In this document: piece by piece, positions 1-64,000 of the stretch | Position numbering within the stretch: position 1 is the stretch's first letter | Layout: every line of letters begins with the position of its first letter | Assembly (NCBI RefSeq): GCF_001895925.1 | Contig: NZ_MPPI01000022.1 | Location: 1 to 64,000 of the forward strand | Source: Phormidesmis priestleyi ULC007 | GTDB lineage: Bacteria; Cyanobacteriota; Cyanobacteriia; Leptolyngbyales; Leptolyngbyaceae | DNA: 64,000 bases | Direction of reading: 5' to 3' | Position numbers and translations under genes: made by a program | Notes under the pieces: generated by a model | Databases searched by the model: none | What the model was told of the DNA's origin: nothing | What the model saw: the letters and a program-made list of their open reading frames with translations, nothing else

Positions 1-115
1 GCACAATTACATCGGTAGGCTATAGAGATTGCTTGAGCCGTGTACAGTGAAAGTTGTAAGCACGGTTCTGAGGGGAGGGAGGGAGATATATCTAAAACTC
101 ACTCCTTTACCCGAC
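1..115 (+). mobile_element. 3' end of a group II intron (domains V and VI)
   Basis: Positions 35-68 form a textbook domain V: GAGCCGT pairs with ACGGTTC around an inner helix, with the catalytic AGC triad at 36-38. Positions 71-108 fold as domain VI (AGGGAG against CTCACTCCT with unpaired A residues), and the intron probably ends at the ACCCGAC around 109-115. The intron body and any reverse-transcriptase ORF lie outside the window to the left. The splice site sits about 30 bases upstream of the phospholipase-like gene. I infer the intron class only loosely (chloroplast-like type). Confidence 0.8.
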
Positions 116-146
116 CACCAACCTTCAGTTTTTTGAGGAACTTTAT

Positions 147-1229
147 ATGAAGAAGAGATTACATTTAAGCGTCATCACTTGGACTCTATGTATTTTCGGA
201 TATGCAAGCATTGCATATGCTGATGTAGATGGTATTCCCCATAACCCTGATTTCGATACAGCCCAATATCCCTATGCTCAAGCTCCAGATGGTTGTAGCA
301 GTTGGGATAGTGCTCATCCTGAATGGATGAGAGATACCTGGGGATCAGTTAATTTCAGTGGAGGTTGTAATACTCACGACAAATGCTATTACACATTGGG
401 TTCCAATTGGCAATCATGCAATGAGCGATTCTACTCTGATTTAAGAGCCGCTTGTGAACGCGATCTGAGAACTTCAATTCAAGTGCCTGCTCCAACATTG
501 ACTGATCCTTTTAAGACACGAAGAGTTGATGGGCCACCTGATCCGATCAGACTACCAGTTTGCTATGGAATTGCAAGCACTTACTATACGGGAGTGCAAG
601 CTGGTGTCGTCAAAATCAAATGGCTGGATACTTTCAACAAAGCTCAAGACAAGCAAAGGCGTTATGAACAATGGGTTGCCAGTATAAGAAATCCAAGTAC
701 CGCAAGTAACCCTGTTTTTGATGCTGACTTCTACTTAATGTCATATGGAGATCTTCGGAATGCCTTTGGAACTAACCAGGGATCTGCCAGGGATCATTGG
801 CTGAGATATGGTATCAAAGAGGGACGTAGAAGTTCACCCGCGTTTGATGTTCAGTACTACTTAAGTTTGTATCCTGATCTTCAAAATGCCTTTGGCTCTA
901 GTAACTATTCGGCTGCAATAGATCACTGGCTCACCTATGGTATCAAAGAGGGTAGGAGGAGTTCTATTGTTTTTGATGTTAAATACTATCTAAACAAATA
1001 TCCCGATTTGCAGAACGCCTTCGGCTCTAACAACTATTCAGCAGCAGTAAATCACTGGCTCACATATGGTGTTTCGGAAGGTCGTCAAGGTTCTCCAGAC
1101 TTTGATCCTAAATTCTATTTATCTAACAATCCTGATGTAGCAAAGGTGTACGGAGCCAATAACTACAAGGGAGCAATCGAACACTACTTGGAATATGGAA
1201 AAGGAGAAGGTCGTCAAGGAACTCCATAG
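147..1229 (+). CDS. Secreted phospholipase A2-like protein with four C-terminal repeats
   Basis: The 360-residue product starts with a signal peptide (about residues 1-25, cleaved after a YA pair). The segment CNTHDKCY at 74-81 is the PLA2 calcium-loop/active-site signature, with His77-Asp78 as the catalytic pair; Cys91 and Asp98 of the following helix fit the second helix of the fold. From residue 189 there are four repeats of about 43 residues with the pattern FDxxYYLxxYPDLxxAFGxNNYxxAxxHWLxYGxxEGR, a repeat seen in bacterial surface proteins of unknown role. A GAGGAA ribosome site lies 6 bases before the ATG. The gene is followed after 8 bases by an attC-like site and preceded by an intron end, so it looks like a mobile cassette. 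Phospholipase activity is inferred from the motif. Confidence 0.75.
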   Translation: MKKRLHLSVITWTLCIFGYASIAYADVDGIPHNPDFDTAQYPYAQAPDGCSSWDSAHPEWMRDTWGSVNFSGGCNTHDKCYYTLGSNWQSCNERFYSDLRAACERDLRTSIQVPAPTLTDPFKTRRVDGPPDPIRLPVCYGIASTYYTGVQAGVVKIKWLDTFNKAQDKQRRYEQWVASIRNPSTASNPVFDADFYLMSYGDLRNAFGTNQGSARDHWLRYGIKEGRRSSPAFDVQYYLSLYPDLQNAFGSSNYSAAIDHWLTYGIKEGRRSSIVFDVKYYLNKYPDLQNAFGSNNYSAAVNHWLTYGVSEGRQGSPDFDPKFYLSNNPDVAKVYGANNYKGAIEHYLEYGKGEGRQGTP

Positions 1230-1237
1230 TCGTGACG

Positions 1238-1324
1238 GTCTAACAAGCCCACTGCACCGGAACGAAGTCAAATTGTCTTTAAGCAGCAAAGTCAATCTGC
1301 GTCCGGTGAGTGGGAGCGTTAGAC
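1238..1324 (+). other. attC-like integron recombination site
   Basis: The 87-base segment has R'' GTCTAAC (1238-1244) and R' GTTAGAC (1318-1324), both matching RYYYAAC and GTTRRRY and perfectly complementary. Inside, CCCACT-G-CACCGGA pairs with TCCGGTG-AGTGGG; the G between the two blocks is unpaired, exactly like the extrahelical base of real attC sites. The bases AAG and AGC between R and L boxes form an unpaired central spacer. It begins 9 bases after the stop of the phospholipase-like gene, the normal place for an attC. No integrase gene is in the window. Confidence 0.7.
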
Positions 1325-1485
1325 CTCAATCCTTGTGGCAGCCGAAAGCTTATCTGTGGGTAGCGGTAATCATGTGGGAGGAAGTTTTCGGTTAAAGTCC
1401 GCTTGGAGCTTGGAAGTGTTTATTGAAATGTAATCTTCGATTTATCTATTCAATTTATCCTCATAGAATTGCTTGGTAAGATGCA

Positions 1486-1848
1486 ATGCTGACAAACGAA
1501 GCTTTTTTAGATCAGTTAATCAAAAATCACTATAAGGCGGCGCAGGAAATGACTTTTGCTGTGATAGTTCATGTCGTACTTGCGATCGCTGCTTTTCAAA
1601 TTTTGCCAGGTATTGTACAAGGCTCTTTTGACAAGCTGGCAGGAGTATTGGGAGGTAGTGTTTTTGGTGGATTGGGCTTTATTCCAGGTAAAGAGATCTT
1701 GGATCGCAGGGAAAAAGCCAGGAATTTAGAAGCTGCCCGACCGCTATTGAAAGAAATTCAGCAAAACTCCTCGCTAATAGACCCTGTTGAAACGCAACGA
1801 ATCAAGGAAGTATTTTTGAAATTGATTGAGAAAACGGTATCTGGTTAA
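1486..1848 (+). CDS. Small membrane protein of unknown function
   Basis: The 120-residue protein has two hydrophobic stretches (about residues 22-46 and 50-66, the second glycine-rich) followed by a charged, probably helical tail of about 50 residues. I do not recognise a family. It sits 4 bases upstream of the next gene start, so the two are probably co-transcribed and may act together at the membrane. Codon use is AT-rich with little HIP1, like the neighbouring accessory genes, which suggests acquired DNA. Confidence 0.55.
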   Translation: MLTNEAFLDQLIKNHYKAAQEMTFAVIVHVVLAIAAFQILPGIVQGSFDKLAGVLGGSVFGGLGFIPGKEILDRREKARNLEAARPLLKEIQQNSSLIDPVETQRIKEVFLKLIEKTVSG

Positions 1849-1852
1849 AATT

Positions 1853-2503
1853 ATGTCTTTTTCCCAAGATGAACTTCAGTCTCTTATTGAAAAGGTTGAA
1901 ATCAGCCAAGTAAAAGCTCGTAGACGTACCATCATTGCAGTGCTTGTTCCTACAGTTGCTGCAATCTTGTATTTAGGATTTACAGTTTGGCTAATTTATA
2001 TTAAACAACATGAATTAAATAAAATCGAAGGAGACTTGAAGAACCGTAAATATGAGCTAAGTCAAGTAGAGCAAGAATTAAGTCAAAAGGAGGAACTGTT
2101 AAAGAAAACAGAAGGAAATTTTAAGCAACAAAACGAGCAGATTCGACAGGCTCAACAAAAAATTTCACAAGGAAATACAGTAGCTGCCCAAGAACAGATA
2201 GCTAGCATTAACACAAGTTTTGAGGACAACGAGGTAAACGGCTTTCGTGCTATTCTAAAGGGGGATTTAGAAAATGCGCGTCGTTTGTTTGAAGCGGCTT
2301 ACAACGCATCTCCCACTTATCACAATGTTGATGAAATTTATCATCAAGTTCTAACACAGGGTCTTGTTAGAGCCTACAGCATTGGTTCTCCTAATGAGAA
2401 GCAATCGATTCAGCTTAAAATCATGCAAGAAATTGTTGCGAAGTACAGTTGGGGTATACCGGAAGATTTACTTAGTGAGATGAAATCAAGGTTGGCAAGT
2501 TAA
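1853..2503 (+). CDS. Membrane-anchored coiled-coil protein of unknown function
   Basis: I place the start at the ATG at 1853 rather than a TTG at 1826, because the latter overlaps the upstream gene. The 216-residue product has one transmembrane helix (about residues 26-49), a long Lys/Glu/Gln-rich coiled coil (about 50-115) and a C-terminal helical part that resembles a TPR unit (the segment ILKGDLENARRLFEAAY). Function is unknown. It forms a two-gene unit with the preceding small membrane protein, and the pair lies between a good attC-like site and a degenerate one, so it could be the cargo of a second cassette. Confidence 0.55.
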   Translation: MSFSQDELQSLIEKVEISQVKARRRTIIAVLVPTVAAILYLGFTVWLIYIKQHELNKIEGDLKNRKYELSQVEQELSQKEELLKKTEGNFKQQNEQIRQAQQKISQGNTVAAQEQIASINTSFEDNEVNGFRAILKGDLENARRLFEAAYNASPTYHNVDEIYHQVLTQGLVRAYSIGSPNEKQSIQLKIMQEIVAKYSWGIPEDLLSEMKSRLAS

Positions 2504-2976
2504 GTCAACAGCTACTTCAAGGATCTAGTATTTCTATCAGGCTTCTAGAGTCCAGGATTTCAGAGCTTTTGGTTACGGTGCAAACACTTGGATAATTTGT
2601 GTGGAAGGTTGAGCGCTGAGAGATTTGGAGATGGAGTGCGATCTCGGTCAAGTCTTTGGGGAGCGATCGAGATTTCGGGCTTGTCATAGACGGTCTAACA
2701 CTTCAGCGCAGCGGACGGTCGAAAGCTGCTGGTGCTGGGTTCGAGGTTATCTGCCGCCGCTAGCTTTACATCGTTATCCTACTATGTTGTCGATCGTGGC
2801 ATAAAAAGCTATCTCTGAGATGACTAAGAGAATTTTGGTGATTCCAAGTCATAGTCCGGTGAATGCAATCACAATGGGCGGAATTGTGCGTGACGCTGGG
2901 TTAATGATCGCAGCGTTCAGAAAATTACTATGAACCAGATCGCTTTGATTCCTCACTTCTAGAGATTGCGTGTGAA
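2504..2976. other. Intergenic region with a degenerate attC-like site and a short ORF
   Basis: No convincing gene is present. At 2820-2933 there is a 37-codon ORF starting MTKRILVIPSHSPVN that I cannot assign; it has no clear ribosome site and may be a remnant. The attC-like sequence at 2693-2779 is listed separately. The remainder shows no structure that I can support. Confidence 0.4.
2693..2779 (+). other. Degenerate attC-like site
   Basis: The segment starts with GACGGTCTAACA, the same 12 bases that open the better site at 1233-1244. AGCG-cA-GCGG pairs with CCGC-C-GCT across a loop, leaving unpaired bases as in an attC L box. The right R box GTTATCC pairs with GTCTAAC at only 5 of 7 positions. 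The span is 87 bases, the same as the first site. It may be a decayed end of a second cassette, or chance. Confidence 0.3.
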
Positions 2977-4344
2977 TTACCCGATGAGCAATTCTAAACA
3001 AAGCTGACGAAAGTGATCCCCGCGTTGCTCAAAGTTTGGATATTGGTCAAAGCTGGCACAGGCAGGCGATAACAGAACGACTTGGGCAGACTGCTGTTGG
3101 GCAAGTTCGCGCGATCGCTCCACGGCTCGTTCCATCGTCTCCACAATTTCATAATCTGTATAACCAACTTGCTCCAACCGTTGAGCAAATGCTGCCGCTG
3201 CGCTACCAATCAGCAACACTGCTGCCGCTTTTTCTTGAATCACATTCAGCCAAGCCGCATCTTCACCAGTTTTAGCTTCACCGCCCGCAATCAAAATTGC
3301 AGGACTTTTCACCGCAGACAATCCGACTTCTGCTGCATCGTAGTTGGTGGCTTTGCTGTCGTTAATAAAGTCGATGCCTTGCCAAGTGCAAATGTGTTCT
3401 AAACGATGAGATACACCGGGGAAATTGGCGATCGCGTCCACAATGGCAGCTTTCTCAATGCCTGCCAGATGTGCGGCGGCGACTGCCATCAGGAGGTTTT
3501 GCTGGTTGTGAGATCCGGGCATTCGCAACGTGTTGACTTCGACGATCGGGAGATTTTGCACGATCGCCCAGCCGTCCTCAATATAAGCACCTAAGTCAGG
3601 ATTGCCGACTAGCTCCGATTTGCCTTTAACACTCGTCCAGCAAGCATTCGCAGAAACGGGATCGGATTGTTTGACACCCAGATTCCTCAAGTAAGGATCA
3701 TCTCCGTTAAAAATCTGCTGTTCAGACTGACGAAGTAGATGAGCTTTGATGTTGAAGTAGTTCTCTAGGGTTTTGTGACGACTGAGATGATCAGGCGTGA
3801 AGGTTGTCCAAACGCCAATTTGCGGGGCGACGGTCGGAGCGGCTTCAATCTGATAGCTGCTAAACTCAGCGATCGCCCAATCGGGTTGAGGCTCTAACAT
3901 CGCAACTTCACAGGCAGCATAGCCAATATTTCCAAAAGCGGGAGCGTGAAATCCGGCAGTTTGAAAGATGGCGGCAATCAGCGCAGTTGTGGTTGTTTTA
4001 CCGTTCGTACCCGTGATGCCAATCCAGGGGCAAGACTGTAAGTTTTGCCATGCTAATTCCATTTCCCCGATCGTTTTGATTTCCATTTCTCTGGCGTGTA
4101 CCAATGCAGGAATATCCCACGGCACACCAGGACTAACGACAATTAAATCGGGCGTTGTTAAAACTGGATCAAAATCATCTCCTAGCGTGACGTGAATTCC
4201 TTCAGCGTTGAGTTGTTGTTTCTGTTGTTGTAGCGCATCAGAATTGCCGCGATCGCTGACTGTGATTTGCCACCCATTGCGCTTGAGTAATCGAGCCGCC
4301 GCATTGCCTGATTTTCCGAGTCCGATTACATAAGCGTGGAGCAT
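2977..4344 (-). CDS. murD: UDP-N-acetylmuramoylalanine--D-glutamate ligase
   Basis: MurD adds D-glutamate to UDP-MurNAc-L-Ala in the cytoplasmic part of peptidoglycan synthesis, using ATP. The 455-residue length is normal for the family. An N-terminal Rossmann-like UDP-binding part (GLGKSG at 8-13) precedes the Mur ligase P-loop GTNGKTT at 112-118; NDSKATN near residue 330 and the C-terminal ligase domain with [10 protein letters not shown] follow, all conserved in MurD. The gene stands alone; the upstream neighbour runs divergently, leaving about 110 bases for both promoters. Confidence 0.95.
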
Positions 4345-4454
4345 AGTCTGATTGCGATCAATAATTTTGCATTCTTTATCGTACTGCTTAACAGTTCCTA
4401 ACAGTCACTCAATTGTGACATGCTGAACTCCAGCAAATAAAAAATCCCGCTAGA

Positions 4455-4652
4455 ATGAGAAGACCGCTATCCCCAACCTCAAAACAAGAAGCTCGGTGCT
4501 TCATCCTTTGTCAAAATCTCACGACTCTGTACCGTCCAATTTATCTTGTCAGATTGAATGAGCGGGCAGGAGATATTTGCATCTTGGCAGGAGAAGAAAT
4601 AGAAATTATCATCACCCGTGATGGGGAATGGAGTTTTGAAAATGAAGCCTGA
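4455..4652 (+). CDS. Small cyanobacterial protein (DUF6888-like)
   Basis: The 65-residue protein ends in a conserved-looking core, YRPIYLVRLNERAGDICILA followed by EEIEI and DGEWSF, which I recall from a family of short cyanobacterial proteins (DUF6888 or similar); the family number is from memory. Its stop overlaps the start of the next gene by 11 bases, so the pair is translationally coupled. Such coupled small-gene pairs often belong to mobile or toxin-antitoxin-like modules, but nothing here proves that. Confidence 0.55.
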   Translation: MRRPLSPTSKQEARCFILCQNLTTLYRPIYLVRLNERAGDICILAGEEIEIIITRDGEWSFENEA

Positions 4653-4860
4653 TTTTAATGCCATGACACGGAAGGAACTCAGAGCTTATATCCTTGAGCA
4701 TCGAGATGATACGGAAGCCATTAGTGTGATTGTTGAAAAAATTAAAGCAGACCCCAACATCCACTGGTATAAGCCTGAAGACACCGATCGCTTCCCTGAA
4801 ATCTTTGCAGAGCATCAAAAATGCCGAGAAGACGCTCGAAGAAATCAGGAAAATCAGTAG
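4642..4860 (+). CDS. Small cyanobacterial protein (DUF6887-like)
   Basis: I start this 72-residue protein at the ATG at 4642, preceded by GGAG at 4630-4633, rather than at the in-frame ATG at 4618. The N-terminal motif MTRKELRAYILEHRDDTEA is typical of a short cyanobacterial family (I recall DUF6887) that occurs next to the partner found just upstream. The rest is charged and probably helical (EIFAEHQKCREDARRNQ). Role unknown; the fixed pairing suggests a two-component module. Confidence 0.6.
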   Translation: MKPDFNAMTRKELRAYILEHRDDTEAISVIVEKIKADPNIHWYKPEDTDRFPEIFAEHQKCREDARRNQENQ

Positions 4861-4868
4861 AGTGCTCG

Positions 4869-7013
4869 TTAACTTTTGACGATCGCGCCAAAATCTGCCA
4901 AAACTCGCGCATGGTTTCGCAACACACCCAGTAAGTTGAGGCGATTTTGTTTAATAGCCGGGTCAGAATCCATCACCAAAACACTGTCTTCACCGTCAAA
5001 GAATTTGCTGACCACAGGAGCAACCTGACTGAGCGACTCGACCAGTTTGGTGTAGTCTTGTTGTCCCTGTTGAGAGAGTGTGACTAGCGCATCATAGAAC
5101 GTCTGCTCTGAGGCTTTTTGGAATCGATCGGGATACACCACTTCGACAGGATTCAGTTGTTTAGTATCTAGAGTTCCTTGCGCGGCAAGACGAGAAGCGC
5201 GATTCACCGTTTCGTAGATTGTGGCGAGTCTGCCATTGTTGCGAATCGCTTGCAGGAATTGGGCACGATCGCGCACATCTAATAAATTCCTCAACGATCG
5301 TTCTGCATATTCTGGGTCGTTGTCGCCAACCACTGCATTAACTAGATCATAATCAACGCTGTGATCTTCTCTCAACAATGTATGAATACGCTGTAAGAAG
5401 AAATCTTTCAACTGTTGCAGCAATTCTGAGGCAGAAACTTTTAATACATGAGCATGATTGCTAGAGAAACCGCTAACAATCTGTTCTAAAAGTTGGTAGA
5501 GATCAATCGTTAGATTAGCTGACCAAGTGATATTGACAACAGCATTCGCAGCCCGACGCAACGCAAACGGATCAGATGAGCCAGACGGAATCATGCCCAA
5601 CCCAAAAATGCTGACGAGAGTATCGAGACGATCGCTCAACCCCACCACTTGACCTGTGAGCGTTTGCGGCAAACTATCTCCGGCACCGCGAGGTAAATAA
5701 TGCTCAAAAATAGCAGTCGCAACGGCTTCAGGCTCTTTGCTGTCGAGCGCATATTTCTGACCCATTACGCCTTGCAGTTCAGGAAATTCACCGACCATTT
5801 GCGTCACGAGATCGGCTTTGCATAGCAGGGCAGCGCGTTGAATATGTGCTTTTGGCTCACCGATGACCTGAAGCTGATCCGTAATTTGATTGGCGATCGT
5901 ACAAATTCGATCAACTTTTCCACGCACCGATCCTAAATCGGCTTGAAAAGTGACGGTTTCAAGTTTGGGCAAATAGCGTTCAAGCGGGACTTTACGATCG
6001 GCATCAAAAAAGAATTTGCCGTCTGACAGCCGCGCTCGAATCACCCGTTCGTTTCCGGCGGCAATAATCGCGGACTTAGCTGGGTCGCCGTTGGAAGCCG
6101 TAATAAAGAAGGGCAATAGCTCCGTAGAATCTTGACTTTTGCGAACCGGAAAATAGCGCTGATGATTCTCCATTTCAGTCGTGATCACTTCCGATGGCAG
6201 TTCTAAAAACTCTGCATCAAACTTACCAACCACTGCGCTCGGATATTCTACCAAGTTGGTGACTTCGCGCAAGAGAGTGGGCGAAATCATCGCGACTCCT
6301 CCGGTTTGAGCGGCGGCGGCTTCAACTTGCTGCTGAATGGTGGCTTGTCGCTGGTCAGAGTCAACTTCAACAAACGCAGTTCTTAGTATTGAAGCATACA
6401 CATCTGGATTGGGAATCGAAACAGGATCGGGATGCAAAACGCGATGTCCGTGAGAAATACGATCGCTCGTATAGTGAATCGAATTGCTGACGATCGAGAT
6501 CGGCAACACCTGCTCATCTAACAACACCACTAACCAGCGAATCGGACGAGAAAACTTCAAATCGCCATCGCCCCAGCGCATCAGACGTTTGCCTTCTAAG
6601 CCCGTGATCCAGTGAGGAACCAGTTCGGTGAGAATCTCAGAAATTGGACGACCTTTAATCACTTTGCGAACAAAGACAAAATCACCCTTCTCCGTTGGGC
6701 GGATTTCTAACGCATCAAGTGAAACGCCTTGCTTTTGGGCAAACCCTTCTGCCGCTTTAGTCGGTTTTCCCGCTTTAAAAGCAGCTTGAGCGGGTGGCCC
6801 TTTGACTTCTTCTGTTTGGTCAGCCTGCTGGAGCGGTAAGCCTTTGATCACAATCGCGAGACGGCGAGGCGTGCCGTAATATGCGATCGCGTCTGGGTTT
6901 AAATAATGGTCGGCAAGAAGTTTGGGAATGCGCGATCGCCATTGCGCCAGCGCTTCATCGACAAAGCTTGCAGGGAGTTCTTCTGTGCCAACTTCTAATA
7001 AAAACGATGCCAT
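4869..7013 (-). CDS. glyS: Glycyl-tRNA synthetase beta subunit
   Basis: This is the beta chain of the bacterial alpha2beta2 glycyl-tRNA synthetase, which charges tRNA-Gly. The product (714 residues) opens with the family signature [14 protein letters not shown] and contains [24 protein letters not shown] and [12 protein letters not shown], all conserved in GlyS; the C-terminal part is the DALR anticodon-binding-like region. The length is typical. The alpha subunit gene glyQ is not in this window, so the two are encoded apart. It lies tail-to-tail with the small-gene pair, 8 bases away. Confidence 0.95.
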
Positions 7014-7097
7014 GAGTTTGAATATCCAGCAGCAGAACGGAGAATCAGTTCTTCAGTTTATCGTGTTGTGCCCTTGCTATCTAGAGGAATGATTGAG

Positions 7098-7159
7098 GTA
7101 GGGGCAATTCCCCCGTGGTTGCCCTCCGTCAGGGGTAGGCACGGGGGCGCTACCCCTAC
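7098..7159. repeat. Palindromic intergenic repeat
   Basis: GTAGGGG at 7098-7104 is complementary to CCCCTAC at 7153-7159, and CCCCCGTG is complementary to CACGGGGG inside it. The element sits between gyrA and glyS, both on the minus strand, and could form a hairpin in the readthrough RNA. It differs in core sequence from the other palindromic family described here. Confidence 0.6.
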
Positions 7160-7196
7160 AACCATTTCATCCCCTCATTTTGCAATGCCGTGATTT

Positions 7197-9791
7197 CTAC
7201 TCCTCGCCGTCTTCAACGTGATCGCTTAACAAAATCGGCAGACTGACTCCGATAATTTGCTCAGATTTATCAAGCTTGACGATGCGATCGCCCTTGCCGT
7301 CTTTTGTGCCGACTTTGATTGACTCGACTGCCACCCTTGCCAGGTGATTCTCATTCGTCAACAAAAACACTAGCGCTTCTGGCAGCACTGCAACCGTGCC
7401 AATCAAAGCATCTGTTTTAGTGGTGAACTGGAAGGCTTGAACTCCAATCTCTCCAGTGTTGGCGCGACGCAGCGACTTAATCGCCATTTGTTTGGCATAG
7501 CCTTGCTCTGACACCATTAAAAATGTGTCGTCTGTAGTCGCGATCGCCCAACCAACAATTTTTTCTTTTTTGCTAATTCGCATTCCTGCATTGCCTTGAG
7601 AAGTGCGACTCGCGATCGGCACTTGCTCATCGTTGACTTCAAACCGCAGCACCCGACCGCTTGAAGTAGCAATCACCACTTGTTCACCCACTTGAGTCAA
7701 ACTGATCAACAAAAGCTGATCCTCTTCTCTCAGTTTGAGCGCCGTTAAACCTCGACCCGTGAGATCAGCAAACTCTGAGAGTGGCAAGCGTTTTAGCCGT
7801 CCTTGCTCGGTTAGCAATAGCAGATATTGATCATCGAGATCGTCCGGCAGAATGAAACTCCCGGCGATCGAGTCGGGCATTCCTTGGGCGGTAACCGGAA
7901 GCAGAGTAACCAGCGGTGTGCCGCGAGATTTGCCTGACACTTGAGGAATATCAGACACCTTGACGGGATAAGCTTTGCCACTGCGAGTCATCACTACTAG
8001 CGTTTGTGCAGTCGTTGTGAATTGCGTCTGCACTCCAAACTCGTCAACGTCTTCTAGGTTAATCGTTGGCTCGTTATCAGTGCGATTGCGATTCAGTCGA
8101 TCGTAGACTTTAGGTGCCATTCGTCGCGCATAACCTCGATGGGTTAATTCGACGACTGTTTCTTGAGCTTCTTCCTCATAGTCTAGTGTGAGAGAAAAGT
8201 CAGAGTTCTGAGTTTTGGGTTTTGAGCTTTGAGGTTCGACTACTTTATCGGCCTTGTTTCTAGTGTTCTTAGCTTCCTCTTTGGGTGGCTCTACGCCGAT
8301 GATGCGGGTGCGGCGATCGTCAGCATATTTCTTTCTCAAGGCTCGCAGATCTTTTTTCAACGCTTTGAGCAGTTCGCGGCGATCGCCCAACACTCTCCGC
8401 AATTCCTTCATTTGAGTCGTCAGTTCCTCAAATTCGGTTTGCAGACTTTGACGCTCCATCGCAGTCAGTCGGCGTAACGGCATTGAGAGAATGGCATCAG
8501 CTTGGCGATCGCTCAGATCCAACTGCTCTTGTAGCTGCACTTTTGCGGTCGTGCCGTCGGGCGCATTTCGCAAAATGTCGATCACTTCATCCAGGTGAGA
8601 CAGCGCCGTTAAGCGACCTTCGACAATATGAATCTGAGTTTCTGCCTTTTCTAGCTCGTGATTATAGCGGCGAGTCAGAGTGGTTTCACGAAAGCTGAGA
8701 AACTCTTGTAATAACTCTCGCAGGGTCATCTGCTTGGGTTGGTTGCCCGTCAACGCCAGCAAAATTGCGCCAAAGTTGTTTTGCAGAGCCGTTTGCCGAT
8801 AGAGCGCACTGAGAATTTTTTGCGGATTGGCATCTCGACGCAACTCAACCACCACTCGGATGCCGTCGCGATCGCTCTCGTCTCGCAGGTCGCCGATGCC
8901 TTCAATCTTGCCCTGGTTCACCAGTTCGGCAATTTTTTCGATCATCGCCGCTTTGTTCACCTGAAACGGTAGCTCAGTGATGATGATCGCCGTCCGTCGA
9001 TGTTTGCCTCGACCGACGGTGAGTTCTTCAATATTGGCAACTCCGCGCACGGGAATGCTGCCCCGACCCGTGGTGTATGCTTCGCGAATGCCTTCGATTC
9101 CTAGAATCTCGCCTCCAGTCGGAAAATCTGGGCCCGGAATCAACTCAAACAACCGAGCATCTGACAAATCGGGATTGTCGATCAAAGCCACCAACCCATC
9201 CACCACTTCGCCTAAATTGTGCGGCGGAATGTTTGTTGCCATGCCGACTGCAATGCCCGAACTGCCATTCAGCAACAAAATCGGCAACTGAGCCGGAAGC
9301 ACGGTGGGTTCCTGCTGCGAGTTGTCGAAGTTGCCGACAAACTCGACTGTTGACTCTCCGATTTCAGTTAGTAAAGACTCGTTTCCGATCGCCGCCAGTC
9401 GCGTCTCGGTATATCGCATTGCCGCAGGTGGGTCGTTATCGACAGAGCCAAAGTTTCCGTGACCACCCAGCAACGGATATCGGCTCGAAAAGTCTTGCAC
9501 CAACCGAACCAGCGCATCATAAACCGACTGGTCGCCGTGGGGGTGATATTTGCCCAACACGTCACCCACCACGCGGGCACATTTACGATAGGGGCGATCG
9601 GGGGTCAACCCCAACTCGTGCATTGCGTATAAAATCCTACGGTGGACAGGTTTAAGCCCATCTCGCACGTCAGGCAGTGCCCGCCCAACAATCACGCTCA
9701 TGGCGTATTCTAAATACGACTGTTGCATCTCCGTATGCAGGGCAGTCGCAATCACCTGTCCTGCTGGAAGAATGTTTAACTGATTCGCCAT
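7197..9791 (-). CDS. gyrA: Type IIA DNA topoisomerase subunit A (GyrA/ParC paralogue)
   Basis: The 864-residue protein cuts and rejoins DNA together with a GyrB/ParE subunit. The catalytic tyrosine is Tyr127 in [30 protein letters not shown] and [16 protein letters not shown] are conserved WHD motifs. The C-terminal beta-pinwheel begins near residue 540 but I see no canonical QRRGGxG GyrA box in its first blade, which carries GYARRMAPK instead. Cyanobacteria carry two A subunits, and this one looks like the ParC-type paralogue; annotation pipelines usually still name it gyrA. A Lys/Glu-rich linker at about 495-535 separates the cleavage core from the pinwheel and contains a sequence like an intergenic repeat. 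It stands alone, divergent from the response regulators. Confidence 0.85.
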
Positions 9792-9945
9792 GAGCCTTGT
9801 CCCTTCGTTCCGAACTTTACAAAAATTTGTTTTAATTTCAGTGTAGTCACTCTTATCACAGTTGCGCTCCCAGCAGCGTTATTAGCCCTTGTGTTTGACC
9901 ACAGCCCCGTGACCCCGTGAGACTCGCCCAGAGAGGATAGCGCTT

Positions 9946-10344
9946 ATGAAGACCGCTTTAATTGTGGAGGATGATTTGATCAATGCTCGTGTTTTCTCCA
10001 AGATTCTGACCAGTCGGGGCGGGTTAGCCGTCAAACATACCGAAGATGTGGCAGAAGTGATTCAAATTGCCCAGGCAGGAGAAGCGGATATCATCTTGAT
10101 GGATGTGTCGCTGTCTAGAAGTGTTTACCAGGGTAAGCCGATGAATGGCATTCAACTCACTCAGCTTTTGAAGGCAGACCCCCAAACGGCGACGGTGCCG
10201 ATCGTGCTAGTGACGGCTCACGCCATGGAGGGCGATCGAGAAAGCTTTCTCCAGCAGAGTGGTGCCGATGGTTACATCTCAAAACCTGTCATTGATCATC
10301 AATCTTTTGTCGATCAAGTGCTGGCACTCTTGCCTAATTCGTGA
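9946..10344 (+). CDS. Single-domain response regulator
   Basis: A 132-residue stand-alone receiver (CheY/DivK-like) without output domain. The acidic pair Glu8-Asp9-Asp10, phospho-acceptor Asp53 (in LMDVS), Thr90 and Lys113 (in SKP) are all present, so it should be phosphorylatable. The beta3-alpha3 loop is longer than in CheY (LSRSVYQGKPMNG). No histidine kinase is adjacent. The next gene is a close paralogue, so the pair arose by tandem duplication. Confidence 0.85.
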   Translation: MKTALIVEDDLINARVFSKILTSRGGLAVKHTEDVAEVIQIAQAGEADIILMDVSLSRSVYQGKPMNGIQLTQLLKADPQTATVPIVLVTAHAMEGDRESFLQQSGADGYISKPVIDHQSFVDQVLALLPNS

Positions 10345-10358
10345 CCGATCGCTTAGGA

Positions 10359-10376
10359 CTCGCAAACCTCCGAGGT
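10359..10376 (+). terminator. Possible hairpin terminator
   Basis: AAACCT and AGGTTT flank a CCG loop just after the first response regulator and end in TTTT. The stem is only six base pairs and the U-run is short, so it may be a weak terminator or a small repeat. Confidence 0.3.
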
Positions 10377-10482
10377 TTTGGTCAACCCTCCGATGCAAAT
10401 ACAGTAGTACTACTTTAAGTTAATTTTAGCAAGTTATGAAGGTAATTTTTTTGGCTGATCACCCTACAGAGAGGACTTTTTA

Positions 10483-10890
10483 GTGACTACTATTCTAATC
10501 GTGGAGGATGATCCGACGAATGTTCGCGTGTTTTCAAAGGTTTTAATCAAGCGAGGCGGATTGGCAGTCAGGCATACCGAAGACGTAACAGAAGTGCTGC
10601 AAATTGCCCAATCGGGAGAGGTGGCGCTGATTTTGATGGATGTCTCGCTAACGCGCAGTGTCTATGAAGGCAAAATGATGGATGGCATCAAGATCACCCG
10701 TCTTTTGAAGGCAAACCCGCTCACGATGAACGTGCCTGTGATTTTGTTGACTGCCTATGCAATGGAGGGCGATCGAGAAAAGTTTCTCAGCCAAAGCGGT
10801 GCAGATGACTATATCTCAAAGCCCGTGATTGATCACCAAGTTTTTGTGGATCAAATCAAAGCGCTATTGCCTTCTGAGAAAAACCCGTGA
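10483..10890 (+). CDS. Single-domain response regulator, paralogue of the upstream one
   Basis: A 135-residue receiver starting with GTG at 10483, chosen because a purine-rich AGAGAGGA precedes it and the start aligns with the upstream paralogue. Asp9-Asp10, Asp53, Thr90 and Lys113 are conserved, as is the unusual loop SVYEGKMMDG. The two proteins match along the full length with no gaps, differing mainly on surface positions. They may share a kinase or act as competing phosphate acceptors; that is inference. Confidence 0.85.
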   Translation: MTTILIVEDDPTNVRVFSKVLIKRGGLAVRHTEDVTEVLQIAQSGEVALILMDVSLTRSVYEGKMMDGIKITRLLKANPLTMNVPVILLTAYAMEGDREKFLSQSGADDYISKPVIDHQVFVDQIKALLPSEKNP

Positions 10891-10930
10891 TCTTAACGTG
10901 AATTCGACGACTTCGTTACCAGTCCATCGT

Positions 10931-11011
10931 GCCCCCTAAATCCCCCAAATTGGGGGACTTTGAATCGGAAATTTTGGCTTGAAGTCCTCCAGAATGGGGG
11001 ATTTAGGGGGC
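10931..11011. repeat. MITE-like inverted repeat (CCCCCTAAATCCCCC type)
   Basis: GCCCCCTAAATCCCCCA at the left end is the exact reverse complement of TGGGGGATTTAGGGGGC at the right end, giving 17-base terminal inverted repeats of an 81-base element. A second complementary pair (GGGGGACTT against AAGTCCTCC) continues the stem. Ends of this type are scattered in many cyanobacterial genomes. It lies between convergent genes and carries no ORF. Confidence 0.75.
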
Positions 11012-11116
11012 AGAAGCCGCTGACAACGAAGCGAAAAAACTCGTTGAACTGACGTTAATTTTACGAGAGGATGAGGGCAATTCGAGAAATGGCAACAATG
11101 GAAGTTGTCTAGAGCG

Positions 11117-11485
11117 TCACGATCGCTGGTACAAAATCAACCGATTGCCATCGGGGTCATAAGCATAAATTTCTCTGCCGTGAGATGAGATGAGAATCTC
11201 TCCCGGTGGAGGATAGCCGAGTTGAGTCAGATGCTCGATCGCCGCTTCTAAATCTTTAACCTCTAGACATAAACTGATCGCAGGAAACGCGATCGAAAGA
11301 ATCGGTTCATTTGGTTTGGGTTTATAAATTCCCAGTCGCAAGCCAGGAAGCTGGAACTCAGCGTAAACATTCGGAATAAGCGAAGTAGGTTGATCGAAAA
11401 GGTGACTATAAAACTCGATCGCTCGATCAAATTCACCTGCCGCCAAAGTTACCCACGCCGATCGACACGATAATCCCATACTCAA
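11117..11485 (-). CDS. VOC (glyoxalase/bleomycin-resistance) family protein
   Basis: A 122-residue protein with the paired beta-alpha-beta-beta-beta modules of the vicinal-oxygen-chelate fold: WVTLAAGEFDRAIEFYSHLF at the N-terminus and a second half starting LCLEVKDLEAAIEHL and ending REIYAYDPDGNRLILYQ, the usual C-terminal VOC signature. The substrate cannot be told from the sequence. It runs convergently with the response regulators and is probably monocistronic. Confidence 0.75.
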   Translation of the reverse strand: MSMGLSCRSAWVTLAAGEFDRAIEFYSHLFDQPTSLIPNVYAEFQLPGLRLGIYKPKPNEPILSIAFPAISLCLEVKDLEAAIEHLTQLGYPPPGEILISSHGREIYAYDPDGNRLILYQRS

Positions 11486-11586
11486 AATCTGAAGATCCGC
11501 TTATAGGCACAAGCAAAATTTGACGCAGACGCTAAATTAAAAGATGTCAAAGATCTGACTCATCCTTATAATCGAGGGTTTTTGCA

Positions 11587-12669
11587 ATGACGGCTACACT
11601 CTCTGCACCTCAATCGATCGAATCCTGGTTAGGTGACGAAGCAGAAGACCTGCTGACCCACCAGGCAAAAGTTTCTAAAGATCTATTGCATTTACCCGGT
11701 TCAGATTTTATCGATCGAACTTTTGCTTATAGCGATCGCTCTCCGCAAGTGCTTCGCAGTCTTCAACAACTCTACTCGTTTGGACGTTTAGCAAACACAG
11801 GATATCTGTCAATCTTGCCCGTCGATCAGGGAATTGAGCATTCTGCGGGCGCATCGTTTGCTCCGAATCCGATTTATTTTGACAGTGAGAATATTTTGAA
11901 GCTGGCGATCGAGGCAGGCTGTAGTGCAGTCGCCACAACCTTGGGCGTTTTGGGCAGCGTCTCTCGTAAATATGCTCACAAGATTCCTTTGATCACTAAG
12001 CTTAATCACAACGAATTGCTGACCTACCCTAACCAGTTTGATCAGTTTATGTTTGCCTCCGTCGAGCAGGCTTGGAACTTGGGATCGGTGGCAGTCGGGG
12101 CGACGATTTATTTCGGTTCGCCTGAGTCGAGTCGGCAAATTCAAGAAGTCAGCCGCGCGTTTGCTCGTGCCCATGAATTAGGAATGGCAACGATTCTTTG
12201 GTGCTATCTCCGCAATCCCGCATTTAAGCAAGATAAAGACTATCACTTAGCGGCAGATTTGACGGGTCAGGCAAATCATTTGGGCGTGACGATCGAAGCT
12301 GACATCATCAAACAAAAACTGCCCGAAGTTAACAACGGGTATGGCGCAGTTGCCCAAGCGACGGGTAAAAGTTACGGCAAAACCGACAAGCGCGTCTATT
12401 CTGATCTGACGACTGATCACCCGATCGATTTGACTCGCTATCAGCTTCTCAATTGTTACTCAGGTCGCATCGGGTTGATTAACTCAGGTGGCGCATCAGG
12501 AAAAGCCGACTTTGCCGAAGCGATTCGCACCGCCGTGATCAACAAACGAGCGGGCGGAAGCGGCTTGATCTCTGGGCGCAAAACATTCCAGCGTCCTTTT
12601 GAGGAAGGCGTGAAGCTATTTCATCAAATTCAGGATGTTTATCTATCGCCCGATGTCACGATCGCGTGA
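11587..12669 (+). CDS. fbaB: Class I fructose-bisphosphate aldolase (DhnA/FbaB type)
   Basis: The 360-residue protein follows the E. coli FbaB pattern almost throughout: [88 protein letters not shown] and [27 protein letters not shown]. These include the Schiff-base lysine region of this aldolase class. It catalyses reversible cleavage of fructose-1,6-bisphosphate in glycolysis, gluconeogenesis and the Calvin cycle. It is a second, metal-independent aldolase besides the class II enzyme expected in cyanobacteria. It stands alone. Confidence 0.9.
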
Positions 12670-12807
12670 CACAACAACTCTTAAGGTTTGAGTTTTGGGT
12701 TAGAATCCACTATTACGATTTAAGACTGAGATACAGACGTTACGGCAAATTGTCTCGACGTGATTTCTGGTGTCTCAACGCACTCAAAACTCATAACTCA
12801 AAATCCT

Positions 12808-13974
12808 ATGAAGCTGGCAGCACGGGTTAAGCAAGTGACTCCTTCTTTGACGTTGGCGATCGATGCAAAAGCAAAAGCAATGAAGCGAGACGGAATCGAT
12901 GTCTGTAGCTTTAGTGCCGGAGAGCCAGACTTTGACACGCCAGATCACATCAAGTTAGCGGCAGTAAATGCCCTCAAGTCAGGCAAAACTCGCTACGGCC
13001 CGGCAGTGGGAGAGCCGATTCTGAGAGCGGCGATCGCCCACAAACTGCAAACCGATAATCAACTCGGCTACAGCGCTGAAAACATCATCGTCACCAATGG
13101 TGGCAAGCACTCGCTCTATAACCTGATGATGGCGCTGATCGAAGCAGGCGATGAAGTGATTATTCCGGCTCCCTTTTGGGTGAGCTATCCCGAAATGGTG
13201 AAGCTTGCAGAAGGAACTCCGGTGATCGTCCAGACCACGGCAGAAAGCGGCTATAAAATTACGCCCGACCAATTACGACAAGCGATCACACCCAAAACTC
13301 GTCTATTTATCCTCAATTCGCCCTCAAACCCGACGGGGATGGTTTACACCCCAGAAGAAGTTCGAGCGATCGCTGAAGTGGTGGTCGAAAAAAATATTCT
13401 CGTTGTCTCCGATGAGATCTACGAAAAGCTGCTCTATGACGGTGCCCAACATTTGAGCATTGGCGCAGTCAGTTCTGAAGTGTTCGATCGCACCATTATC
13501 AGTAGCGGATTTGCAAAAGCCTACTCAATGACAGGATGGCGAGTGGGCTATTTAGCGGCTCCGTTAGAAATCCTCAAAGCTGTCAGCATGATTCAAGGAC
13601 ACAGCACCTCTAACGTGTGTACGTTTGCTCAATATGGGGCGATCGCCGCTCTCGAAGGCCCACAAGATTGTGTTGAGCAGATGCGCCTCGCCTTTGCCGA
13701 ACGTCGCCAAGTCATTTTTGATCTGGTGAATACGATTCCTGGTTTAACGTGTTTAAAGCCTGATGGTGCTTTCTATATTTTCATCAACATCAGCAAATTA
13801 GGGATGTCGTCGCTTGAATTCTGCGATGGACTGTTAAGCGAACAGCAAGTCGCGGCGATTCCTGGCGTTGCGTTTGGGGCAGATGATCACATTCGGCTGT
13901 CTTATGCGACGGATATGACGACGATCGATCGAGGTATCGATCGTTTGTCCACCTATGTGAAGTCAAGATTTTAG
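12808..13974 (+). CDS. PLP-dependent aminotransferase, aspartate aminotransferase type
   Basis: I start at the ATG at 12808; an upstream in-frame extension to 12760 would translate a repeat-like stretch (ACTCAAAACTCATAACTCAAA). The 388-residue enzyme is a class I/II fold-type I aminotransferase, subgroup Ib: NGGKHSLYN at 97-105, [10 protein letters not shown] at 171-180, [12 protein letters not shown] at 201-212, the PLP lysine Lys237 in [14 protein letters not shown] and the carboxylate-binding Arg near the C-terminus (IRLSYA). Most likely it interconverts aspartate and glutamate (AspC), possibly also prephenate. It stands alone. Confidence 0.88.
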
Positions 13975-14115
13975 GGAGCCGCACGAAAACAAAATTTCAA
14001 GCTTCGAGTGAGATCTGTCAGTCTTTGAAATCGAAGCTGGCATTTAATCAAGCAGTAACAAGAGTTTTGAATGAAGTTATCCTTGAAAAAAGTCTTGCCC
14101 TCATAGCTATTCAAA

Positions 14116-17100
14116 ATGTCGAAGCAGAAATATGACTGGAAACGGTTCTGGTGCCCTCGGTCAGGTAGTATTAACCTGGCTGATGGTGGCTATTTGTACG
14201 ATCCAGACGCAGAATGGGGCAAGGCATATAATCCGGATCTAGTGACATCAGAGGCGATTGCTGATGTTCCATGCCTGGTTTTATTAGGGGAGCCAGGTAT
14301 CGGAAAGTCTCAGGAATTAGAAAGCCTAAAAATCTTTACAGAAAATAAGGTTTGCGATACTAGCCAAGTCTTAGAACTTAATCTCCGATCCTGTACGAAT
14401 CTAAAAAATGATCTATTCAAGGATGAAACTTTTATTGATTGGTTAGGGAATACTTATCACCTCTATTTATTTCTGGATAGCCTGGATGAGGGACTTTTGA
14501 GTATCCCAACTCTATCGACAGGTTTAATTGATGAGCTTAAGAAACAGAAGTATCGGAATCATATTAATCGTCTTCACCTTCGCCTAACGTGTCGGACATT
14601 TGTATTTCCGGAAATCCTAGAAGAAGGATTGAAAAAGCTTTGGCAAGAAAATCAGGTTGAAATTTATGAACTAGCTCCGCTTCGTCGTGTAGACGTTATT
14701 GAAGCTGCGAAAGCTGAGAGATTTTCAACTGATGATTTTCTAAAGGAAGTTGGACAAAAGGATGTTGTACCCCTAGCAATAAAACCAATCACTCTGGAAT
14801 TTCTACTGAATACTTACCGTCGTCACGATGGTCAATTCCCTTCTAATCAGAAACTTCATGAACTCTATCTTGAGGGATGCAAACTTCTCTGCGAGGAAGT
14901 TAGCCTGAGTCGTCGAAGTTCAAGCCAAATAGGCAACCTCGATAGTGACCAACGTCTAATTGTTGCGGCTCGAATTGCGGCTATCACAATCTTTGCCAAT
15001 CGATTTGCTGTATGGACTGAAGTTGATCAAGGAGATGTGCCCACTGAAGATGTACTTCTTCAAGCGTTGCATCATGGTTATGAAAATGCTAGTGGAAAGG
15101 AATTTGGGATTACCAGAGAAACAATTCAGGAAGTTTTAGATACTGGTTTATTTTCGTCCCGTGGACGGCATCGAATGGGATGGGCACACCAAACCTACGC
15201 TGAGTTTTTGGCTGCCTGGTATCTTGCACAGCACAAAATATCTCTAAAGCAAGTAATAAAATTAATCTTTTCATCTGAAGATTTAGATCATAAGCTAATC
15301 CCTCAACTTCATGAAACTGCCGCATGGCTGTCCAACACGAGACTGGATGTTTTTCAGGAAATCATCAAAACTGATCCAGATGTTCTTTTGCAAAGTGATG
15401 TGCCGACTGATGCAAATGTCAGATCATCAATTGTGGATAACTTATTGACACAGTACGAAGAGGAAAAATTATTTGATCGAGATAGAAATAACTATCGTAA
15501 CTATGAGAAGCTCAAGCATCCCGGATTGGCTGATCAATTGCGTCCTTATGTCTGTGATTCCGGTAGGCAGATTGATGCGCGAGATCTAGCGATCGACATC
15601 GCTGAAGTCTGCGAAATCTCTGAGCTTCAGGAAGAATTAGCAAATCTTGCTCTTGATTCATCACAATCGATTCATTTAAGAGTTCGTGCAGCAAAAGCTA
15701 TTTGCTCTGTTGGCGATGTAGATACAAGGTTAAAGCTAAAGCCTCTAGCTGTCGGGCAACTTTTAGAAGATGAAGACGATCGACTTAAGGGATATGCTCT
15801 TCAGGCACTTTGGTCAGATCATCTGACAGCAGAAGAATTGTTTCAAGCTCTGACTCCGCCTAAGAAGGGAAATTTTTTAGGAGGATATCAGATGTTTCTT
15901 TACTATGAACTGGTTCCACATCTCCAACCATACGATTTAGTAGCTGCCCTCAAATGGCTTGCTTTGCAAGGTGTTAGATGCTTCGGGCACCCATTTGGAA
16001 GACTTGGAGATGCCATTCTTCTAAAAGCATGGGAAAGCTTTGACTTGCCTGGAGTAGCAGAGAGCTTTACTAAAGTAGCTCTAGTGCAGTGGAGGGAGTA
16101 TCAGAGCATCATCGCTGCTGATGACAAGCTACAGCGAGAATTTGAATCATCGCTTTTGAACGACAGCAAAAAACGACGCACCCTAATTGAGCAAGCAGTT
16201 TTAACTAGTTTAGAAACAAAAGAAGGTCTACCTTTTCTATTAAGTTCCTTGACTGAAAATGTTTTAGTTTCAGAAGACGTTTTTTGGATGCTTGAAAAAC
16301 TTCAGAATTCCAATTGTGAAAAGGATCAGAAAATTTGGACTCAACTGGTAGAGTGGAGCTTTAATCGTCAAGATGCAAAGCAGATAGATGCAATCCTCAT
16401 AGCCACTCAAAGCAACAAAGTTTTGCAAGAAGCCTTTGTCTCTTATTTTGAGCCAATCGAACTCGATTCAACTCAAGCTGGGGAACTGAGAACTGATCAC
16501 TTCAGAAAGCAAGAAATGCAAGATCGCAGACAAAACCCTCCCTCGCTAGAGCCATCCCCTAAAGAAAGAGTGCTACTACTTTTAGAAAAGTTAGAGTCTG
16601 GAGATTTATCTGCTTGGTGGCATCTTAATATGGAAATGACTCTGAAGCTTGACAGTAAACACTATAGTAATGAGTTTGAATTAGATCTAACTAACCTTCC
16701 TGGATGGCAAGATGCAAGCAAACCTACTCGAATAAGAATTCTTGAGTGTGCAAATAAGTACGTTCAACAAAAAGATGATATAGATTATAAATGGATAGGA
16801 ACAAACACTTTCGATCGACCAGCCTTAGCAGGTTGCAGAGCTTTACAGTTAATTTTGAAAGAGACTCCAGACTCTATAAAGTATTTCTCGTCTGAGATAT
16901 GGAAAAAGTGGGCACCTATTATTATTGCTACCCCTAGTAGTAGCCAATATGAAGCCTCTTATTTAGAGCTAGTCAAGATTGCCTATCTGAATGCTGCTGA
17001 AGAATCCATCAAGACCCTAATAGTTCTCATTGACAAAGAGAATCGGGAGCATGACTATCTATTTGTGATCGATCGCTTTGAGCAGTGCTGGGATGAACGA

Positions 17101-18066
17101 TTAAAGTCAGCTTTATTAGCAAAGGCTAAAGATCCTGTACTTAAACCTAAATGTATTGGACAGCTACTCGAAAAGCTGCTTAAGCAAGGATTGACTGAAG
17201 CTAGAAACTTCACGAAGTCCCTAATTTCTTTTCCACTACCATTAGCTGAGGATGAACGTGAAAAGACCCTGATTGCCGCTAAAGTGCTTATTGAAAATCC
17301 AGATCCATCTAGCTGGTCATTCATTTGGGCATTAATTCAGAAAGATTCATCGTTTGGTCGTGAAGTTCTCGAACTGGCTGCCTACCATCACTCATATGGG
17401 ATTCAGCTAAATCTGACTGAAACACAACTGGCTGACTTGTACGCTTGGCTAGTTCATCAATATCCTTACGATGAAGATTCAGACTACAGTAATGATGGCG
17501 GTGTCCATGATGTGACGGCTAGAGATGGTATGGCGAGGCTGAGAGACAGCGTTTTGTCACAACTAAAAGAACGAGGGACACTTCAGGCATGTGCTGAGAT
17601 TCAACGCCTTATACAGGAATTACCGGACATCGCTTGGCTCAGAAAAACGTTACTTGATGCTCAAACGAGTATGCGGCGTAAAACTTGGCAACCTCCAACA
17701 CCAGAAGAAATTCTTCAGCTTGTGGCTAGTCAAAAGCCTTCTAACTCGGAGTTGTACAATCAGCTTGACAAAATAGATCTGAGGACACAAAAAATGGCAG
17801 ATGAACCTAAAGTTGATCAAAGCATTCATATTACAGGTTCCAAGGTAAATGGAGCCGTCACTACAGGTAGCAACAATATCGAAAATAAAATATATCCTTC
17901 TAATGCTGAGAAAGGATTCGACTGGAAATTTTGGCTTTCGATAACCACAACTGTCACAGTCGCACTAATCTCTATAGTCGCTAGTGGAGTATTTAATGAC
18001 GAAATCAAGAAATTTTTGTTTAACCGAGATACATCCCCTCGTGTTGAGCAGAAGCTAGAGAGATAA
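14116..18066 (+). CDS. NACHT-type STAND NTPase with C-terminal transmembrane anchor
   Basis: A 1316-residue protein. The P-loop is GEPGIGKS at 58-65 and Walker B is LYLFLDSLDEG at 116-126, with a second acidic pair; RLTCRTF near 156-162 fits a sensor arginine. MGWAHQTYAEFLAAWYL near 350-367 is the helical motif that typically ends the NACHT/winged-helix part. Residues 370-1210 are helical repeats suited to ligand sensing. Near the C-terminus, QSIHITGSKVNGAVTTGSNN is a short beta-like linker motif often found in bacterial signalling proteins, followed by a single TM helix at about 1273-1293. No nuclease, TIR or protease domain is visible. Codon use is AT-rich and HIP1-poor compared with neighbours, pointing to transfer. 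Bacterial NACHT proteins are often antiphage sensors, but this role is inferred. Confidence 0.75.
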   Translation: MSKQKYDWKRFWCPRSGSINLADGGYLYDPDAEWGKAYNPDLVTSEAIADVPCLVLLGEPGIGKSQELESLKIFTENKVCDTSQVLELNLRSCTNLKNDLFKDETFIDWLGNTYHLYLFLDSLDEGLLSIPTLSTGLIDELKKQKYRNHINRLHLRLTCRTFVFPEILEEGLKKLWQENQVEIYELAPLRRVDVIEAAKAERFSTDDFLKEVGQKDVVPLAIKPITLEFLLNTYRRHDGQFPSNQKLHELYLEGCKLLCEEVSLSRRSSSQIGNLDSDQRLIVAARIAAITIFANRFAVWTEVDQGDVPTEDVLLQALHHGYENASGKEFGITRETIQEVLDTGLFSSRGRHRMGWAHQTYAEFLAAWYLAQHKISLKQVIKLIFSSEDLDHKLIPQLHETAAWLSNTRLDVFQEIIKTDPDVLLQSDVPTDANVRSSIVDNLLTQYEEEKLFDRDRNNYRNYEKLKHPGLADQLRPYVCDSGRQIDARDLAIDIAEVCEISELQEELANLALDSSQSIHLRVRAAKAICSVGDVDTRLKLKPLAVGQLLEDEDDRLKGYALQALWSDHLTAEELFQALTPPKKGNFLGGYQMFLYYELVPHLQPYDLVAALKWLALQGVRCFGHPFGRLGDAILLKAWESFDLPGVAESFTKVALVQWREYQSIIAADDKLQREFESSLLNDSKKRRTLIEQAVLTSLETKEGLPFLLSSLTENVLVSEDVFWMLEKLQNSNCEKDQKIWTQLVEWSFNRQDAKQIDAILIATQSNKVLQEAFVSYFEPIELDSTQAGELRTDHFRKQEMQDRRQNPPSLEPSPKERVLLLLEKLESGDLSAWWHLNMEMTLKLDSKHYSNEFELDLTNLPGWQDASKPTRIRILECANKYVQQKDDIDYKWIGTNTFDRPALAGCRALQLILKETPDSIKYFSSEIWKKWAPIIIATPSSSQYEASYLELVKIAYLNAAEESIKTLIVLIDKENREHDYLFVIDRFEQCWDERLKSALLAKAKDPVLKPKCIGQLLEKLLKQGLTEARNFTKSLISFPLPLAEDEREKTLIAAKVLIENPDPSSWSFIWALIQKDSSFGREVLELAAYHHSYGIQLNLTETQLADLYAWLVHQYPYDEDSDYSNDGGVHDVTARDGMARLRDSVLSQLKERGTLQACAEIQRLIQELPDIAWLRKTLLDAQTSMRRKTWQPPTPEEILQLVASQKPSNSELYNQLDKIDLRTQKMADEPKVDQSIHITGSKVNGAVTTGSNNIENKIYPSNAEKGFDWKFWLSITTTVTVALISIVASGVFNDEIKKFLFNRDTSPRVEQKLER

Positions 18067-18088
18067 ACCAGCTAAAGAGTTTATAGTT

Positions 18089-18331
18089 ATGCAAATCACG
18101 ATCGACCTACCGCCAGATTTGGAACAAGACCTGATCCGTCAAGCGGCGCAATCTGATGTTCCACTTCAAACCTTAATTCTGCAAGCCCTGCGTCGGATCA
18201 TTCAAACGCCATCTGTTTCCACTTCTCAATGGTCGGAGGCTATCTTGTCCTATGAAGGAATCCCTGATTTCCCTGCACTTGACTCTTACCGCAACGAACT
18301 CCTTCCGCCCAGTGAACCGGAGCTATTCTGA
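18089..18331 (+). CDS. VapB-like antitoxin
   Basis: An 80-residue protein starting MQITIDLPPDLEQDLIRQAA, a short beta strand plus helices typical of ribbon-helix-helix antitoxin DNA-binding heads, followed by a Ser/Pro-rich tail that would wrap the toxin. Its stop overlaps the first base of the PIN-domain gene (TGATG), the standard arrangement for a toxin-antitoxin operon. It probably neutralises the toxin and represses the pair. Confidence 0.75.
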   Translation: MQITIDLPPDLEQDLIRQAAQSDVPLQTLILQALRRIIQTPSVSTSQWSEAILSYEGIPDFPALDSYRNELLPPSEPELF

Positions 18332-18735
18332 TGCGATATCTACTCGATACTTGCGTCATCAGCGATTTCATCAAGGGTGAAACTGGCACTAAAGCTAGAC
18401 TCAAGCAAACTCCACCTGTTGATATTGCCGTTTCTGTAATTACGGTCATGGAGTTGCGCTATGGCTTGGTACTCAATCCGCAACGTGCCCAGAAAGTCGA
18501 GCCGACGATCGCCAGTTTTCTATCTTCTGTCACAATTCTCCCCTTCAGATCTGTAGAAGCTGAACAAGCGGCTCAGATTCGTGCTGCTCTTAAATCTCAA
18601 GGACAGCCGATTGGTGCTTACGATGTCTTGATTGCGGCTACTGCACTTCAACATAGCTTGCTCATGATCACGGCAAACCAACGAGAGTTTGATCGAGTTC
18701 TTGGTCTACAGACTGAGAATTGGCGACAGCCTTAG
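18331..18735 (+). CDS. PIN-domain toxin, VapC family
   Basis: A 134-residue PIN-domain ribonuclease. The acidic active-site residues are Asp6 (YLLDTCVISDF), Glu42 (TVMELRYGL), Asp99 (GAYDVLIAATA) and a later Asp/Asn region (TANQREFDRV). TVMELRYG and PIGAYDxLIAATA are strong VapC signatures. VapC toxins cut tRNA or rRNA when released from the antitoxin. The pair follows the NACHT gene after 22 bases on the same strand, so it could be transcribed with it. Confidence 0.85.
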   Translation: MRYLLDTCVISDFIKGETGTKARLKQTPPVDIAVSVITVMELRYGLVLNPQRAQKVEPTIASFLSSVTILPFRSVEAEQAAQIRAALKSQGQPIGAYDVLIAATALQHSLLMITANQREFDRVLGLQTENWRQP

Positions 18736-19050
18736 AAGATTGGGTGATTCAAACCCCAGATCAACAACAGCACTACACCAAAAAGTACGCTCAAGGCAAC
18801 GGGTTAACTGCGTTCGGTGAGTACGATCGTCAGTTAACTTCTTTTTTGTGTTGGGGCGGCACGAAGAATCGATCGATTAGCAGCAAGCAATAGTCAGGGT
18901 TCGTACTGATAATGAGGGTAGCTCTGCAAGGGTTGCCTATTCGAGTGAGGTTACAATCAAAGCTGTACCTGCATCTGTTAAACCCTCGTGAGCCAAATTC
19001 TGACTTTAGAATTAAGTGAACAGGCGACCATACACAGATTACGGTGTCGC
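18736..19050. other. Intergenic region, possibly gene remnants
   Basis: Both strands contain short open stretches but no complete gene. On the plus strand a fragment beginning LEDWVIQTPDQQQHY runs to about 18891 without a start of its own. On the minus strand, where a toxin partner of the DUF433 gene would be expected, reading frames are interrupted. Decayed genes are plausible but I cannot identify them. Confidence 0.35.
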
Positions 19051-19281
19051 TTAAGAACCACCCACCACCGCAATCAGACGACGTTCTCGATCGGCAACAA
19101 ATTCTAAACACGCTCTAATGTCTTCCTCTGTCAACTCTGGAAAGTCATCTAAAATTTCTGCATGAGACATTCCTGCCGCCAGCCAGCCCAACACGTCATA
19201 CACAGTAATTCGCATTCGCCTAATACAAGGCTTCCCACCCCGTTTTCCCGGTTCGATCGTAATAATATTTCGATAGCTCAT
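19051..19281 (-). CDS. DUF433 family protein (probable antitoxin)
   Basis: I start at the ATG at 19281 (MSYRNIITIEPGKRGGKPCI), the usual beginning of the family, giving 76 residues; a longer frame to 19335 would overlap the upstream GTPase gene. GKPCIRRMRITVYDVLGWLAAGMSHAEILDDFPELTEEDIRACL is the DUF433 core, a winged-helix-like fold. DUF433 genes are usually followed by a PIN-like DUF5615 toxin; none is intact here. It begins 13 bases after the GTPase stop and is probably co-transcribed with it. Confidence 0.75.
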   Translation of the reverse strand: MSYRNIITIEPGKRGGKPCIRRMRITVYDVLGWLAAGMSHAEILDDFPELTEEDIRACLEFVADRERRLIAVVGGS

Positions 19282-19294
19282 AGCAATAAGATAT

Positions 19295-20638
19295 TTACTT
19301 CTTCGCGGTTTTGAATCGTTCTTTTGCCGCCTCAAACGATTCTCGCATCACTGACTGAATTCGCTTTGGATCGGGCGTATTTCCGCCCAACAAATCTCCA
19401 AAATAAACACACGCCGTTTCCCCTAATGCCCAGGTGTAAGTCGTTGCCCAAGATGCCGCAATCACACTGCCAAAACCAGGAATAAATTTGATTAACTCAC
19501 GCCCGATCGCTTGAGCCACAAATCCCCCGGCGATCGCGCTCACCAATCCCCCCGCCTGAGACGGACTGAGGACTTGTCCATAAATTTGTCCCAACAGTCC
19601 CACCATTGAGGCTTGTAGCGCCGTGAGAACGGGCATCGTCGCCAAAGGTAACGGCACCGCAGCCAAAGCACCCGCCATAACTGAGAAGGGCAAAATGTAG
19701 CGTCGCCCCGCTTCTCGGTAAAGATTGCTAATTTGTTTTCCGGCTTCTCGATCGCTCAATAACTGCGATATCGTCCGGGCTTCTGCTTCGGGCAGCAAGT
19801 CTGCTAGCGAATCAGCCAGCGCTTCTAAGCCGTAAAACATTGGCGTAAATTCATCTTCTTCTAGCGTGAAGTCGATGAGGACAGCGCGATCGAACAATCC
19901 CTCAAATCCACGCTGCAATTCTGCAAATGCTCGATTCACGTCTTCATAGTCAGGCGGATAGTTAGGGTGATTCATCACATCCGCAGGGTAAAGCTCGTGC
20001 AGACACGTTACCGCCAATAGACAAGGCACTTCAGGATGCTGCTGTCGGATCTGACTCGCAATTTGTCTTAGAGTATCGGTGGCAAAGTCATTAATTTTCA
20101 CCGTCAAAATTAAGATTTTCGCCCGTGTTTCCCCTCGTCCTTTTGCTGCCTTGCCTTCAATCTCTTCAACTAACTCCTGAATCACCTCGTTAGTTTCCTG
20201 GGTTCCGTCTCCCAGACCTACGGTGTCTGTAAAAACCAACAGTGGCAAATCATCAGTCGGATAGCTATAACGTTGTGTGTATTGAGTGTGAGGTCGAAAC
20301 CCTTGCCCAATGATTTCAGTCGAAACGCCTGTTAAACCGCGCACGATCGAACTCTTACCCGCTTGGGGTTTGCCAATCAAAAGCGCTTCGGTCGTCGGCA
20401 ACTCTGCCCTGATTTTTTTGAGAATCTCAGCAATCTCAGCTTCGTCAACGCTAAACCATCCGGTAACCGTCTGTGCAACCTGCTGCACTGGGATTGCCTG
20501 ACTCAAAGTTGAGGGGACATTCCCCAAAAAGTCCCGCGCTTTGTCAAACCAATTTTGAGCAATTTCCGACTGAGGAGACTCATCAGCCTTTTGAAGCGTG
20601 CTAGAAGATTGATTTTTGTCTTCGGGTTGCTCAGTCAT
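19295..20638 (-). CDS. GTPase with C-terminal membrane-associated domain (DUF697-like)
   Basis: A 447-residue P-loop GTPase of the Era/dynamin-like superclass. The G1 loop GKPQAGKSS lies near 89-97, G3 DTVGLGDG near 136-143; a loop TCLHEL near 213 stands where NKxD would be, so base recognition may be altered. The last 150 residues are hydrophobic and glycine-rich with two or three possible membrane segments (PFSVMAGALAAVPLPLATMP, GGLVSAIAGGFVAQAIG), as in DUF697 proteins. The N-terminus is acidic and disordered. Likely a membrane-linked stress or trafficking GTPase; the exact role is unknown. Confidence 0.7.
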   Translation of the reverse strand: MTEQPEDKNQSSSTLQKADESPQSEIAQNWFDKARDFLGNVPSTLSQAIPVQQVAQTVTGWFSVDEAEIAEILKKIRAELPTTEALLIGKPQAGKSSIVRGLTGVSTEIIGQGFRPHTQYTQRYSYPTDDLPLLVFTDTVGLGDGTQETNEVIQELVEEIEGKAAKGRGETRAKILILTVKINDFATDTLRQIASQIRQQHPEVPCLLAVTCLHELYPADVMNHPNYPPDYEDVNRAFAELQRGFEGLFDRAVLIDFTLEEDEFTPMFYGLEALADSLADLLPEAEARTISQLLSDREAGKQISNLYREAGRRYILPFSVMAGALAAVPLPLATMPVLTALQASMVGLLGQIYGQVLSPSQAGGLVSAIAGGFVAQAIGRELIKFIPGFGSVIAASWATTYTWALGETACVYFGDLLGGNTPDPKRIQSVMRESFEAAKERFKTAKK

Positions 20639-20754
20639 GATCGTCTAGAAGTTCCGCAAAAAGCGACTTCTCAAACTTATCGCATCTTGCTCTCTGTTGA
20701 TAGACAAGGGAACCGAACCCATTGAACGAGTTTTCCGCTCACGATCGACGCTTT

Positions 20755-21063
20755 CTAAGCCTCTTCGCGAGGTTCGCCACCCGGAGACGACCGATAGAGC
20801 GCGTCTAGCTGCTCACGAGCGTCTTCTACGGTCATTGAGCGCATGACTAAAAGCGGCTCGTTGATCAGCTTGCCGTTGTCGTCTAGCAACTCAGGGTGAG
20901 GCACCCGTGTGCGAGAAGACATGGGGCGAGAGGGATCATAGCTTCTCGGCGCATAGTGTCGCTGCGAGTCAGCCCCTAGCGTCAACAGGTTGCGAATCAG
21001 ATTTCCGATCGCCAAAAAAGCGAGCAGGGTGAAAGCCAAAATGTAAATCAAATGCAATATCAT
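20755..21063 (-). CDS. DUF2973 family small membrane protein
   Basis: A 102-residue cyanobacterial protein with one N-terminal TM helix (MILHLIYILAFTLLAFLAIGNLIRNL) and a polar tail containing HPELLDDNGKLINEPLLVMRS, conserved in DUF2973. In many cyanobacteria it neighbours DUF2605, as it does here. Function unknown; the conserved pairing suggests both act together at the membrane. Confidence 0.8.
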   Translation of the reverse strand: MILHLIYILAFTLLAFLAIGNLIRNLLTLGADSQRHYAPRSYDPSRPMSSRTRVPHPELLDDNGKLINEPLLVMRSMTVEDAREQLDALYRSSPGGEPREEA

Positions 21064-21267
21064 AGCGCCTCTCTACTGAACCACGCCGACTTAAATGGGT
21101 AAAAATCAAAGCTGCATTGACGTTGAGGCAACCCTGTCTTCTCAAATATTTTTGCGGCAAACCTCATCGTCAGTCCTAAAGTTTTATGCAAACCCTTTAA
21201 AAATTAATCTTTATATCTAATCATCGCTCATAGTCTCTCAGATTTCTCGTTCTTGTCACATCTCTTT

Positions 21268-21585
21268 TTAGACGGACTTGTCTGAGCGCAGTCGCATTCT
21301 CACCTGCCAGCATTCTGTGACTAATTGATGCCAGGTCATGAGCATAGAAGTCTCAACACCCACCTGTCCGCCAGTCAATTTTAGGAGGGTTTGTGTGGTG
21401 CTAACTTCTTTCTGAGCTTGGGTTACCCGCATGAGAATGTCTGCTTGCTGCTCGTCTTTGAGAAAGGGAATCGTTTCAGATTCAAAAAGGGTGCGCGATC
21501 GCCCAAACCAATATTGAAAGTCTTCTAACAAAGGCTCTAAAACAGTCTTTAATAAATCTGACTCTGGCAAATTAGAGTTAAACAT
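21268..21585 (-). CDS. DUF2605 family protein
   Basis: A 105-residue, mostly helical soluble protein. LLKTVLEPLLEDFQYWFGRSRTLFE and FLKDEQQADILMRVTQAQKEV are the conserved DUF2605 segments. It is upstream of the DUF2973 gene on the same strand with a 204-base gap, so co-transcription is likely but not certain. The family is restricted to cyanobacteria and has no assigned function. It is divergent from thrS. Confidence 0.8.
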   Translation of the reverse strand: MFNSNLPESDLLKTVLEPLLEDFQYWFGRSRTLFESETIPFLKDEQQADILMRVTQAQKEVSTTQTLLKLTGGQVGVETSMLMTWHQLVTECWQVRMRLRSDKSV

Positions 21586-21733
21586 AGGTCAAAAACATCT
21601 TGGAAATTGTCAGGATTCTCTAAAACTGTTTACATTTCGCAATGTTTTCTCATCTTACTCGGAAATTGTCTCTCTGCAACATTCATCGCGATCGGATCGG
21701 TAAGATGGATAGAGTTATCATCCAGCACGACTC

Positions 21734-23551
21734 ATGCCTGCCGAACAATCTTCTAATCAGCCCGAAAAAATCTATTTGCCTCGCACCAGCGAATCCGATG
21801 CGTTAAAAAAAATTCGCCATACGGCTTCTCACGTCATGGCAATGGCGGTGCAGAAATTGTTTCCGAAGGCGCAAGTGACGATCGGGCCCTGGATCGAAAA
21901 TGGCTTTTACTACGATTTTGATAGCCCTGAGCCGTTTACCGAAAAAGACTTGAAGGCAATCAAAAAGGAGATGATCAAGATCATCAACCGCAAATTGCCT
22001 GTGACTCGCGAAGAAGTCAGTCGCGAAGAAGCCGAACGCCGGATTAGAGCAGCCAACGAACCCTACAAACTAGAAATTTTAGAAGGCTTGCAGGAGCCGA
22101 TCACGATCTACCATGTGAGCGATCAGTGGTGGGACTTGTGTGCGGGGCCGCATTTGGAAAACACTGCTGAATTGAAGGCAGACGCGATCGACCTTGAAAG
22201 CGTCGCTGGGTCCTATTGGCGCGGAGACGAAACTAAAGCCCAGCTTCAACGGATATACGGCACTGCCTGGGAAACGCCTGAACAGTTGACAGAATATAAG
22301 CGCCGCAAAGAAGAGGCTCTCAAGCGCGACCACCGCAAACTGGGTAAAGAACTCGGACTGTTTATCTTCTCGGATCTCGTCGGGCCCGGTTTGCCGATGT
22401 GGACTCCGAAAGGAACGGTGCTGCGATCGACCCTCGAAGATTTCCTGAAACAAGAACAAACTAAGCGCGGCTATCTGCCTGTCGTTACGCCCCACATTGC
22501 CAGAGTTGATCTGTTTAAAACCTCTGGGCACTGGCAGAAATATCAAGAAGATATGTTCCCGCTGATGGCAGACGATGACGAATCTCGCGCCGCAGAACAA
22601 GGTTTTGTGATGAAGCCGATGAACTGCCCGTTTCACATTCAGATTTATAAGAGTGAGTTGCGATCGTATCGAGAACTCCCGATGCGACTGGCGGAGTTTG
22701 GCACAGTTTATCGCTACGAGCAATCGGGTGAATTGGGTGGCTTGACCAGAGTGCGCGGCTTCACGGTGGATGATTCTCACCTATTTGTCACGCCCGAACA
22801 GCTCGATTCAGAGTTTCTCAACGTGGTGGACTTGATTCTGTCAGTTTTCAAGAGTCTGCAACTCAAGAACTTTAAGGCGAGGTTGAGCTTCCGCGATCCA
22901 ACATCTGATAAATACATTGGCTCTGATGAAGCTTGGGAAAAAGCACAAGGTGCGATTCGTCGGGCGGTCGAGACGCTAGGAATGAACTACTTTGAGGGCA
23001 TCGGTGAAGCGGCGTTTTACGGACCCAAACTAGACTTTATTTTTAGCGATGCGCTCGATCGAGAGTGGCAACTCGGCACTGTCCAGGTTGATTACAACCT
23101 ACCCGAACGGTTTGATCTGGAATATGTCGCTGAAGACGGCACTCGCAAACGTCCCGTGATGATTCACCGTGCGCCGTTTGGTTCGTTAGAGCGTCTAATC
23201 GGCATTCTGATCGAAGAATATGCGGGAGATTTCCCCTTGTGGTTAGCTCCGATTCAAGCTCGGTTGCTGCCTGTAAGCGAAGAGTTTATGCCCTTCGCCC
23301 AGCAAGCTGTTGATCAGATGAAAGCTCTTGGCATTCGGGCTGAGGTTGATTTGAGTGGCGATCGTTTGGGCAAAATGATCCGCAATGCTGAGAAAGAAAA
23401 AATCCCTGTCATGGCGGTGGTTGGTGCCAAAGAGGTCGAAGCCAATGCCTTGAGCATTCGGACTCGTGCGTCAGGTGAGTTGGGTTCGTTGCCCGTCTCT
23501 GAAGTGCTAGAACGGGTGAAGGGCGCGATCGCAAACTACACCGATTTCTAG
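21734..23551 (+). CDS. thrS: Threonyl-tRNA synthetase
   Basis: The 605-residue enzyme charges tRNA-Thr. The editing domain is present (HTASHVMAMA with the HxxxH pair, and WDLCAGPHLENT). The class II catalytic core has motif 2 MKPMNCPFHIQIY carrying the zinc cysteine and motif 3 HRAPFGSLERLIGILIEEYAG. The C-terminal anticodon-binding domain ends at GAIANY. The usual N-terminal TGS domain is missing, since the protein begins only about 30 residues before the editing domain; this shorter form is common in cyanobacteria. It lies 31 bases before menH. Confidence 0.95.
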   Translation: MPAEQSSNQPEKIYLPRTSESDALKKIRHTASHVMAMAVQKLFPKAQVTIGPWIENGFYYDFDSPEPFTEKDLKAIKKEMIKIINRKLPVTREEVSREEAERRIRAANEPYKLEILEGLQEPITIYHVSDQWWDLCAGPHLENTAELKADAIDLESVAGSYWRGDETKAQLQRIYGTAWETPEQLTEYKRRKEEALKRDHRKLGKELGLFIFSDLVGPGLPMWTPKGTVLRSTLEDFLKQEQTKRGYLPVVTPHIARVDLFKTSGHWQKYQEDMFPLMADDDESRAAEQGFVMKPMNCPFHIQIYKSELRSYRELPMRLAEFGTVYRYEQSGELGGLTRVRGFTVDDSHLFVTPEQLDSEFLNVVDLILSVFKSLQLKNFKARLSFRDPTSDKYIGSDEAWEKAQGAIRRAVETLGMNYFEGIGEAAFYGPKLDFIFSDALDREWQLGTVQVDYNLPERFDLEYVAEDGTRKRPVMIHRAPFGSLERLIGILIEEYAGDFPLWLAPIQARLLPVSEEFMPFAQQAVDQMKALGIRAEVDLSGDRLGKMIRNAEKEKIPVMAVVGAKEVEANALSIRTRASGELGSLPVSEVLERVKGAIANYTDF

Positions 23552-23582
23552 CCTAAGATTTCTAGCCTAAATTAATACCGAT

Positions 23583-23657
23583 TTGATTGACGCAACAGAT
23601 CCGCATGAGAACACAGATTGGGTAGGGGCATGGCACTGCCGTACCCTCTCACGATCG
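23583..23657. repeat. Dispersed palindromic repeat, copy inside the menH 5' end
   Basis: The segment contains TTTGATT, GACGCAACAGATCCGCATGA and GGTAGGGGCATGGCACTGCC, matching (with small changes) the element at 45541-45675 and, in reverse, the one at 57536-57624. It overlaps the first 25 codons of menH and supplies its only usable start codon. Confidence 0.7.
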
Positions 23658-24479
23658 TTATCCAATCAGATTCATTTCACAATTCAAGGCGATCGAAGTC
23701 AACCTATTGTGTTGTTTTTGCACGGATTTTTGGGCAGTTGTGACGACTTTGACGCGATCGTGCCGCTACTTTTAGATCAGTTCTGCTGCTTGAGCATAGA
23801 CTTGCCAGGTCACGGCAAAACTCAGGTTAATGAAGAAGATTACACGATGCCAAACACGGCAAAATTAATCGTCAATCTTCTCGATCGTCTGAATATTTCT
23901 CAATGCCATTTAATTGGTTATTCAATGGGCGGCCGATTGGCGTTGTACTTAGCGTTGCAGTTTCCCGATCGTTTTCTAAAAGCAGTGTTGGAGTCTGCAT
24001 CTCCCGGACTGAAAACTGAATCGGAGCGCTTGGCACGAAAACAACACGATGCAAAGCTTGCCGATCGCTTAGAATCCGATTTTTCAGCGTTTTTAGCTGA
24101 TTGGTATGAGCAGCCGTTATTTCGATCGTTTCAGCAGCATCCAAAGTTTGAGCAAATTGTCCAGCAACGCTTGCAAAATCGACCATCAGAGCTTGCAAAA
24201 TCGCTGCGTCATCTAGGCACAGGTGAACAGCCGAGCTTGTGGAATCGGCTAAAGATTCATCGAAATCCGCTATTGCTGTTGGTGGGAGAACGCGATCGTA
24301 AGTTCATCACAATCAATCAAGAGATGGTGAATGATTGTAAAGTCGCTCAACTCAAAGTTATTCCCAATACGGGGCACAATATTCACGTTGAAGATCCTCA
24401 AATTTTTGCCAATTGCGTTCGCAACTTCTTGCAGGATTTTGGTGAAATGTCCCGATTGGCGATCGCCCTTAGCGAATAG
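23583..24479 (+). CDS. menH: Alpha/beta hydrolase, MenH-type SHCHC synthase
   Basis: A 298-residue alpha/beta hydrolase. FLHGFLGSCDDF provides the oxyanion hole, GYSMGG the nucleophile serine elbow, and GHNIHVEDP the catalytic histidine; the lid carries ASPGLKTESERLARKQHDAKLADRLE, a pattern typical of MenH. MenH makes 2-succinyl-6-hydroxy-2,4-cyclohexadiene-1-carboxylate on the way to phylloquinone (vitamin K1), needed in photosystem I. The only start in frame after the upstream stop at 23568-23570 is the TTG at 23583, and no good ribosome site precedes it. The first 25 residues are translated from a dispersed repeat and look non-homologous, so true translation may begin elsewhere or be weak. 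Confidence 0.75.
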   Translation: MIDATDPHENTDWVGAWHCRTLSRSLSNQIHFTIQGDRSQPIVLFLHGFLGSCDDFDAIVPLLLDQFCCLSIDLPGHGKTQVNEEDYTMPNTAKLIVNLLDRLNISQCHLIGYSMGGRLALYLALQFPDRFLKAVLESASPGLKTESERLARKQHDAKLADRLESDFSAFLADWYEQPLFRSFQQHPKFEQIVQQRLQNRPSELAKSLRHLGTGEQPSLWNRLKIHRNPLLLLVGERDRKFITINQEMVNDCKVAQLKVIPNTGHNIHVEDPQIFANCVRNFLQDFGEMSRLAIALSE

Positions 24480-24548
24480 CTATCAATCTAGGCACTAATG
24501 TATTAAAACTACTAGGTACTAAGAAAGCCAGCACTAGACGCGATACGA

Positions 24549-24568
24549 TATAGTACAATTGCACTATA
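24549..24568. promoter_or_regulatory. Near-perfect palindrome, possible operator
   Basis: TATAGTACAATTGCACTATA is a 20-base palindrome broken only at one symmetric pair. It lies 15 bases upstream of the candidate riboswitch and about 140 bases before the SH3/DUF2927 gene, where a promoter is expected. It could bind a dimeric regulator; the regulator is unknown. Confidence 0.45.
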
Positions 24569-24582
24569 TTCAAAGTCGGCAA

Positions 24583-24692
24583 GCTTTATGCATAAAACCG
24601 GGGAACTCCAAGTAAAAAGTACAGTTCTCTGGAGAAGACTACCGCGATGCTGGTTGAGTTAGCCTAGCCGTCCATCTATAACCCCTAAACGC
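24583..24692 (+). ncRNA. Candidate c-di-AMP (ydaO/yuaA-type) riboswitch
   Basis: In the leader of the SH3/DUF2927 gene the order of conserved blocks fits the ydaO riboswitch: GCTTTA for the P1 left arm (24583-24588), CCGGGGAACTCCA (24598-24609), GGAGAAGAC (24631-24639), then AGCCGTCCATCTATAACC (24666-24683) and TAAACGC (24686-24692) closing P1 with one bulge. The class is known from cyanobacteria and often controls cell-wall genes, which suits the downstream SH3 protein. This is eye alignment only. Confidence 0.55.
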
Positions 24693-24706
24693 TGGAAGCC
24701 AAAATC

Positions 24707-25762
24707 ATGCAGTTGAAACCCTTCGCCCGTGCTGCGATGCGCTATCCCCTTACCAGAGTTCTTCTCGCGACTAGCATTTCACTGGCTGTAATTTTGCCCA
24801 CTTGGGCCCGTCCGGCAATGCTGACCGCGAATCTTGCCACTAGCCAGATCAACGTGCGGCTTAACCCTTCCACGCAGTCAGGCATTGCCTATTCTGGCTA
24901 TGCGGGCGATCGGGTAGACATTCTCAAACAAACCCAAGCCTCTGATGGCTACACCTGGTATTATGTAACGTTTGATCATTTTGGTGCTAAGGGTTGGGTG
25001 AGAGGCGATTTAGTCAGTCCGATCGCCAGCGCTCCGTCGCCAAGTGTGAAAAGCCCAGCCGTCTTAAAGCAACCTTCACCTGCGATCGCGGTTATTCCTG
25101 AAACTCGCCCTGTCCGACCTTCGAGTGGAGAGTTCACGTCAAAACAGATCAATTATTTTCTAGAAATTGCACTAGGGGCTGAGTTTTCTCAGTCGGGCAG
25201 CGCCTCTAAGATTCGCAAATGGCAAGGAGACGTGAGAATTCAATATCTTGGGTCGCCCACGACTGAAGATTTGAAGACGCTGAATTCTGTGATTAGCGAA
25301 GTCAATGAGTTGACCAATGGTGGAATTCACTTGCAATTGGTCGAACAGCCTTGCTGCACCGGAGGTGTTCGCAACCCCAATATCACGATTCATTTTGCAC
25401 CCGAATCGCAATTTAGTCAGCTAGAACCAAACTATCAACCCGGCAATTATGGATATTTTTGGACGCGGTGGGACGCAAACAACCGAATTTATAACGCTAA
25501 CGTTTTAATTACAACTACAAAAGTCACTCAAAAAGAGCGATCGCACCTGATTCGAGAAGAACTCACCCAATCATTGGGTCTGATGCAAGACTCATTCAAA
25601 TATGCCGAAAGCGTGTTTTATCAGCCGTGGACAGATGTCACGCAATATTCGGAGATTGACCGATCGCTAATCCGAATGCTTTATGATCCCAAAATCTCTT
25701 CAGGCATGACTCAAGCTCAGGTAATGAATGTGCTAAACACGCGTCAAGCTCAACAGAGATAG
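24707..25762 (+). CDS. Secreted SH3-domain protein with DUF2927 domain
   Basis: A 351-residue exported protein: signal peptide to about residue 35, a bacterial SH3 domain at about 38-105 (INVRLNPSTQSGIAYSGYAGDRVDIL ending in GWVRGDLVSP), a proline-rich linker to about 145, and a DUF2927-like domain at about 150-345. The latter includes RSHLIREELTQSLGLMQDS, which resembles a zincin-like metalloprotease helix in which the usual HExxH is not complete. SH3 domains of this type bind peptidoglycan. A candidate c-di-AMP riboswitch sits in its leader, consistent with a cell-wall role. Confidence 0.75.
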   Translation: MQLKPFARAAMRYPLTRVLLATSISLAVILPTWARPAMLTANLATSQINVRLNPSTQSGIAYSGYAGDRVDILKQTQASDGYTWYYVTFDHFGAKGWVRGDLVSPIASAPSPSVKSPAVLKQPSPAIAVIPETRPVRPSSGEFTSKQINYFLEIALGAEFSQSGSASKIRKWQGDVRIQYLGSPTTEDLKTLNSVISEVNELTNGGIHLQLVEQPCCTGGVRNPNITIHFAPESQFSQLEPNYQPGNYGYFWTRWDANNRIYNANVLITTTKVTQKERSHLIREELTQSLGLMQDSFKYAESVFYQPWTDVTQYSEIDRSLIRMLYDPKISSGMTQAQVMNVLNTRQAQQR

Positions 25763-25775
25763 TTTGCCTCTGAAT

Positions 25776-25800
25776 AAGGGGAGCAGACACTCCCCTTTCG
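25776..25800 (+). terminator. Bidirectional hairpin terminator
   Basis: AAGGGGAG (25776-25783) pairs with CTCCCCTT (25790-25797) around a six-base loop, between the convergent DUF2927 and pdhA genes. The A and T runs on each side are short. Confidence 0.6.
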
Positions 25801-25815
25801 CCTTTCTAACTAAGC

Positions 25816-26847
25816 TTAATCCTCAGCAAAAATGTACTTATACAACTCGCTTGGATCGGGTTCAGGACTGTCTAGCGCAAACTCAACCGCCTCATCAATC
25901 TCAGCCTGAATTTCTTTCTCAATATCCTTTAGCGTTTGTTGGTCTGCCAGATTTTGCTCTAGCAAGTAAGCCGCAAACTTCTTGATCGGATCACGAGCCA
26001 ACCACGCCTCTTTTTCGTCTTTCGATCGCAGCTCATCGGGGTCTGCCAACGAGTGACCTCTAAAGCGATAAGTCAAACACTCAATCAGTGTCGGGCCTTC
26101 TCCCGCACGGGCACGCGCTACGGCTTCTTGAGCGATCGCTCTCACTGCCAGCACATCCATGCCGTCCACCTCATATCCTGGTAGCCCAAACACACTGGCT
26201 TTTTTATAGATTTCTTGCTGAGAGGTGGCACGTTCATGAGCCATGCCGATCGCCCATTTATTATTCTCGACGACAAAGAGAATCGGCAGTTTCCAGAGTG
26301 CCGCCATATTCAAGCACTCAAAGAATTGACCGTTGTTAGTAGTGCCATCGCCAAAGAATGCAGCCGTCACTTGATCAAAGCTTTCATCGCCCAAGGCTTC
26401 ACGACGATATTTTGACTGAAACGCCGCACCCAACGCGACGGGAATGCCTTCCCCAATAAAAGCAAAACCACCTAGTAATTTATGTTCTGCTGAAAACAAG
26501 TGCATCGAGCCGCCGCGCCCTTTGCTGCAACCCGTCGCTTTGCCAAACAACTCTGCCATCACGTTGCGGGCAGGAACGCCAGCACTGAGCGCATGAACGT
26601 GATCGCGGTAGGTGCTGCAAACATAGTCTTGACCGGGGCGCATTGCTTGAATCACCCCGGTCGAAACGGCTTCTTGCCCGTTATAGAGGTGAACGAAGCC
26701 AAACATTTTGCCTCGATAATACATCTCAGCGCACTTGTCTTCAAAAAAGCGCCCTAAGATCATATCTCTATAAAGGATCAGCCCTTCTGATTGGGTGACT
26801 TGGGCAGAAGTTGATTGAATTGTCGGAAACGTTCTTTCCTGTACCAT
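25816..26847 (-). CDS. pdhA: Pyruvate dehydrogenase E1 component, alpha subunit
   Basis: A 343-residue E1-alpha chain. The thiamine-diphosphate motif [31 protein letters not shown], the entry loop GRGGSMHLF and the phosphorylation-loop-like [15 protein letters not shown] are all present. With E1-beta it decarboxylates pyruvate and passes the acetyl group to E2. The E1-beta gene is not adjacent, which is common in cyanobacteria. Convergent with the DUF2927 gene and preceded by a 450-base intergenic stretch. Confidence 0.95.
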
Positions 26848-27301
26848 GCGCTTTTAGATTCCTTGCTGCAATACCCAAACTGGACAATGATCCGAACCTG
26901 ATAATTTATGATCGCGAAGCAAACGTTCTTCGGCATTAGTGCAAGACAGACTCTCTACTCAAGCGCTCTTCATCAAATGCTAAAAATCACTTCACGATCG
27001 AGCGCATCACAGAGTTCAGCAATAATAATTTAGTTTAAAATACCGTTCTGATGGGTCACAGATCAAATTATAAAGGGTCAAACCTGATCACAGAGGCTTA
27101 CAAAACTCAAGAATCTACTTTTTCACTAAGCTGATAGTGCTTCTACGAGGGTTGAGAAACGATTGTTGCCAAGAATACTTAATCTCTGAGTTTTTCTTGA
27201 GTAGGCTGCCGACTTTGCATCTACGGGGTATGATGACATTCAACTGATTATTGTCCGGGTTCTCGTCACTTAATTATTGCTCACTGCTGGGGAAGTCAAC
27301 C
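26848..27301. other. Divergent intergenic region pdhA/ftn2
   Basis: This 454-base region carries the promoters of pdhA and ftn2. A TATGAT close to 27229 is a possible -10 box for ftn2, but no -35 at normal spacing is clear. I see no ORF or strong palindrome. Confidence 0.4.
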
Positions 27302-29494
27302 GTGCGTATTTCGCTCGATTATTATCGGATTCTGGGTCTACCCATCCAGGCTACTGCCGACCAGCTAAAGCAGGCGCATCGCGATCGCGCCCTGCAACTC
27401 CCTCGCCGTGAGTATTCTGAAGCGGCGATCGCGGCGCGTCGTCAGTTGCTTGATGAAGCCTATTCAGTGCTGTCAAAACCAGAGCAACGTCAAAACTATG
27501 ATGCCAGCTTTCTAGCCAGCCCTTATGAGGTCGATCACAGTCAGCCAGACCTGGCGCAGACTGATGAGATCGCCCACCCGGATGCTCGATCGCCCAGCAT
27601 TGAGATTCAAGACAAACAATTGATCGGGGCGCTACTGGTCTTGCAAGAGCTAGGCGAATATGAACTAGTTCTAAGATTAGGTCGCCCTTATCTCAGTAGC
27701 GGCAACGCCAACTTAAAAGATGGACGCTTTGGCGACCCCAGAATTGTTTTATCTGATATTGTCTTGACGGTGGCGCTGTCTTGTCTTGAGCTAGGTCGCG
27801 AACAGTGGCAGCAAGCACAATATGAAAACGCGGCTGAAGCATTAGAAACGGGACAAGAGCTTTTGCTGAGAGAAGGATTATTTTCTAGTGTTCGGGGTGA
27901 GATTCAGTCAGACCTCTACAAGCTGCGCCCCTATCGAATTTTAGAACTCCTCGCATTGCCTGATCAAGACTCGATCGAGCGCCGCAACGGTTTGCGGCTG
28001 CTGCGAGATATGCTGCGCGAGCGAGGCGGCATCGACGGCACAGAAAATGACCAGTCTGGGTTAAGCATTGATGACTTTTTGCGATTCATTCAACAGTTGC
28101 GCGGCTATCTAACTGCCGAAGAACAGCAGACCTTATTTGAAGAAGAAGCGCGTCGCCCGTCGGCGGTTGCCACCTATCTTGCAGTTTACGCACTGATGGC
28201 ACGAGGCTTTGCAGAGCAGCAACCCGCGCTGATTCGTCGAGCAAAACTGATGCTGATGCGCTTGGGCAGTCGGCAAGATGTGCATTTAGAACAGTCAGTC
28301 TGTGCGCTGCTATTAGGGCAAACCGAAGAAGCGAGTCGAGCGTTAGACCTCAGTCAAGAATATGAACCTCTTGTGTTTATTCGGGAGAATTCTCAAGGGG
28401 CACCCGATTTATTGCCAGGGCTGTGTCTCTATGCCGAACGTTGGCTTCAAGATGAAGTTTTCCCGCACTTCCGTGACCTGTCAAAACAGCACGTCTCCCT
28501 CAAAGACTACTTTGCCAACGTGCAAGTTCAAGAATATCTCGAAGAGTTGCCCGCCGAATCTGAGTCAGCCGAGTGGACGGCTCAACAGCAATGGAATCGA
28601 CGCGGAGCCGTTTCTCAAACGATCGCGGCTCAACCTGCTGAAATCGCAACTTCTAGCGGGCGACCCATTCGCTCTGCTCAAGTTCACGAGATGGACGTGG
28701 ATCGGTCTCGCAATGCCACTGCTACTCTGTCAGCCGCCTCTGGCATTGCAACCCTGCCCAACGCCGAGCAGATTGCCAATCTCTCACCCGAAGGGGGCTT
28801 AAATTCTTCTGATCAACGCCCTCGATCGAGCGGCGATCGCCAACGCGGAAATCTCGACAACGGCTATCGCGTCCCTGACGCAGACGATCTGCCGCCGCGT
28901 CGCGGTGAGGGTCAGCCTGCAAAAACCAAGCGTCGTAAAGGGCTTCCTCTCCCTCTGCTCTTGTTCGGGATCTTTGCGGTTGGGGCACTGGGCTTTTTGT
29001 TGTTTCGATCGGTGAAGTTTCTCACCTCTAAATCTACTGACGATCAGCTATTGGTGCAGCTTGACCAACCTGTGATCCCGATTCCGACTCAGACAGCCGC
29101 ATCACCGCTCTCTGGCGAAATGAATCAAGCGACGGCGCAACGAGTTTTAGAGTTTTGGTTAGACGCAAAGAAAGACGCAATGGGGCAAACTCACACCGTT
29201 GAGAAACTGACTCAAGTTTTAGCCGAACCCAAACTCGCTGAGTGGCGCAAAAATGCTGAAGAAGCAAAGCGAGAAAACTGGTACAAACAATATGAACACA
29301 CTGTAAAAGTGGATACAGTTGAGGTTAGCCCAACGAATCCTGGTCAAGCCACTGCTAACGCGACGATCGCTGAAGTGACTAAATACTATGAAGGTGAACA
29401 ACTCGCAGACACCAAAACCGACAACCTGCAAGTGCGCTATTCGCTAGTGCTGCAAGATAATCAGTGGCGTATTAAAGATTGGCAAGTTCTATAA
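27302..29494 (+). CDS. ftn2: Cell-division protein Ftn2/ZipN (ARC6 homologue)
   Basis: I start at the GTG at 27302 because MRISLDYYRILGLPIQATADQLKQAHRDRALQLPRREYS matches the family N-terminus, giving 730 residues. The J-domain-like part covers about 1-70 but lacks the HPD tripeptide, as is normal in ARC6. A helical middle region follows, a Gln/Arg-rich linker at about 430-540, one TM helix at about 545-567 and a C-terminal IMS-type domain (DUF4101; AQRVLEFWLDAKKDAMG and WRIKDWQVL). Ftn2 tethers and organises FtsZ at midcell and contacts other divisome proteins on both sides of the membrane. Confidence 0.9.
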   Translation: MRISLDYYRILGLPIQATADQLKQAHRDRALQLPRREYSEAAIAARRQLLDEAYSVLSKPEQRQNYDASFLASPYEVDHSQPDLAQTDEIAHPDARSPSIEIQDKQLIGALLVLQELGEYELVLRLGRPYLSSGNANLKDGRFGDPRIVLSDIVLTVALSCLELGREQWQQAQYENAAEALETGQELLLREGLFSSVRGEIQSDLYKLRPYRILELLALPDQDSIERRNGLRLLRDMLRERGGIDGTENDQSGLSIDDFLRFIQQLRGYLTAEEQQTLFEEEARRPSAVATYLAVYALMARGFAEQQPALIRRAKLMLMRLGSRQDVHLEQSVCALLLGQTEEASRALDLSQEYEPLVFIRENSQGAPDLLPGLCLYAERWLQDEVFPHFRDLSKQHVSLKDYFANVQVQEYLEELPAESESAEWTAQQQWNRRGAVSQTIAAQPAEIATSSGRPIRSAQVHEMDVDRSRNATATLSAASGIATLPNAEQIANLSPEGGLNSSDQRPRSSGDRQRGNLDNGYRVPDADDLPPRRGEGQPAKTKRRKGLPLPLLLFGIFAVGALGFLLFRSVKFLTSKSTDDQLLVQLDQPVIPIPTQTAASPLSGEMNQATAQRVLEFWLDAKKDAMGQTHTVEKLTQVLAEPKLAEWRKNAEEAKRENWYKQYEHTVKVDTVEVSPTNPGQATANATIAEVTKYYEGEQLADTKTDNLQVRYSLVLQDNQWRIKDWQVL

Positions 29495-29609
29495 GGTTAG
29501 CGTTAACCATTTCATTACATTTTTTGTGGTGGAATGATTAAAGAAAATTTAGAATCTAAAAGGAACGCTTCTGGGGGCATCTGTGGGGAATTCCCATTAT
29601 TAATTTGGC

Positions 29610-30596
29610 ATGGTCGAAACTCTGCTCCACGCCTATACGCCTCTGATCTTCTGGACGGGGCTAGGGATTCTATCTTTTCGATTTGTGCCTCAAACGCTTC
29701 CCCACTTACTGGGCCGCAGCTTATATTGGGTCGGCGTTCCCTGGCAAATCTTTGCTCTAGCACGGCAAACTGACTTCTCTCATCAAGCGGGACTGGCTCC
29801 TGCCGTAACGCTGGCAACTCTGGGAACTGGCTTAATTTTGGCTTGGTCAGCGCTGCAAGCATTAAGTTTTTGGCTGAAGCAAGACGGCTTTCAAGAGCAT
29901 GAGAATCAGGGAAAACAGTTACGATCGTGGCTTCCCCCGCTCGATCGCCCTCAGCAAGGCACTTTTGTGATTGCTAGTATGCTCGGCAACACTGGCTTTG
30001 TGGGCTTGGGGATCATTCCAGCCTTGCTGAATGCAGGCGATATGAGTTGGGCGATTTTTTTTAGCGTCACTCAAAATCTCGTCGGCACTTATGGCATTGG
30101 GGTCTTAATCGCCAGTTATTATGGGCGGTCAGCTCAACCCAATCATTGGTGGCTACTGCTCCGTGATGTGCTGCTGGTGCCTTCACTTTGGGCCTTTACG
30201 ATCGGCTATCTTACTCAGTCTATTCCCTTCCCCGATCTGGCAGAATTAGCCATCGACTCGTCACTTTTGTTTGTGATCCCCGCATCCTTTTTGTTAATGG
30301 GAATGCGATTAAGTCAGCTTCAAGGCTGGAGGAGTCTGAGAACTGCCCTGATTCCGGTAACGCTCAAAATCATGGTTTTGCCAAGTTTAGTCGCATTGGG
30401 AACCACCCTTTTAGGACTCTCTGGTGATTCTCGTTTATCACTCGTTTTAATGGCAGGAATGCCTAGCGCCTTTGCAAGCCTGATCTTGTCAGAAGAATAT
30501 AATCTCGATCGAGATCTTGCCTCCAGCAGCATTGCTTTAAGCACGATCGGGCTTTTGCTAGTGATCCCGCTCTGGTTATCTCTCTTTGGAGGGTAG
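29610..30596 (+). CDS. AEC (auxin efflux carrier) family transporter
   Basis: A 328-residue membrane protein with about ten hydrophobic helices in two inverted halves. Features of the AEC family include IASMLGNTGFVGLGIIPALL in the middle and KIMVLPSLVALGTTLLG plus MAGMPSAFASLILSEEYNLDRDLASSSIALSTIGLLLVIPLWL at the end, matching the conserved crossover segment. It probably exports an organic anion; the substrate is unknown. It follows ftn2 by 115 bases on the same strand, but a shared transcript is not certain. Confidence 0.8.
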   Translation: MVETLLHAYTPLIFWTGLGILSFRFVPQTLPHLLGRSLYWVGVPWQIFALARQTDFSHQAGLAPAVTLATLGTGLILAWSALQALSFWLKQDGFQEHENQGKQLRSWLPPLDRPQQGTFVIASMLGNTGFVGLGIIPALLNAGDMSWAIFFSVTQNLVGTYGIGVLIASYYGRSAQPNHWWLLLRDVLLVPSLWAFTIGYLTQSIPFPDLAELAIDSSLLFVIPASFLLMGMRLSQLQGWRSLRTALIPVTLKIMVLPSLVALGTTLLGLSGDSRLSLVLMAGMPSAFASLILSEEYNLDRDLASSSIALSTIGLLLVIPLWLSLFGG

Positions 30597-30689
30597 CAAC
30601 CTCTAAAAACAAAGAAAATGTATCGATCCATACTGGCGATCCGATTAATGTTACGATTTGGGTGGAAAGAATTTGCATCCAGCACCCAT

Positions 30690-31478
30690 ATGCCAACCGC
30701 GTTAACGGCAGAATCTAAAAACGCTCAACCCAATATGAAATTGGGTAGGCTGCTCATTGTTGAAGATGAAGACTTGATTCGTGACACGATCGCGCTGACC
30801 CTGAGTGAAGAAGGCTATGAAGTGCTGACAGCGGCAGATGGTCGCAGCGCTTTAGAACTGATTCAAAATGCAACTGGCAAAAGCAATCACTCATCGTCAA
30901 GGTTCCCCAACCCGCCAGATTCCACCAAGCTCGATCTGATTATTTTAGATCTGATGCTTCCTTATATTAATGGCCTCGATCTCTGTCGCTTGGTGCGCCG
31001 AGAAGGTAATAGCATTCCCATTCTCATGCTCAGTGCTAAAGGGACGGAAACCGATCGTGTGGTCGGACTAGAAGTCGGTGCCGATGACTATTTGACCAAA
31101 CCCTTTGGGATGCGCGAACTCGTGGCCCGGTGTCGGGCACTGCTGCGACGGCATCAGCAGTTTCAAACCTCTGGTCAAGCGCCCACCTTAAAGTTTCAAG
31201 ACATCACCGTCTTTTCTCAAGAGTGCCGCGTCACCGTACGTGGAGAAGAAGTTAACTTCTCACCCAAAGAATTTAAGCTGCTAGAGCTATTCATCAGCCA
31301 TACAAAGCGCGTTTGGTCACGCGATCAGCTACTCGAAAAAATTTGGGGGCCCGACTTTATCGGTGATAGCAAAACGGTCGATGTCCATATTCGATGGCTG
31401 CGGGAGAAACTAGAAGTTGACCCCAGCAACCCCGAATATTTAGTCACCGTGAGGGGATTTGGCTACCGCTTCGGCTAG
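30690..31478 (+). CDS. sphR: OmpR-family response regulator, SphR-like
   Basis: The start is uncertain: I use the ATG at 30690 (MPTALTAESKN); 30618 and 30735 are alternatives. A receiver with Glu-Asp-Glu-Asp near the start, phospho-Asp in LIILDLMLPYING, Thr/Ser in LMLSAKG and Lys in DYLTKPFG is followed by a winged-helix DNA-binding domain (EFKLLELFISHTKRVWSRDQLLEKIWG, SKTVDVHIRWLREKLE). The receiver carries a polar insert (GKSNHSSSRFPNPPDSTK). With the kinase gene 33 bases downstream it resembles the SphS-SphR phosphate-starvation pair of cyanobacteria; that assignment rests on kinase architecture. Confidence 0.7.
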   Translation: MPTALTAESKNAQPNMKLGRLLIVEDEDLIRDTIALTLSEEGYEVLTAADGRSALELIQNATGKSNHSSSRFPNPPDSTKLDLIILDLMLPYINGLDLCRLVRREGNSIPILMLSAKGTETDRVVGLEVGADDYLTKPFGMRELVARCRALLRRHQQFQTSGQAPTLKFQDITVFSQECRVTVRGEEVNFSPKEFKLLELFISHTKRVWSRDQLLEKIWGPDFIGDSKTVDVHIRWLREKLEVDPSNPEYLVTVRGFGYRFG

Positions 31479-31511
31479 AATGCGCGAAAATTGAAAGGTC
31501 GAAATTAGAGA

Positions 31512-32909
31512 TTGCGATCGTCACACATTTCCAGTTTCCGATCTTCTATTTTTCATTCTTTTTTGCCTGTGAAACTTCTATGGTTTCTAGCGGGGATTGC
31601 CATTGGGCTGGTGCCGCTCATCTGCTATCGAGTCCGACTAAGTTTGCAACTCAAGCAGATTACTCAAAGTCTAGACGTAGCCGATCGGGGAACCCTGTTT
31701 TCTATCTCGTCTCAGTTAATGATGGCGATCGCCAATTATCGGCAAGCTAACCAAGACCTAGAGCGTCAGTCAGAAACCTGGAAACAGATTGTCAACTGCG
31801 CTCCGGTTGGCTATTTGCAGGTAGACGAAGAAAACCAGTTGACATTGTGTAACTCGCAAGCCTGCCAGCTATTGAGCATTCCCAACTGCAACCCGCTTCA
31901 GCCGCGATTGCTTCTAGAGTTGGTGCGTTCTTATGAGCTAGATCTGTTGATCGAGCAAGCGAGAGAATCTGAAACGCCTTGTCAACGGGAGTGGATGTTC
32001 TACCCAACATCGGTCGATGCGGCTAACTTATCCGATCAGCGCACAACTCCGCTTCGGGGCTATGCCTTTCTTTTGGCAGATGACAACGTGGGGGTGTTTT
32101 TAGAAAACCGCCAAGAAGCTTTGACTTTGGCGCAGCAGCGCGATCGCTGGGCATCGGATGTCGCTCACGAGCTAAAAACCCCGCTCACCTCCATTCGACT
32201 CGTAGCGGAAACGCTGCAATCGCGGTTAGAGCCACCCACTCGCAACTGGGTCGATCGCCTCCTTGCGGAAGCCATTCGATTAAGCACATTGGTTCAAGAA
32301 TTACTAGATCTCAGCCAACTAGAGGTCAACCCAGTTCAACGGCTCAACGTGAAGCCGATCGATCTAGTCAAGCTGATCCACGCTGCCTGGTTAAGTCTAG
32401 AGCCGCTTGCAAGTGAAAAGGAGTTAACCCTTAGCTATGAAGGCCCTCAACACCTGCTCATTGAGGCTGATGAAGCTCGATTGCACCGAGTGTTACTCAA
32501 CTTATTTGATAATGGGATCAAGTACAGTCCTCTTAAAACATTAATTCGAGTCCGGGTGGGTCTTCAAAATCATTTATCCTCCAAATCAGGCAGAACTTCT
32601 CAGCACATTCAGATTGATATCATTGATGCAGGGCAGGGGTTTCCAGAGACAGCGTTGCCTCATGTTTTTGAGCGGTTTTACCGGGCTGACCCTTCTCGAT
32701 CGCGCCACCCTGATCCCCAGCGAGATCTCGCCAGTGCGAAGCCGATTCAGTTAAGCAGTGGCAGTGGGTTGGGGCTGGCGATCGCGCGGCAAATTGTCGA
32801 AGCTCATCAAGGCTCAGTTAGCGCAAGTAACGATCCCAAAACTGGAGGAGCCTGGTTACAGATTCAATTACCCTATTCTGAAGTTGAGGATTTCAGCAAA
32901 AGAGCTTAA
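31512..32909 (+). CDS. sphS: PAS-containing sensor histidine kinase, SphS-like
   Basis: The start is TTG at 31512 or, more simply, GTG at 31569. One N-terminal hydrophobic helix (LLWFLAGIAIGLVPLICYRV) anchors it, then a short coiled segment, a PAS domain (WKQIVNCAPVGYLQVDEENQLTLCN), the HisKA box WASDVAHELKTPLTSIRLVAETL with the phospho-His, and an HATPase domain with LFDNGIKYS, DAGQGFPE and SGLGLAIARQIVEAHQG. A hydrophobic N-terminus followed directly by PAS and HisKA fits SphS/PhoR. It controls the upstream regulator, probably in response to phosphate. Confidence 0.75.
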   Translation: MRSSHISSFRSSIFHSFLPVKLLWFLAGIAIGLVPLICYRVRLSLQLKQITQSLDVADRGTLFSISSQLMMAIANYRQANQDLERQSETWKQIVNCAPVGYLQVDEENQLTLCNSQACQLLSIPNCNPLQPRLLLELVRSYELDLLIEQARESETPCQREWMFYPTSVDAANLSDQRTTPLRGYAFLLADDNVGVFLENRQEALTLAQQRDRWASDVAHELKTPLTSIRLVAETLQSRLEPPTRNWVDRLLAEAIRLSTLVQELLDLSQLEVNPVQRLNVKPIDLVKLIHAAWLSLEPLASEKELTLSYEGPQHLLIEADEARLHRVLLNLFDNGIKYSPLKTLIRVRVGLQNHLSSKSGRTSQHIQIDIIDAGQGFPETALPHVFERFYRADPSRSRHPDPQRDLASAKPIQLSSGSGLGLAIARQIVEAHQGSVSASNDPKTGGAWLQIQLPYSEVEDFSKRA

Positions 32910-32952
32910 TTCTGTAGGAGATTGTGCTGAGGACGTGATTGTGTAATAAATG

Positions 32953-32991
32953 TATACATCAGTACACGCTAGTATTTATACAGAAGTACAC
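32953..32991. promoter_or_regulatory. Two direct repeats upstream of the pseudouridine synthase gene
   Basis: TATACA-N2-AGTACAC occurs twice with a 24-base period (32953-32967 and 32977-32991). This leaves about two helical turns between copies and looks like a double binding site for a regulator. It lies 55-93 bases before the chosen ATG at 33046. Confidence 0.4.
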
Positions 32992-33045
32992 TCAGTAAAA
33001 ACTGTTGAGTTCCGCAAATTCAAAGATCTATCGGGCGCATCTGCC

Positions 33046-33837
33046 ATGCATGAACGAGTGCAAAAAATTCTTTCTCAGTGGGGGATCGCTTCTCGCCGTC
33101 AAGCTGAACAAATGATTCTAGAGGGGCGCGTGCGTCTTAACGGCGAAGTGGCGCATCTGGGGCAAAAAACAAATCCAGCCCTTGACGAAGTAGCAGTAGA
33201 CGGTAGAATTGTGAAGCCGATCGCGCGCCCTCAATTGCTCTACTTGTTACTTAACAAACCTAGGGGCATTGTTTCTACGTGTGATGACCCTCAAAACCGT
33301 CCAACGGTCTTAGACTTGCTTCCTGAAAAAATTCGTCAAGGTCAAGGGCTTCACCCCGTCGGTCGCTTAGATGTAGAATCGACAGGAGCACTACTCTTAA
33401 CAAACGACGGTGATTTGACATACTATCTCACTCACCCTCGTCACCATGTTCCCAAAACCTATCAGGTTTGGGTTGAAGGAGTGGCTTCAGAGCAGATGCT
33501 ACAGCAGTGGCGGCAAGGAGTCTTGTTAGACGGTCGGCAGACACTACCCGCTCAGGTCAGAGTGATAAACTGTGCTAGAGCCAAAACACTCTTAGAAGTC
33601 ATTCTCAACGAAGGGAGAAATCGACAAATTCGTAGAGTGGCAGACCAATTGGGGCACCCCGTCCTTGAGCTTCATCGCACTGCGATCGACTCTATTCAGC
33701 TCAATCCCCCCGGCAGACCTTTCTTGCCCAGTGGCACCTATCGCCCCTTAGAGAGTTTTGAGATCCAATCTTTAAAAGACCGAATTGACCTAACATCTAT
33801 CAGGTCATCAGCAGAAATCCAAGAGCATAGCGGATGA
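33046..33837 (+). CDS. RsuA/RluB-family pseudouridine synthase
   Basis: I start at the ATG at 33046 (MHERVQKILSQWGIASRRQAEQM), which opens the S4 RNA-binding domain; the frame is open to 32950 but that extension is repeat-like and not homologous. The catalytic domain has LNKPRGIVST and GRLDVESTGALLLTNDGDL with the catalytic Asp, followed by LNEGRNRQIRRVADQLGHPV. The 263-residue enzyme probably modifies one uridine in 23S rRNA (RluB-like) or 16S rRNA. Its stop overlaps the next start by 4 bases (ATGA), so the two genes are coupled. Confidence 0.88.
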   Translation: MHERVQKILSQWGIASRRQAEQMILEGRVRLNGEVAHLGQKTNPALDEVAVDGRIVKPIARPQLLYLLLNKPRGIVSTCDDPQNRPTVLDLLPEKIRQGQGLHPVGRLDVESTGALLLTNDGDLTYYLTHPRHHVPKTYQVWVEGVASEQMLQQWRQGVLLDGRQTLPAQVRVINCARAKTLLEVILNEGRNRQIRRVADQLGHPVLELHRTAIDSIQLNPPGRPFLPSGTYRPLESFEIQSLKDRIDLTSIRSSAEIQEHSG

Positions 33838-34676
33838 ATAAGCAAACCCTCCAAACCAATCGAGACCAGGCAGAACGGCTAACAGAGATGGGATTGCAGT
33901 TGTGTGAATTGCGGCAGCAGCAAGAGATCTCTTTAGAACAAATTGCCAGTAAAACTCGAATTCAGCCGCGTCTGTTAGAGGCGATCGAGCAGGGCAGAAT
34001 AGACAGCTTGCCTGAGTCTGTCTACATTCAAAGTTTTATTCGACAATATGCTGACGCGATCGGCTTAGATGGAGTCGAATTTGCAAGTACGTTTCCGACC
34101 TCTTATAAGCTTCCTGATTACCGTCCGTCTTGGCGGAGCTTGCCAGGGGCGCAACTGCGTCCGGTGCATCTCTATCTGATCTACATGCTATTGATCATTT
34201 CGGCGGTTAATGGGCTGTCTTACTTCCTCAATCGCTCAATGCGTCAGCCCGAACTGGCGAATGCAGAAATGAAGATGCAGCCGACGACTCCAACTCCGAT
34301 CGGGCCGATAAACCCATTGCAAAACGTAGCAAAGGTGCCCCTCGCCCAGAAGCAGCCTGGGGCCCAAAAAGCGGTACGAGTTGGCATGATGCTAACCGCT
34401 CAGTCTTGGGTGCGAGTGGTGACTGATGGCAAAACTGAGTTTGAAGGCGTTCTTCCAGAAGGAACTCAACGCGCCTGGGCTGCCAATCAGCAAGTCGTTG
34501 TCCGGGCTGGCAATGCTGGGGGTGTCATGGTGTCATTTAACGATGGGCAGTCTAAGAAGCTCGGAGAGCCGGGCGCGATCGAAGAAATGGCGTTTCCCCC
34601 CGATCCTCGCTTTGCAACACTGCCTGACGCGGTGCGTGAAATGAGCGCCCCTTCTCCACGGGAAGCGATCCGCTAA
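33834..34676 (+). CDS. RodZ-like membrane protein (HTH, TM, DUF4115-like domain)
   Basis: A 280-residue protein with a cytoplasmic helix-turn-helix at about 18-80 (LRQQQEISLEQIASKTRIQPRLLEAIEQG, the RodZ HTH), one TM helix at about 112-132, a proline-rich linker and a periplasmic domain at about 181-255 resembling DUF4115. RodZ links the cytoskeletal MreB filament to the elongation machinery. The periplasmic domain is strikingly similar to the C-terminus of the kinase at 54837-56261. It is translationally coupled to the upstream pseudouridine synthase. Confidence 0.8.
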   Translation: MNKQTLQTNRDQAERLTEMGLQLCELRQQQEISLEQIASKTRIQPRLLEAIEQGRIDSLPESVYIQSFIRQYADAIGLDGVEFASTFPTSYKLPDYRPSWRSLPGAQLRPVHLYLIYMLLIISAVNGLSYFLNRSMRQPELANAEMKMQPTTPTPIGPINPLQNVAKVPLAQKQPGAQKAVRVGMMLTAQSWVRVVTDGKTEFEGVLPEGTQRAWAANQQVVVRAGNAGGVMVSFNDGQSKKLGEPGAIEEMAFPPDPRFATLPDAVREMSAPSPREAIR

Positions 34677-35353
34677 GTTGCCATCGGTTCAACAAGCGGA
34701 ACAGTGCAGTCTGGCGTATCATTCCATGGGCTATTGACGCTTGAATTGACTGGGTAGGCAGTCATGAGATTGCTATCATAAGGGCACAGAAGGGCTTGTA
34801 GCGATTCCAAAGGCTGAGATGGATCAAGCCAGCGATCGTAACTGTCTGCATGCAGGATGACGGGCATGCGATCGTGCACCTGAGCCACTGTCTGATTTGC
34901 CTCTGTAGTCAAAATTGTGCAGGTTTCTAGCCTGTCATCTTCTGAGTCGTGCCAGCGCTCCCACAAACCCGCAAAAGCAAAAGGGCTACTGTCCTCTAAT
35001 CGAAAATAGAACGGCTGCTTCTTGCCCGACTGCTTGCGCCACTCATAAAAGCCATCCGCCAAAATCAGGCAGCGACGTTGTTTAAAGGCAGACCGAAACG
35101 AAGGCTTTTCGGTCACGGTTTCTGATCGGGCGTTAATCAATTTTGCCCCGATCGCCGGATCTTTTGACCACGACGGAATCAACCCCCAGCGCAGCGGTTT
35201 AAACTGACGATTACCGCTCTCAGCCGCCACGATCGCCGGGATCGTCTGCGTGGGGGCAATATTATAGCGAGGCTGCCAATCAGGAATCTCAACCAATTGA
35301 AAAGCTTCAGCGATCACGTCACCGATTAGACTTTGACTAAATCTTCCACACAT
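34673..35353 (-). CDS. SRAP-domain protein (YedK/HMCES family)
   Basis: I start at the ATG at 35353, since the catalytic cysteine must be residue 2 after Met removal (MCGRFSQS). The 226-residue protein has RYNIAPTQTIPAI, INARSETVTEKPSF and RRCLILADGFYEWRK, and HDRMPVIL with the catalytic His. SRAP proteins form a covalent link with abasic sites in single-stranded DNA and protect them. Its 3' end overlaps the convergent RodZ-like gene by 3 bases. Confidence 0.9.
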   Translation of the reverse strand: MCGRFSQSLIGDVIAEAFQLVEIPDWQPRYNIAPTQTIPAIVAAESGNRQFKPLRWGLIPSWSKDPAIGAKLINARSETVTEKPSFRSAFKQRRCLILADGFYEWRKQSGKKQPFYFRLEDSSPFAFAGLWERWHDSEDDRLETCTILTTEANQTVAQVHDRMPVILHADSYDRWLDPSQPLESLQALLCPYDSNLMTAYPVNSSVNSPWNDTPDCTVPLVEPMAT

Positions 35354-35372
35354 CGCGAAAATCACCTTTAAC

Positions 35373-35412
35373 AAAAAGCGGGCAGTGGACAACCCTAATT
35401 ACCCACTGCCCG
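35373..35412 (-). terminator. Rho-independent terminator of the rhodanese gene
   Basis: On the minus strand CGGGCAGTGG and CCACTGCCCG (10 base pairs, around a 14-base loop) are followed by CTTTTTG. It lies 31 bases after the rhodanese stop. Confidence 0.75.
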
Positions 35413-35443
35413 ATCAAATAAAAGATTTGACGCTGATTTCAAG

Positions 35444-35926
35444 CTATTTGAAATTGAGCTTTTGAGTATCTTTGTGGTGTTTCACCTGAGAAACCACGTT
35501 ATAAGCGTGTTCTCCTGGCTCTTGACTTCCATCAACCGCGCCCTCAGTCGAACCGCCGATCGCCTTCCACTCAGCCAATCCACCTTTTAGTTCGGCAACC
35601 GCCCGAAAGCCTGCCTCGCGCAGCAGCGCAGCCGCCTGTGATGTCTCTTGCTCGTTTGCGCCGTAGATATAAATGTCTCGTCCAGACTCCAGACTATTCT
35701 TTGCCAGGGCGACTAACTCATTGAGCGGAAAATCCATCGCGCCCATGATGTGACTATCGTTAAACAGTTCACGAGGACGAACATCCAAAATTGTAAGTGC
35801 AGGTTCGCCCCACTCTAAGCGAGATTTGAGGTCATGCACCGAAGATTGGGTCTTTAAGTCAGGAGGGGTTGGCGTGACATTAGGCAGCGCCTCTTTAGCG
35901 TTTTTAATAAGATCGTCGATCGCCAT
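35444..35926 (-). CDS. Rhodanese-like protein without the catalytic cysteine
   Basis: I start at the ATG at 35926 (MAIDDLIKNAKEAL); a frame open to 36001 has no conserved content. The rhodanese domain shows LTILDVRPRELFNDSHIMGAMDFPL and LKGGLAEWKAIGG. Where active rhodaneses have the Cys of the YCRSG loop, this protein reads IYGANEQETSQ, so the nucleophile is Gly. It cannot be a normal sulfurtransferase and more likely binds a partner or ligand. About 160 residues long, no signal peptide. Confidence 0.75.
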   Translation of the reverse strand: MAIDDLIKNAKEALPNVTPTPPDLKTQSSVHDLKSRLEWGEPALTILDVRPRELFNDSHIMGAMDFPLNELVALAKNSLESGRDIYIYGANEQETSQAAALLREAGFRAVAELKGGLAEWKAIGGSTEGAVDGSQEPGEHAYNVVSQVKHHKDTQKLNFK

Positions 35927-36028
35927 AATCATTCTCAACTTTTTTAGTAAATTTCCACTGAAACTGTAGTGAAAAGTGGAGGGTAAACTAATCCTTCTCA
36001 AGTCAGAGGCAGCGATCGTCTTTAGGCA

Positions 36029-36058
36029 TAAAAAAGGGGCACGACATGCCGTGCCCCT
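36029..36058 (-). terminator. Terminator of the M23 peptidase gene, made from a dispersed repeat
   Basis: On the minus strand GGGGCACG-GCATGT-CGTGCCCC is followed by TTTTTTATG, a strong intrinsic terminator about 10 bases after the M23 stop. The hairpin is nearly the same as the palindromic core of the repeat at 45639-45665, so a repeat copy appears to serve as terminator. Confidence 0.75.
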
Positions 36059-36067
36059 ACCAAGCCA

Positions 36068-37009
36068 TCACTGAAAACCTGCATATCGCCAGGGTGTTGG
36101 GTCAACCGACAGCCCTTGTACATATAAGCCCCAATGCAAGTGAGGCCCAGTTGCCGCCCCCGTGCCACCTAGCGCACCGATCGTTTGCCCTGCCTTGACG
36201 ACATCGCCCTCTTTAACATTGATGCGGCTGAGATGCAGAAAAATGCTCGATACTCCCTGCCCGTGATCAATGCCAATGCAGTTCCCGTGAATCTTAAAGC
36301 CCTCTGATTCACGACCCACTAAGGCAACCCGTCCAGCCGCCGGGGCGATAATGGCAGACCCATAGTTTCCGGCATAATCAACCCCTCGATGATAATAATC
36401 TTTGGCAAACTCACCGTTATAGTAGCGACGTACGCCGTAGCCCGTAGTGATCTCGCCCGCGTTTGGGCGCAGTAGCTTTCCTTGCCAAAGTTTTTGAGGG
36501 CTGACAATCTGCTTAAAAGCATCCACACGATCGAACTCTAAATCCGTGCCGTTGTCGCCTTTACCAGGAGGAAGCCAAATGCGTTGAGTGGGGAACGATC
36601 GTCGCTTTAAATTCACCGTCAGTTCTTGCACGTCTTGCCCATCGTTGATCCGAATCGGCAGTTTGCCAGGACGATCGAGCGGCGTGGTTGGCAAAAGCGC
36701 CCGAAACCGACGATTTCCCTGATCAAACGTCGAATAGGTTTTAGCCCCCATGGTCACCGTCGGGTTGCTGTTTGACTGCACCACGATCGAGAGGGTATCG
36801 CCTAATTGAGGAGCCACGGGCGCGATCGTGGCTTGCAAGGCGAGAGAGGGGTAAGCCAGCGTGATTAGAGCGATCGCGACAAAGGCTGCCAGCCCTAATT
36901 GGAGGAGCCGCGATCGCTTAACCCAGAAATCACCCATTAGCCAGGTTGCTGAAACAAAGCGATTTTGCTTTGGCAATCGTGCGCCGAAACCCGTGTGAGG
37001 AACGGTCAT
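36068..37009 (-). CDS. M23 family metallopeptidase (LysM-less endopeptidase)
   Basis: The ATG at 37009 (MTVPHTGFGARLP) is preferred, because the extension to 37114 is translated from a dispersed repeat. The 313-residue protein has an uncleaved signal anchor at about residues 38-60 (LLQLGLAAFVAIALITLAYPSLA), an IgG-like/M23 N-terminal domain, and the M23 peptidase fold with zinc ligands in YHRGVDYAG and HLHWGL plus FLHLSRINVKEGDVVKAGQTIGALGGTG. It should cut peptidoglycan cross-bridges in the periplasm, aiding growth or division. Confidence 0.85.
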   Translation of the reverse strand: MTVPHTGFGARLPKQNRFVSATWLMGDFWVKRSRLLQLGLAAFVAIALITLAYPSLALQATIAPVAPQLGDTLSIVVQSNSNPTVTMGAKTYSTFDQGNRRFRALLPTTPLDRPGKLPIRINDGQDVQELTVNLKRRSFPTQRIWLPPGKGDNGTDLEFDRVDAFKQIVSPQKLWQGKLLRPNAGEITTGYGVRRYYNGEFAKDYYHRGVDYAGNYGSAIIAPAAGRVALVGRESEGFKIHGNCIGIDHGQGVSSIFLHLSRINVKEGDVVKAGQTIGALGGTGAATGPHLHWGLYVQGLSVDPTPWRYAGFQ

Positions 37010-37050
37010 CGTGAATGGAACTCCTTTGCGATTTTGGATTTTGGATGGAC

Positions 37051-37117
37051 GGTTAGAATCGTGAATTAAATTAAATCCCGAATTTGCGTAGGGACATGGC
37101 ACTGCCGTGTCCACTGC
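37051..37117. repeat. Dispersed palindromic repeat upstream of the M23 gene
   Basis: It contains GGTTAGAATCGTGAATTAAAT and the core GTAGGGACATGGCACTGCC followed by GTGTCC. Both modules recur at 51752-51845 and 57536-57624. It lies in the 5' region of the M23 gene, outside the chosen ORF. Confidence 0.65.
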
Positions 37118-37226
37118 CTGCCGTGCCCATTTAGAGAGCCAAGTGTGAATTTCGGTTCAACAATTCTAGAGGCGTTTGATCACCAAAAAACCGAAACCTC
37201 CATAAATCCAAGATCCAAGATCTTCA

Positions 37227-38426
37227 TCAGGCTGTTTTGCCAACCACACCTTCTACTAGCCAGCTCATTGCCTCTAGTTCGCCAGCTTTCTGAGCATATT
37301 CCTTTCCAGATGGCAGCAGCACTTTGCCTGTGTTGTCTTTCAGTTCGCCTTTGTAGATCGTTAAAGAGCTATCCATAAGTTTAGCTTTTGCGGCTTCTGC
37401 GTCTTTTTTAGCAGGGTCGCCCACCGCAGGGCCGTAAGCAGACAGCTTGACAAACCCGTCTTTTAGACCTCCTCGTAGAAGATGAGGAATTCCGCCATTC
37501 ATCAAGGTTTTGCCCTCTTGAATCATTTTGGCGTAGTTGGTGTAAACGCTTGTCCAATCCCATTCAGCCCCAGTTAAATAGCCTTTGGGCGCAAGCGAAA
37601 TCTGATCTGCATGGTAGCCACCCGTATAAATGCCGCGCCGTTCTGCCGTTTCGATCACGACTTTGGGGCTGTCTACGTGGCAGGTGATCACATCAATGCC
37701 TTGATCGACCATGCTGTTAGTGGCTTCGGCTTCTTTAACTGGAACTGACCAATCGCCCGTAAAAACCACTTGCGTCGTGATCGCGGGTTTGACGCTGCGT
37801 GCGCCTAGCGTGAAGCTGTTGATATTTCGCAGAACTTGCGGAATCGGTTTCGCCGCCACAAACCCTAGTTTGCCTGTCTTGCTCGTATGGGCGGCAACAA
37901 TTCCCGAAATGTATTGCATCTCGTCGATGTAGCCATAATAGCTGCCAACGTTTTTGGGGTGTTTGCCTTCAACATACATGCCGCCGCAGTGGAAGAACTG
38001 CACCTCTGGGTATTCAGCCGCTAGTTTGAGTATATGGGGATCGAAATAACCAAACGAGGTGGGAAATAAGACATTTGCTTTGTCTTGCTCGATCATGTTC
38101 CGCATGACTTCCTGCACCTCAGTGGTTTCAGGAACGCTCGCCTGGTCGATCGTTTTGACTCCTGCCACTTTTGCGAGTCCTTCCTTTCCTTGAAAGTGGG
38201 CTTGGTTATAGCCAAAATCGTCTTTGGGCCCGACATAGATGAAGCCCATCACCAACTCTTTTGCCGATATAGGAGAGGCACCTGGTGAAGCTTCACCACT
38301 GCTAGCCGTTGGTGTAGAAGGGGTGCAGCCCGTCCAAAGTCGTGAGGTTGCGCCAAATGCACCTGCCGCTAATAAACCTCGGATCACTTGACGACGAGAT
38401 AGAGATGAAAAAGGTTGATGACTCAA
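37227..38426 (-). CDS. BMP-type substrate-binding lipoprotein
   Basis: A 399-residue binding protein of the BMP/Med (PnrA-like) family. The N-terminus has a twin-arginine signal (SRRQVIRGLLAAGAFG) and a lipobox ending in Cys34 (LWTGC), so it is a Tat-exported lipoprotein. MGFIYVGPKDDFGYNQAH, FHCGG and GDWSVPVKEAEATNSMVDQGIDVI are family signatures; such proteins bind nucleosides. The C-terminus mirrors the family's closing segment. No ABC permease or ATPase lies next to it, so its partner is elsewhere. Confidence 0.85.
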   Translation of the reverse strand: MSHQPFSSLSRRQVIRGLLAAGAFGATSRLWTGCTPSTPTASSGEASPGASPISAKELVMGFIYVGPKDDFGYNQAHFQGKEGLAKVAGVKTIDQASVPETTEVQEVMRNMIEQDKANVLFPTSFGYFDPHILKLAAEYPEVQFFHCGGMYVEGKHPKNVGSYYGYIDEMQYISGIVAAHTSKTGKLGFVAAKPIPQVLRNINSFTLGARSVKPAITTQVVFTGDWSVPVKEAEATNSMVDQGIDVITCHVDSPKVVIETAERRGIYTGGYHADQISLAPKGYLTGAEWDWTSVYTNYAKMIQEGKTLMNGGIPHLLRGGLKDGFVKLSAYGPAVGDPAKKDAEAAKAKLMDSSLTIYKGELKDNTGKVLLPSGKEYAQKAGELEAMSWLVEGVVGKTA

Positions 38427-38652
38427 AGTTTCCTCCTAGTGGTTCTTAAACGGACAATTTATGGCTCAAAAGTCTCTGATTACAAAAAACGATTGAAGCA
38501 TCCCTCTTTAGGGTGATTTTGTATCGTGGATCACGATTAGAGATAGTGCTTTATAGGTAATTGCTCTCTCGATATAAAAAATGTCAGCAATAGACGGTCG
38601 ATCGCCCCATTCACCCCCTAGACTATCCGTAGTTTCAAGTCTTAAACTCCTT

Positions 38653-39831
38653 ATGACAACTTATGACTGGATTGTGGTCGGGGCCGGGATCACAGGTGCC
38701 GCGCTTGCTTACGAGCTGGCAAAACAAGGATTTTCAACCCTGTTATTAGAACAACACCATCCCTTAACAGGAGCCACCCGCTACAGCTATGGCGGCATCG
38801 CTTATTGGTCAGGAACTACCGCTCTGACTCGTCAACTTTGCGCTGAAGGAATTGAGCGGCATCGAATTCTTTCAGCTGAGTTAGAAGCAGACACCCAGTT
38901 TCGAGAACTAGATTTGCTGCTGACCGTTGCCGCACACAGCGATCCGCAAGCTCTGGTACAGCAATATGCCAGCTTTGCGATTCCGCCTCGTTTGCTAAGT
39001 GTTAGAGAAGCTTGCGAGTTAGAACCATTGTTGAACCCAACAGCGATCGCAGGAGCGCTAACCGTTCGTCATGGCCACATTGAGGTCGAACTGACGACTC
39101 AGGCTTATAGTCAAGCCATGCAGCGAGTCGGGGGAGAACTCAAAATCGCTCAAGTGACTGGGTTTGTGAAAGAAGGTGCCAGTCGGATTACAGGAGTGAC
39201 CACGACGATCGGCCCCTTACATGCCGCTAACATTGCGATTTGCACGGGAGGAATTACCCGCCAACTGCTTCAAGAATCTGGGATTCAGGTCAAGCAATAC
39301 TTCACCCATGCCGAAATTATCGAAACACCTCCCACCGATTTGAGGTTAAGCACGTTGGTAATGCCAGCCGAAGCAGAACGATTTCAGCTCGAAGCCGACG
39401 CAACTCAACCTGAAGTCGAAGACCTTTGGAATGAACCTGGACACGAACCTGTGCCCTCGATTTTGGATGCGGGAGCCGTCCAGTTTTTAGACGGCAGAAT
39501 TCGGATCGGACAAACGAGCCGAACGCTAACTGATCCCAAAGCGACGATCGATGCCACTCAAAGCGAAGCCGATCTACGAACTAAAATCAGTGCCATTTTA
39601 CCTAAAGTCGGCAATTTGCCCGGAACTTGGCACCATTGCACCATTGCCTTTAGCCGCGATCGTCTCCCGCTCGTGGGTGCAATTCCCTCAATCGAAGGTA
39701 TTCACCTCTTTTCAGGATTTAGCAACCCCCTCGCGATCGTGCCCGCGATCGCTCGACGATTTGCCGCCAGTCTGACTGGAGAGAACGACGAAATCATCAA
39801 GCAATTGTCGCCGGGTCGATTCACTTTCTAG
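38653..39831 (+). CDS. FAD-dependent oxidoreductase (DAO family)
   Basis: The ATG at 38653 (MTTYDWIVVGAGITGAALAYEL) starts directly with the FAD-binding Rossmann fold GAGITG; the frame is open to 38581 without homology. The 392-residue protein is of the glycine oxidase/D-amino acid oxidase class: ATRYSYGGIAYWS near the active site, GHIEVELTTQAYSQAM and a C-terminal FAD contact DRLPLVGAIPSIEGIHLFSGF. Substrate unknown, probably an amino acid or a small amine. It converges with the porin gene and overlaps it by 4 bases. Confidence 0.8.
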   Translation: MTTYDWIVVGAGITGAALAYELAKQGFSTLLLEQHHPLTGATRYSYGGIAYWSGTTALTRQLCAEGIERHRILSAELEADTQFRELDLLLTVAAHSDPQALVQQYASFAIPPRLLSVREACELEPLLNPTAIAGALTVRHGHIEVELTTQAYSQAMQRVGGELKIAQVTGFVKEGASRITGVTTTIGPLHAANIAICTGGITRQLLQESGIQVKQYFTHAEIIETPPTDLRLSTLVMPAEAERFQLEADATQPEVEDLWNEPGHEPVPSILDAGAVQFLDGRIRIGQTSRTLTDPKATIDATQSEADLRTKISAILPKVGNLPGTWHHCTIAFSRDRLPLVGAIPSIEGIHLFSGFSNPLAIVPAIARRFAASLTGENDEIIKQLSPGRFTF

Positions 39832-41765
39832 AAACTAAACTGAGTCCGCAAGCTACCCACAAAAACGGTAGGGTTGCTGTTAAAGTTATTGGCGTTAAAA
39901 ATCGCGTAGAACGTGGGCACCACTGCAACGTGTTGATTGAGCGGATAGAAGTAAGAGGCTTCTAGCTCATATTGCGTGCCACCATCGCCACCGCCAGAAG
40001 CAAAATAAGTGCGCCCCTTAGTGATATCCATCGGCATCAAGAAAGTGAGAGTGCCCAAAGCGCCTTTCTTGCCCAAGTCAGGAAAGCCAACGCCGACTTG
40101 GAAAGATTGAGTTCTAACTTTTTGATCGATCGGGTTGAGTCTGGCAGTTGCAAAACTATAGCGCCCAAACACACCAAGACCAGGGGTTAGCATCCAGTCA
40201 AAGTTTACGCCAAACATATCGGCGATCGCATATCTCAGCCCCCCACCCACAACTCCATTTGAGAAACCAGGGCCCGCATCCAGATAACCGTAAGGAATTG
40301 GTTCTCCGATCGCCCCTCCGACCTGCCCACCATAGGCTTGAATGCGAGAGTGATTATATTGCAGACGCAGATTAATGTTGCTGGTAGGCGAGAAGATCAG
40401 TTCTGCTGAGGCTGTGTTGGTGCCGCCAAATAGACCAAATTTTGGGTTGCTCGATGTGTTGAAGCCAAACTCCGACGGCAAGAATTCTGTGTTTTCACCT
40501 AGATAGCCTAAAGTCAGACGAAACTGTTTGCTGAGAGTGACCTCAACCACTGCCCCTGACCCACGATCGATGGAATTAGACTGAGTGCTATTAGCGGTGT
40601 CGAAACTGGCACCTGAGTTAAAGACAAAGTTAAAGCGGTTGGCATCAAAGTGACGATACCAGTTGATGCGAGGGCCGATCGTCACCTTCACCGCATCGTT
40701 GAGCGGAAAGCTGTAGAACAGATCGTGAATCACAAAGTCAGCGCGACCGTTCACCGTGCCGCCTGTTTGGTCAAGGAAGGGAACGCCCGATGCATTATAA
40801 AAGCCAGCCGACGCATATTGGTTATAGGGAGAAACGCCATTTCCAGCCGCTAACTGTGTCACCAACTGGTCTTTTCCACTAAAAGAAGTTGAGAGAGTCA
40901 GCCAGGTCAAAAAGCTCATTGTAATGTTGGGGTCTTGAGCCGTCAGCGTAGTGGGTCTCCTAGTAATCGGGGCGCGGGTTGCAAAGAACCGTCCCAAAGC
41001 ATCCCCTTCGCTGCCAGCAGGGCCTTCAAACCGCACTCCTTTTCCGGCAGTTGCGCCTGTAACGTTGATCCAAACGTTGCCAAATAGCTTGGTGGTCGTC
41101 GAAAACTGCTGCTTTTCGAGAGTGGTGGTTCGTGCTTCGAGGGCATCGACTCGACCGCGCAAGGTGGCTAATTCAGCCGCGAATTCTTCTTGCAGCTTTT
41201 GCAGCGTTACCAGATCTTCTTTTTTGACGAGATCTGCGGTTGCGGCGGCGATTAGCTCGTTGACGCGATCGAGACAGGCGTTCAACCCTGCCGCAAACTC
41301 AAAGCGAGTGAGGGCACGGTTGCCCCGATAGGTCTTGTCGGGATAGCCCACGATGCAGCCATAGCGCTCGACGAGAGATTGCAGGGCTTGAAACGCCCAG
41401 TCTGTGGGTTTAACGTCGGTCAATTGTGACACCGAAGTGACTTGTTCTAATGACGAATCAGCTTCGGCTTCGGGTTTATCAAATGCCGCCACATCTTGCA
41501 CTGCATCCAGACTGAGGCGGCTGTCCTGACTGGTGACTTGCTGGACGATCGAGCCTGCTGGCTGAGTGATCACGGAGCCTGCCGCCGTTGAAACGGTTGG
41601 AGAAAGTGCAGCAGTGGCAGGTTGCAGGGCTACGATTGGCTCTACCAATTTCTGAAGGGTCGCTGATTCTGATCGAGCAACTTGAGAATGGGTACTATAC
41701 AAAACTGTCCACACGATCGGAGACAGCAACAGGGACTTGCAGATTGTTAACTTGCTAACCATCAA
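39828..41765 (-). CDS. Iron-uptake-type outer-membrane porin with SLH domain
   Basis: A 645-residue porin. A signal peptide (about 1-30), an S-layer-homology domain at about 115-170 (LTDVKPTDWAFQALQSLVERYGCIVGYPDKTYRGNRALTRFEFAAGLNACL), a coiled-coil stretch (EDLVTLQKLQEEFAAELATLRGRVDALEARTTTLEKQ) and a C-terminal OprB-like beta-barrel of about 400 residues ending in the outer-membrane Phe (TQFSF). SLH tethers it to peptidoglycan-linked polymers. Cyanobacterial homologues are major outer-membrane proteins linked to iron and inorganic ion uptake. Confidence 0.85.
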   Translation of the reverse strand: MMVSKLTICKSLLLSPIVWTVLYSTHSQVARSESATLQKLVEPIVALQPATAALSPTVSTAAGSVITQPAGSIVQQVTSQDSRLSLDAVQDVAAFDKPEAEADSSLEQVTSVSQLTDVKPTDWAFQALQSLVERYGCIVGYPDKTYRGNRALTRFEFAAGLNACLDRVNELIAAATADLVKKEDLVTLQKLQEEFAAELATLRGRVDALEARTTTLEKQQFSTTTKLFGNVWINVTGATAGKGVRFEGPAGSEGDALGRFFATRAPITRRPTTLTAQDPNITMSFLTWLTLSTSFSGKDQLVTQLAAGNGVSPYNQYASAGFYNASGVPFLDQTGGTVNGRADFVIHDLFYSFPLNDAVKVTIGPRINWYRHFDANRFNFVFNSGASFDTANSTQSNSIDRGSGAVVEVTLSKQFRLTLGYLGENTEFLPSEFGFNTSSNPKFGLFGGTNTASAELIFSPTSNINLRLQYNHSRIQAYGGQVGGAIGEPIPYGYLDAGPGFSNGVVGGGLRYAIADMFGVNFDWMLTPGLGVFGRYSFATARLNPIDQKVRTQSFQVGVGFPDLGKKGALGTLTFLMPMDITKGRTYFASGGGDGGTQYELEASYFYPLNQHVAVVPTFYAIFNANNFNSNPTVFVGSLRTQFSF

Positions 41766-41892
41766 ACCTCACACCTATATCCAAAGACATACTGAAGTGT
41801 GAGTTTATCGGACATAGAGCGTTATTTATGTAGCAGCCAGTACAACTTGTATTCCAAGAGACATAGATCTGTAAAGCTGACGTGATGAACGG

Positions 41893-44460
41893 TCAAGCCT
41901 TTGCTTCTAAGCTTTCCAAACGGCTTTTTAGCTCCTGATTGTCTTTTTTGAGCTGATCAAATTCCTCACGCAGTTGCTTGACTGCCTGATCAGAACCCGC
42001 TTTTTTCTGCACCGTCTGAATCGACTCTTCCGCAATGCGACGCACCCGCCCATCAGGGGTTTGATCGGCGAGTGATTGCAAAATGCCGATCGCTTTAGTG
42101 GTCTCCATTTGCCCTAGCGCGACGGCAACTGACACCTGAGTCAAAAAGAAAGTCTCTCTCGACAACTCCTGCAATCGCTCTAAAATTCGCTCTAAGTTGA
42201 CGTTAGTTTGACCGCTAGAGATTGCTCCGAGCGAACGAATTGCCGTCAGACGGAGCGGTTGCGGAACGCCGATCGTCGTATATTCCAACACTAAATCTAA
42301 AGCTGCTTCAGAGGTTTTGAGGTGGCTGAGGGCAACGATCGCGCCTGACCTCACCACTTCATTCCAGCCTTGCCGCTCGTTGAGTACGCTTTTAAGAAGT
42401 TTCAAAACTTTTTCTTCTTTAGGAGCGTCGCCTAGCCCAGAGGCTGCAACTTTCCCCAAACTTCGGAGGGCTGCTGCTTCGACATAATAGCTGGCATCTC
42501 CTTTTTCAATCACGGATTCGAGCGCTTTGTAGCTCTCAGGCGTTTTGACTTGCGCTAAAGACTCTGCGGTGGCTCGACGGACTCGCGCTTCTGGGTCTTT
42601 GAGTCCCAACAGCACGGCTTCGACGGCTTGGTCGAGTTTGACGCTGGCTAGATTTCGGCTAAGCTCTGCCCGGACTCCCCAAAAACTATCTTTCTGCAAC
42701 GCTTCAGACAAGATTTTTATGGCTTCTAACCCGCCTTTTTTGGCGATCGCTTCCACGGCATAAAGGCGAGAAATTGGATCGGGATCATGCTGAAGCTGCG
42801 CCTTAAGTTCTGGCATTGAATACTCCAGCACCACAGTTTTGAGATGGTGATTTCCCACGTCAAAACTGACAAAATCTGGCTTTTGTTCGAGCGGAAAGTA
42901 GAAGCTTTGTTCGCGATCGTGAATGCGAACCGTGAAGGTTTTGACAGCATCGCCAAAGCCAAAGCCGATCGGAATCTTGAGATCAAACAATTCTTTGAGA
43001 TTGCTGTCACTAACCTGAGTTTGCGTGACCGTCACTTTGGCGAGATTGCTGTCTCCATCCCATGTGTAAGCGACTTTGTAATCAGGATGCCCGCCCCGAT
43101 AAACATACTGATCGAACAGAAACATGAGATTGCGTCCGGTAGCTTTCTCGATCGCTCTCAGCAGATCTACGGTTTCGACGGTTTTGTGAGCATTGTCAGC
43201 GAGAAAAGTGGCGATCGACTTCCAGAACAAATCGTCTCCCAACTCAGCCCGAATCATGTGATAAACACAGGCTCCTTTTTCGTAAATGTGCCGATCGTAA
43301 AGCTCGATCGCTTCTCGATAAACGTGCGTCACGAGAGGGCGACGATAGCGAGAAGCATCTTCGTCTAAATAGCTGCGGGCTTCTCCCAGCAGATAATAGG
43401 CTGCGTCGTCTGTGCCGTATTCTTGCTCAACCCACAGCACTTCTGCATAAGATGCCATGCCTTCTTTAACCCAGGCGTGTGACCAGTGCTTAATCACTAC
43501 CAAGTCGCCAAACCATTGATGAGCCAACTCGTGAGCGACTAGCGTTTCGGTGCTGCGGTTGTCGATCGCGGCTCGTTCATCGAGCAAACAGCGATCGGTC
43601 AGAAGCGTGGTTGAGGTGTTTTCCATGCCGCCGAAGATAAAATCATCGACGCAGACCTGGGCATATTTGGGATATGGATAGGAATAGCCGTATTTCTGAC
43701 TAAAAAACTCAATCATTTGGGGCGTTTTGCCCATGCTGAGACGGGCCTGCGCTTCGCGCCCTTTTGCAACGTAGTAAGTGACAGGCTTACCTTGCCACTC
43801 GTCCTTCAATTCGGCAAAGTCTCCAACTGCCAGCGTCATCAAATAAGTGGGGTGAACTTGCTTTTGCAACCAGTGATAAGTTTTGCTATCGTTTTGAGTC
43901 GTGGTGCCGATCAGTTCACCGTTTGAAATCGCCATCAGTTGTTTAGGCACATTCACCCGAATCTCAGAGGTGGCAAGCTGCCCCGGATAGTCAAAGCAGG
44001 GAAACCAGAAGCGAGAATCTTCGTCTTCGCCTTGAGTCCAAACTTGCGTCGGTTTATCGGGATAGTGCTGATCAGGAGCGACGAAATAGAGTCCTCGTTG
44101 GGGCTTTTCGACGTGGTAAGCGATCGCCAGTTCAATCACTTCTCCTATTTTTGTTGGTTGCTTGAGGCGAATATGTAGCTGTTCGCCATCATATTCAAAA
44201 GGCTGCTCAACTTCTGCAACTTTGACCGACTGAATGTTAAGGCTAACTGCATCTAGCGTCAGACGATCGATGCCATCACGAATCGGGTTTAGCCGCGTTA
44301 GACATACACCTCGATAGCTTTGATTAGGAATGTCAAGCACCAGATCTAGAAAAATATGCTCAACTTGACCCGGACGATCGGGCGTGTAATGCGGTCGTGC
44401 TCCGGGTAATTCAAACGATTTGTGACCGTTGTTATCAGCGTCAAGATGAGAATGCAGCAT
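41893..44460 (-). CDS. M1 family metallopeptidase with HEAT repeats
   Basis: An 855-residue aminopeptidase. GGMEN at 277-281 and HELAH at 310-314 with Glu333 (KEGMASYAE) form the M1 zinc site. After the catalytic part, a region of HEAT-like repeats from about 560 (DPISRLYAVEAIAKKGG, DPEARVRRATAESLAQV) makes a concave surface, and the last 40 residues form a coiled coil (LREEFDQLKKDNQELKSRLESLEAK). It trims peptides from their N-terminus, probably in the cytoplasm since no signal peptide is seen. It stands downstream of argF on the same strand. Confidence 0.9.
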   Translation of the reverse strand: MLHSHLDADNNGHKSFELPGARPHYTPDRPGQVEHIFLDLVLDIPNQSYRGVCLTRLNPIRDGIDRLTLDAVSLNIQSVKVAEVEQPFEYDGEQLHIRLKQPTKIGEVIELAIAYHVEKPQRGLYFVAPDQHYPDKPTQVWTQGEDEDSRFWFPCFDYPGQLATSEIRVNVPKQLMAISNGELIGTTTQNDSKTYHWLQKQVHPTYLMTLAVGDFAELKDEWQGKPVTYYVAKGREAQARLSMGKTPQMIEFFSQKYGYSYPYPKYAQVCVDDFIFGGMENTSTTLLTDRCLLDERAAIDNRSTETLVAHELAHQWFGDLVVIKHWSHAWVKEGMASYAEVLWVEQEYGTDDAAYYLLGEARSYLDEDASRYRRPLVTHVYREAIELYDRHIYEKGACVYHMIRAELGDDLFWKSIATFLADNAHKTVETVDLLRAIEKATGRNLMFLFDQYVYRGGHPDYKVAYTWDGDSNLAKVTVTQTQVSDSNLKELFDLKIPIGFGFGDAVKTFTVRIHDREQSFYFPLEQKPDFVSFDVGNHHLKTVVLEYSMPELKAQLQHDPDPISRLYAVEAIAKKGGLEAIKILSEALQKDSFWGVRAELSRNLASVKLDQAVEAVLLGLKDPEARVRRATAESLAQVKTPESYKALESVIEKGDASYYVEAAALRSLGKVAASGLGDAPKEEKVLKLLKSVLNERQGWNEVVRSGAIVALSHLKTSEAALDLVLEYTTIGVPQPLRLTAIRSLGAISSGQTNVNLERILERLQELSRETFFLTQVSVAVALGQMETTKAIGILQSLADQTPDGRVRRIAEESIQTVQKKAGSDQAVKQLREEFDQLKKDNQELKSRLESLEAKA

Positions 44461-44507
44461 GGCTTGTCGTGGCTTTATGAAAACACTTTTTGAGAAAAAA
44501 CTTTGAG

Positions 44508-45440
44508 CTAAACCAACCCCAACAGACTTGCTATCAGCGCTTTTTGAGCGTGCATCCGGTTTTCTGCCTGATCCCAGATTTTAGATTGAGCGCCTTCCAT
44601 TACGCCATCGGTAATCTCTTCACCTCGATGCGCCGGGAGGCAATGCAGCACGATCGCGTCTTTGTCTGCATAAGTCATCAACTGCTCATTCACCTGATAA
44701 GGCTGAAAGATCGGAATTCGAGAATCGGCGAGGTCTTCTTGCCCCATGCTTGCCCACACATCGGTGTAGAGCACCTGGGCACCTTTGGCAGCCGCGATCG
44801 GGTCAGGGGTCAAAATCACTTCAGACTGTCCGGCGGCGATCGTTTTGGCTTGCTGCACGATCGCGTCGTTGGGCTGATAGTTTGACGGCGAGGCAATGCG
44901 AATATTCATCCCTACCAGCGCACATCCCAACAGCAAAGAATGAGCAATGTTATTGCCATCTCCTAGATAGGTCAGCGTTAAGCCTGAAAGTGTGCCAAAA
45001 GTTTCTTGAACGGTCTGTAAATCTGCCAGAATTTGGCAAGGATGCTCTAAATCGGTCAGGGCGTTGACGATCGGAATTTTTGCATATTCGGCAAAGGTTT
45101 CGATGTCTTGCTGCTCAAAGGTGCGAATCGCCAAAATATCGACGTAGCGATCGAGCACCCGCGCCGTGTCGGTAATCGGTTCACCCCGACCCACTTGGGT
45201 TGAACTAACTGCCAAGTCAATCACCTGCCCACCCAGTTGAGCCATTGCTACCGTAAAGCTGACGCGAGTGCGGGTAGACGCTTTATAAAACAGCAATCCC
45301 AGCACTGGAATATAACCGTTAGTGGCGATCGGGGTCACATTTCCAGCCTTCATCCGAGCCGCTAAGTCAAGCAGCGCTGTGATTTCCTCTGCGCTGAGGT
45401 CTGCCAAACTCAATAAATCCCGTCCTTTTAGTCCACCCAT
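44508..45440 (-). CDS. argF: Ornithine carbamoyltransferase
   Basis: A 310-residue enzyme converting ornithine and carbamoyl phosphate to citrulline in arginine synthesis. The carbamoyl phosphate loop STRTRVSF (near 55), DLEHPCQILADLQT (near 127) and the ornithine loop with HCLPAHRGEEI near 265-275 are all conserved. It is upstream of the M1 aminopeptidase gene and 47 bases away, so both may be on one transcript. Confidence 0.95.
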   Translation of the reverse strand: MGGLKGRDLLSLADLSAEEITALLDLAARMKAGNVTPIATNGYIPVLGLLFYKASTRTRVSFTVAMAQLGGQVIDLAVSSTQVGRGEPITDTARVLDRYVDILAIRTFEQQDIETFAEYAKIPIVNALTDLEHPCQILADLQTVQETFGTLSGLTLTYLGDGNNIAHSLLLGCALVGMNIRIASPSNYQPNDAIVQQAKTIAAGQSEVILTPDPIAAAKGAQVLYTDVWASMGQEDLADSRIPIFQPYQVNEQLMTYADKDAIVLHCLPAHRGEEITDGVMEGAQSKIWDQAENRMHAQKALIASLLGLV

Positions 45441-45540
45441 GCTGATCCTCGGAACAACTTGAAAGCAAAATTTTCTGTGCCTGAGCAGTCAAGAAGCGGC
45501 TCGATCTGCGATCGCACAGGCGAATATCATAAGACCCTAC

Positions 45541-45675
45541 CAAATCTAAAAGCGTTATGCCAGTTTGATTCGCGAACGTGACAGATCCGCATGAGGGCAC
45601 GGCAGTGCCATGCCCGTACAAAAAGAGCGCGGAGTGAGGTAGGGGCACGACATGTCGTGCCCTCTCGCGATCGTT
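45541..45675. repeat. Dispersed palindromic repeat with two cores
   Basis: GTGACAGATCCGCATGAGG leads into the core GGCACGGCAGTGCCATGCC (45596-45614), and a second palindrome GGGGCACGACATG-TCGTGCCC follows at 45641-45662. It fills most of the gap between argF and the Deg protease gene. Close relatives occur at 23583, 36029, 37051, 51752 and 57536. Confidence 0.75.
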
Positions 45676-45689
45676 CTAGCCAAAACCCT

Positions 45690-46913
45690 CTAACCTGCGT
45701 TCTTTAACTCAGCCGTCTTGACTGCAAGTTGCTGGGTTTGATCACCCCGCCTTAATTGAATTTTGAGCGTCTGTCCTAAGTGACTGTTTTCGACCACAGC
45801 CTGTAGCTGTTCAGCCTTGGCGACTGCTTGCCCATCGATTTGAGTAATCACATCGCCCCGACGCAACCCTGCCACTGCCGCAGGCGTATTGGGCAACACC
45901 CGAATCACAATCACTCCATTTACTTCGGGCACCATAAATGCCGAATTGGGATCGCTGTTGTTTTGTTGGGCGATTTCTGGAGTCAGCGTCGTCATCTGCA
46001 CCCCTAAATAGGGATGGGGAATCGTTTCGCCTCGTGCCAGTTGGTCTTTAATCGACTTGGCTTTGTTAATCGGAATTGCAAAGCCGATTCCCATCGCGTC
46101 GGCACGAATAGCGGTGTTGATGCCAATCACTTCACCCCGATCGTTCAACAACGGCCCACCAGAATTGCCAGGATTAATCGCAGCATCGGTTTGAATAAAG
46201 TCAATCCGCTTGTCAGGAATGCCGACTTGGGCGCTCGATCGCTTCAAGGTGCTGACGATGCCCAGAGTCACTGTGTTGTCTAAACCGAGAGGATTGCCAA
46301 CCGCGATCGCCCAGTCACCCACCTGCACCTGATCTGAGTCAGCCAGAGGAGCCACAGGCAGATTATCATTGCCGCTAATCTTGACCACCGCGAGATCGGT
46401 CACTTCGTCAAAACCGCGCACTTTTCCTTCAAAGGTGCGCCCGTCTTTAAGAGTTACCGTCACTTTGTCTGCTCCGTTGATGACATGAGAGTTGGTCAAA
46501 ATCACCCCACTCTTATCAATCAAAAATCCCGATCCCTGACCCCGCAACCGTTCTTCTCTAGGAGCTTGAGGAATTGCTCCGTCTCCAAAAAAGCGCTGGA
46601 AGAAGGGATCTTCATAGATGGGATCAACCGTCGCTCGACGAGTCACTGTCCGCTCTGTGTCAATGCGAACGACGGCAGCTCCTACGAGTTTGACTGCCTC
46701 GGCGACAAAGCTCCCTGGCTGAATCGCTTTTTTGGGTAGCGCTGCGGTTTCTCCGGCAGGTTGAATAGAGTCTGCGACTCCCAAAAGCGGGACGGCTTGA
46801 GACGGGAGCGGAAAGGAGAGGCTCAACCCTAAAACCAGAAAAATCGACAGCACGCTCCCTTGCACTCGACGAAAAAAGCTAGAAGATTGGTGACGTTGCA
46901 TAGCTTGACTCAT
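45690..46913 (-). CDS. Deg/HtrA-type periplasmic serine protease
   Basis: The ATG at 46913 gives 407 residues; the frame is open to a TTG at 46955. A signal anchor (SVLSIFLVLGLSLSFPLPSQAVPLL) is followed by the trypsin-like domain with His143 (TNSHVIN), Asp173 (TDLAVVKI) and Ser251 (NPGNSGGPL), then one PDZ domain with NGVIVIRVLPNTPAAVAGLRRGDVITQIDGQAV. The architecture with a single PDZ is that of cyanobacterial HhoA/HhoB/HtrA, which handle damaged periplasmic or lumenal proteins; which of the three cannot be decided here. Confidence 0.88.
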   Translation of the reverse strand: MSQAMQRHQSSSFFRRVQGSVLSIFLVLGLSLSFPLPSQAVPLLGVADSIQPAGETAALPKKAIQPGSFVAEAVKLVGAAVVRIDTERTVTRRATVDPIYEDPFFQRFFGDGAIPQAPREERLRGQGSGFLIDKSGVILTNSHVINGADKVTVTLKDGRTFEGKVRGFDEVTDLAVVKISGNDNLPVAPLADSDQVQVGDWAIAVGNPLGLDNTVTLGIVSTLKRSSAQVGIPDKRIDFIQTDAAINPGNSGGPLLNDRGEVIGINTAIRADAMGIGFAIPINKAKSIKDQLARGETIPHPYLGVQMTTLTPEIAQQNNSDPNSAFMVPEVNGVIVIRVLPNTPAAVAGLRRGDVITQIDGQAVAKAEQLQAVVENSHLGQTLKIQLRRGDQTQQLAVKTAELKNAG

Positions 46914-47094
46914 AACGTTTGAAACTACGAACGATCGCACCGTCACGATCGCCAATTCTGTCTACAACAGTTAAATCTATTTTGCCAATTACTGAGTAAA
47001 TCCGTGTAGTTCAGTAGCTGGCAACCTCGGAAACCTCGATCTGTAGTTTAAGATCGTGAATACCCCTAGAAAACTGGTTTAGAGGCGCATTGTT

Positions 47095-47457
47095 ATGACC
47101 ACCTCCGATCGTCCTCGCAGTCAAGAGCTAGATCCTCACTCTGATCCTGATCATCTTCATGCTTATGGCTCTGCGTCTCATCCGCACGTTCACACCGAGG
47201 AGTCACAGCGCAAAGTCGTAAATCGCCTCTCTCGCATTGAGGGGCACATTCGCGGCATCAAAACGATGGTGCAGAGCGATCGCCCGTGTCCTGATGTGCT
47301 AGTTCAAGTTGCCGCCGTGAGAGGTGCCCTCGATCGAGTGGCTCGGATGATTTTAGACGAGCATTTGACTCAATGTATTGCTCGTGCCGCCAAAGAAGGC
47401 AATATCGAGAGCGAAATTGAGGAATTGAAAGCAGCCCTCGATCGGTTCCTAATTTAA
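47095..47457 (+). CDS. CsoR/RcnR-family metal-sensing repressor, InrS-like
   Basis: A 120-residue all-helical DUF156 repressor. Candidate metal ligands are His33 in the His-rich N-terminus and Cys65, His90 and Cys94. The spacings (32, 25, 4) equal those of His21, Cys53, His78 and Cys82 in the nickel sensor InrS of Synechocystis, so nickel sensing is likely. NRLSRIEGHIRGIKTMV is the DNA-contacting helix pair. It divergently faces the Deg gene across 181 bases. No metal efflux gene is next to it; its target is probably elsewhere. Confidence 0.75.
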   Translation: MTTSDRPRSQELDPHSDPDHLHAYGSASHPHVHTEESQRKVVNRLSRIEGHIRGIKTMVQSDRPCPDVLVQVAAVRGALDRVARMILDEHLTQCIARAAKEGNIESEIEELKAALDRFLI

Positions 47458-47487
47458 CGATCGAAGGCTGGTCTGATTTCTAGATAT

Positions 47488-48147
47488 CTAAGCCACTGCC
47501 GCAAATAGCTCCTCGAATGGCTTCTCTGCTGCATCGGGTTTAGCGACAATTTCCACGATTTTGTTGCGCGCACTCGGCTGAAAAACGGCTTCTACGCAAA
47601 CTTGCGCGACTTTAGTGCGAGGAATGCTGCCCTCTGATAGCGTGTCTTTAGACGACATGACGATCGCATCGGCGTTGTCTTCATTCTTTAAACCACCTGG
47701 ACGCACGATCGTATAAGTCAACCCACTGTTCTGAATGTATTCTTCCCCCTGCTTCTTCCATACCAAAATCAGCCAAAACAGATTAAGCGGGTGGAAAAAC
47801 TGCGAGGCGCACAGCGAAGACACCATCACAAATTGCTCGATCCCCGTCGCTTTGGCAGCCTCTACGAGATTCTTTGTGCCCTCATAATCCACTTTATAAG
47901 GGCCCGTCGGATCAAAACTGGGACGGGCACCCGTGGCAGAAAATAGCACCGTGCTGTCGGCGATCGCCGTCTTCAAACTTTCTGCATCCATCAGGTCACC
48001 TGTCACCAGCTCAACGCCCGCTGGCAAAATAGCCTGTGCCGCTTGAGGATCGCGAACCAATGCCCGGACGGGAATGCCGCGATCGACTAACTGCTGCACG
48101 ATTCGCCGTCCTGTTTCTCCGGTTGCCCCGGCAACAAATGCTTTCAT
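47488..48147 (-). CDS. NAD(P)-binding SDR-family oxidoreductase
   Basis: A 219-residue atypical short-chain dehydrogenase with the nucleotide motif VAGATGETGRR at residues 4-14 and a C-terminal VRPGGL segment. It lacks a clear YxxxK catalytic pair, as in the NmrA/TIC62-like group that binds NADPH as a sensor or chaperone. A candidate operator sits in its leader. The CsoR-like gene is convergent with it. Confidence 0.8.
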   Translation of the reverse strand: MKAFVAGATGETGRRIVQQLVDRGIPVRALVRDPQAAQAILPAGVELVTGDLMDAESLKTAIADSTVLFSATGARPSFDPTGPYKVDYEGTKNLVEAAKATGIEQFVMVSSLCASQFFHPLNLFWLILVWKKQGEEYIQNSGLTYTIVRPGGLKNEDNADAIVMSSKDTLSEGSIPRTKVAQVCVEAVFQPSARNKIVEIVAKPDAAEKPFEELFAAVA

Positions 48148-48576
48148 GAAGATTCTCTCTATATTTAGTAATGTTTGCTACTGGATATTTAGCAAACTTG
48201 TCGCTATCCTGACATCTAGTAAAGGTAGGACTCTAGCCAGCTCGTCTCAAACCTGACTGGCAACTGCCTTTGTGATTTGAATCAACCATTGTGTTTGCCA
48301 TGAATTCTAAGATAGATTACGCAATGTTGCTATTTCTTCAACTGACCAAACCGTAATGGGTTTAAAAGTCCTGTAGAAATTACTGAACTCAGGGTTTGGC
48401 AACTGAGAAAACCCCAGATATTCTCTAAATTGAGCATCCGAGAGAACTGCATGTTTTCACTAAAAGATTTAGATTCAATAAACTTTCGGGGGAGCCGCTG
48501 ATTTGCTGTGAAGGATTGAATATCCTCAGGGAACTCTGGAAATAGATGTAAGGCAACCAACGCAAGAGAAGTGTGC
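48148..48576. other. Intergenic region upstream of the SDR and DUF1997 genes
   Basis: The left part holds the SDR promoter with an inverted repeat (listed separately). The remaining 370 bases carry no ORF longer than about 90 codons on either strand with coding character. I see no further structure that I can support. Confidence 0.4.
48173..48197. promoter_or_regulatory. Perfect inverted repeat, candidate operator of the SDR gene
   Basis: GTTTGCTA and TAGCAAAC are exact complements with a 9-base spacer, centred 38 bases before the SDR start at 48147. This placement over the expected promoter suits a dimeric repressor. The regulator is not identified. Confidence 0.5.
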
Positions 48577-49284
48577 ATGCAGTCCCAACCGACCGATCCT
48601 TTAGAGCTTCGCATCGCGAATCGTCCATTTATTCAAGCCGTTTCCCCACGACTGCCCCACCCAGATCTCAACTCGCCCTCCGCAGATGGACCTCAGATCG
48701 CGATCGAGCCAACTCAGTTTCACACCCACTTTGTAGACAGCATGGATATGTATGCTGACATCCAGAGTGTTGCTGATTATTTAGACGAGCATTCTGCCTG
48801 GTTTCGTCGCTGCGCTCATCCTATGCAGGTAGACGCGATCGGATGCAACAGCTATGCGTTGATCATTGGCAGTTTTGGGGCTTTTGGCTATGAGGTAGAA
48901 CCCAAAGTTGGCTTGGATCTCTTGCCTCAAGATGATGGAGTCTATCGAATCGAGACGGTTCCGGTTCCAGGGTATTCTACATCGGGCTATGATGTCGATT
49001 TCCGGGCAGCGCTGGAACTCGTAGAAGGGGTTCATCCCGCGACTAAGAGCGCGTCTGCCTCGGCTAAAATGACTCAAGTTCAGTGGCAGTTAGATTTAAC
49101 GGTGACGATTCAGTTTCCGCGATTTATCCACGCTTTGCCTGATCCCATCATTCAACGAACGGGAGATCGGATTCTTCGTCAAGTTGTGCGCCAAGTTTCT
49201 CGCCGCCTTACCGATCGCGTCCAAGACGATTTTCACTCTTCTCGCGGCTTGTCAATGCCAAAACGCTCTAGAAAGTGGCTTTAA
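48577..49284 (+). CDS. DUF1997 family protein
   Basis: I start at the ATG at 48577, two codons inside the longest frame. The 235-residue protein is a member of the plant/cyanobacterial DUF1997 family: FHTHFVDSMDMYADIQSVADYLDEHSAWFRRCAHPMQVDAIGCNSYALIIG is the conserved N-terminal half, and PRFIHALPDPIIQRTGDRILRQVVRQVSRRLTDRVQDDFHS the conserved C-terminus. No enzyme motif is visible; the fold may bind a lipid or pigment, since DUF1997 genes are restricted to phototrophs. That is inference. Confidence 0.8.
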   Translation: MQSQPTDPLELRIANRPFIQAVSPRLPHPDLNSPSADGPQIAIEPTQFHTHFVDSMDMYADIQSVADYLDEHSAWFRRCAHPMQVDAIGCNSYALIIGSFGAFGYEVEPKVGLDLLPQDDGVYRIETVPVPGYSTSGYDVDFRAALELVEGVHPATKSASASAKMTQVQWQLDLTVTIQFPRFIHALPDPIIQRTGDRILRQVVRQVSRRLTDRVQDDFHSSRGLSMPKRSRKWL

Positions 49285-49345
49285 CCCAGTTCTTGGCTCA
49301 GATTCGCTCCCGCCTATTGAGTCAACGACTGAATTTTTGACCACA

Positions 49346-49376
49346 AAAAACCTTCCAGTTTTTCTGGAAGGTTTTT
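49346..49376. terminator. Bidirectional rho-independent terminator
   Basis: AAAAACCTTCCAG (49346-49358) pairs with CTGGAAGGTTTTT (49364-49376) around TTTTT. A and T runs on both sides allow termination for DUF1997 (+) and petJ (-), which converge here. Confidence 0.85.
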
Positions 49377-49402
49377 GAGTTTAATTCAGCAATTTTTGTA
49401 AG

Positions 49403-49729
49403 CTACCAGCCTTTCTCAGCTTGGTTTAATACGTAATTGGCGACTGCTTCAATTTCATCTTCTTGAAGGCGACCGCCAAAGGCTGGCATCGCATTCTTAC
49501 CATGAGTCACCTGAGTTTTAATGGCGGCTAGAGACTTCATTCCATATTTCTCTAGTGCTTCTTTTCGCAGAGTTTTATTAGCAATAATGACGTTATTGCC
49601 ACCAATGTGACAAGCCGAACAGTTGGCATTAAAAATTTGTTGACCATCAGGCTTGGCGGCTAAAGCAGGATGGCTAAACGTGAATGTCAAGATTGTGATC
49701 GCCAGCATCACAGTCAGCAATTTTCGCAA
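49403..49729 (-). CDS. petJ: Cytochrome c6
   Basis: A 108-residue small c-type cytochrome: signal peptide ([21 protein letters not shown]), heme site CSACH, axial Met in [11 protein letters not shown] and the closing [13 protein letters not shown]. It carries electrons from cytochrome b6f to photosystem I and oxidase in the lumen. The start is a TTG at 49729, supported by a GGGGAG ribosome site 7 bases upstream. Cytochrome c6 and plastocyanin replace each other according to copper, and both genes sit side by side here. Confidence 0.93.
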
Positions 49730-49754
49730 AGCAGTTCTCCCCTATCAAACGCAG

Positions 49755-49775
49755 ATTATAGACAAATGTACTGAT
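49755..49775 (-). promoter_or_regulatory. petJ promoter with a BlaI-type operator
   Basis: On the minus strand TATAAT (49760-49755) is a consensus -10 box. AGTACATTTGTC just upstream has the TACA/TGT half-site pattern recognised by BlaI-family repressors. In Synechocystis the BlaI-type regulator PetR represses petJ when copper is present; a copper switch is therefore plausible, but no petR is in this window. Confidence 0.45.
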
Positions 49776-49867
49776 ATAGAACCATTCTAAGGCTTTACCA
49801 GGCATTTCCAATCAACCGCTTGAATGAGGAGAACCTGAGCCGCAAATCTCGTCAAGGGACTGAGAAA

Positions 49868-50281
49868 TTAGGCAGCAACCACAACCTTGCCCACCATGCC
49901 AGCGCCACGATGCGGCAGACAGAAGTAGGAGTAGTCACCTGCCGGAGCATCAGCGGGGATGGTCAGTTCAAATGACTTGCCACCGCTTTCTAGTTTTTTG
50001 TGTGACAAGCTATCTGCCAGAGCTTTGTCTTGAGTCGGAATTTTGCTGACATCAAAGACCACGTTGTGAGGAGGCAGATTACCCACTTCCCATTTAACGG
50101 TGTCACCAGGCTTAACGGTGACCACTTTGGGGTCAAACACCAACCCTTTGTTAGTTCCCATCTTGACGGTGTAGGTTTCAGCAGAGGCAGGGCTAGCGGT
50201 TAGAAAGAAGCTGCCAACCACCAATAGAACGGTGCAAAGCAACAGAGAGAGACGGCGCGTAACAGAAGCAACAAGTTTCAT
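49868..50281 (-). CDS. petE: Plastocyanin
   Basis: A 137-residue precursor with signal peptide (about residues 1-34, ending SPASAE). The type I copper ligands are His in GNLPPHNVVF and Cys, His, Met in YFCLPHRGAGMVGKV. It carries electrons between cytochrome b6f and photosystem I in the lumen when copper is available. It is 138 bases upstream of petJ and 107 bases downstream of psbV2, so each gene probably has its own promoter. Confidence 0.95.
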   Translation of the reverse strand: MKLVASVTRRLSLLLCTVLLVVGSFFLTASPASAETYTVKMGTNKGLVFDPKVVTVKPGDTVKWEVGNLPPHNVVFDVSKIPTQDKALADSLSHKKLESGGKSFELTIPADAPAGDYSYFCLPHRGAGMVGKVVVAA

Positions 50282-50388
50282 ATTCTTCTCTGGAATTCTA
50301 GTTTTTCCAATTGATCCACATTTTAAACCAGTAGTTACCCTGACAGAGGATTTTCTGAAGGCGGATCTCCTAACCGAGTGGTTGGTCG

Positions 50389-50889
50389 TTAAAACTGATC
50401 AGTGCCCCAACCGGGTGCCTTCTGAGCCGCTCTTAAAACAAATCCTGCTAGGGTTTCTACTTCAGCCTGAGAGAGCCACTTTTCAGGGACTTTCCGGCAT
50501 GAGAAGGTTTCTTCGCTGCCATCATAAGTCATTGGGTGACGCAAATAAGCGACGAGACCATTGATGGTGTCACGCGGAGGCTTTGCGCCTTGCAGAGCTT
50601 TGAGCGACAGCGGCACCAAGGGGTCAGGCAACGTCGCGCCTCCCACGTGACAGCTTAAGCAGTTTTGCTCAAACAGTTTCTTCCCGGCGGTCAATTCTTG
50701 CAAGCTAAACGATCGGGTTTTCCCTTGATCATCTCGCTCTAAAGAAATGGGTTCGGTCACTTGCAGATAACGAGCGATATAAGCATCTGCGGCATGAGCC
50801 GAGGGGCTGACCAGCGCTATTCCTAGCCAGACGAGCGCAAAGAGATAGATCCCTCGAATCCACGAAAATCGATTCAGCATCTTCAGCAT
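50389..50889 (-). CDS. psbV2: Cytochrome c-550-like protein PsbV2
   Basis: A 166-residue paralogue of PsbV with signal peptide (about 1-34, ending AHAAD), heme site CLSCH, and a body aligning with PsbV (AYIARYLQVTEPISL, LVAYLRHPMTYDG). PsbV's axial His (EMHPS) has no counterpart; instead ETFSCRK carries a Cys. In Thermosynechococcus PsbV2 a Cys is the sixth heme ligand as I recall, and that fits. Role unknown but linked to the photosystem. It lies 48 bases downstream of psbV and is probably co-transcribed with it. Confidence 0.88.
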   Translation of the reverse strand: MLKMLNRFSWIRGIYLFALVWLGIALVSPSAHAADAYIARYLQVTEPISLERDDQGKTRSFSLQELTAGKKLFEQNCLSCHVGGATLPDPLVPLSLKALQGAKPPRDTINGLVAYLRHPMTYDGSEETFSCRKVPEKWLSQAEVETLAGFVLRAAQKAPGWGTDQF

Positions 50890-50937
50890 TCGATCACTCT
50901 GGATGAGAAAACAGCAGTGGTCAGCAGAAACCAGGGT

Positions 50938-51429
50938 TTAATAGTAGATCTTGCCGCCACCCCACTTGTCGCCCACCACTTTGGGTTGCAGTAAGATGTG
51001 ACCCGCGATCGCCACTAAGTCATCGTTTGTCAGATTCCGCATTTCAGGGAAGTTATCTTTGCTCTTGAGGCTGGGGTGCATCTCAGCAATTTCGATGGTG
51101 CCGTCGTAGCTGGTGGGGTTTTTCATATAGTCCACCAGTGAGTCGATATTGTTGCGGTTAGGGGTCGCCAACGACAGAGACTCAGGGTCAAGACCAACGT
51201 TTGGGTCAGTTTTGGTGACTCCTCCAGCGTGACACTGAGCGCATGCATATTGAAACAGACGCTTGCCTTCTTTGACTTGCTTGAGGCTCAAAACCGTGGT
51301 GTCGCCGCCCTCGTTGAGGGGCACCGTCCGAATGGCTTTGTCTAGCTCTGCGGCACTGGCATCTTGAACAAAGACTTGAAACGCAAAGAACACAGTGGCT
51401 ATAGCAAGCCAAACGTATTTTTTAAGCAT
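50938..51429 (-). CDS. psbV: Photosystem II cytochrome c-550
   Basis: I start at the ATG at 51429 (MLKKYVWLAIATV), giving 163 residues with a 26-residue signal peptide and the mature start AELDKAIRTVPLNEGG. Heme site CAQCH, axial His in EMHPSLKS, and the C-terminus GGKIYY are diagnostic. PsbV is an extrinsic lumenal subunit that stabilises the manganese cluster of photosystem II. The order psbV, psbV2, petE, petJ is a coherent electron-transfer block. Confidence 0.95.
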   Translation of the reverse strand: MLKKYVWLAIATVFFAFQVFVQDASAAELDKAIRTVPLNEGGDTTVLSLKQVKEGKRLFQYACAQCHAGGVTKTDPNVGLDPESLSLATPNRNNIDSLVDYMKNPTSYDGTIEIAEMHPSLKSKDNFPEMRNLTNDDLVAIAGHILLQPKVVGDKWGGGKIYY

Positions 51430-51850
51430 AGTTCTCCTTAAATGTGGCTCAGTTATCGGCATCACAACACAACACATGGATTCTATAATTGCGACCTCGG
51501 CACTCAAGCGTTGACGGCTACCTGTGCAGGGGTGGCTGTCAGCAGACAAGGCATCGGTTATCGGGAATTTTTCAACAGATTGCAAAGCTCACCGCAGCTT
51601 TTAGAGTTGCGATGGTTCGATCGGCGAAACCCAGAGATGATGTTTGCTGATAGTGAGGATTACCCTCTTTAATACCAATATCATGCCGATGTCCCAATCC
51701 TTTGCCGAATCTCAGAGATTGGTGGCGAGTCGGGGGATCGCAGTCTAGAAACTTAGGATCGTGAATTAAATCACGTCAGTTATTTGCAATAGCAATGGGC
51801 ACGGCAGTGCCATGCCCGTACGCAAATTCTGGTCTTAATTTACACAATCC
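51430..51850. other. Intergenic region psbV/accD with a dispersed repeat
   Basis: The left part is the psbV leader and promoter region. Positions 51752-51845 hold a repeat copy: ACTTAGGATCGTGAATTAAA, then the core GGCACGGCAGTGCCATGCC at 51799-51817, matching 45596-45614 exactly. I see no gene in the rest. Confidence 0.6.
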
Positions 51851-52774
51851 TTAGTCAGGTGCGGTCTTGCTGAGTGCTTTGATGCTTGGTAGCTGCCCGA
51901 TCGGAGACGTGGGCGCGATCGGTTGATGTAGGCGAATCAGTTGAGCGAGGGTCTTCTTCAATTGCGTTCGAGAGACGATCGCATCGACTAACCCGTGTTG
52001 CAGCAGATACTCGGAGGTTTGGAAGTCGTCGGGGAGCTTTTCTCGCAGGGTTTGTTCGACCACGCGCCGTCCCGCAAAGGCGATCATTGCCTTAGGTTCT
52101 GCCAAAATAATGTCACCCAGCATGGCAAAACTTGCAGTGACTCCGCCTGTTGTCGGGTGAGTCAGCACAGGGATGTAGAGGAGACGATTTTCTTGATGTC
52201 GCTGCAACGCCCCAGAGATCTTCGCCATCTGCATCAAACTGAGCATTCCTTCCTGCATTCTGGCTCCACCTGACGCGCAGACAATTACCACTGGAAGACG
52301 CTGTTGGGTGGCCCGCTCGATCAGTCGGGTCAGCTTTTCGCCGACGACCGATCCCATACTGCCACCCATAAATCTGAAGTCCATTACGCCAAGCGCGATC
52401 GGGTGCCCTTCAATTTGCCCCAGCCCAGTTTGAACGGCATCTGCAAGCTTCGTCTTCTCTTGCGTGTCGCGGATGTAGTCAATGTAAGCTTTGCGGGCGC
52501 GAAAGTTGAGCGGATCGACGGGCTGCAAGCTTTCGTCGATCGCCACCCAGGTATCAGCATCAATAATTTGACGAATCCGTTCGTCGCTGAAGACGCGAAT
52601 GTGGTGATCGCACTCTAGACACACCATTTGATTCGATCGCAAGTCTTTGGTGTAAGTCAATGTTCCACAGGCTTCACATTTTGTCCACAGCCCGTCTGCA
52701 ATTTCTCGTTCCTGTCCTTGTGGGGTGGTGGAGCCTGATTTCTGACGATTTGCAAACCAATCAAATAGTGACAT
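51851..52774 (-). CDS. accD: Acetyl-CoA carboxylase carboxyltransferase beta subunit
   Basis: A 307-residue subunit that, with AccA, transfers the carboxyl group from biotin to acetyl-CoA, the first step of fatty acid synthesis. The zinc ribbon CEACG and [27 protein letters not shown] and [14 protein letters not shown] are conserved. The gene stands alone here with a repeat at its 3' side. Confidence 0.95.
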
Positions 52775-52835
52775 GGCAAAAATTTATATTTTTATATGGG
52801 ATGAAGGGTGCGATCGACCAGACTGAGAAAAAAGA

Positions 52836-52943
52836 ATGAAGAGATTCTCACATCGGCTCGAACAATGGTGCTTGGCAGCCGCGCTGATGGTAATGATTGG
52901 TTGTCAAAACAGATCTCAGGCAATTGACTCGAAACCGCAATAA
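52836..52943 (+). CDS. Possible 35-residue lipoprotein
   Basis: A short ORF encodes MKRFSHRLEQWCLAAALMVM then IGC and a tail QNRSQAIDSKPQ. The positively charged start, hydrophobic core and lipobox VMIGC are a complete lipoprotein signal, leaving 12 residues after the lipid Cys, like entericidin-type peptides. A purine-rich GAGAAAAAAG precedes the ATG. It could be a small lipopeptide or a truncated larger lipoprotein. Confidence 0.4.
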   Translation: MKRFSHRLEQWCLAAALMVMIGCQNRSQAIDSKPQ

Positions 52944-52974
52944 CTATGATTTAAACCAGCATTCATTATAGGGG

Positions 52975-53208
52975 TTAACGTTTCTCATTTTCAGAGTCAG
53001 GAGATTCTTCGTCGATCGGGCTGAGCAACAGCAGCGCCATCCACTGATCTTGAGGGCGCACCTGTAAAGCGGTAGGACTTCCAATCCCAAAATAGGAGGT
53101 CGAACCGAGATCCAAAATTCTCGCAGGAATCTCATGGGCAAGCAAAACTTGTTCCATTAGCTCTGCTTCCCAACGCGTGGAGGCAGTCTTTAGCGTGATC
53201 CAAGACAC
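52975..53208 (-). CDS. DUF2007-like small signalling protein
   Basis: A 77-residue protein: MSWITLKTASTRWEAELMEQVLLAHEIPARIL then YFGIGSPTALQVRPQDQWMALLLL and an acidic tail. The pattern (helix that exchanges a partner, then a short beta hairpin) is that of DUF2007, a small beta-alpha-beta fold annotated as a putative signal-transducing protein. The start lies far from the next gene, which is divergent. Function unknown. Confidence 0.6.
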   Translation of the reverse strand: MSWITLKTASTRWEAELMEQVLLAHEIPARILDLGSTSYFGIGSPTALQVRPQDQWMALLLLSPIDEESPDSENEKR

Positions 53209-53323
53209 GTAGATAAAGTTCCAAACATACCGTGATTTTACTTCGATAGTCTTTATAAATTGTGGGAATTATGAACCCATCACCCGCTCTAAGTCAGTCC
53301 ACGCATCTATCTGCCGTTTCGTT

Positions 53324-54379
53324 ATGACTATTTCGACCATTTCTCACCTGGTAGGTTCCTCTGATTATCAGGCGATCGCCGATGATGCCCTCAAGGATGA
53401 AGATAACGCGGCTTGGGTGATGGAACTTGAGCCACCGATCAGAGATGCTTGGGTTGAACGAATTGGCTGGATCAGGTTGGCAGATCGACTGGCAGAAGAC
53501 GAATTGCTCAAACCCGGTAGCTCAGAATTTCAGCGATTTTATGACGACTGGAAATGGGTGATGGAAACGGGTCAAGTGCAGCCTGCGGGCATTCACCAAA
53601 AGGAATTTGAGCGGATGCACGATCGCTGGTTCACAGACCCATCTGATGCCGTTAGTCGTTTATCCATCCAATCATGGGATCGATATCTTGCAGCGATCGC
53701 CACCTATCATCAAGATAATCTGACGGTTGCTCAGATTGCTGATTTTGAAATCATGCTAGAAGAACTGGCTGGGTCATTCTTTCAGGTGTTGCCCTTTTCG
53801 ATGCCGCATCACTGGCAAGCGGTCGGCTCGTTTGGCGTAGTCGATCAGTTTTACAACATTCTGCGCGACCTGCGAGAAGATGCCGAGCAGGGAATTTGTT
53901 ATTTGCCGACTGAGTTGCTCGATCGGTTTGGGGTCAGCCGCGCCGAAATTTTAGAATTGCGGGCGTGTGAAAATTTGGGTTATCGCCCGATGATGGAGTT
54001 TTGGATTCACGATTATTTGCCGCAGCTATACCGCAAATCATGTCCATTAATTCTGGCACCCGATTTGCATCCTTCTTGGCAAATGCTGCGAGATTGGTCA
54101 CTCAATCGCTATCAACGCATCGAGCGCGTCTTTCGTCGCTGTGACTATAATTATGTGCTGTTTCCTGAACTCTATTGGCACGAAGTCAAGCGAGATTTGG
54201 TGCTGATGCTACCGGGGTTGTATGGTCGGCGACCGCGCAATCGACAATCTAGCTCAACGTCTTATCTGACTCGCACCGATAAACTATTTCAGATTGCTCA
54301 ACTTGAAATGCCTTCTGAAGCTAAATTTAAGAAGGTTCCCTTTTTACGGTTCTTCCGATCGCTGCAACAGGTTAGTTAG
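53324..54379 (+). CDS. Squalene/phytoene-synthase-like protein
   Basis: A 351-residue protein. The middle, GSFGVVDQFYNILRDLREDAEQGICYLPTELLDRFGV, is the second aspartate-rich motif of the squalene/phytoene synthase superfamily, whose members condense prenyl diphosphates. The usual first DxxxD motif is not obvious; FYDDWKWVMETG is only a weak candidate. The C-terminus (HEVKRDLVLMLPG) is polar and basic. It may be a divergent terpenoid enzyme or a non-catalytic relative. I see no adjacent carotenoid gene. Confidence 0.55.
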   Translation: MTISTISHLVGSSDYQAIADDALKDEDNAAWVMELEPPIRDAWVERIGWIRLADRLAEDELLKPGSSEFQRFYDDWKWVMETGQVQPAGIHQKEFERMHDRWFTDPSDAVSRLSIQSWDRYLAAIATYHQDNLTVAQIADFEIMLEELAGSFFQVLPFSMPHHWQAVGSFGVVDQFYNILRDLREDAEQGICYLPTELLDRFGVSRAEILELRACENLGYRPMMEFWIHDYLPQLYRKSCPLILAPDLHPSWQMLRDWSLNRYQRIERVFRRCDYNYVLFPELYWHEVKRDLVLMLPGLYGRRPRNRQSSSTSYLTRTDKLFQIAQLEMPSEAKFKKVPFLRFFRSLQQVS

Positions 54380-54464
54380 AAAGCTAGTGAGGTGTCATTG
54401 ATCAAGGACTCGCTTCAATTACAAAAACTGGCGGATTTAACTTACAAATCGGGATTTCATTCTC

Positions 54465-54761
54465 ATGCAACTCCCTAAAGAAACTTTATTCGGACTCTCG
54501 CTGTTTCCCTACCTGGCATTTCTGTGGTTTCTCACCCGGTCTAAAGCTACGCCTCGGCTAGCGCTGATTGGCTTTTATATGACGCTAGTGTTTGTCGCAG
54601 TCACGATTCCCGCAGGCATTTATGCTCAGGTTGCCTATCACGATCAGCTAGCCAACGTAGACTGGTTACATGGCAGTGCAGAATCATTCTTGACCCTTTC
54701 TAATATTCTGGTGGTGCTAGGGTTCCGACAAGCGATTATTGAGAACGAGCAGAAAAAATAG
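54465..54761 (+). CDS. DUF3593 family membrane protein
   Basis: A 98-residue protein with three hydrophobic segments (LSLFPYLAFLWFLT, ALIGFYMTLVFVAVTIPAGIYA, LTLSNILVVLGF), a topology and sequence typical of cyanobacterial and plastid DUF3593. Function is unknown; conservation across oxygenic phototrophs hints at a thylakoid role. It lies 86 bases after the phytoene-synthase-like gene and could share its transcript. Confidence 0.75.
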   Translation: MQLPKETLFGLSLFPYLAFLWFLTRSKATPRLALIGFYMTLVFVAVTIPAGIYAQVAYHDQLANVDWLHGSAESFLTLSNILVVLGFRQAIIENEQKK

Positions 54762-54836
54762 TTGGATCGCTAAACTCTACGGATTGAGATCGCGCCCTCC
54801 GAATTAAGATAAACGCAGTCGTGTCAACCTGCTGCC

Positions 54837-56261
54837 ATGAGCTATTGCTTAAACCCCACTTGTGCCGAACCACAAAATCGCAGCGAGGCTGAAGTCTGTC
54901 AGCACTGCGGCTTGATCGTGCAACTGCAAAACCGCTACCGGGCGATTAACCCGATCGGGCAAGGCGGGTTTGGCAGAACGTTTCTAGCAGTCAACGAGGC
55001 AGAGCTTTTAAAGCCTCGCTGTGTGATTAAACAGTTTTTTCCGCAGCAGCAGGATGCAAATCTGCTCAAAACCGCTTCTCAGCTATTCCAGCGCGAGGCA
55101 CAGCGCTTAGAGCAGCTAGGACATCACCCCCAAATTCCGACCCTGCTGGCTTATTTAGAACAAGATCACCATCAATATTTGGTTCAAGAATGGATTGATG
55201 GACAGACTTTAGAACAAGAATTAAAGATGGGGGCGTTTACTGAAAATCAAATTCGTCAACTCTTACAAGATTTGCTGCCAGTCTTGCAGTTTATTCATCA
55301 CCATCATGTGATTCATCGGGATATTAAACCTGCCAATATTATTCGCCGTAGGGTCGATCGCACTCTCGTTTTAGTCGATTTGGGGGCTGCAAAATTTGCT
55401 ACCGGAACGGCTTTGCTGAAAACCGGAACGATGATTGGCAGCGCAGAATATACCGCACCAGAGCAAATTAGAGGCAAGGCGGTGTTTTCGAGCGATCTCT
55501 ACAGCTTGGGCGTAACTTGCATTCATCTACTCACGCAAATGTCGCCCTTTGATCTATTTGATGGCACCGAAGGACAGTGGATCTGGCGTGATTATCTCAC
55601 TCATTCTGTCAGCGATCGCTTAGGGAAAGTTTTAGACAAACTATTAGAAAGTGCGACTAATCGACGCTATCGATCGGCAGAGTCAGCGATCGCTGATTTA
55701 TCGTCTGCTCCACAACTTGAGGTGTCCCGTTCAGTTGAGCCGACGACACCCTGGCAAACCATTGCTGAAACTTTAGTCAACCCACTGATCGCGTTGGATA
55801 TTGAGCCAGCAAAACCCTTAGCGACTGCTGCAAAAAGTGGAGCGGCTCGATTCGCCTCACGCCAGCATTTGAGAATTAGCAATTGGTCATTTCCAGCGGC
55901 GCTGATTGTGTTGAGCCTTCCCATATTTTTAATGAGCGTCCTTCGCGCCGTTTCTTCACCCCGCCATTATTCTCACGATTTTGCAAAACCCGCGTCTCAA
56001 AGCGCCACGATCGTGGCTCCTCACTTACCCGTCACGGTTTCGATCTTAATGACCGATCGCGCCTGGGTTTCAATCACAGTAGATGGAAAGCTTGAGTTTG
56101 AGGGCGTTTTGCCTGAAGGAATTCGCCAAACCTGGACTGCTGATCAGCAAATTATCTTACAGGCAGGAAACGCGGGAGCACTGGTGGTTTCATTTAATCA
56201 AACGCCTGATCAAGTGTTTGGGAAATTTGGTGAAATTAAAGAAGTCATTTTTTCAAATTGA
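54837..56261 (+). CDS. Serine/threonine kinase with zinc ribbon and RodZ-type C-terminal domain
   Basis: A 474-residue protein. Residues 1-30 form a four-Cys zinc ribbon (Cys4, Cys9, Cys21, Cys24). The Hanks-type kinase domain follows: GQGGFG at 41-46, catalytic Lys65, HRDIKPANI at 160-168, DLG at 181-183 in place of DFG, and SAEYTAPEQ near 202-210. One TM helix at about 351-371 leads to an extracytoplasmic domain at about 399-474 that closely matches the DUF4115-like end of the RodZ-like protein (DGKxEFEGVLPEG, AGNAG, VSFN). The shared domain points to a kinase that senses the cell envelope. Confidence 0.8.
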   Translation: MSYCLNPTCAEPQNRSEAEVCQHCGLIVQLQNRYRAINPIGQGGFGRTFLAVNEAELLKPRCVIKQFFPQQQDANLLKTASQLFQREAQRLEQLGHHPQIPTLLAYLEQDHHQYLVQEWIDGQTLEQELKMGAFTENQIRQLLQDLLPVLQFIHHHHVIHRDIKPANIIRRRVDRTLVLVDLGAAKFATGTALLKTGTMIGSAEYTAPEQIRGKAVFSSDLYSLGVTCIHLLTQMSPFDLFDGTEGQWIWRDYLTHSVSDRLGKVLDKLLESATNRRYRSAESAIADLSSAPQLEVSRSVEPTTPWQTIAETLVNPLIALDIEPAKPLATAAKSGAARFASRQHLRISNWSFPAALIVLSLPIFLMSVLRAVSSPRHYSHDFAKPASQSATIVAPHLPVTVSILMTDRAWVSITVDGKLEFEGVLPEGIRQTWTADQQIILQAGNAGALVVSFNQTPDQVFGKFGEIKEVIFSN

Positions 56262-56326
56262 GAATGCGTTTTTAACCATTCGCCAATAGCATTCCCAATG
56301 CGACAATAAATGGCAAATCGTTCGTT

Positions 56327-56962
56327 TTGAAACCCGCATTGCTAACTCAATCACGCTACGCGATCGCTCTTCACACTAGCAGCCCTGATCTAGGGTTGGC
56401 AATTAGCAACTTTACAGGCGACTCACGCCAACAGGTTTGGCAATTAGGACGCGATCTCTCAACTCACCTACATCAGCATTTGTCCGATTTTTTGGCTCCG
56501 CAGACCTGGGTAGATCTAGCATTTGTCGCTGTCGCAACCGGGCCTGGTGGTTTTACCGGAACGCGCATCGGCGTAGTCACTGCGAGAACTTTGGCACAGC
56601 AATTACAGATTCCCCTATTTGGAGTGTCAAGTTTAGCCGCGATCGCCTACACTCATGCCGAGACTGAAGGCACGATCGCCGTGCAGATGCCAGCCCAGCG
56701 CGGAGAGCTATACGCCGCAATCTATCAAACTTCTTCAGCAGGGCTGACGGCCCTGGTTCCAGATCTCGTACTCACTGGCTCAGTTTGGCAGCAGATGCTT
56801 TCAGCCTTAAGCGTGCCCTATCAATTAATTGAGGCAGAAGCTGACCAAGGTGGGCGTGTCACCACGGTGCTTAAACTCGCCCACCAACACTGGCAACAAG
56901 GCGATCGCCCCAACTGGTCAGAGGTGCTTCCGTTTTATGGTCAGCACCCCGTTCAGCACTGA
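56327..56962 (+). CDS. tsaB: tRNA threonylcarbamoyladenosine biosynthesis protein TsaB
   Basis: A 211-residue member of the TsaB branch of the ASKHA fold, needed with TsaD and TsaE to make t6A on tRNA. AIALHTSSPDLGLAI, THLHQHLSDFL and ATGPGGFTGTRIGVVTARTLAQQLQIPLFGVSSL are the conserved segments. The start is the TTG at 56327, since no ATG fits the homologous N-terminus. It stands between the kinase and the AllA-like gene on the same strand. Confidence 0.88.
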   Translation: MKPALLTQSRYAIALHTSSPDLGLAISNFTGDSRQQVWQLGRDLSTHLHQHLSDFLAPQTWVDLAFVAVATGPGGFTGTRIGVVTARTLAQQLQIPLFGVSSLAAIAYTHAETEGTIAVQMPAQRGELYAAIYQTSSAGLTALVPDLVLTGSVWQQMLSALSVPYQLIEAEADQGGRVTTVLKLAHQHWQQGDRPNWSEVLPFYGQHPVQH

Positions 56963-57050
56963 CCACAAACACTATCCTCTCAAACCTGTGAAGCGCTAAG
57001 AATGCTACAAAGGATGTGCTGTGGCAGCGTCTTTCTAGAGACGGGTTCTT

Positions 57051-57539
57051 ATGATGGATACCTACTCCCTTCAACGGCTTCAGGCAACGCTGATTACGCC
57101 CGAAAGCTTTCAACCCTATGGTCAGGTGATTAGCGCTTCAGAAGATGGCAAACCCTTTGACGATCGCGATGCCCAACTACAGATTCAAAACGGCATTCCT
57201 CGGTTTTATATTATGCGATTGCCCGATCGGGGTCGTAAGTTTCACCATATTACTCGCCACAAGCTGTGCACTCAATGTTTGGGATCGCTCAACGGCAAAG
57301 ATTGGCTGATGGCAGTTGCCATAGGGGTCAATGATCATCCTGAGCTAGAAAGCCTCAAAGCCTTTCGCATTCCTGGCAATTGCTTCATTAAGCTAAACGT
57401 GGGCACCTGGCATGCCGGGCCTCATTTTGATGCCAGTGCTTTAGAGTTCTATAATCTGGAACTCAGCGACACGAATATCAGTGACCACGAAACCTGCGAT
57501 TTGCTAGAAACCTACCATGTAGAGTATGAGATTATTTAG
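57051..57539 (+). CDS. Ureidoglycolate lyase (AllA) family protein
   Basis: A 162-residue cupin-like protein: LITPESFQPYGQVIS, HHITRHKLCTQCLGSLNGKDWLMAVA, AFRIPGNCFIKLNVGTWHAGPHF match the AllA family. AllA releases urea from ureidoglycolate in allantoin breakdown. No other purine-degradation gene is nearby, so the substrate may differ. The second ATG (57054) is an equal start candidate. The stop falls in a dispersed repeat. Confidence 0.8.
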   Translation: MMDTYSLQRLQATLITPESFQPYGQVISASEDGKPFDDRDAQLQIQNGIPRFYIMRLPDRGRKFHHITRHKLCTQCLGSLNGKDWLMAVAIGVNDHPELESLKAFRIPGNCFIKLNVGTWHAGPHFDASALEFYNLELSDTNISDHETCDLLETYHVEYEII

Positions 57540-57624
57540 AATCGTGATTAGATTAATACTCAAACTTGTGTGAGGAACCGTGTCCTCATGCGGATTTGTC
57601 ACATTCACAAATCAAATGGGTATC
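57536..57624. repeat. Dispersed palindromic repeat between allA-like and NRPS genes
   Basis: The element begins TTAGAATCGTGATTAGAT, overlapping the stop codon of the AllA-like gene, and continues with GAGGAACCGTGTCCTCATGCGG, the reverse complement type of the block at 45575-45600, then TTTGTCACATTC. It ends at the last codons of the NRPS. Confidence 0.65.
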
Positions 57625-60600
57625 AATCGAGGTATAGCTGAAACGCTTCTGCCACTACTCTGACATTCGGTTCCTCCAACATTCCGACGTGATCGCCCGG
57701 AATTTCATGAACCTCGACTCCTCCAGCCGCAAACTCAGCCCAGCCCGATCGCGGGTCAGCGCCAAACTTAATGCTGACTTGCTGATCTTGTGCCCGCAGA
57801 AAAACGATTCGACCCGGATAGACTTGGGGAGCGTAGACATCGTTTGCGCCTGAGTTCTTATGCGCGTAGAGAATATCTTCTAACGCCTCTGGGAAGGGAC
57901 GATTGCGGGCGCGATAACCCCACTGATAGACTTCTGCCAATGCTGGGTATTTGAGAGTCCGTTCTAACCATTCCTTTTTAAGCTTCTCTGAAACTTGGGT
58001 CAGAGTCATCTGCAAAAGCTGCTGAGAATAGGCAATGAGGCGCGACTGTAACGGCAATTTCCTAACCACTGTTAAAGGCGCAAGCGTATCTAACAGTGCC
58101 AGCAACGCGACTTCTTGTCCTTGCGCTTGAAGCTGTTGGGCCATCTCAAACGCGATCGTCCCTCCAAACGATATGCCCATTAGATGATAAGGGCCCTGGG
58201 GCTGCACGGTCTGCATCTGCTGAATGTAGTGAGTGACCAGGGCTTTAACCTCATTTGGCGGAGCATCGGGCTGATCGCTCACTTGGGCAGCCAGCCCATA
58301 AACAGGTTGGTCTAACCCTAAGTGCCTTGCTAGGGGGCGACAGAAACTCAGTCCTCTTCCTAAAACGTGGATTGCGAATAGGGGCCGCTTAGAGCCATTG
58401 GGTTGAATCGGTGCGATCGCCGAACCCGATATCACCTTTTCTGGCTGCTGAAGCAAGATTGCCTGCTGCTCGATGGTAGGCGATTGAAAGATCGCCGCAA
58501 CTGGCAACCGTTGCCCGAAGGTTTTCTCAATCTGATTCACTAGGTTGACTGCGAGTATTGAATGACCACCCAACTCAAAAAAGTTATCGGTGATGCCGAT
58601 CGCGGTGATTCCTAATATCCGTTGCCAAAGTTCTGCAAGCTGACTTTGAATCGCAGTCTGAGGAGCCACAAATGCTTTTGCATCGGTTCGAGTGGCTTCT
58701 GGGACTGGAAGGGCGCGGCGATCGACCTTGCCGTTTTGAGTCAACGGAATTAGATCGAGGAACACGATCGCCGATGGCACCATATATTCGGGAAGTTTTT
58801 CTCGCAGAAAGTTGCGAAGATCGTTAATAGTCGGTGGGTGCCCATCTGCACTCACAACATAGGCAACGAGCCGTTTGTCTCCAGGCTGATCTTCTCGTGC
58901 CATGACCACCGAGTCTGTGATGGCAGGATGCTGAGACAGCACAGCTTCAATTTCACCTAACTCAATGCGAAAGCCCCGAATCTTAACTTGATGGTCAATC
59001 CGACCGAGAAACTCAATATTGCCATCAGGAAAAAACCGCGCTAGATCTCCAGTGCGATAAAGACGAGATGATGAACTCAAAGGATTCGCAATAAATCGTT
59101 CTGCGGTTTTATCGGGGTCGGTGTAGCCCGATGCTAGACAATCGCCGCCGATATAAAGTTCGCCAGTGACTCCGATCGGGCAGGGGTTAAAGCCAGCATC
59201 CAAAACGTAATATTGAGCATTCTGAATGGGTTTGCCGTAAGGAATGCTTGCCCAATTGGGGTTAACGTCACCAATGCGATAGAAATTTGACCAAACCGTT
59301 GCCTCGGTCGCGCCGCCTAGCGAGACGACTTCAACCCCTGGAAAAGTCTCTTTAAGGGCATCGGGAAGCGTGACTGGAACCCAATCTCCGCTCATAAAGA
59401 CCAATCGCAGGGCGCTTTTCTGAGGTGCGATCGTGGAGAAAAATGGCGCTAATTGCTGCAAAGCGGGTGGGGCAGAATCCCAAAACGTAATGGGTTCGTT
59501 TTGCAAGATGGTCAGCATTGCTTGCGGATCTCGCACCTCTTCGCTAGAGACGACTCGAATCGAGCCACCTGCTGCCAGCAACCCAAACACGTCATAAACC
59601 GACAAGTCAAAGCATAGGGATGTGATGAACAAAACTCGATCGCAAGCGTTAACCTGAAACGTGCGATTGACCCACTCGATCAAGTTAATCACTGGCTTGT
59701 GTCGGACAACGACTCCTTTGGGCGTTCCGGTTGAGCCAGATGTGAAAATGACGTAAGCCGTATCATCGGGACTGCTTTGTCTGGGCAGATTATGAGTCGG
59801 CAACTGACGCAGAGCAGACGGCTCCCAAACTTCTAGAGGAGTGGACAGTGCAACGGATGGAGTCTCGGCGGTCGCGTCTAGACAAATCAAATGCGCTAGA
59901 TCAGGAAGCTGTGGCTGAAGTTCTTCAAAGGTCGATCGGTGAATGGGTTGCGAGACCACGCAGCGAACTGACAGCGACTCTAAAATCCACTGCACTCTCG
60001 CGTTAGGAAATGTTGGCTCTAGAGGAATGTATGCACCGCCCGCCTTGAGAATTCCTAGCAGCGCCGGAATCATCTCTAAGCCTCGGTTCAGATAAACACC
60101 CACAAAATCGCCCGCCCCGATGCCTAACTGCTTGAGGTGGTGCGCTAATTGATTGGCTTGCTGGTTTAGTTCTCTATAAGTGAGAGTGTGCGTTCCATAG
60201 ACAACGGCGATCGCGTCAGGAGTCTGTTTGGCTTTGGCTTCAAACAGTTCATGCAGACAGCGATCTTGAGCATAGGCGGCGGCGGTGTCGTTCCATTCTG
60301 ATAGAAGCTGATGGCGTTCGGCGATGGTGAGCAATGGCAACTCAGCCAGCCGTTGAGAAGGGTGGGCAACCATGCCTTCTAGCATTGTTTGAAGATGACC
60401 GAGCATTCGCTGAACGGCGGCTTGATCAAATCGAGTCCGATCGTAGGAAATCTTGAGCGTTAACTCTGATCCCAAACAAGCAATCAGCACGAGGGGAAAA
60501 GATGGCTGCTCTAGAAGCCGAATCTCTCGATTTTGCCAGTTTCCACCCTGCTGCTGAAGCCGATCGTTGAGGTCATAGCTTTCAAACATCACGATGCTTT

Positions 60601-61792
60601 CAAACAAAGACACCCCTGGCGAGATTTCGCTCCAAGTTTGCACCTGAACGAGGGGCGTGTGTTCGTGAGGGCGGATGGCAAGGTGTTGCGATCGCAATTC
60701 TTTCAACCACGGCACTAGAGAAGTGTCAGGGTCAATCTTGACTCGAACGGGCAGTGTGTTGATCAACAGTCCTACCATCGATTCGGCACCCGCAACCGTC
60801 GATTTTCGGCAGGCTCTCGTTGCGCCAAACACCACATCTGGCTCACCCCTATATCGGCTCAACAGCAGCGCCCAGGCACCTTGCACGATCGTGTTAAGCG
60901 TCACCTGAGATTGATCAGCAAATGACTTTAACCCAGTCGTCAACTCGCCAGACAGCCGAATCTTGGCTTCGTCGTGTCCGACTTCGGATTGCAGTTGATT
61001 TGACGCTTGGGCAGATAAAAGCGGAGTTGGGTTCTGAAAGCCCTTCAGCAGTTGTTGCCAAAAGCTTTGAGAGGCTGAGAAATCTTGCTGTTGCGTCCAC
61101 TCGATGTAGTCGCGATAGGGGCGCGGACTCTCTAAAGATAAGCTGTCACCTTTGCAAAACGCCTCATAAAATGCAAACACTTCTTGCAGCACCAATGGGA
61201 ACGATCGCCCGTCTAGCAAGATGTGATGGAACGTCCAGATAAACTGATAGTCAGCGTCTGCTAATCTAAACAACGCAAACCGCATTAGAGGCTCGTGATT
61301 GAGAGATTGAGTCAGGTCAAACCCTTGTTGACGATCGTGCTTTAAGTAAGCAGCTAGACGATCGCGTTGCTCATTTGGAGTGTCACTCCGCCAATCTTGT
61401 TGTTTAAGTGGAAGTCTGACCCACTCATGCACGACCTGAGTCGGCTCGTGGGTGCTGTCCCATGCAAAGCGGGTTCTCAGAATGGGATGACGTTCTACTG
61501 TGCAATTCCAGGCTTTGAGAAACTTTTGCGCGTTGATCGCTTCTGGCAACCCACACACCATCTGCTCAATGTCAATTCCCGATCGAGGCTGATATAAGCT
61601 GTGAAACAGTATTCCTTGCTGCATCGAAGACAGTGGATAAGTCTCTTCGACCTTTTCTTCAAACATTGGCGCACCTTGTGCGGCTTGTGCGGCTGCGATC
61701 GGTTCTCTTCTAATCGTTGGGTAAGCTGTTAGCTGATGGCTCGTTTCGTCTGACTTAAGGGGATTTGATAAAACTTTTTTACTTGCGCTCAC
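57623..61792 (-). CDS. One-module NRPS: condensation, adenylation, carrier, thioesterase
   Basis: A 1389-residue orphan nonribosomal peptide synthetase. The condensation domain (about 50-480) has HHILLDG at 189-195. The adenylation domain (about 500-1030) has TSGSTGTPKG at 684-693 and TGDL at 914-917. The specificity code read by aligning to GrsA is Asp729, Leu730, Tyr733, Asp772, Phe799, Ser801, Leu825, Val833, Trp834, Lys1022 (DLYDFSLVWK), close to the known cysteine code DLYNLSLIWK, and the motif GGATEATVW also fits Cys domains. The carrier serine is Ser1078 (LGGHSI). The thioesterase has Ser1208 (GISFGG), Asp1235 and His1368 (GDHVGM). No second module, MbtH or phosphopantetheinyl transferase is nearby. 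Confidence 0.88.
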   Translation of the reverse strand: MSASKKVLSNPLKSDETSHQLTAYPTIRREPIAAAQAAQGAPMFEEKVEETYPLSSMQQGILFHSLYQPRSGIDIEQMVCGLPEAINAQKFLKAWNCTVERHPILRTRFAWDSTHEPTQVVHEWVRLPLKQQDWRSDTPNEQRDRLAAYLKHDRQQGFDLTQSLNHEPLMRFALFRLADADYQFIWTFHHILLDGRSFPLVLQEVFAFYEAFCKGDSLSLESPRPYRDYIEWTQQQDFSASQSFWQQLLKGFQNPTPLLSAQASNQLQSEVGHDEAKIRLSGELTTGLKSFADQSQVTLNTIVQGAWALLLSRYRGEPDVVFGATRACRKSTVAGAESMVGLLINTLPVRVKIDPDTSLVPWLKELRSQHLAIRPHEHTPLVQVQTWSEISPGVSLFESIVMFESYDLNDRLQQQGGNWQNREIRLLEQPSFPLVLIACLGSELTLKISYDRTRFDQAAVQRMLGHLQTMLEGMVAHPSQRLAELPLLTIAERHQLLSEWNDTAAAYAQDRCLHELFEAKAKQTPDAIAVVYGTHTLTYRELNQQANQLAHHLKQLGIGAGDFVGVYLNRGLEMIPALLGILKAGGAYIPLEPTFPNARVQWILESLSVRCVVSQPIHRSTFEELQPQLPDLAHLICLDATAETPSVALSTPLEVWEPSALRQLPTHNLPRQSSPDDTAYVIFTSGSTGTPKGVVVRHKPVINLIEWVNRTFQVNACDRVLFITSLCFDLSVYDVFGLLAAGGSIRVVSSEEVRDPQAMLTILQNEPITFWDSAPPALQQLAPFFSTIAPQKSALRLVFMSGDWVPVTLPDALKETFPGVEVVSLGGATEATVWSNFYRIGDVNPNWASIPYGKPIQNAQYYVLDAGFNPCPIGVTGELYIGGDCLASGYTDPDKTAERFIANPLSSSSRLYRTGDLARFFPDGNIEFLGRIDHQVKIRGFRIELGEIEAVLSQHPAITDSVVMAREDQPGDKRLVAYVVSADGHPPTINDLRNFLREKLPEYMVPSAIVFLDLIPLTQNGKVDRRALPVPEATRTDAKAFVAPQTAIQSQLAELWQRILGITAIGITDNFFELGGHSILAVNLVNQIEKTFGQRLPVAAIFQSPTIEQQAILLQQPEKVISGSAIAPIQPNGSKRPLFAIHVLGRGLSFCRPLARHLGLDQPVYGLAAQVSDQPDAPPNEVKALVTHYIQQMQTVQPQGPYHLMGISFGGTIAFEMAQQLQAQGQEVALLALLDTLAPLTVVRKLPLQSRLIAYSQQLLQMTLTQVSEKLKKEWLERTLKYPALAEVYQWGYRARNRPFPEALEDILYAHKNSGANDVYAPQVYPGRIVFLRAQDQQVSIKFGADPRSGWAEFAAGGVEVHEIPGDHVGMLEEPNVRVVAEAFQLYLD

Positions 61793-62604
61793 AGGTGACG
61801 ACCTCGTTAAATCCAGGTAAACAAAGCAGCAATGAATATCCGAACATTTGCTGAGTGAAAATTTAAGGGCAGTTAAGCGCTAAAACATCTGATGGCTTAA
61901 AGGTTTTTTTTAATCGCTACTGCGGAATATTAGGGGGGTTGTCAATTCGTTTTGAACATCAAAAACTCAGTAGAATTTACTAACTCGTGTTGGTATCAAT
62001 TATTGTTAATTGATGATCATAATCAAACTTCTATACAGAGGATTTCACTCAATCTTCACCGTTGTAGAGAAGTGTTAGTAACAAGGTTTACTTGACTTAA
62101 GTAACCTTTGCCTGATCTTAACTACTGAACTACCAGCGATCGCTCTTAGATCGGTATAGTTTCCCCAGAGTTAGGATGGTTTACTTTTATGAAAGCTACG
62201 TGAATTATCTGTAAATTTACTGACTTAGCCTTGCGATCGTATCTGACATTCAAGTAGAAATAGAGTCATCACTGGACATAAGTTTTTTAGATTAACGAGA
62301 GCTTGCAAAAACTGTTTCTCGATCGGGTTACTTCTAATCGCTAACCATCGACCTAACCTCTTTGCCGAAGGGGATTAGGTCTTTTTTGTTGTTCCAGGAT
62401 TGTTTTTACGATCGATCCCTTACTTTCGACAGAGGAGGCATGGGGGTTGGAAGGTTAGGGTTAGTCGGAATATTCGCGAAAGTATATTGATTTAGGCTGA
62501 CTAAACCCTGTTCAGCCAGGTCTTTTGTTGGGTTAAACTTGTGCAAACGCTTAGTGATTGCGATTTGACCTAACTTACAAAGCACATCAATTTAGGAACG
62601 ATTT
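61793..62604. other. Long intergenic region upstream of the NRPS, with a candidate sRNA
   Basis: This 812-base stretch lies between divergent genes. No ORF beyond a dozen codons with ribosome site is seen. At its centre a strong intrinsic terminator (62350-62388, plus strand) ends a transcript for which there is no ORF; this suggests a small RNA in about 62150-62388. The part nearest the NRPS should hold its promoter. Confidence 0.5.
62350..62388 (+). terminator. Strong rho-independent terminator without an upstream gene
   Basis: GACCTAA (62350-62356) pairs with TTAGGTC (62375-62381), the inner arm CCTCTTT pairs with AAGGGG, and the loop is GCCG; TTTTTT follows. No plus-strand ORF ends upstream, so it probably ends a small RNA. 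Confidence 0.75.
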
Positions 62605-63294
62605 ATGACTTCAAAAAATAGTCAAAAGACAGTCAAGATCCTTGCTGGCATTGCCGGAGTTTTGGGCACCAGCGCCTTGTTGGGTCTGCCCTCCCTAGCT
62701 TTGATCCGTTCTCAGTCGTCACAAACTACGCAACCTCAACCACTCTTATCTCAATCTTCAGGAGGTAGCACAGGTGGAGCTTCTAATGGTGGCACTGGCT
62801 CAAGTGGTTCAATGACTCCGGGTAGTGGAGTTGGGGGAACGGGAACTCCTAGCACAGGCGGAATGTCTAGCCCTGGGATGGGCGGCTCGAATGGGGGAAC
62901 GGGAACGACTAACACCACAACTCCAGGCGCGGATGGAGTATTCAGTCCGGGCACGGGTGCAGGCGGGACGATGGGCGGAACCGGAACGACTAATACCACG
63001 ACTCCGGGTGCAGGCACATTCAGTCCGGGCACGGGTGCAGGCGGGACGACTAACACCACGACTCCGGGTGCAGGTACTGGTAATTTTGGCACGGGCACAG
63101 ATGGCTCTACGGGCGGAACCGGGACGACTGACACCACGACTCCGGGCACAGGTGGAGTATTGAGTCCGGGAACGGGCACGACTGATAGCACGGGCACGAC
63201 TGGGGGAACGGGCACGACTGATACCACGATTCCAAACACGGGCACAGGCGGGACGACCAACGGAACGACTGGCGGCGTAAGAGCGCTCTGGTAG
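62605..63294 (+). CDS. Secreted Gly/Thr-rich repeat protein
   Basis: A 229-residue protein with a basic, hydrophobic N-terminus (KILAGIAGVLGTSALLGLPSLAL) that is a signal peptide, followed by a low-complexity region rich in Gly, Thr, Ser and Pro with imperfect repeats such as GTGTTNTTTPGAG and SPGTGAGG. No folded domain is visible. It may be an extracellular or cell-wall filler protein. The DNA repeats (GGCGGGACGACTAACACC-like units) make the length prone to change. Confidence 0.65.
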   Translation: MTSKNSQKTVKILAGIAGVLGTSALLGLPSLALIRSQSSQTTQPQPLLSQSSGGSTGGASNGGTGSSGSMTPGSGVGGTGTPSTGGMSSPGMGGSNGGTGTTNTTTPGADGVFSPGTGAGGTMGGTGTTNTTTPGAGTFSPGTGAGGTTNTTTPGAGTGNFGTGTDGSTGGTGTTDTTTPGTGGVLSPGTGTTDSTGTTGGTGTTDTTIPNTGTGGTTNGTTGGVRALW

Positions 63295-63350
63295 GGTAGA
63301 GTGTTTGGCGATCGAGAGATTGTAAACTCAGTCGTGCTCGTTGCTCCGAA

Positions 63351-63482
63351 AGCTCACCCGGAACTCAAGTTCTGGGCTAATAGCGGAAGTCCATTGAAAT
63401 GGACTAAAACTCTGGTTTCTCTGATTTAGTGCTCTTCAGAGCACTTTCGCTATGAGCCAGGAAATTCACTTCCGGGTGGGCT
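63351..63482. repeat. Multi-hairpin element with terminal inverted repeats
   Basis: The ends AGCTCACCCGGA and TCCGGGTGGGCT pair at 11 of 12 positions. Inside are AGTCCAT/ATGGACT (63388-63405, loop TGAA), AGTGCTC/GAGCACT (63428-63445, loop TTCA), an enclosing ATAGCG/CGCTAT (63380-63385 with 63448-63453), and a fourth stem CCCGGAAC/GTTCTGGG (63357-63376). No ORF. The layout is a branched cloverleaf-like fold. Confidence 0.75.
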
Positions 63483-63662
63483 GCACCGAAGCAATATGGC
63501 ATAAGATATTGGGCATACGCGATCGAGGTGCGATCCGTAGCGCTCACACGCGGACGCGGCAAGATTCAAAGTCCCTCCGATGTTGGGTGAGGTTGGGTCA
63601 AAGCATCTTATATTTAATTCTACTTAGCTACTTAGCTGCTGAACAAAGCAGCGATCGCGGTT

Positions 63663-64000
63663 ATGAAAAAATATTTCTCTAAACCTTCGTATCTATTTTT
63701 TGTTGCAGCAGGGTTAGCGTTGGCGCTGCAAACGTCACTGATTCTGAGATCTAAAGTTCACCCCGATCGCGTTTCTCAGGTTCCACAACCTCCCGCTATT
63801 TCAACAACTCCGACTCCTCTAGCTTCACCTCAAGTTGCTCCAGATTTAACCCCGCGTTTGGTGATCAGCCTTAGCAATCGTCGCGTCACTCTCTATTCAG
63901 GTAAAACTCAGATTAAGAGTTATCCGATCGCGGTGGGTCGTGCAGGTTGGGAAACACCGACGGGCGAGTTTAAGGTGATGGATATGCAGCAAAACCCGAC
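63663..64000 (+). CDS. L,D-transpeptidase, truncated by the window end
   Basis: The open frame starts at ATG 63663 and runs past the right edge, so only the first 112 codons are seen. A signal anchor (YLFFVAAGLALALQTSLIL) and a Pro/Thr-rich linker lead to LVISLSNRRVTLYSGKTQIKSYPIAVGRAGWETPTGEF, the N-terminal half of a YkuD (ErfK/YbiS) domain. The catalytic HxxxxxxCxG lies beyond the window. It cross-links peptidoglycan through L,D bonds. Confidence 0.85.
   Translation, partial: MKKYFSKPSYLFFVAAGLALALQTSLILRSKVHPDRVSQVPQPPAISTTPTPLASPQVAPDLTPRLVISLSNRRVTLYSGKTQIKSYPIAVGRAGWETPTGEFKVMDMQQNP

What the first reader, a model, noticed from the sequence alone, without database searches (positions are those of the whole stretch)
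147..1324. Phospholipase-like gene directly followed by a well-formed attC site: a cyanobacterial integron cassette?
The 87-base structure after the stop codon has both R boxes, an unpaired central spacer, an L stem with one unpaired G, and a variable loop, which is the full attC layout. It follows a single secreted-enzyme gene at normal cassette distance. Integron cassettes are well known in proteobacteria and much less so in cyanobacteria; a PLA2 with C-terminal surface repeats as cargo would be unusual.
Basis: partly seen in the sequence, partly recalled or inferred. Interest (0 to 1): 0.75.

Follow-up and report, generated by a model that had tools for sequence, protein, structure and literature searches.

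The report
Cyanobacterial gene cassette with intron-invaded docking site
The window begins with a genuine integron gene cassette, a swappable gene that site-specific recombination can move, in a cyanobacterium; the more surprising part is a group II intron (a ribozyme retroelement) next to it, from a lineage found in several cyanobacteria exactly at the site where new cassettes dock.

Summary
Window 1238-1324 is an attC site with perfect R''/R' boxes, an L stem and two unpaired bases, 8 bp after the stop codon of a secreted phospholipase-A2-like gene. A covariance model built from this site and three sister sites finds about 35 attC sites in this genome, with strong covariation. The genome also holds two intact integron integrases with cassette arrays. 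Around integrases of other cyanobacteria the model gives 50 hits, all upstream of the integrase on the opposite strand. The gene is therefore an integron cassette; the two-cassette array in the window has no integrase beside it in this assembly (CALIN). Cyanobacterial integrons are already known, so this part is a new member of a known kind.

Related ~766-nt introns, too short to encode a reverse transcriptase, lie directly after the GTTRRRY core of attI-like sequences, in cassette orientation, in 11 of 12 copies from six genomes. Copies in this genome are identical although their flanks differ, so they moved recently. I found no published intron homing to attI; known IIC-attC introns enter attC in the opposite orientation. 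Homing to attI is inferred from positions; retrohoming and splicing were not tested.

The parts
1..115 (+). 3' end of a group II intron (domains V and VI, ends ...TTTACCCGAC); the contig starts inside the intron
   Evidence: Rfam RF00029 63.3 bits; identical to two other contig starts up to base 115 and divergent after it
116..1318 (+). Gene cassette 1 body, from the intron's 3' boundary to the G of the attC core G^TTAGAC (inferred boundaries)
   Evidence: Intron boundary and attC core
147..1229 (+). Secreted phospholipase-A2-like protein, 360 aa: signal peptide by eye, CNTHDKCY motif, four C-terminal ~45-aa FDxxYYLxxxPDLxxAFG..HWLxYGxxEGR repeats
   Evidence: ORF; Pfam PF06951 E 8e-6, 26.3 bits, below its curated cut-off of 34; domain homologue in G080, itself directly after an attI-like sequence
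1238..1324 (+). attC site: R'' 1238-1244, L'' 1248-1260 with unpaired G 1254, unpaired A 1261, L' 1303-1314, R' 1318-1324
1486..1848 (+). Cassette 2, ORF a: 120-aa protein without a Pfam or NCBIfam match, apparently a membrane protein
1853..2503 (+). Cassette 2, ORF b: membrane-anchored coiled-coil protein (function unknown; ATG chosen by eye inside the listed ORF 1826-2503)
2693..2779 (+). Second, partly decayed attC closing cassette 2 (R'' GTCTAAC, R' GTTATCC)
   Evidence: covariance model hit 21.7 bits, E 0.01 in 407 kb, 0.0047 in 189 kb; sequence

Best explanation
The PLA2-like gene and the attC at 1238-1324 form a mobile integron cassette in a filamentous, Leptolyngbya-like cyanobacterium. 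An IntI integrase can fold the bottom strand of the attC and recombine it at G^TTAGAC, excising the cassette or inserting it at attI; the genome carries two intact integrases elsewhere that could act in trans. The window holds a two-cassette array without an integrase, most probably downstream of an attI-like site. Between that attI and the cassette lies a group II intron without a reverse transcriptase gene, in sense orientation. Its lineage retrohomes into attI directly after the GTTRRRY core, using that core as intron-binding site 1, with a reverse transcriptase supplied in trans. Because the intron enters after the core, attI stays usable by IntI and the cassette transcript can be restored by splicing. 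Shown: the attC structure and array, the integrases, the intron positions, and identical introns in differing flanks. Inferred: trans action of the integrases, retrohoming with a trans-acting reverse transcriptase, splicing, and that the missing left flank of the window is attI.
For: attC: exact boxes and fold; three sister sites; about 35 sites by covariance model with covariation; an ORF upstream of 30 of 35 sites, median stop-to-R'' gap 24.5 bp. Integrases: two intact IntI genes, each divergent from a cassette array with attC. Independent test: at IntI loci of other genomes, 50 hits in 27 loci, all on the opposite strand and upstream of intI, apart from 3 palindromic echoes of the same sites; same on a Kovacikia minuta plasmid. 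Genomes with IntI are enriched for attC hits (8/16 against 20/276, Fisher p 2e-5). Intron: 3' ends identical over 114-115 nt before three unrelated sequences; 5' ends identical over 86-115 nt after flanks only 33-88% alike; 11 of 12 copies in six genomes follow GTTRRRY, most in recognisable attI sequence, several beside intI or an intI remnant. A loop at intron position ~124 is a perfect 7-nt complement of the core in one copy.
Against: No integrase lies on the window's contig, and the assembly breaks inside the intron, so the attI to the left is inferred from the four other contigs that end in this intron. The loop-to-core pairing is imperfect in most copies (about 5-6 of 7 positions). One intron copy (G093) follows ATTAAAC rather than GTTRRRY, and G215c has GTTAAGC without a recognisable attI. 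The second attC is weak. No recombination, splicing or expression data exist here.
Confidence: 0.84

Rival explanations
1. The stem is a chance inverted repeat, a transcription terminator or a palindromic repeat of another kind, unrelated to integrons.
For: Both strands fold almost equally well, and the array has no adjacent integrase.
Against: R and L boxes with conserved unpaired bases, strong covariation, consistent placement just after ORFs, and the same model marking arrays on one side and one strand of intI in other genomes.
Confidence: 0.02
2. The intron does not home to attI: it rides inside cassettes as part of one cassette family that integrase inserted at several attI sites.
For: Every intron whose 3' side was read in this genome is followed directly by cassette-like DNA; in principle an intron-bearing cassette can be moved by IntI.
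Against: The three 3' flanks are unrelated (15-33% over 100 nt) while the intron is identical, so one mobile cassette cannot explain them; introns in other species also sit beside intI at attI.
Confidence: 0.12
3. The intron is an old, fixed relic at attI that was copied together with attI by duplication of dead integrons (segmental duplication), not by retrohoming.
For: Several contigs share about 650-950 bp of homologous sequence upstream of the orphan attI sites (85-94% identity), so duplication of integron remnants did happen.
Against: The intron ends are 100% identical while the adjacent attI flanks are 33-88% identical; duplication would give similar divergence. Gene conversion between copies could mimic this and is not excluded.
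Confidence: 0.15

Closest known systems
Chromosomal (sedentary) integrons of cyanobacteria and their attC sites
   Same: IntI of the TIGR02249 subfamily, divergent array, attC with R and L boxes; phylum-level attC model published (PMC8352920); presence in cyanobacteria noted in PMC2426708 and PMC8618304.
   Different: Here attC sites are scattered over many contigs as small clusters and singletons, several attI-like sites lack an adjacent integrase, and one cassette carries a PLA2-like enzyme.
Group IIC-attC introns (such as S.ma.I2 of Serratia marcescens)
   Same: Group II introns that exploit integron recombination sites; this genome also seems to have one, on contig C53.
   Different: IIC-attC introns insert in the attC bottom strand at TTGT/T, opposite to the cassettes (PMC7923331). 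The intron here inserts after GTTRRRY of attI, in cassette orientation, and is too short to encode a reverse transcriptase in the full-length relatives.
Group IIB/CL1 intron UHB.I2 in a hypersaline integron array (PMC7923331)
   Same: Group II intron in cassette orientation, immediately after a recombination site.
   Different: UHB.I2 encodes its own reverse transcriptase, follows an attC, and is a single case with poorly conserved exons.
Secreted phospholipase A2 (Pfam PLA2G12-like, CxxHDxCY motif)
   Same: Apparent secretion signal and the His-Asp motif.
   Different: Below the Pfam cut-off; fused to four C-terminal repeats, and to different repeats in the homologue of G080.

Membership tests
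Integron attC site | R'' RYYYAAC and R' GTTRRRY that pair | tested here: met
   GTCTAAC / GTTAGAC, 7 of 7 pairs
[quoted passage not shown]
   Consensus fold with covariation; unpaired top-strand G in 40 of 40 aligned sites, i.e. C on the bottom strand; second base A (bottom T) six pairs away. T-N6-C is a known functional type (PMC3053210).
Integron attC site | Occurs in arrays linked to intI, same orientation, array divergent from intI | tested here: met
   (other genomes), C58 and C38 integrons
Integron attC site | Recombination by IntI | not testable with these tools
   needs an in vivo assay
Integron integrase (IntI) in the same genome | TIGR02249 above cut-off | tested here: met
   458 and 428 bits against 265
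CALIN (attC cluster without adjacent integrase) | Two or more attC within a few kb and no intI nearby | tested here: inconclusive
   Two attC at 1238 and 2693; the left side of the contig is missing
Group II intron | Domain V/VI, 5' GUGYG and 3' AY ends | tested here: met
   RF00029; 3' end ..GAC; own-genome copies start GTGCG; relatives start GCGCG, a small departure
Group IIC-attC intron | Insertion in attC bottom strand at TTGT/T, opposite to cassettes | tested here: not met
   Insertion after GTTRRRY of attI-like sequence in cassette orientation
Phospholipase A2 | PLA2 fold and catalytic His-Asp | tested here: inconclusive
   Motif present, Pfam 26.3 bits below cut-off 34; single-sequence model failed, pLDDT 38

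The most novel reading that the evidence does not exclude
A lineage of group II introns without a reverse transcriptase gene has made the integron docking site attI its homing site: it reads the same 7-bp core, GTTRRRY, that the integrase uses, and enters just behind it so that attI stays functional and the cassette transcript can be spliced clean. New cassettes would then push the intron-bearing cassette down the array and free attI for another intron.
Probability: 0.6. Interest if true: 0.72.

Novelty: new variant of a known kind. Interest (0 to 1): 0.58.

Why it matters
It supports integron cassettes as an active gene-exchange layer in cyanobacteria, here carrying a secreted enzyme rather than a resistance gene, and it gives a clear attC and attI anatomy for that phylum. 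If the intron lineage does home to attI, two unrelated mobile systems, a tyrosine recombinase and a retroelement, read the same short core without destroying it. That would be a natural experiment in how a ribozyme retroelement adapts to a recombination hotspot.

Tried and rejected
AlphaFold on the PLA2 region from one sequence gave pLDDT 38 and was discarded. A PDB sequence search with the PLA2 domain found nothing, and no plasmid record matches it. Most homologues of the full PLA2 protein in other genomes match only its C-terminal repeats. I first took the intron for a possible IIC-attC intron or an insertion behind attC; the 5' exons showed attI instead. A pattern scan with my own R''/R' rule found only the strictest attC sites and was replaced by the covariance model.

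Full report
What was claimed.

Check of the observation. The ORF is window 147-1229, and the stem is 1238-1324 with R'' GTCTAAC and R' GTTAGAC fully complementary. Folded as single DNA strands, the bottom strand reaches -22.7 kcal/mol (z -6.7) and the top -21.7 (z -5.9), better than all shuffles. On the bottom strand the two unpaired bases are T and C, six pairs apart. The C (top-strand G) is invariant in 40 of 40 aligned sites of this genome (contig duplicates included). Most attC sites studied before have G as the second unpaired base, but T-N6-C sites are functional and are the type IntI3 recombines best (PMC3053210). Among plasmid-borne integrases, class 3 IntI3 enzymes are near the top of the non-cyanobacterial matches to the C58 integrase, at about 50% identity.

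The sites in the genome. The window is contig C32 of a 5.68-Mb draft genome, starting at contig base 1. A DNA search finds three sister sites, on contigs C87, C39 and C104. A covariance model from the four (R1) finds 41 matches at E up to 1 in the whole genome. On the fetched regions it gives 43 matches; removing three reverse-strand echoes and five duplicates shared by contig pairs C62/C69 and C41/C113 leaves 35. Covariation is strong: 87.8% of cells paired (shuffled 69.5%, slid 31-40%) and covariation score 0.452 (shuffled 0.148). The R1-fitted alignment leans towards the structure, but the controls differ clearly. An upstream same-strand ORF of at least 60 aa is found at 30 of 35 sites, median gap to R'' 24.5 bp; a few of those gaps exceed 200 bp.

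Integrases. TIGR02249 finds two intact IntI genes: C58:2144-3121 (458 bits) and C38:6990-7964 (428 bits), and a C-terminal remnant on C37. Each intact gene is read away from its array: C58 has a cassette gene at 1262-1810(-) with attC 1121-1233(-); C38 has attC at 4565, 3831 and 2445, all (-).

Independent test. I fetched 80 loci around relatives of the C58 integrase from named genomes, mostly filamentous cyanobacteria, the rest largely Chloroflexi. R1 gives 50 hits there in 27 loci, every one upstream of intI and on the opposite strand; three further rows are weaker echoes of the same palindromes on the other strand. All 27 loci are cyanobacterial except one record labelled Gracilibacteria, whose integrase is 71% identical to the C58 one. 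A Kovacikia minuta plasmid shows the same layout, with four attC in front of intI. In 292 sampled genomes of the phylum, 28 have R1 hits; 23 of 386 have an integrase above cut-off. Within the 292, attC hits occur in 8 of 16 genomes with integrase and 20 of 276 without (Fisher p 2e-5).

The intron. Window 33-115 is a group II intron domain V/VI (63.3 bits). The same 115 nt open contig C87 and, one base shorter, C51; all three diverge exactly after ...CCCGAC. On C87 the next features are again an ORF and an attC, and on C51 an attC follows at 2458. In relatives the intron is complete: 765-767 nt in genomes G005 and G215, too short for a reverse transcriptase gene. Its 5' side there is attI territory: a 282-aa IntI match in G005 ends about 80 nt before the intron, and intI fragments lie near two copies in G215. 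Two named integrase loci, Pleurocapsa MO_192.B19 (L121) and Nodosilinea LEGE 07088 (L112), have it directly in front of intI at attI. In the own genome five 5' ends were found, on C26, C52, C80, C37 and C108 (C108 truncated). In the table of 12 copies, 11 follow GTTRRRY; the exception is G093 (ATTAAAC). Most share the attI signature seen at most IntI loci examined: CGGAAAnTTTC, a TAATAAATA-like stretch, then the core. G215c has the core but no clear attI.

Recent movement. Pairs of own-genome 5' ends are identical over 86-115 nt while the 60-nt 5' exons are 33-88% identical; the 3' ends are identical over 114-115 nt with unrelated 3' flanks. That argues for movement of the intron alone. Gene conversion or local duplication is not excluded, since stretches further upstream of some orphan attI sites are shared.

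How it may choose its target. A loop near intron position 124 reads GGCTAAC in G215b, a perfect complement of its 5' exon GTTAGCC; in other copies the match is about 5-6 of 7, with one plausible co-varying position (G005: GTTGGGC / GGTCAAT). This is suggestive only; a second intron-binding site was not identified. Several group II reverse transcriptases occur in the genome, none tied to this intron.

The left flank. Four own-genome contigs end in the intron's 5' part at attI-like sites, and three begin with its 3' part, C32 among them. By elimination the PLA2 cassette very probably stands first behind one of these attI-like sites. None of the four has an intact integrase in the stretch read. 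This join is inferred.

Cargo. The protein has a signal-like N terminus, a CNTHDKCY motif and a weak PLA2G12 match below cut-off, then four repeats that are common on cyanobacterial proteins. The only clear PLA2-domain relative listed in 292 genomes is in G080 (40% identity), on contig C68, starting 39 nt after an attI-like GTTAGAC and carrying different C-terminal repeats. A second such gene at an attI-like site in another family strengthens the cassette reading. Enzymatic activity is untested.

Comparison with literature. Integrons in cyanobacteria: PMC2426708, PMC8618304, PMC8352920. Introns in integrons: IIC-attC, opposite orientation, TTGT/T in attC, and one IIB intron directly after an attC in cassette orientation (PMC7923331). 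Contig C53 here carries what looks like a IIC-attC intron: attC bottom strand ending ..GAATTGT followed by GTACGCCCAGC, reverse transcriptase on the minus strand. Library searches for introns with attI found no attI-homing family; the library lacks most subscription papers, so priority is not proven.

Verdict. The cassette is real and of a known kind; the attI-seated intron lineage is the new variant.

Noticed in passing
G000:C53 (L055:1900-3930): Apparent IIC-attC type group II intron on the minus strand, seated at TTGT in the bottom strand of an attC; its reverse transcriptase reading frame has one internal TGA.
   Followed up: partly
G000 C26, C52, C80, C37, C39, C57, C108 (L230, L228, L229, L011, L013, L226, L231): Several attI-like sites without an intact adjacent integrase; some share 650-950 bp of upstream sequence, as if dead integrons had been duplicated.
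   Followed up: partly
attI regions upstream of intI in loci L108-L178: Cyanobacterial attI regions are rows of roughly 35-bp palindrome-like units (TTATnCGGAAAnTTTCnGnATAA) ending in the core; possibly repeated integrase binding sites.
   Followed up: no
L225 (G080:C68), about 1-1300, minus strand: PLA2-domain homologue directly behind an attI-like site, with different C-terminal repeats; the ORF runs to the contig end.
   Followed up: partly
L232 (Kovacikia minuta plasmid pB): Integron with four attC sites on a cyanobacterial plasmid, with a DNA methyltransferase gene nearest the integrase: a possible vehicle for spread.
   Followed up: partly
window 10930-11060: Inverted-repeat element (CCCCCTAAATCCCCC...GGGGGATTTAGGGGG) with similar copies on contigs C26, C37 and C52; looks like a small MITE-type repeat.
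   Followed up: no
G000:C58:3458-3829 and C38:8260-8631: Nearly identical 123-aa ORF just behind both intact integrase genes, with a trace on C37; no Pfam match for the C58 copy.
   Followed up: no
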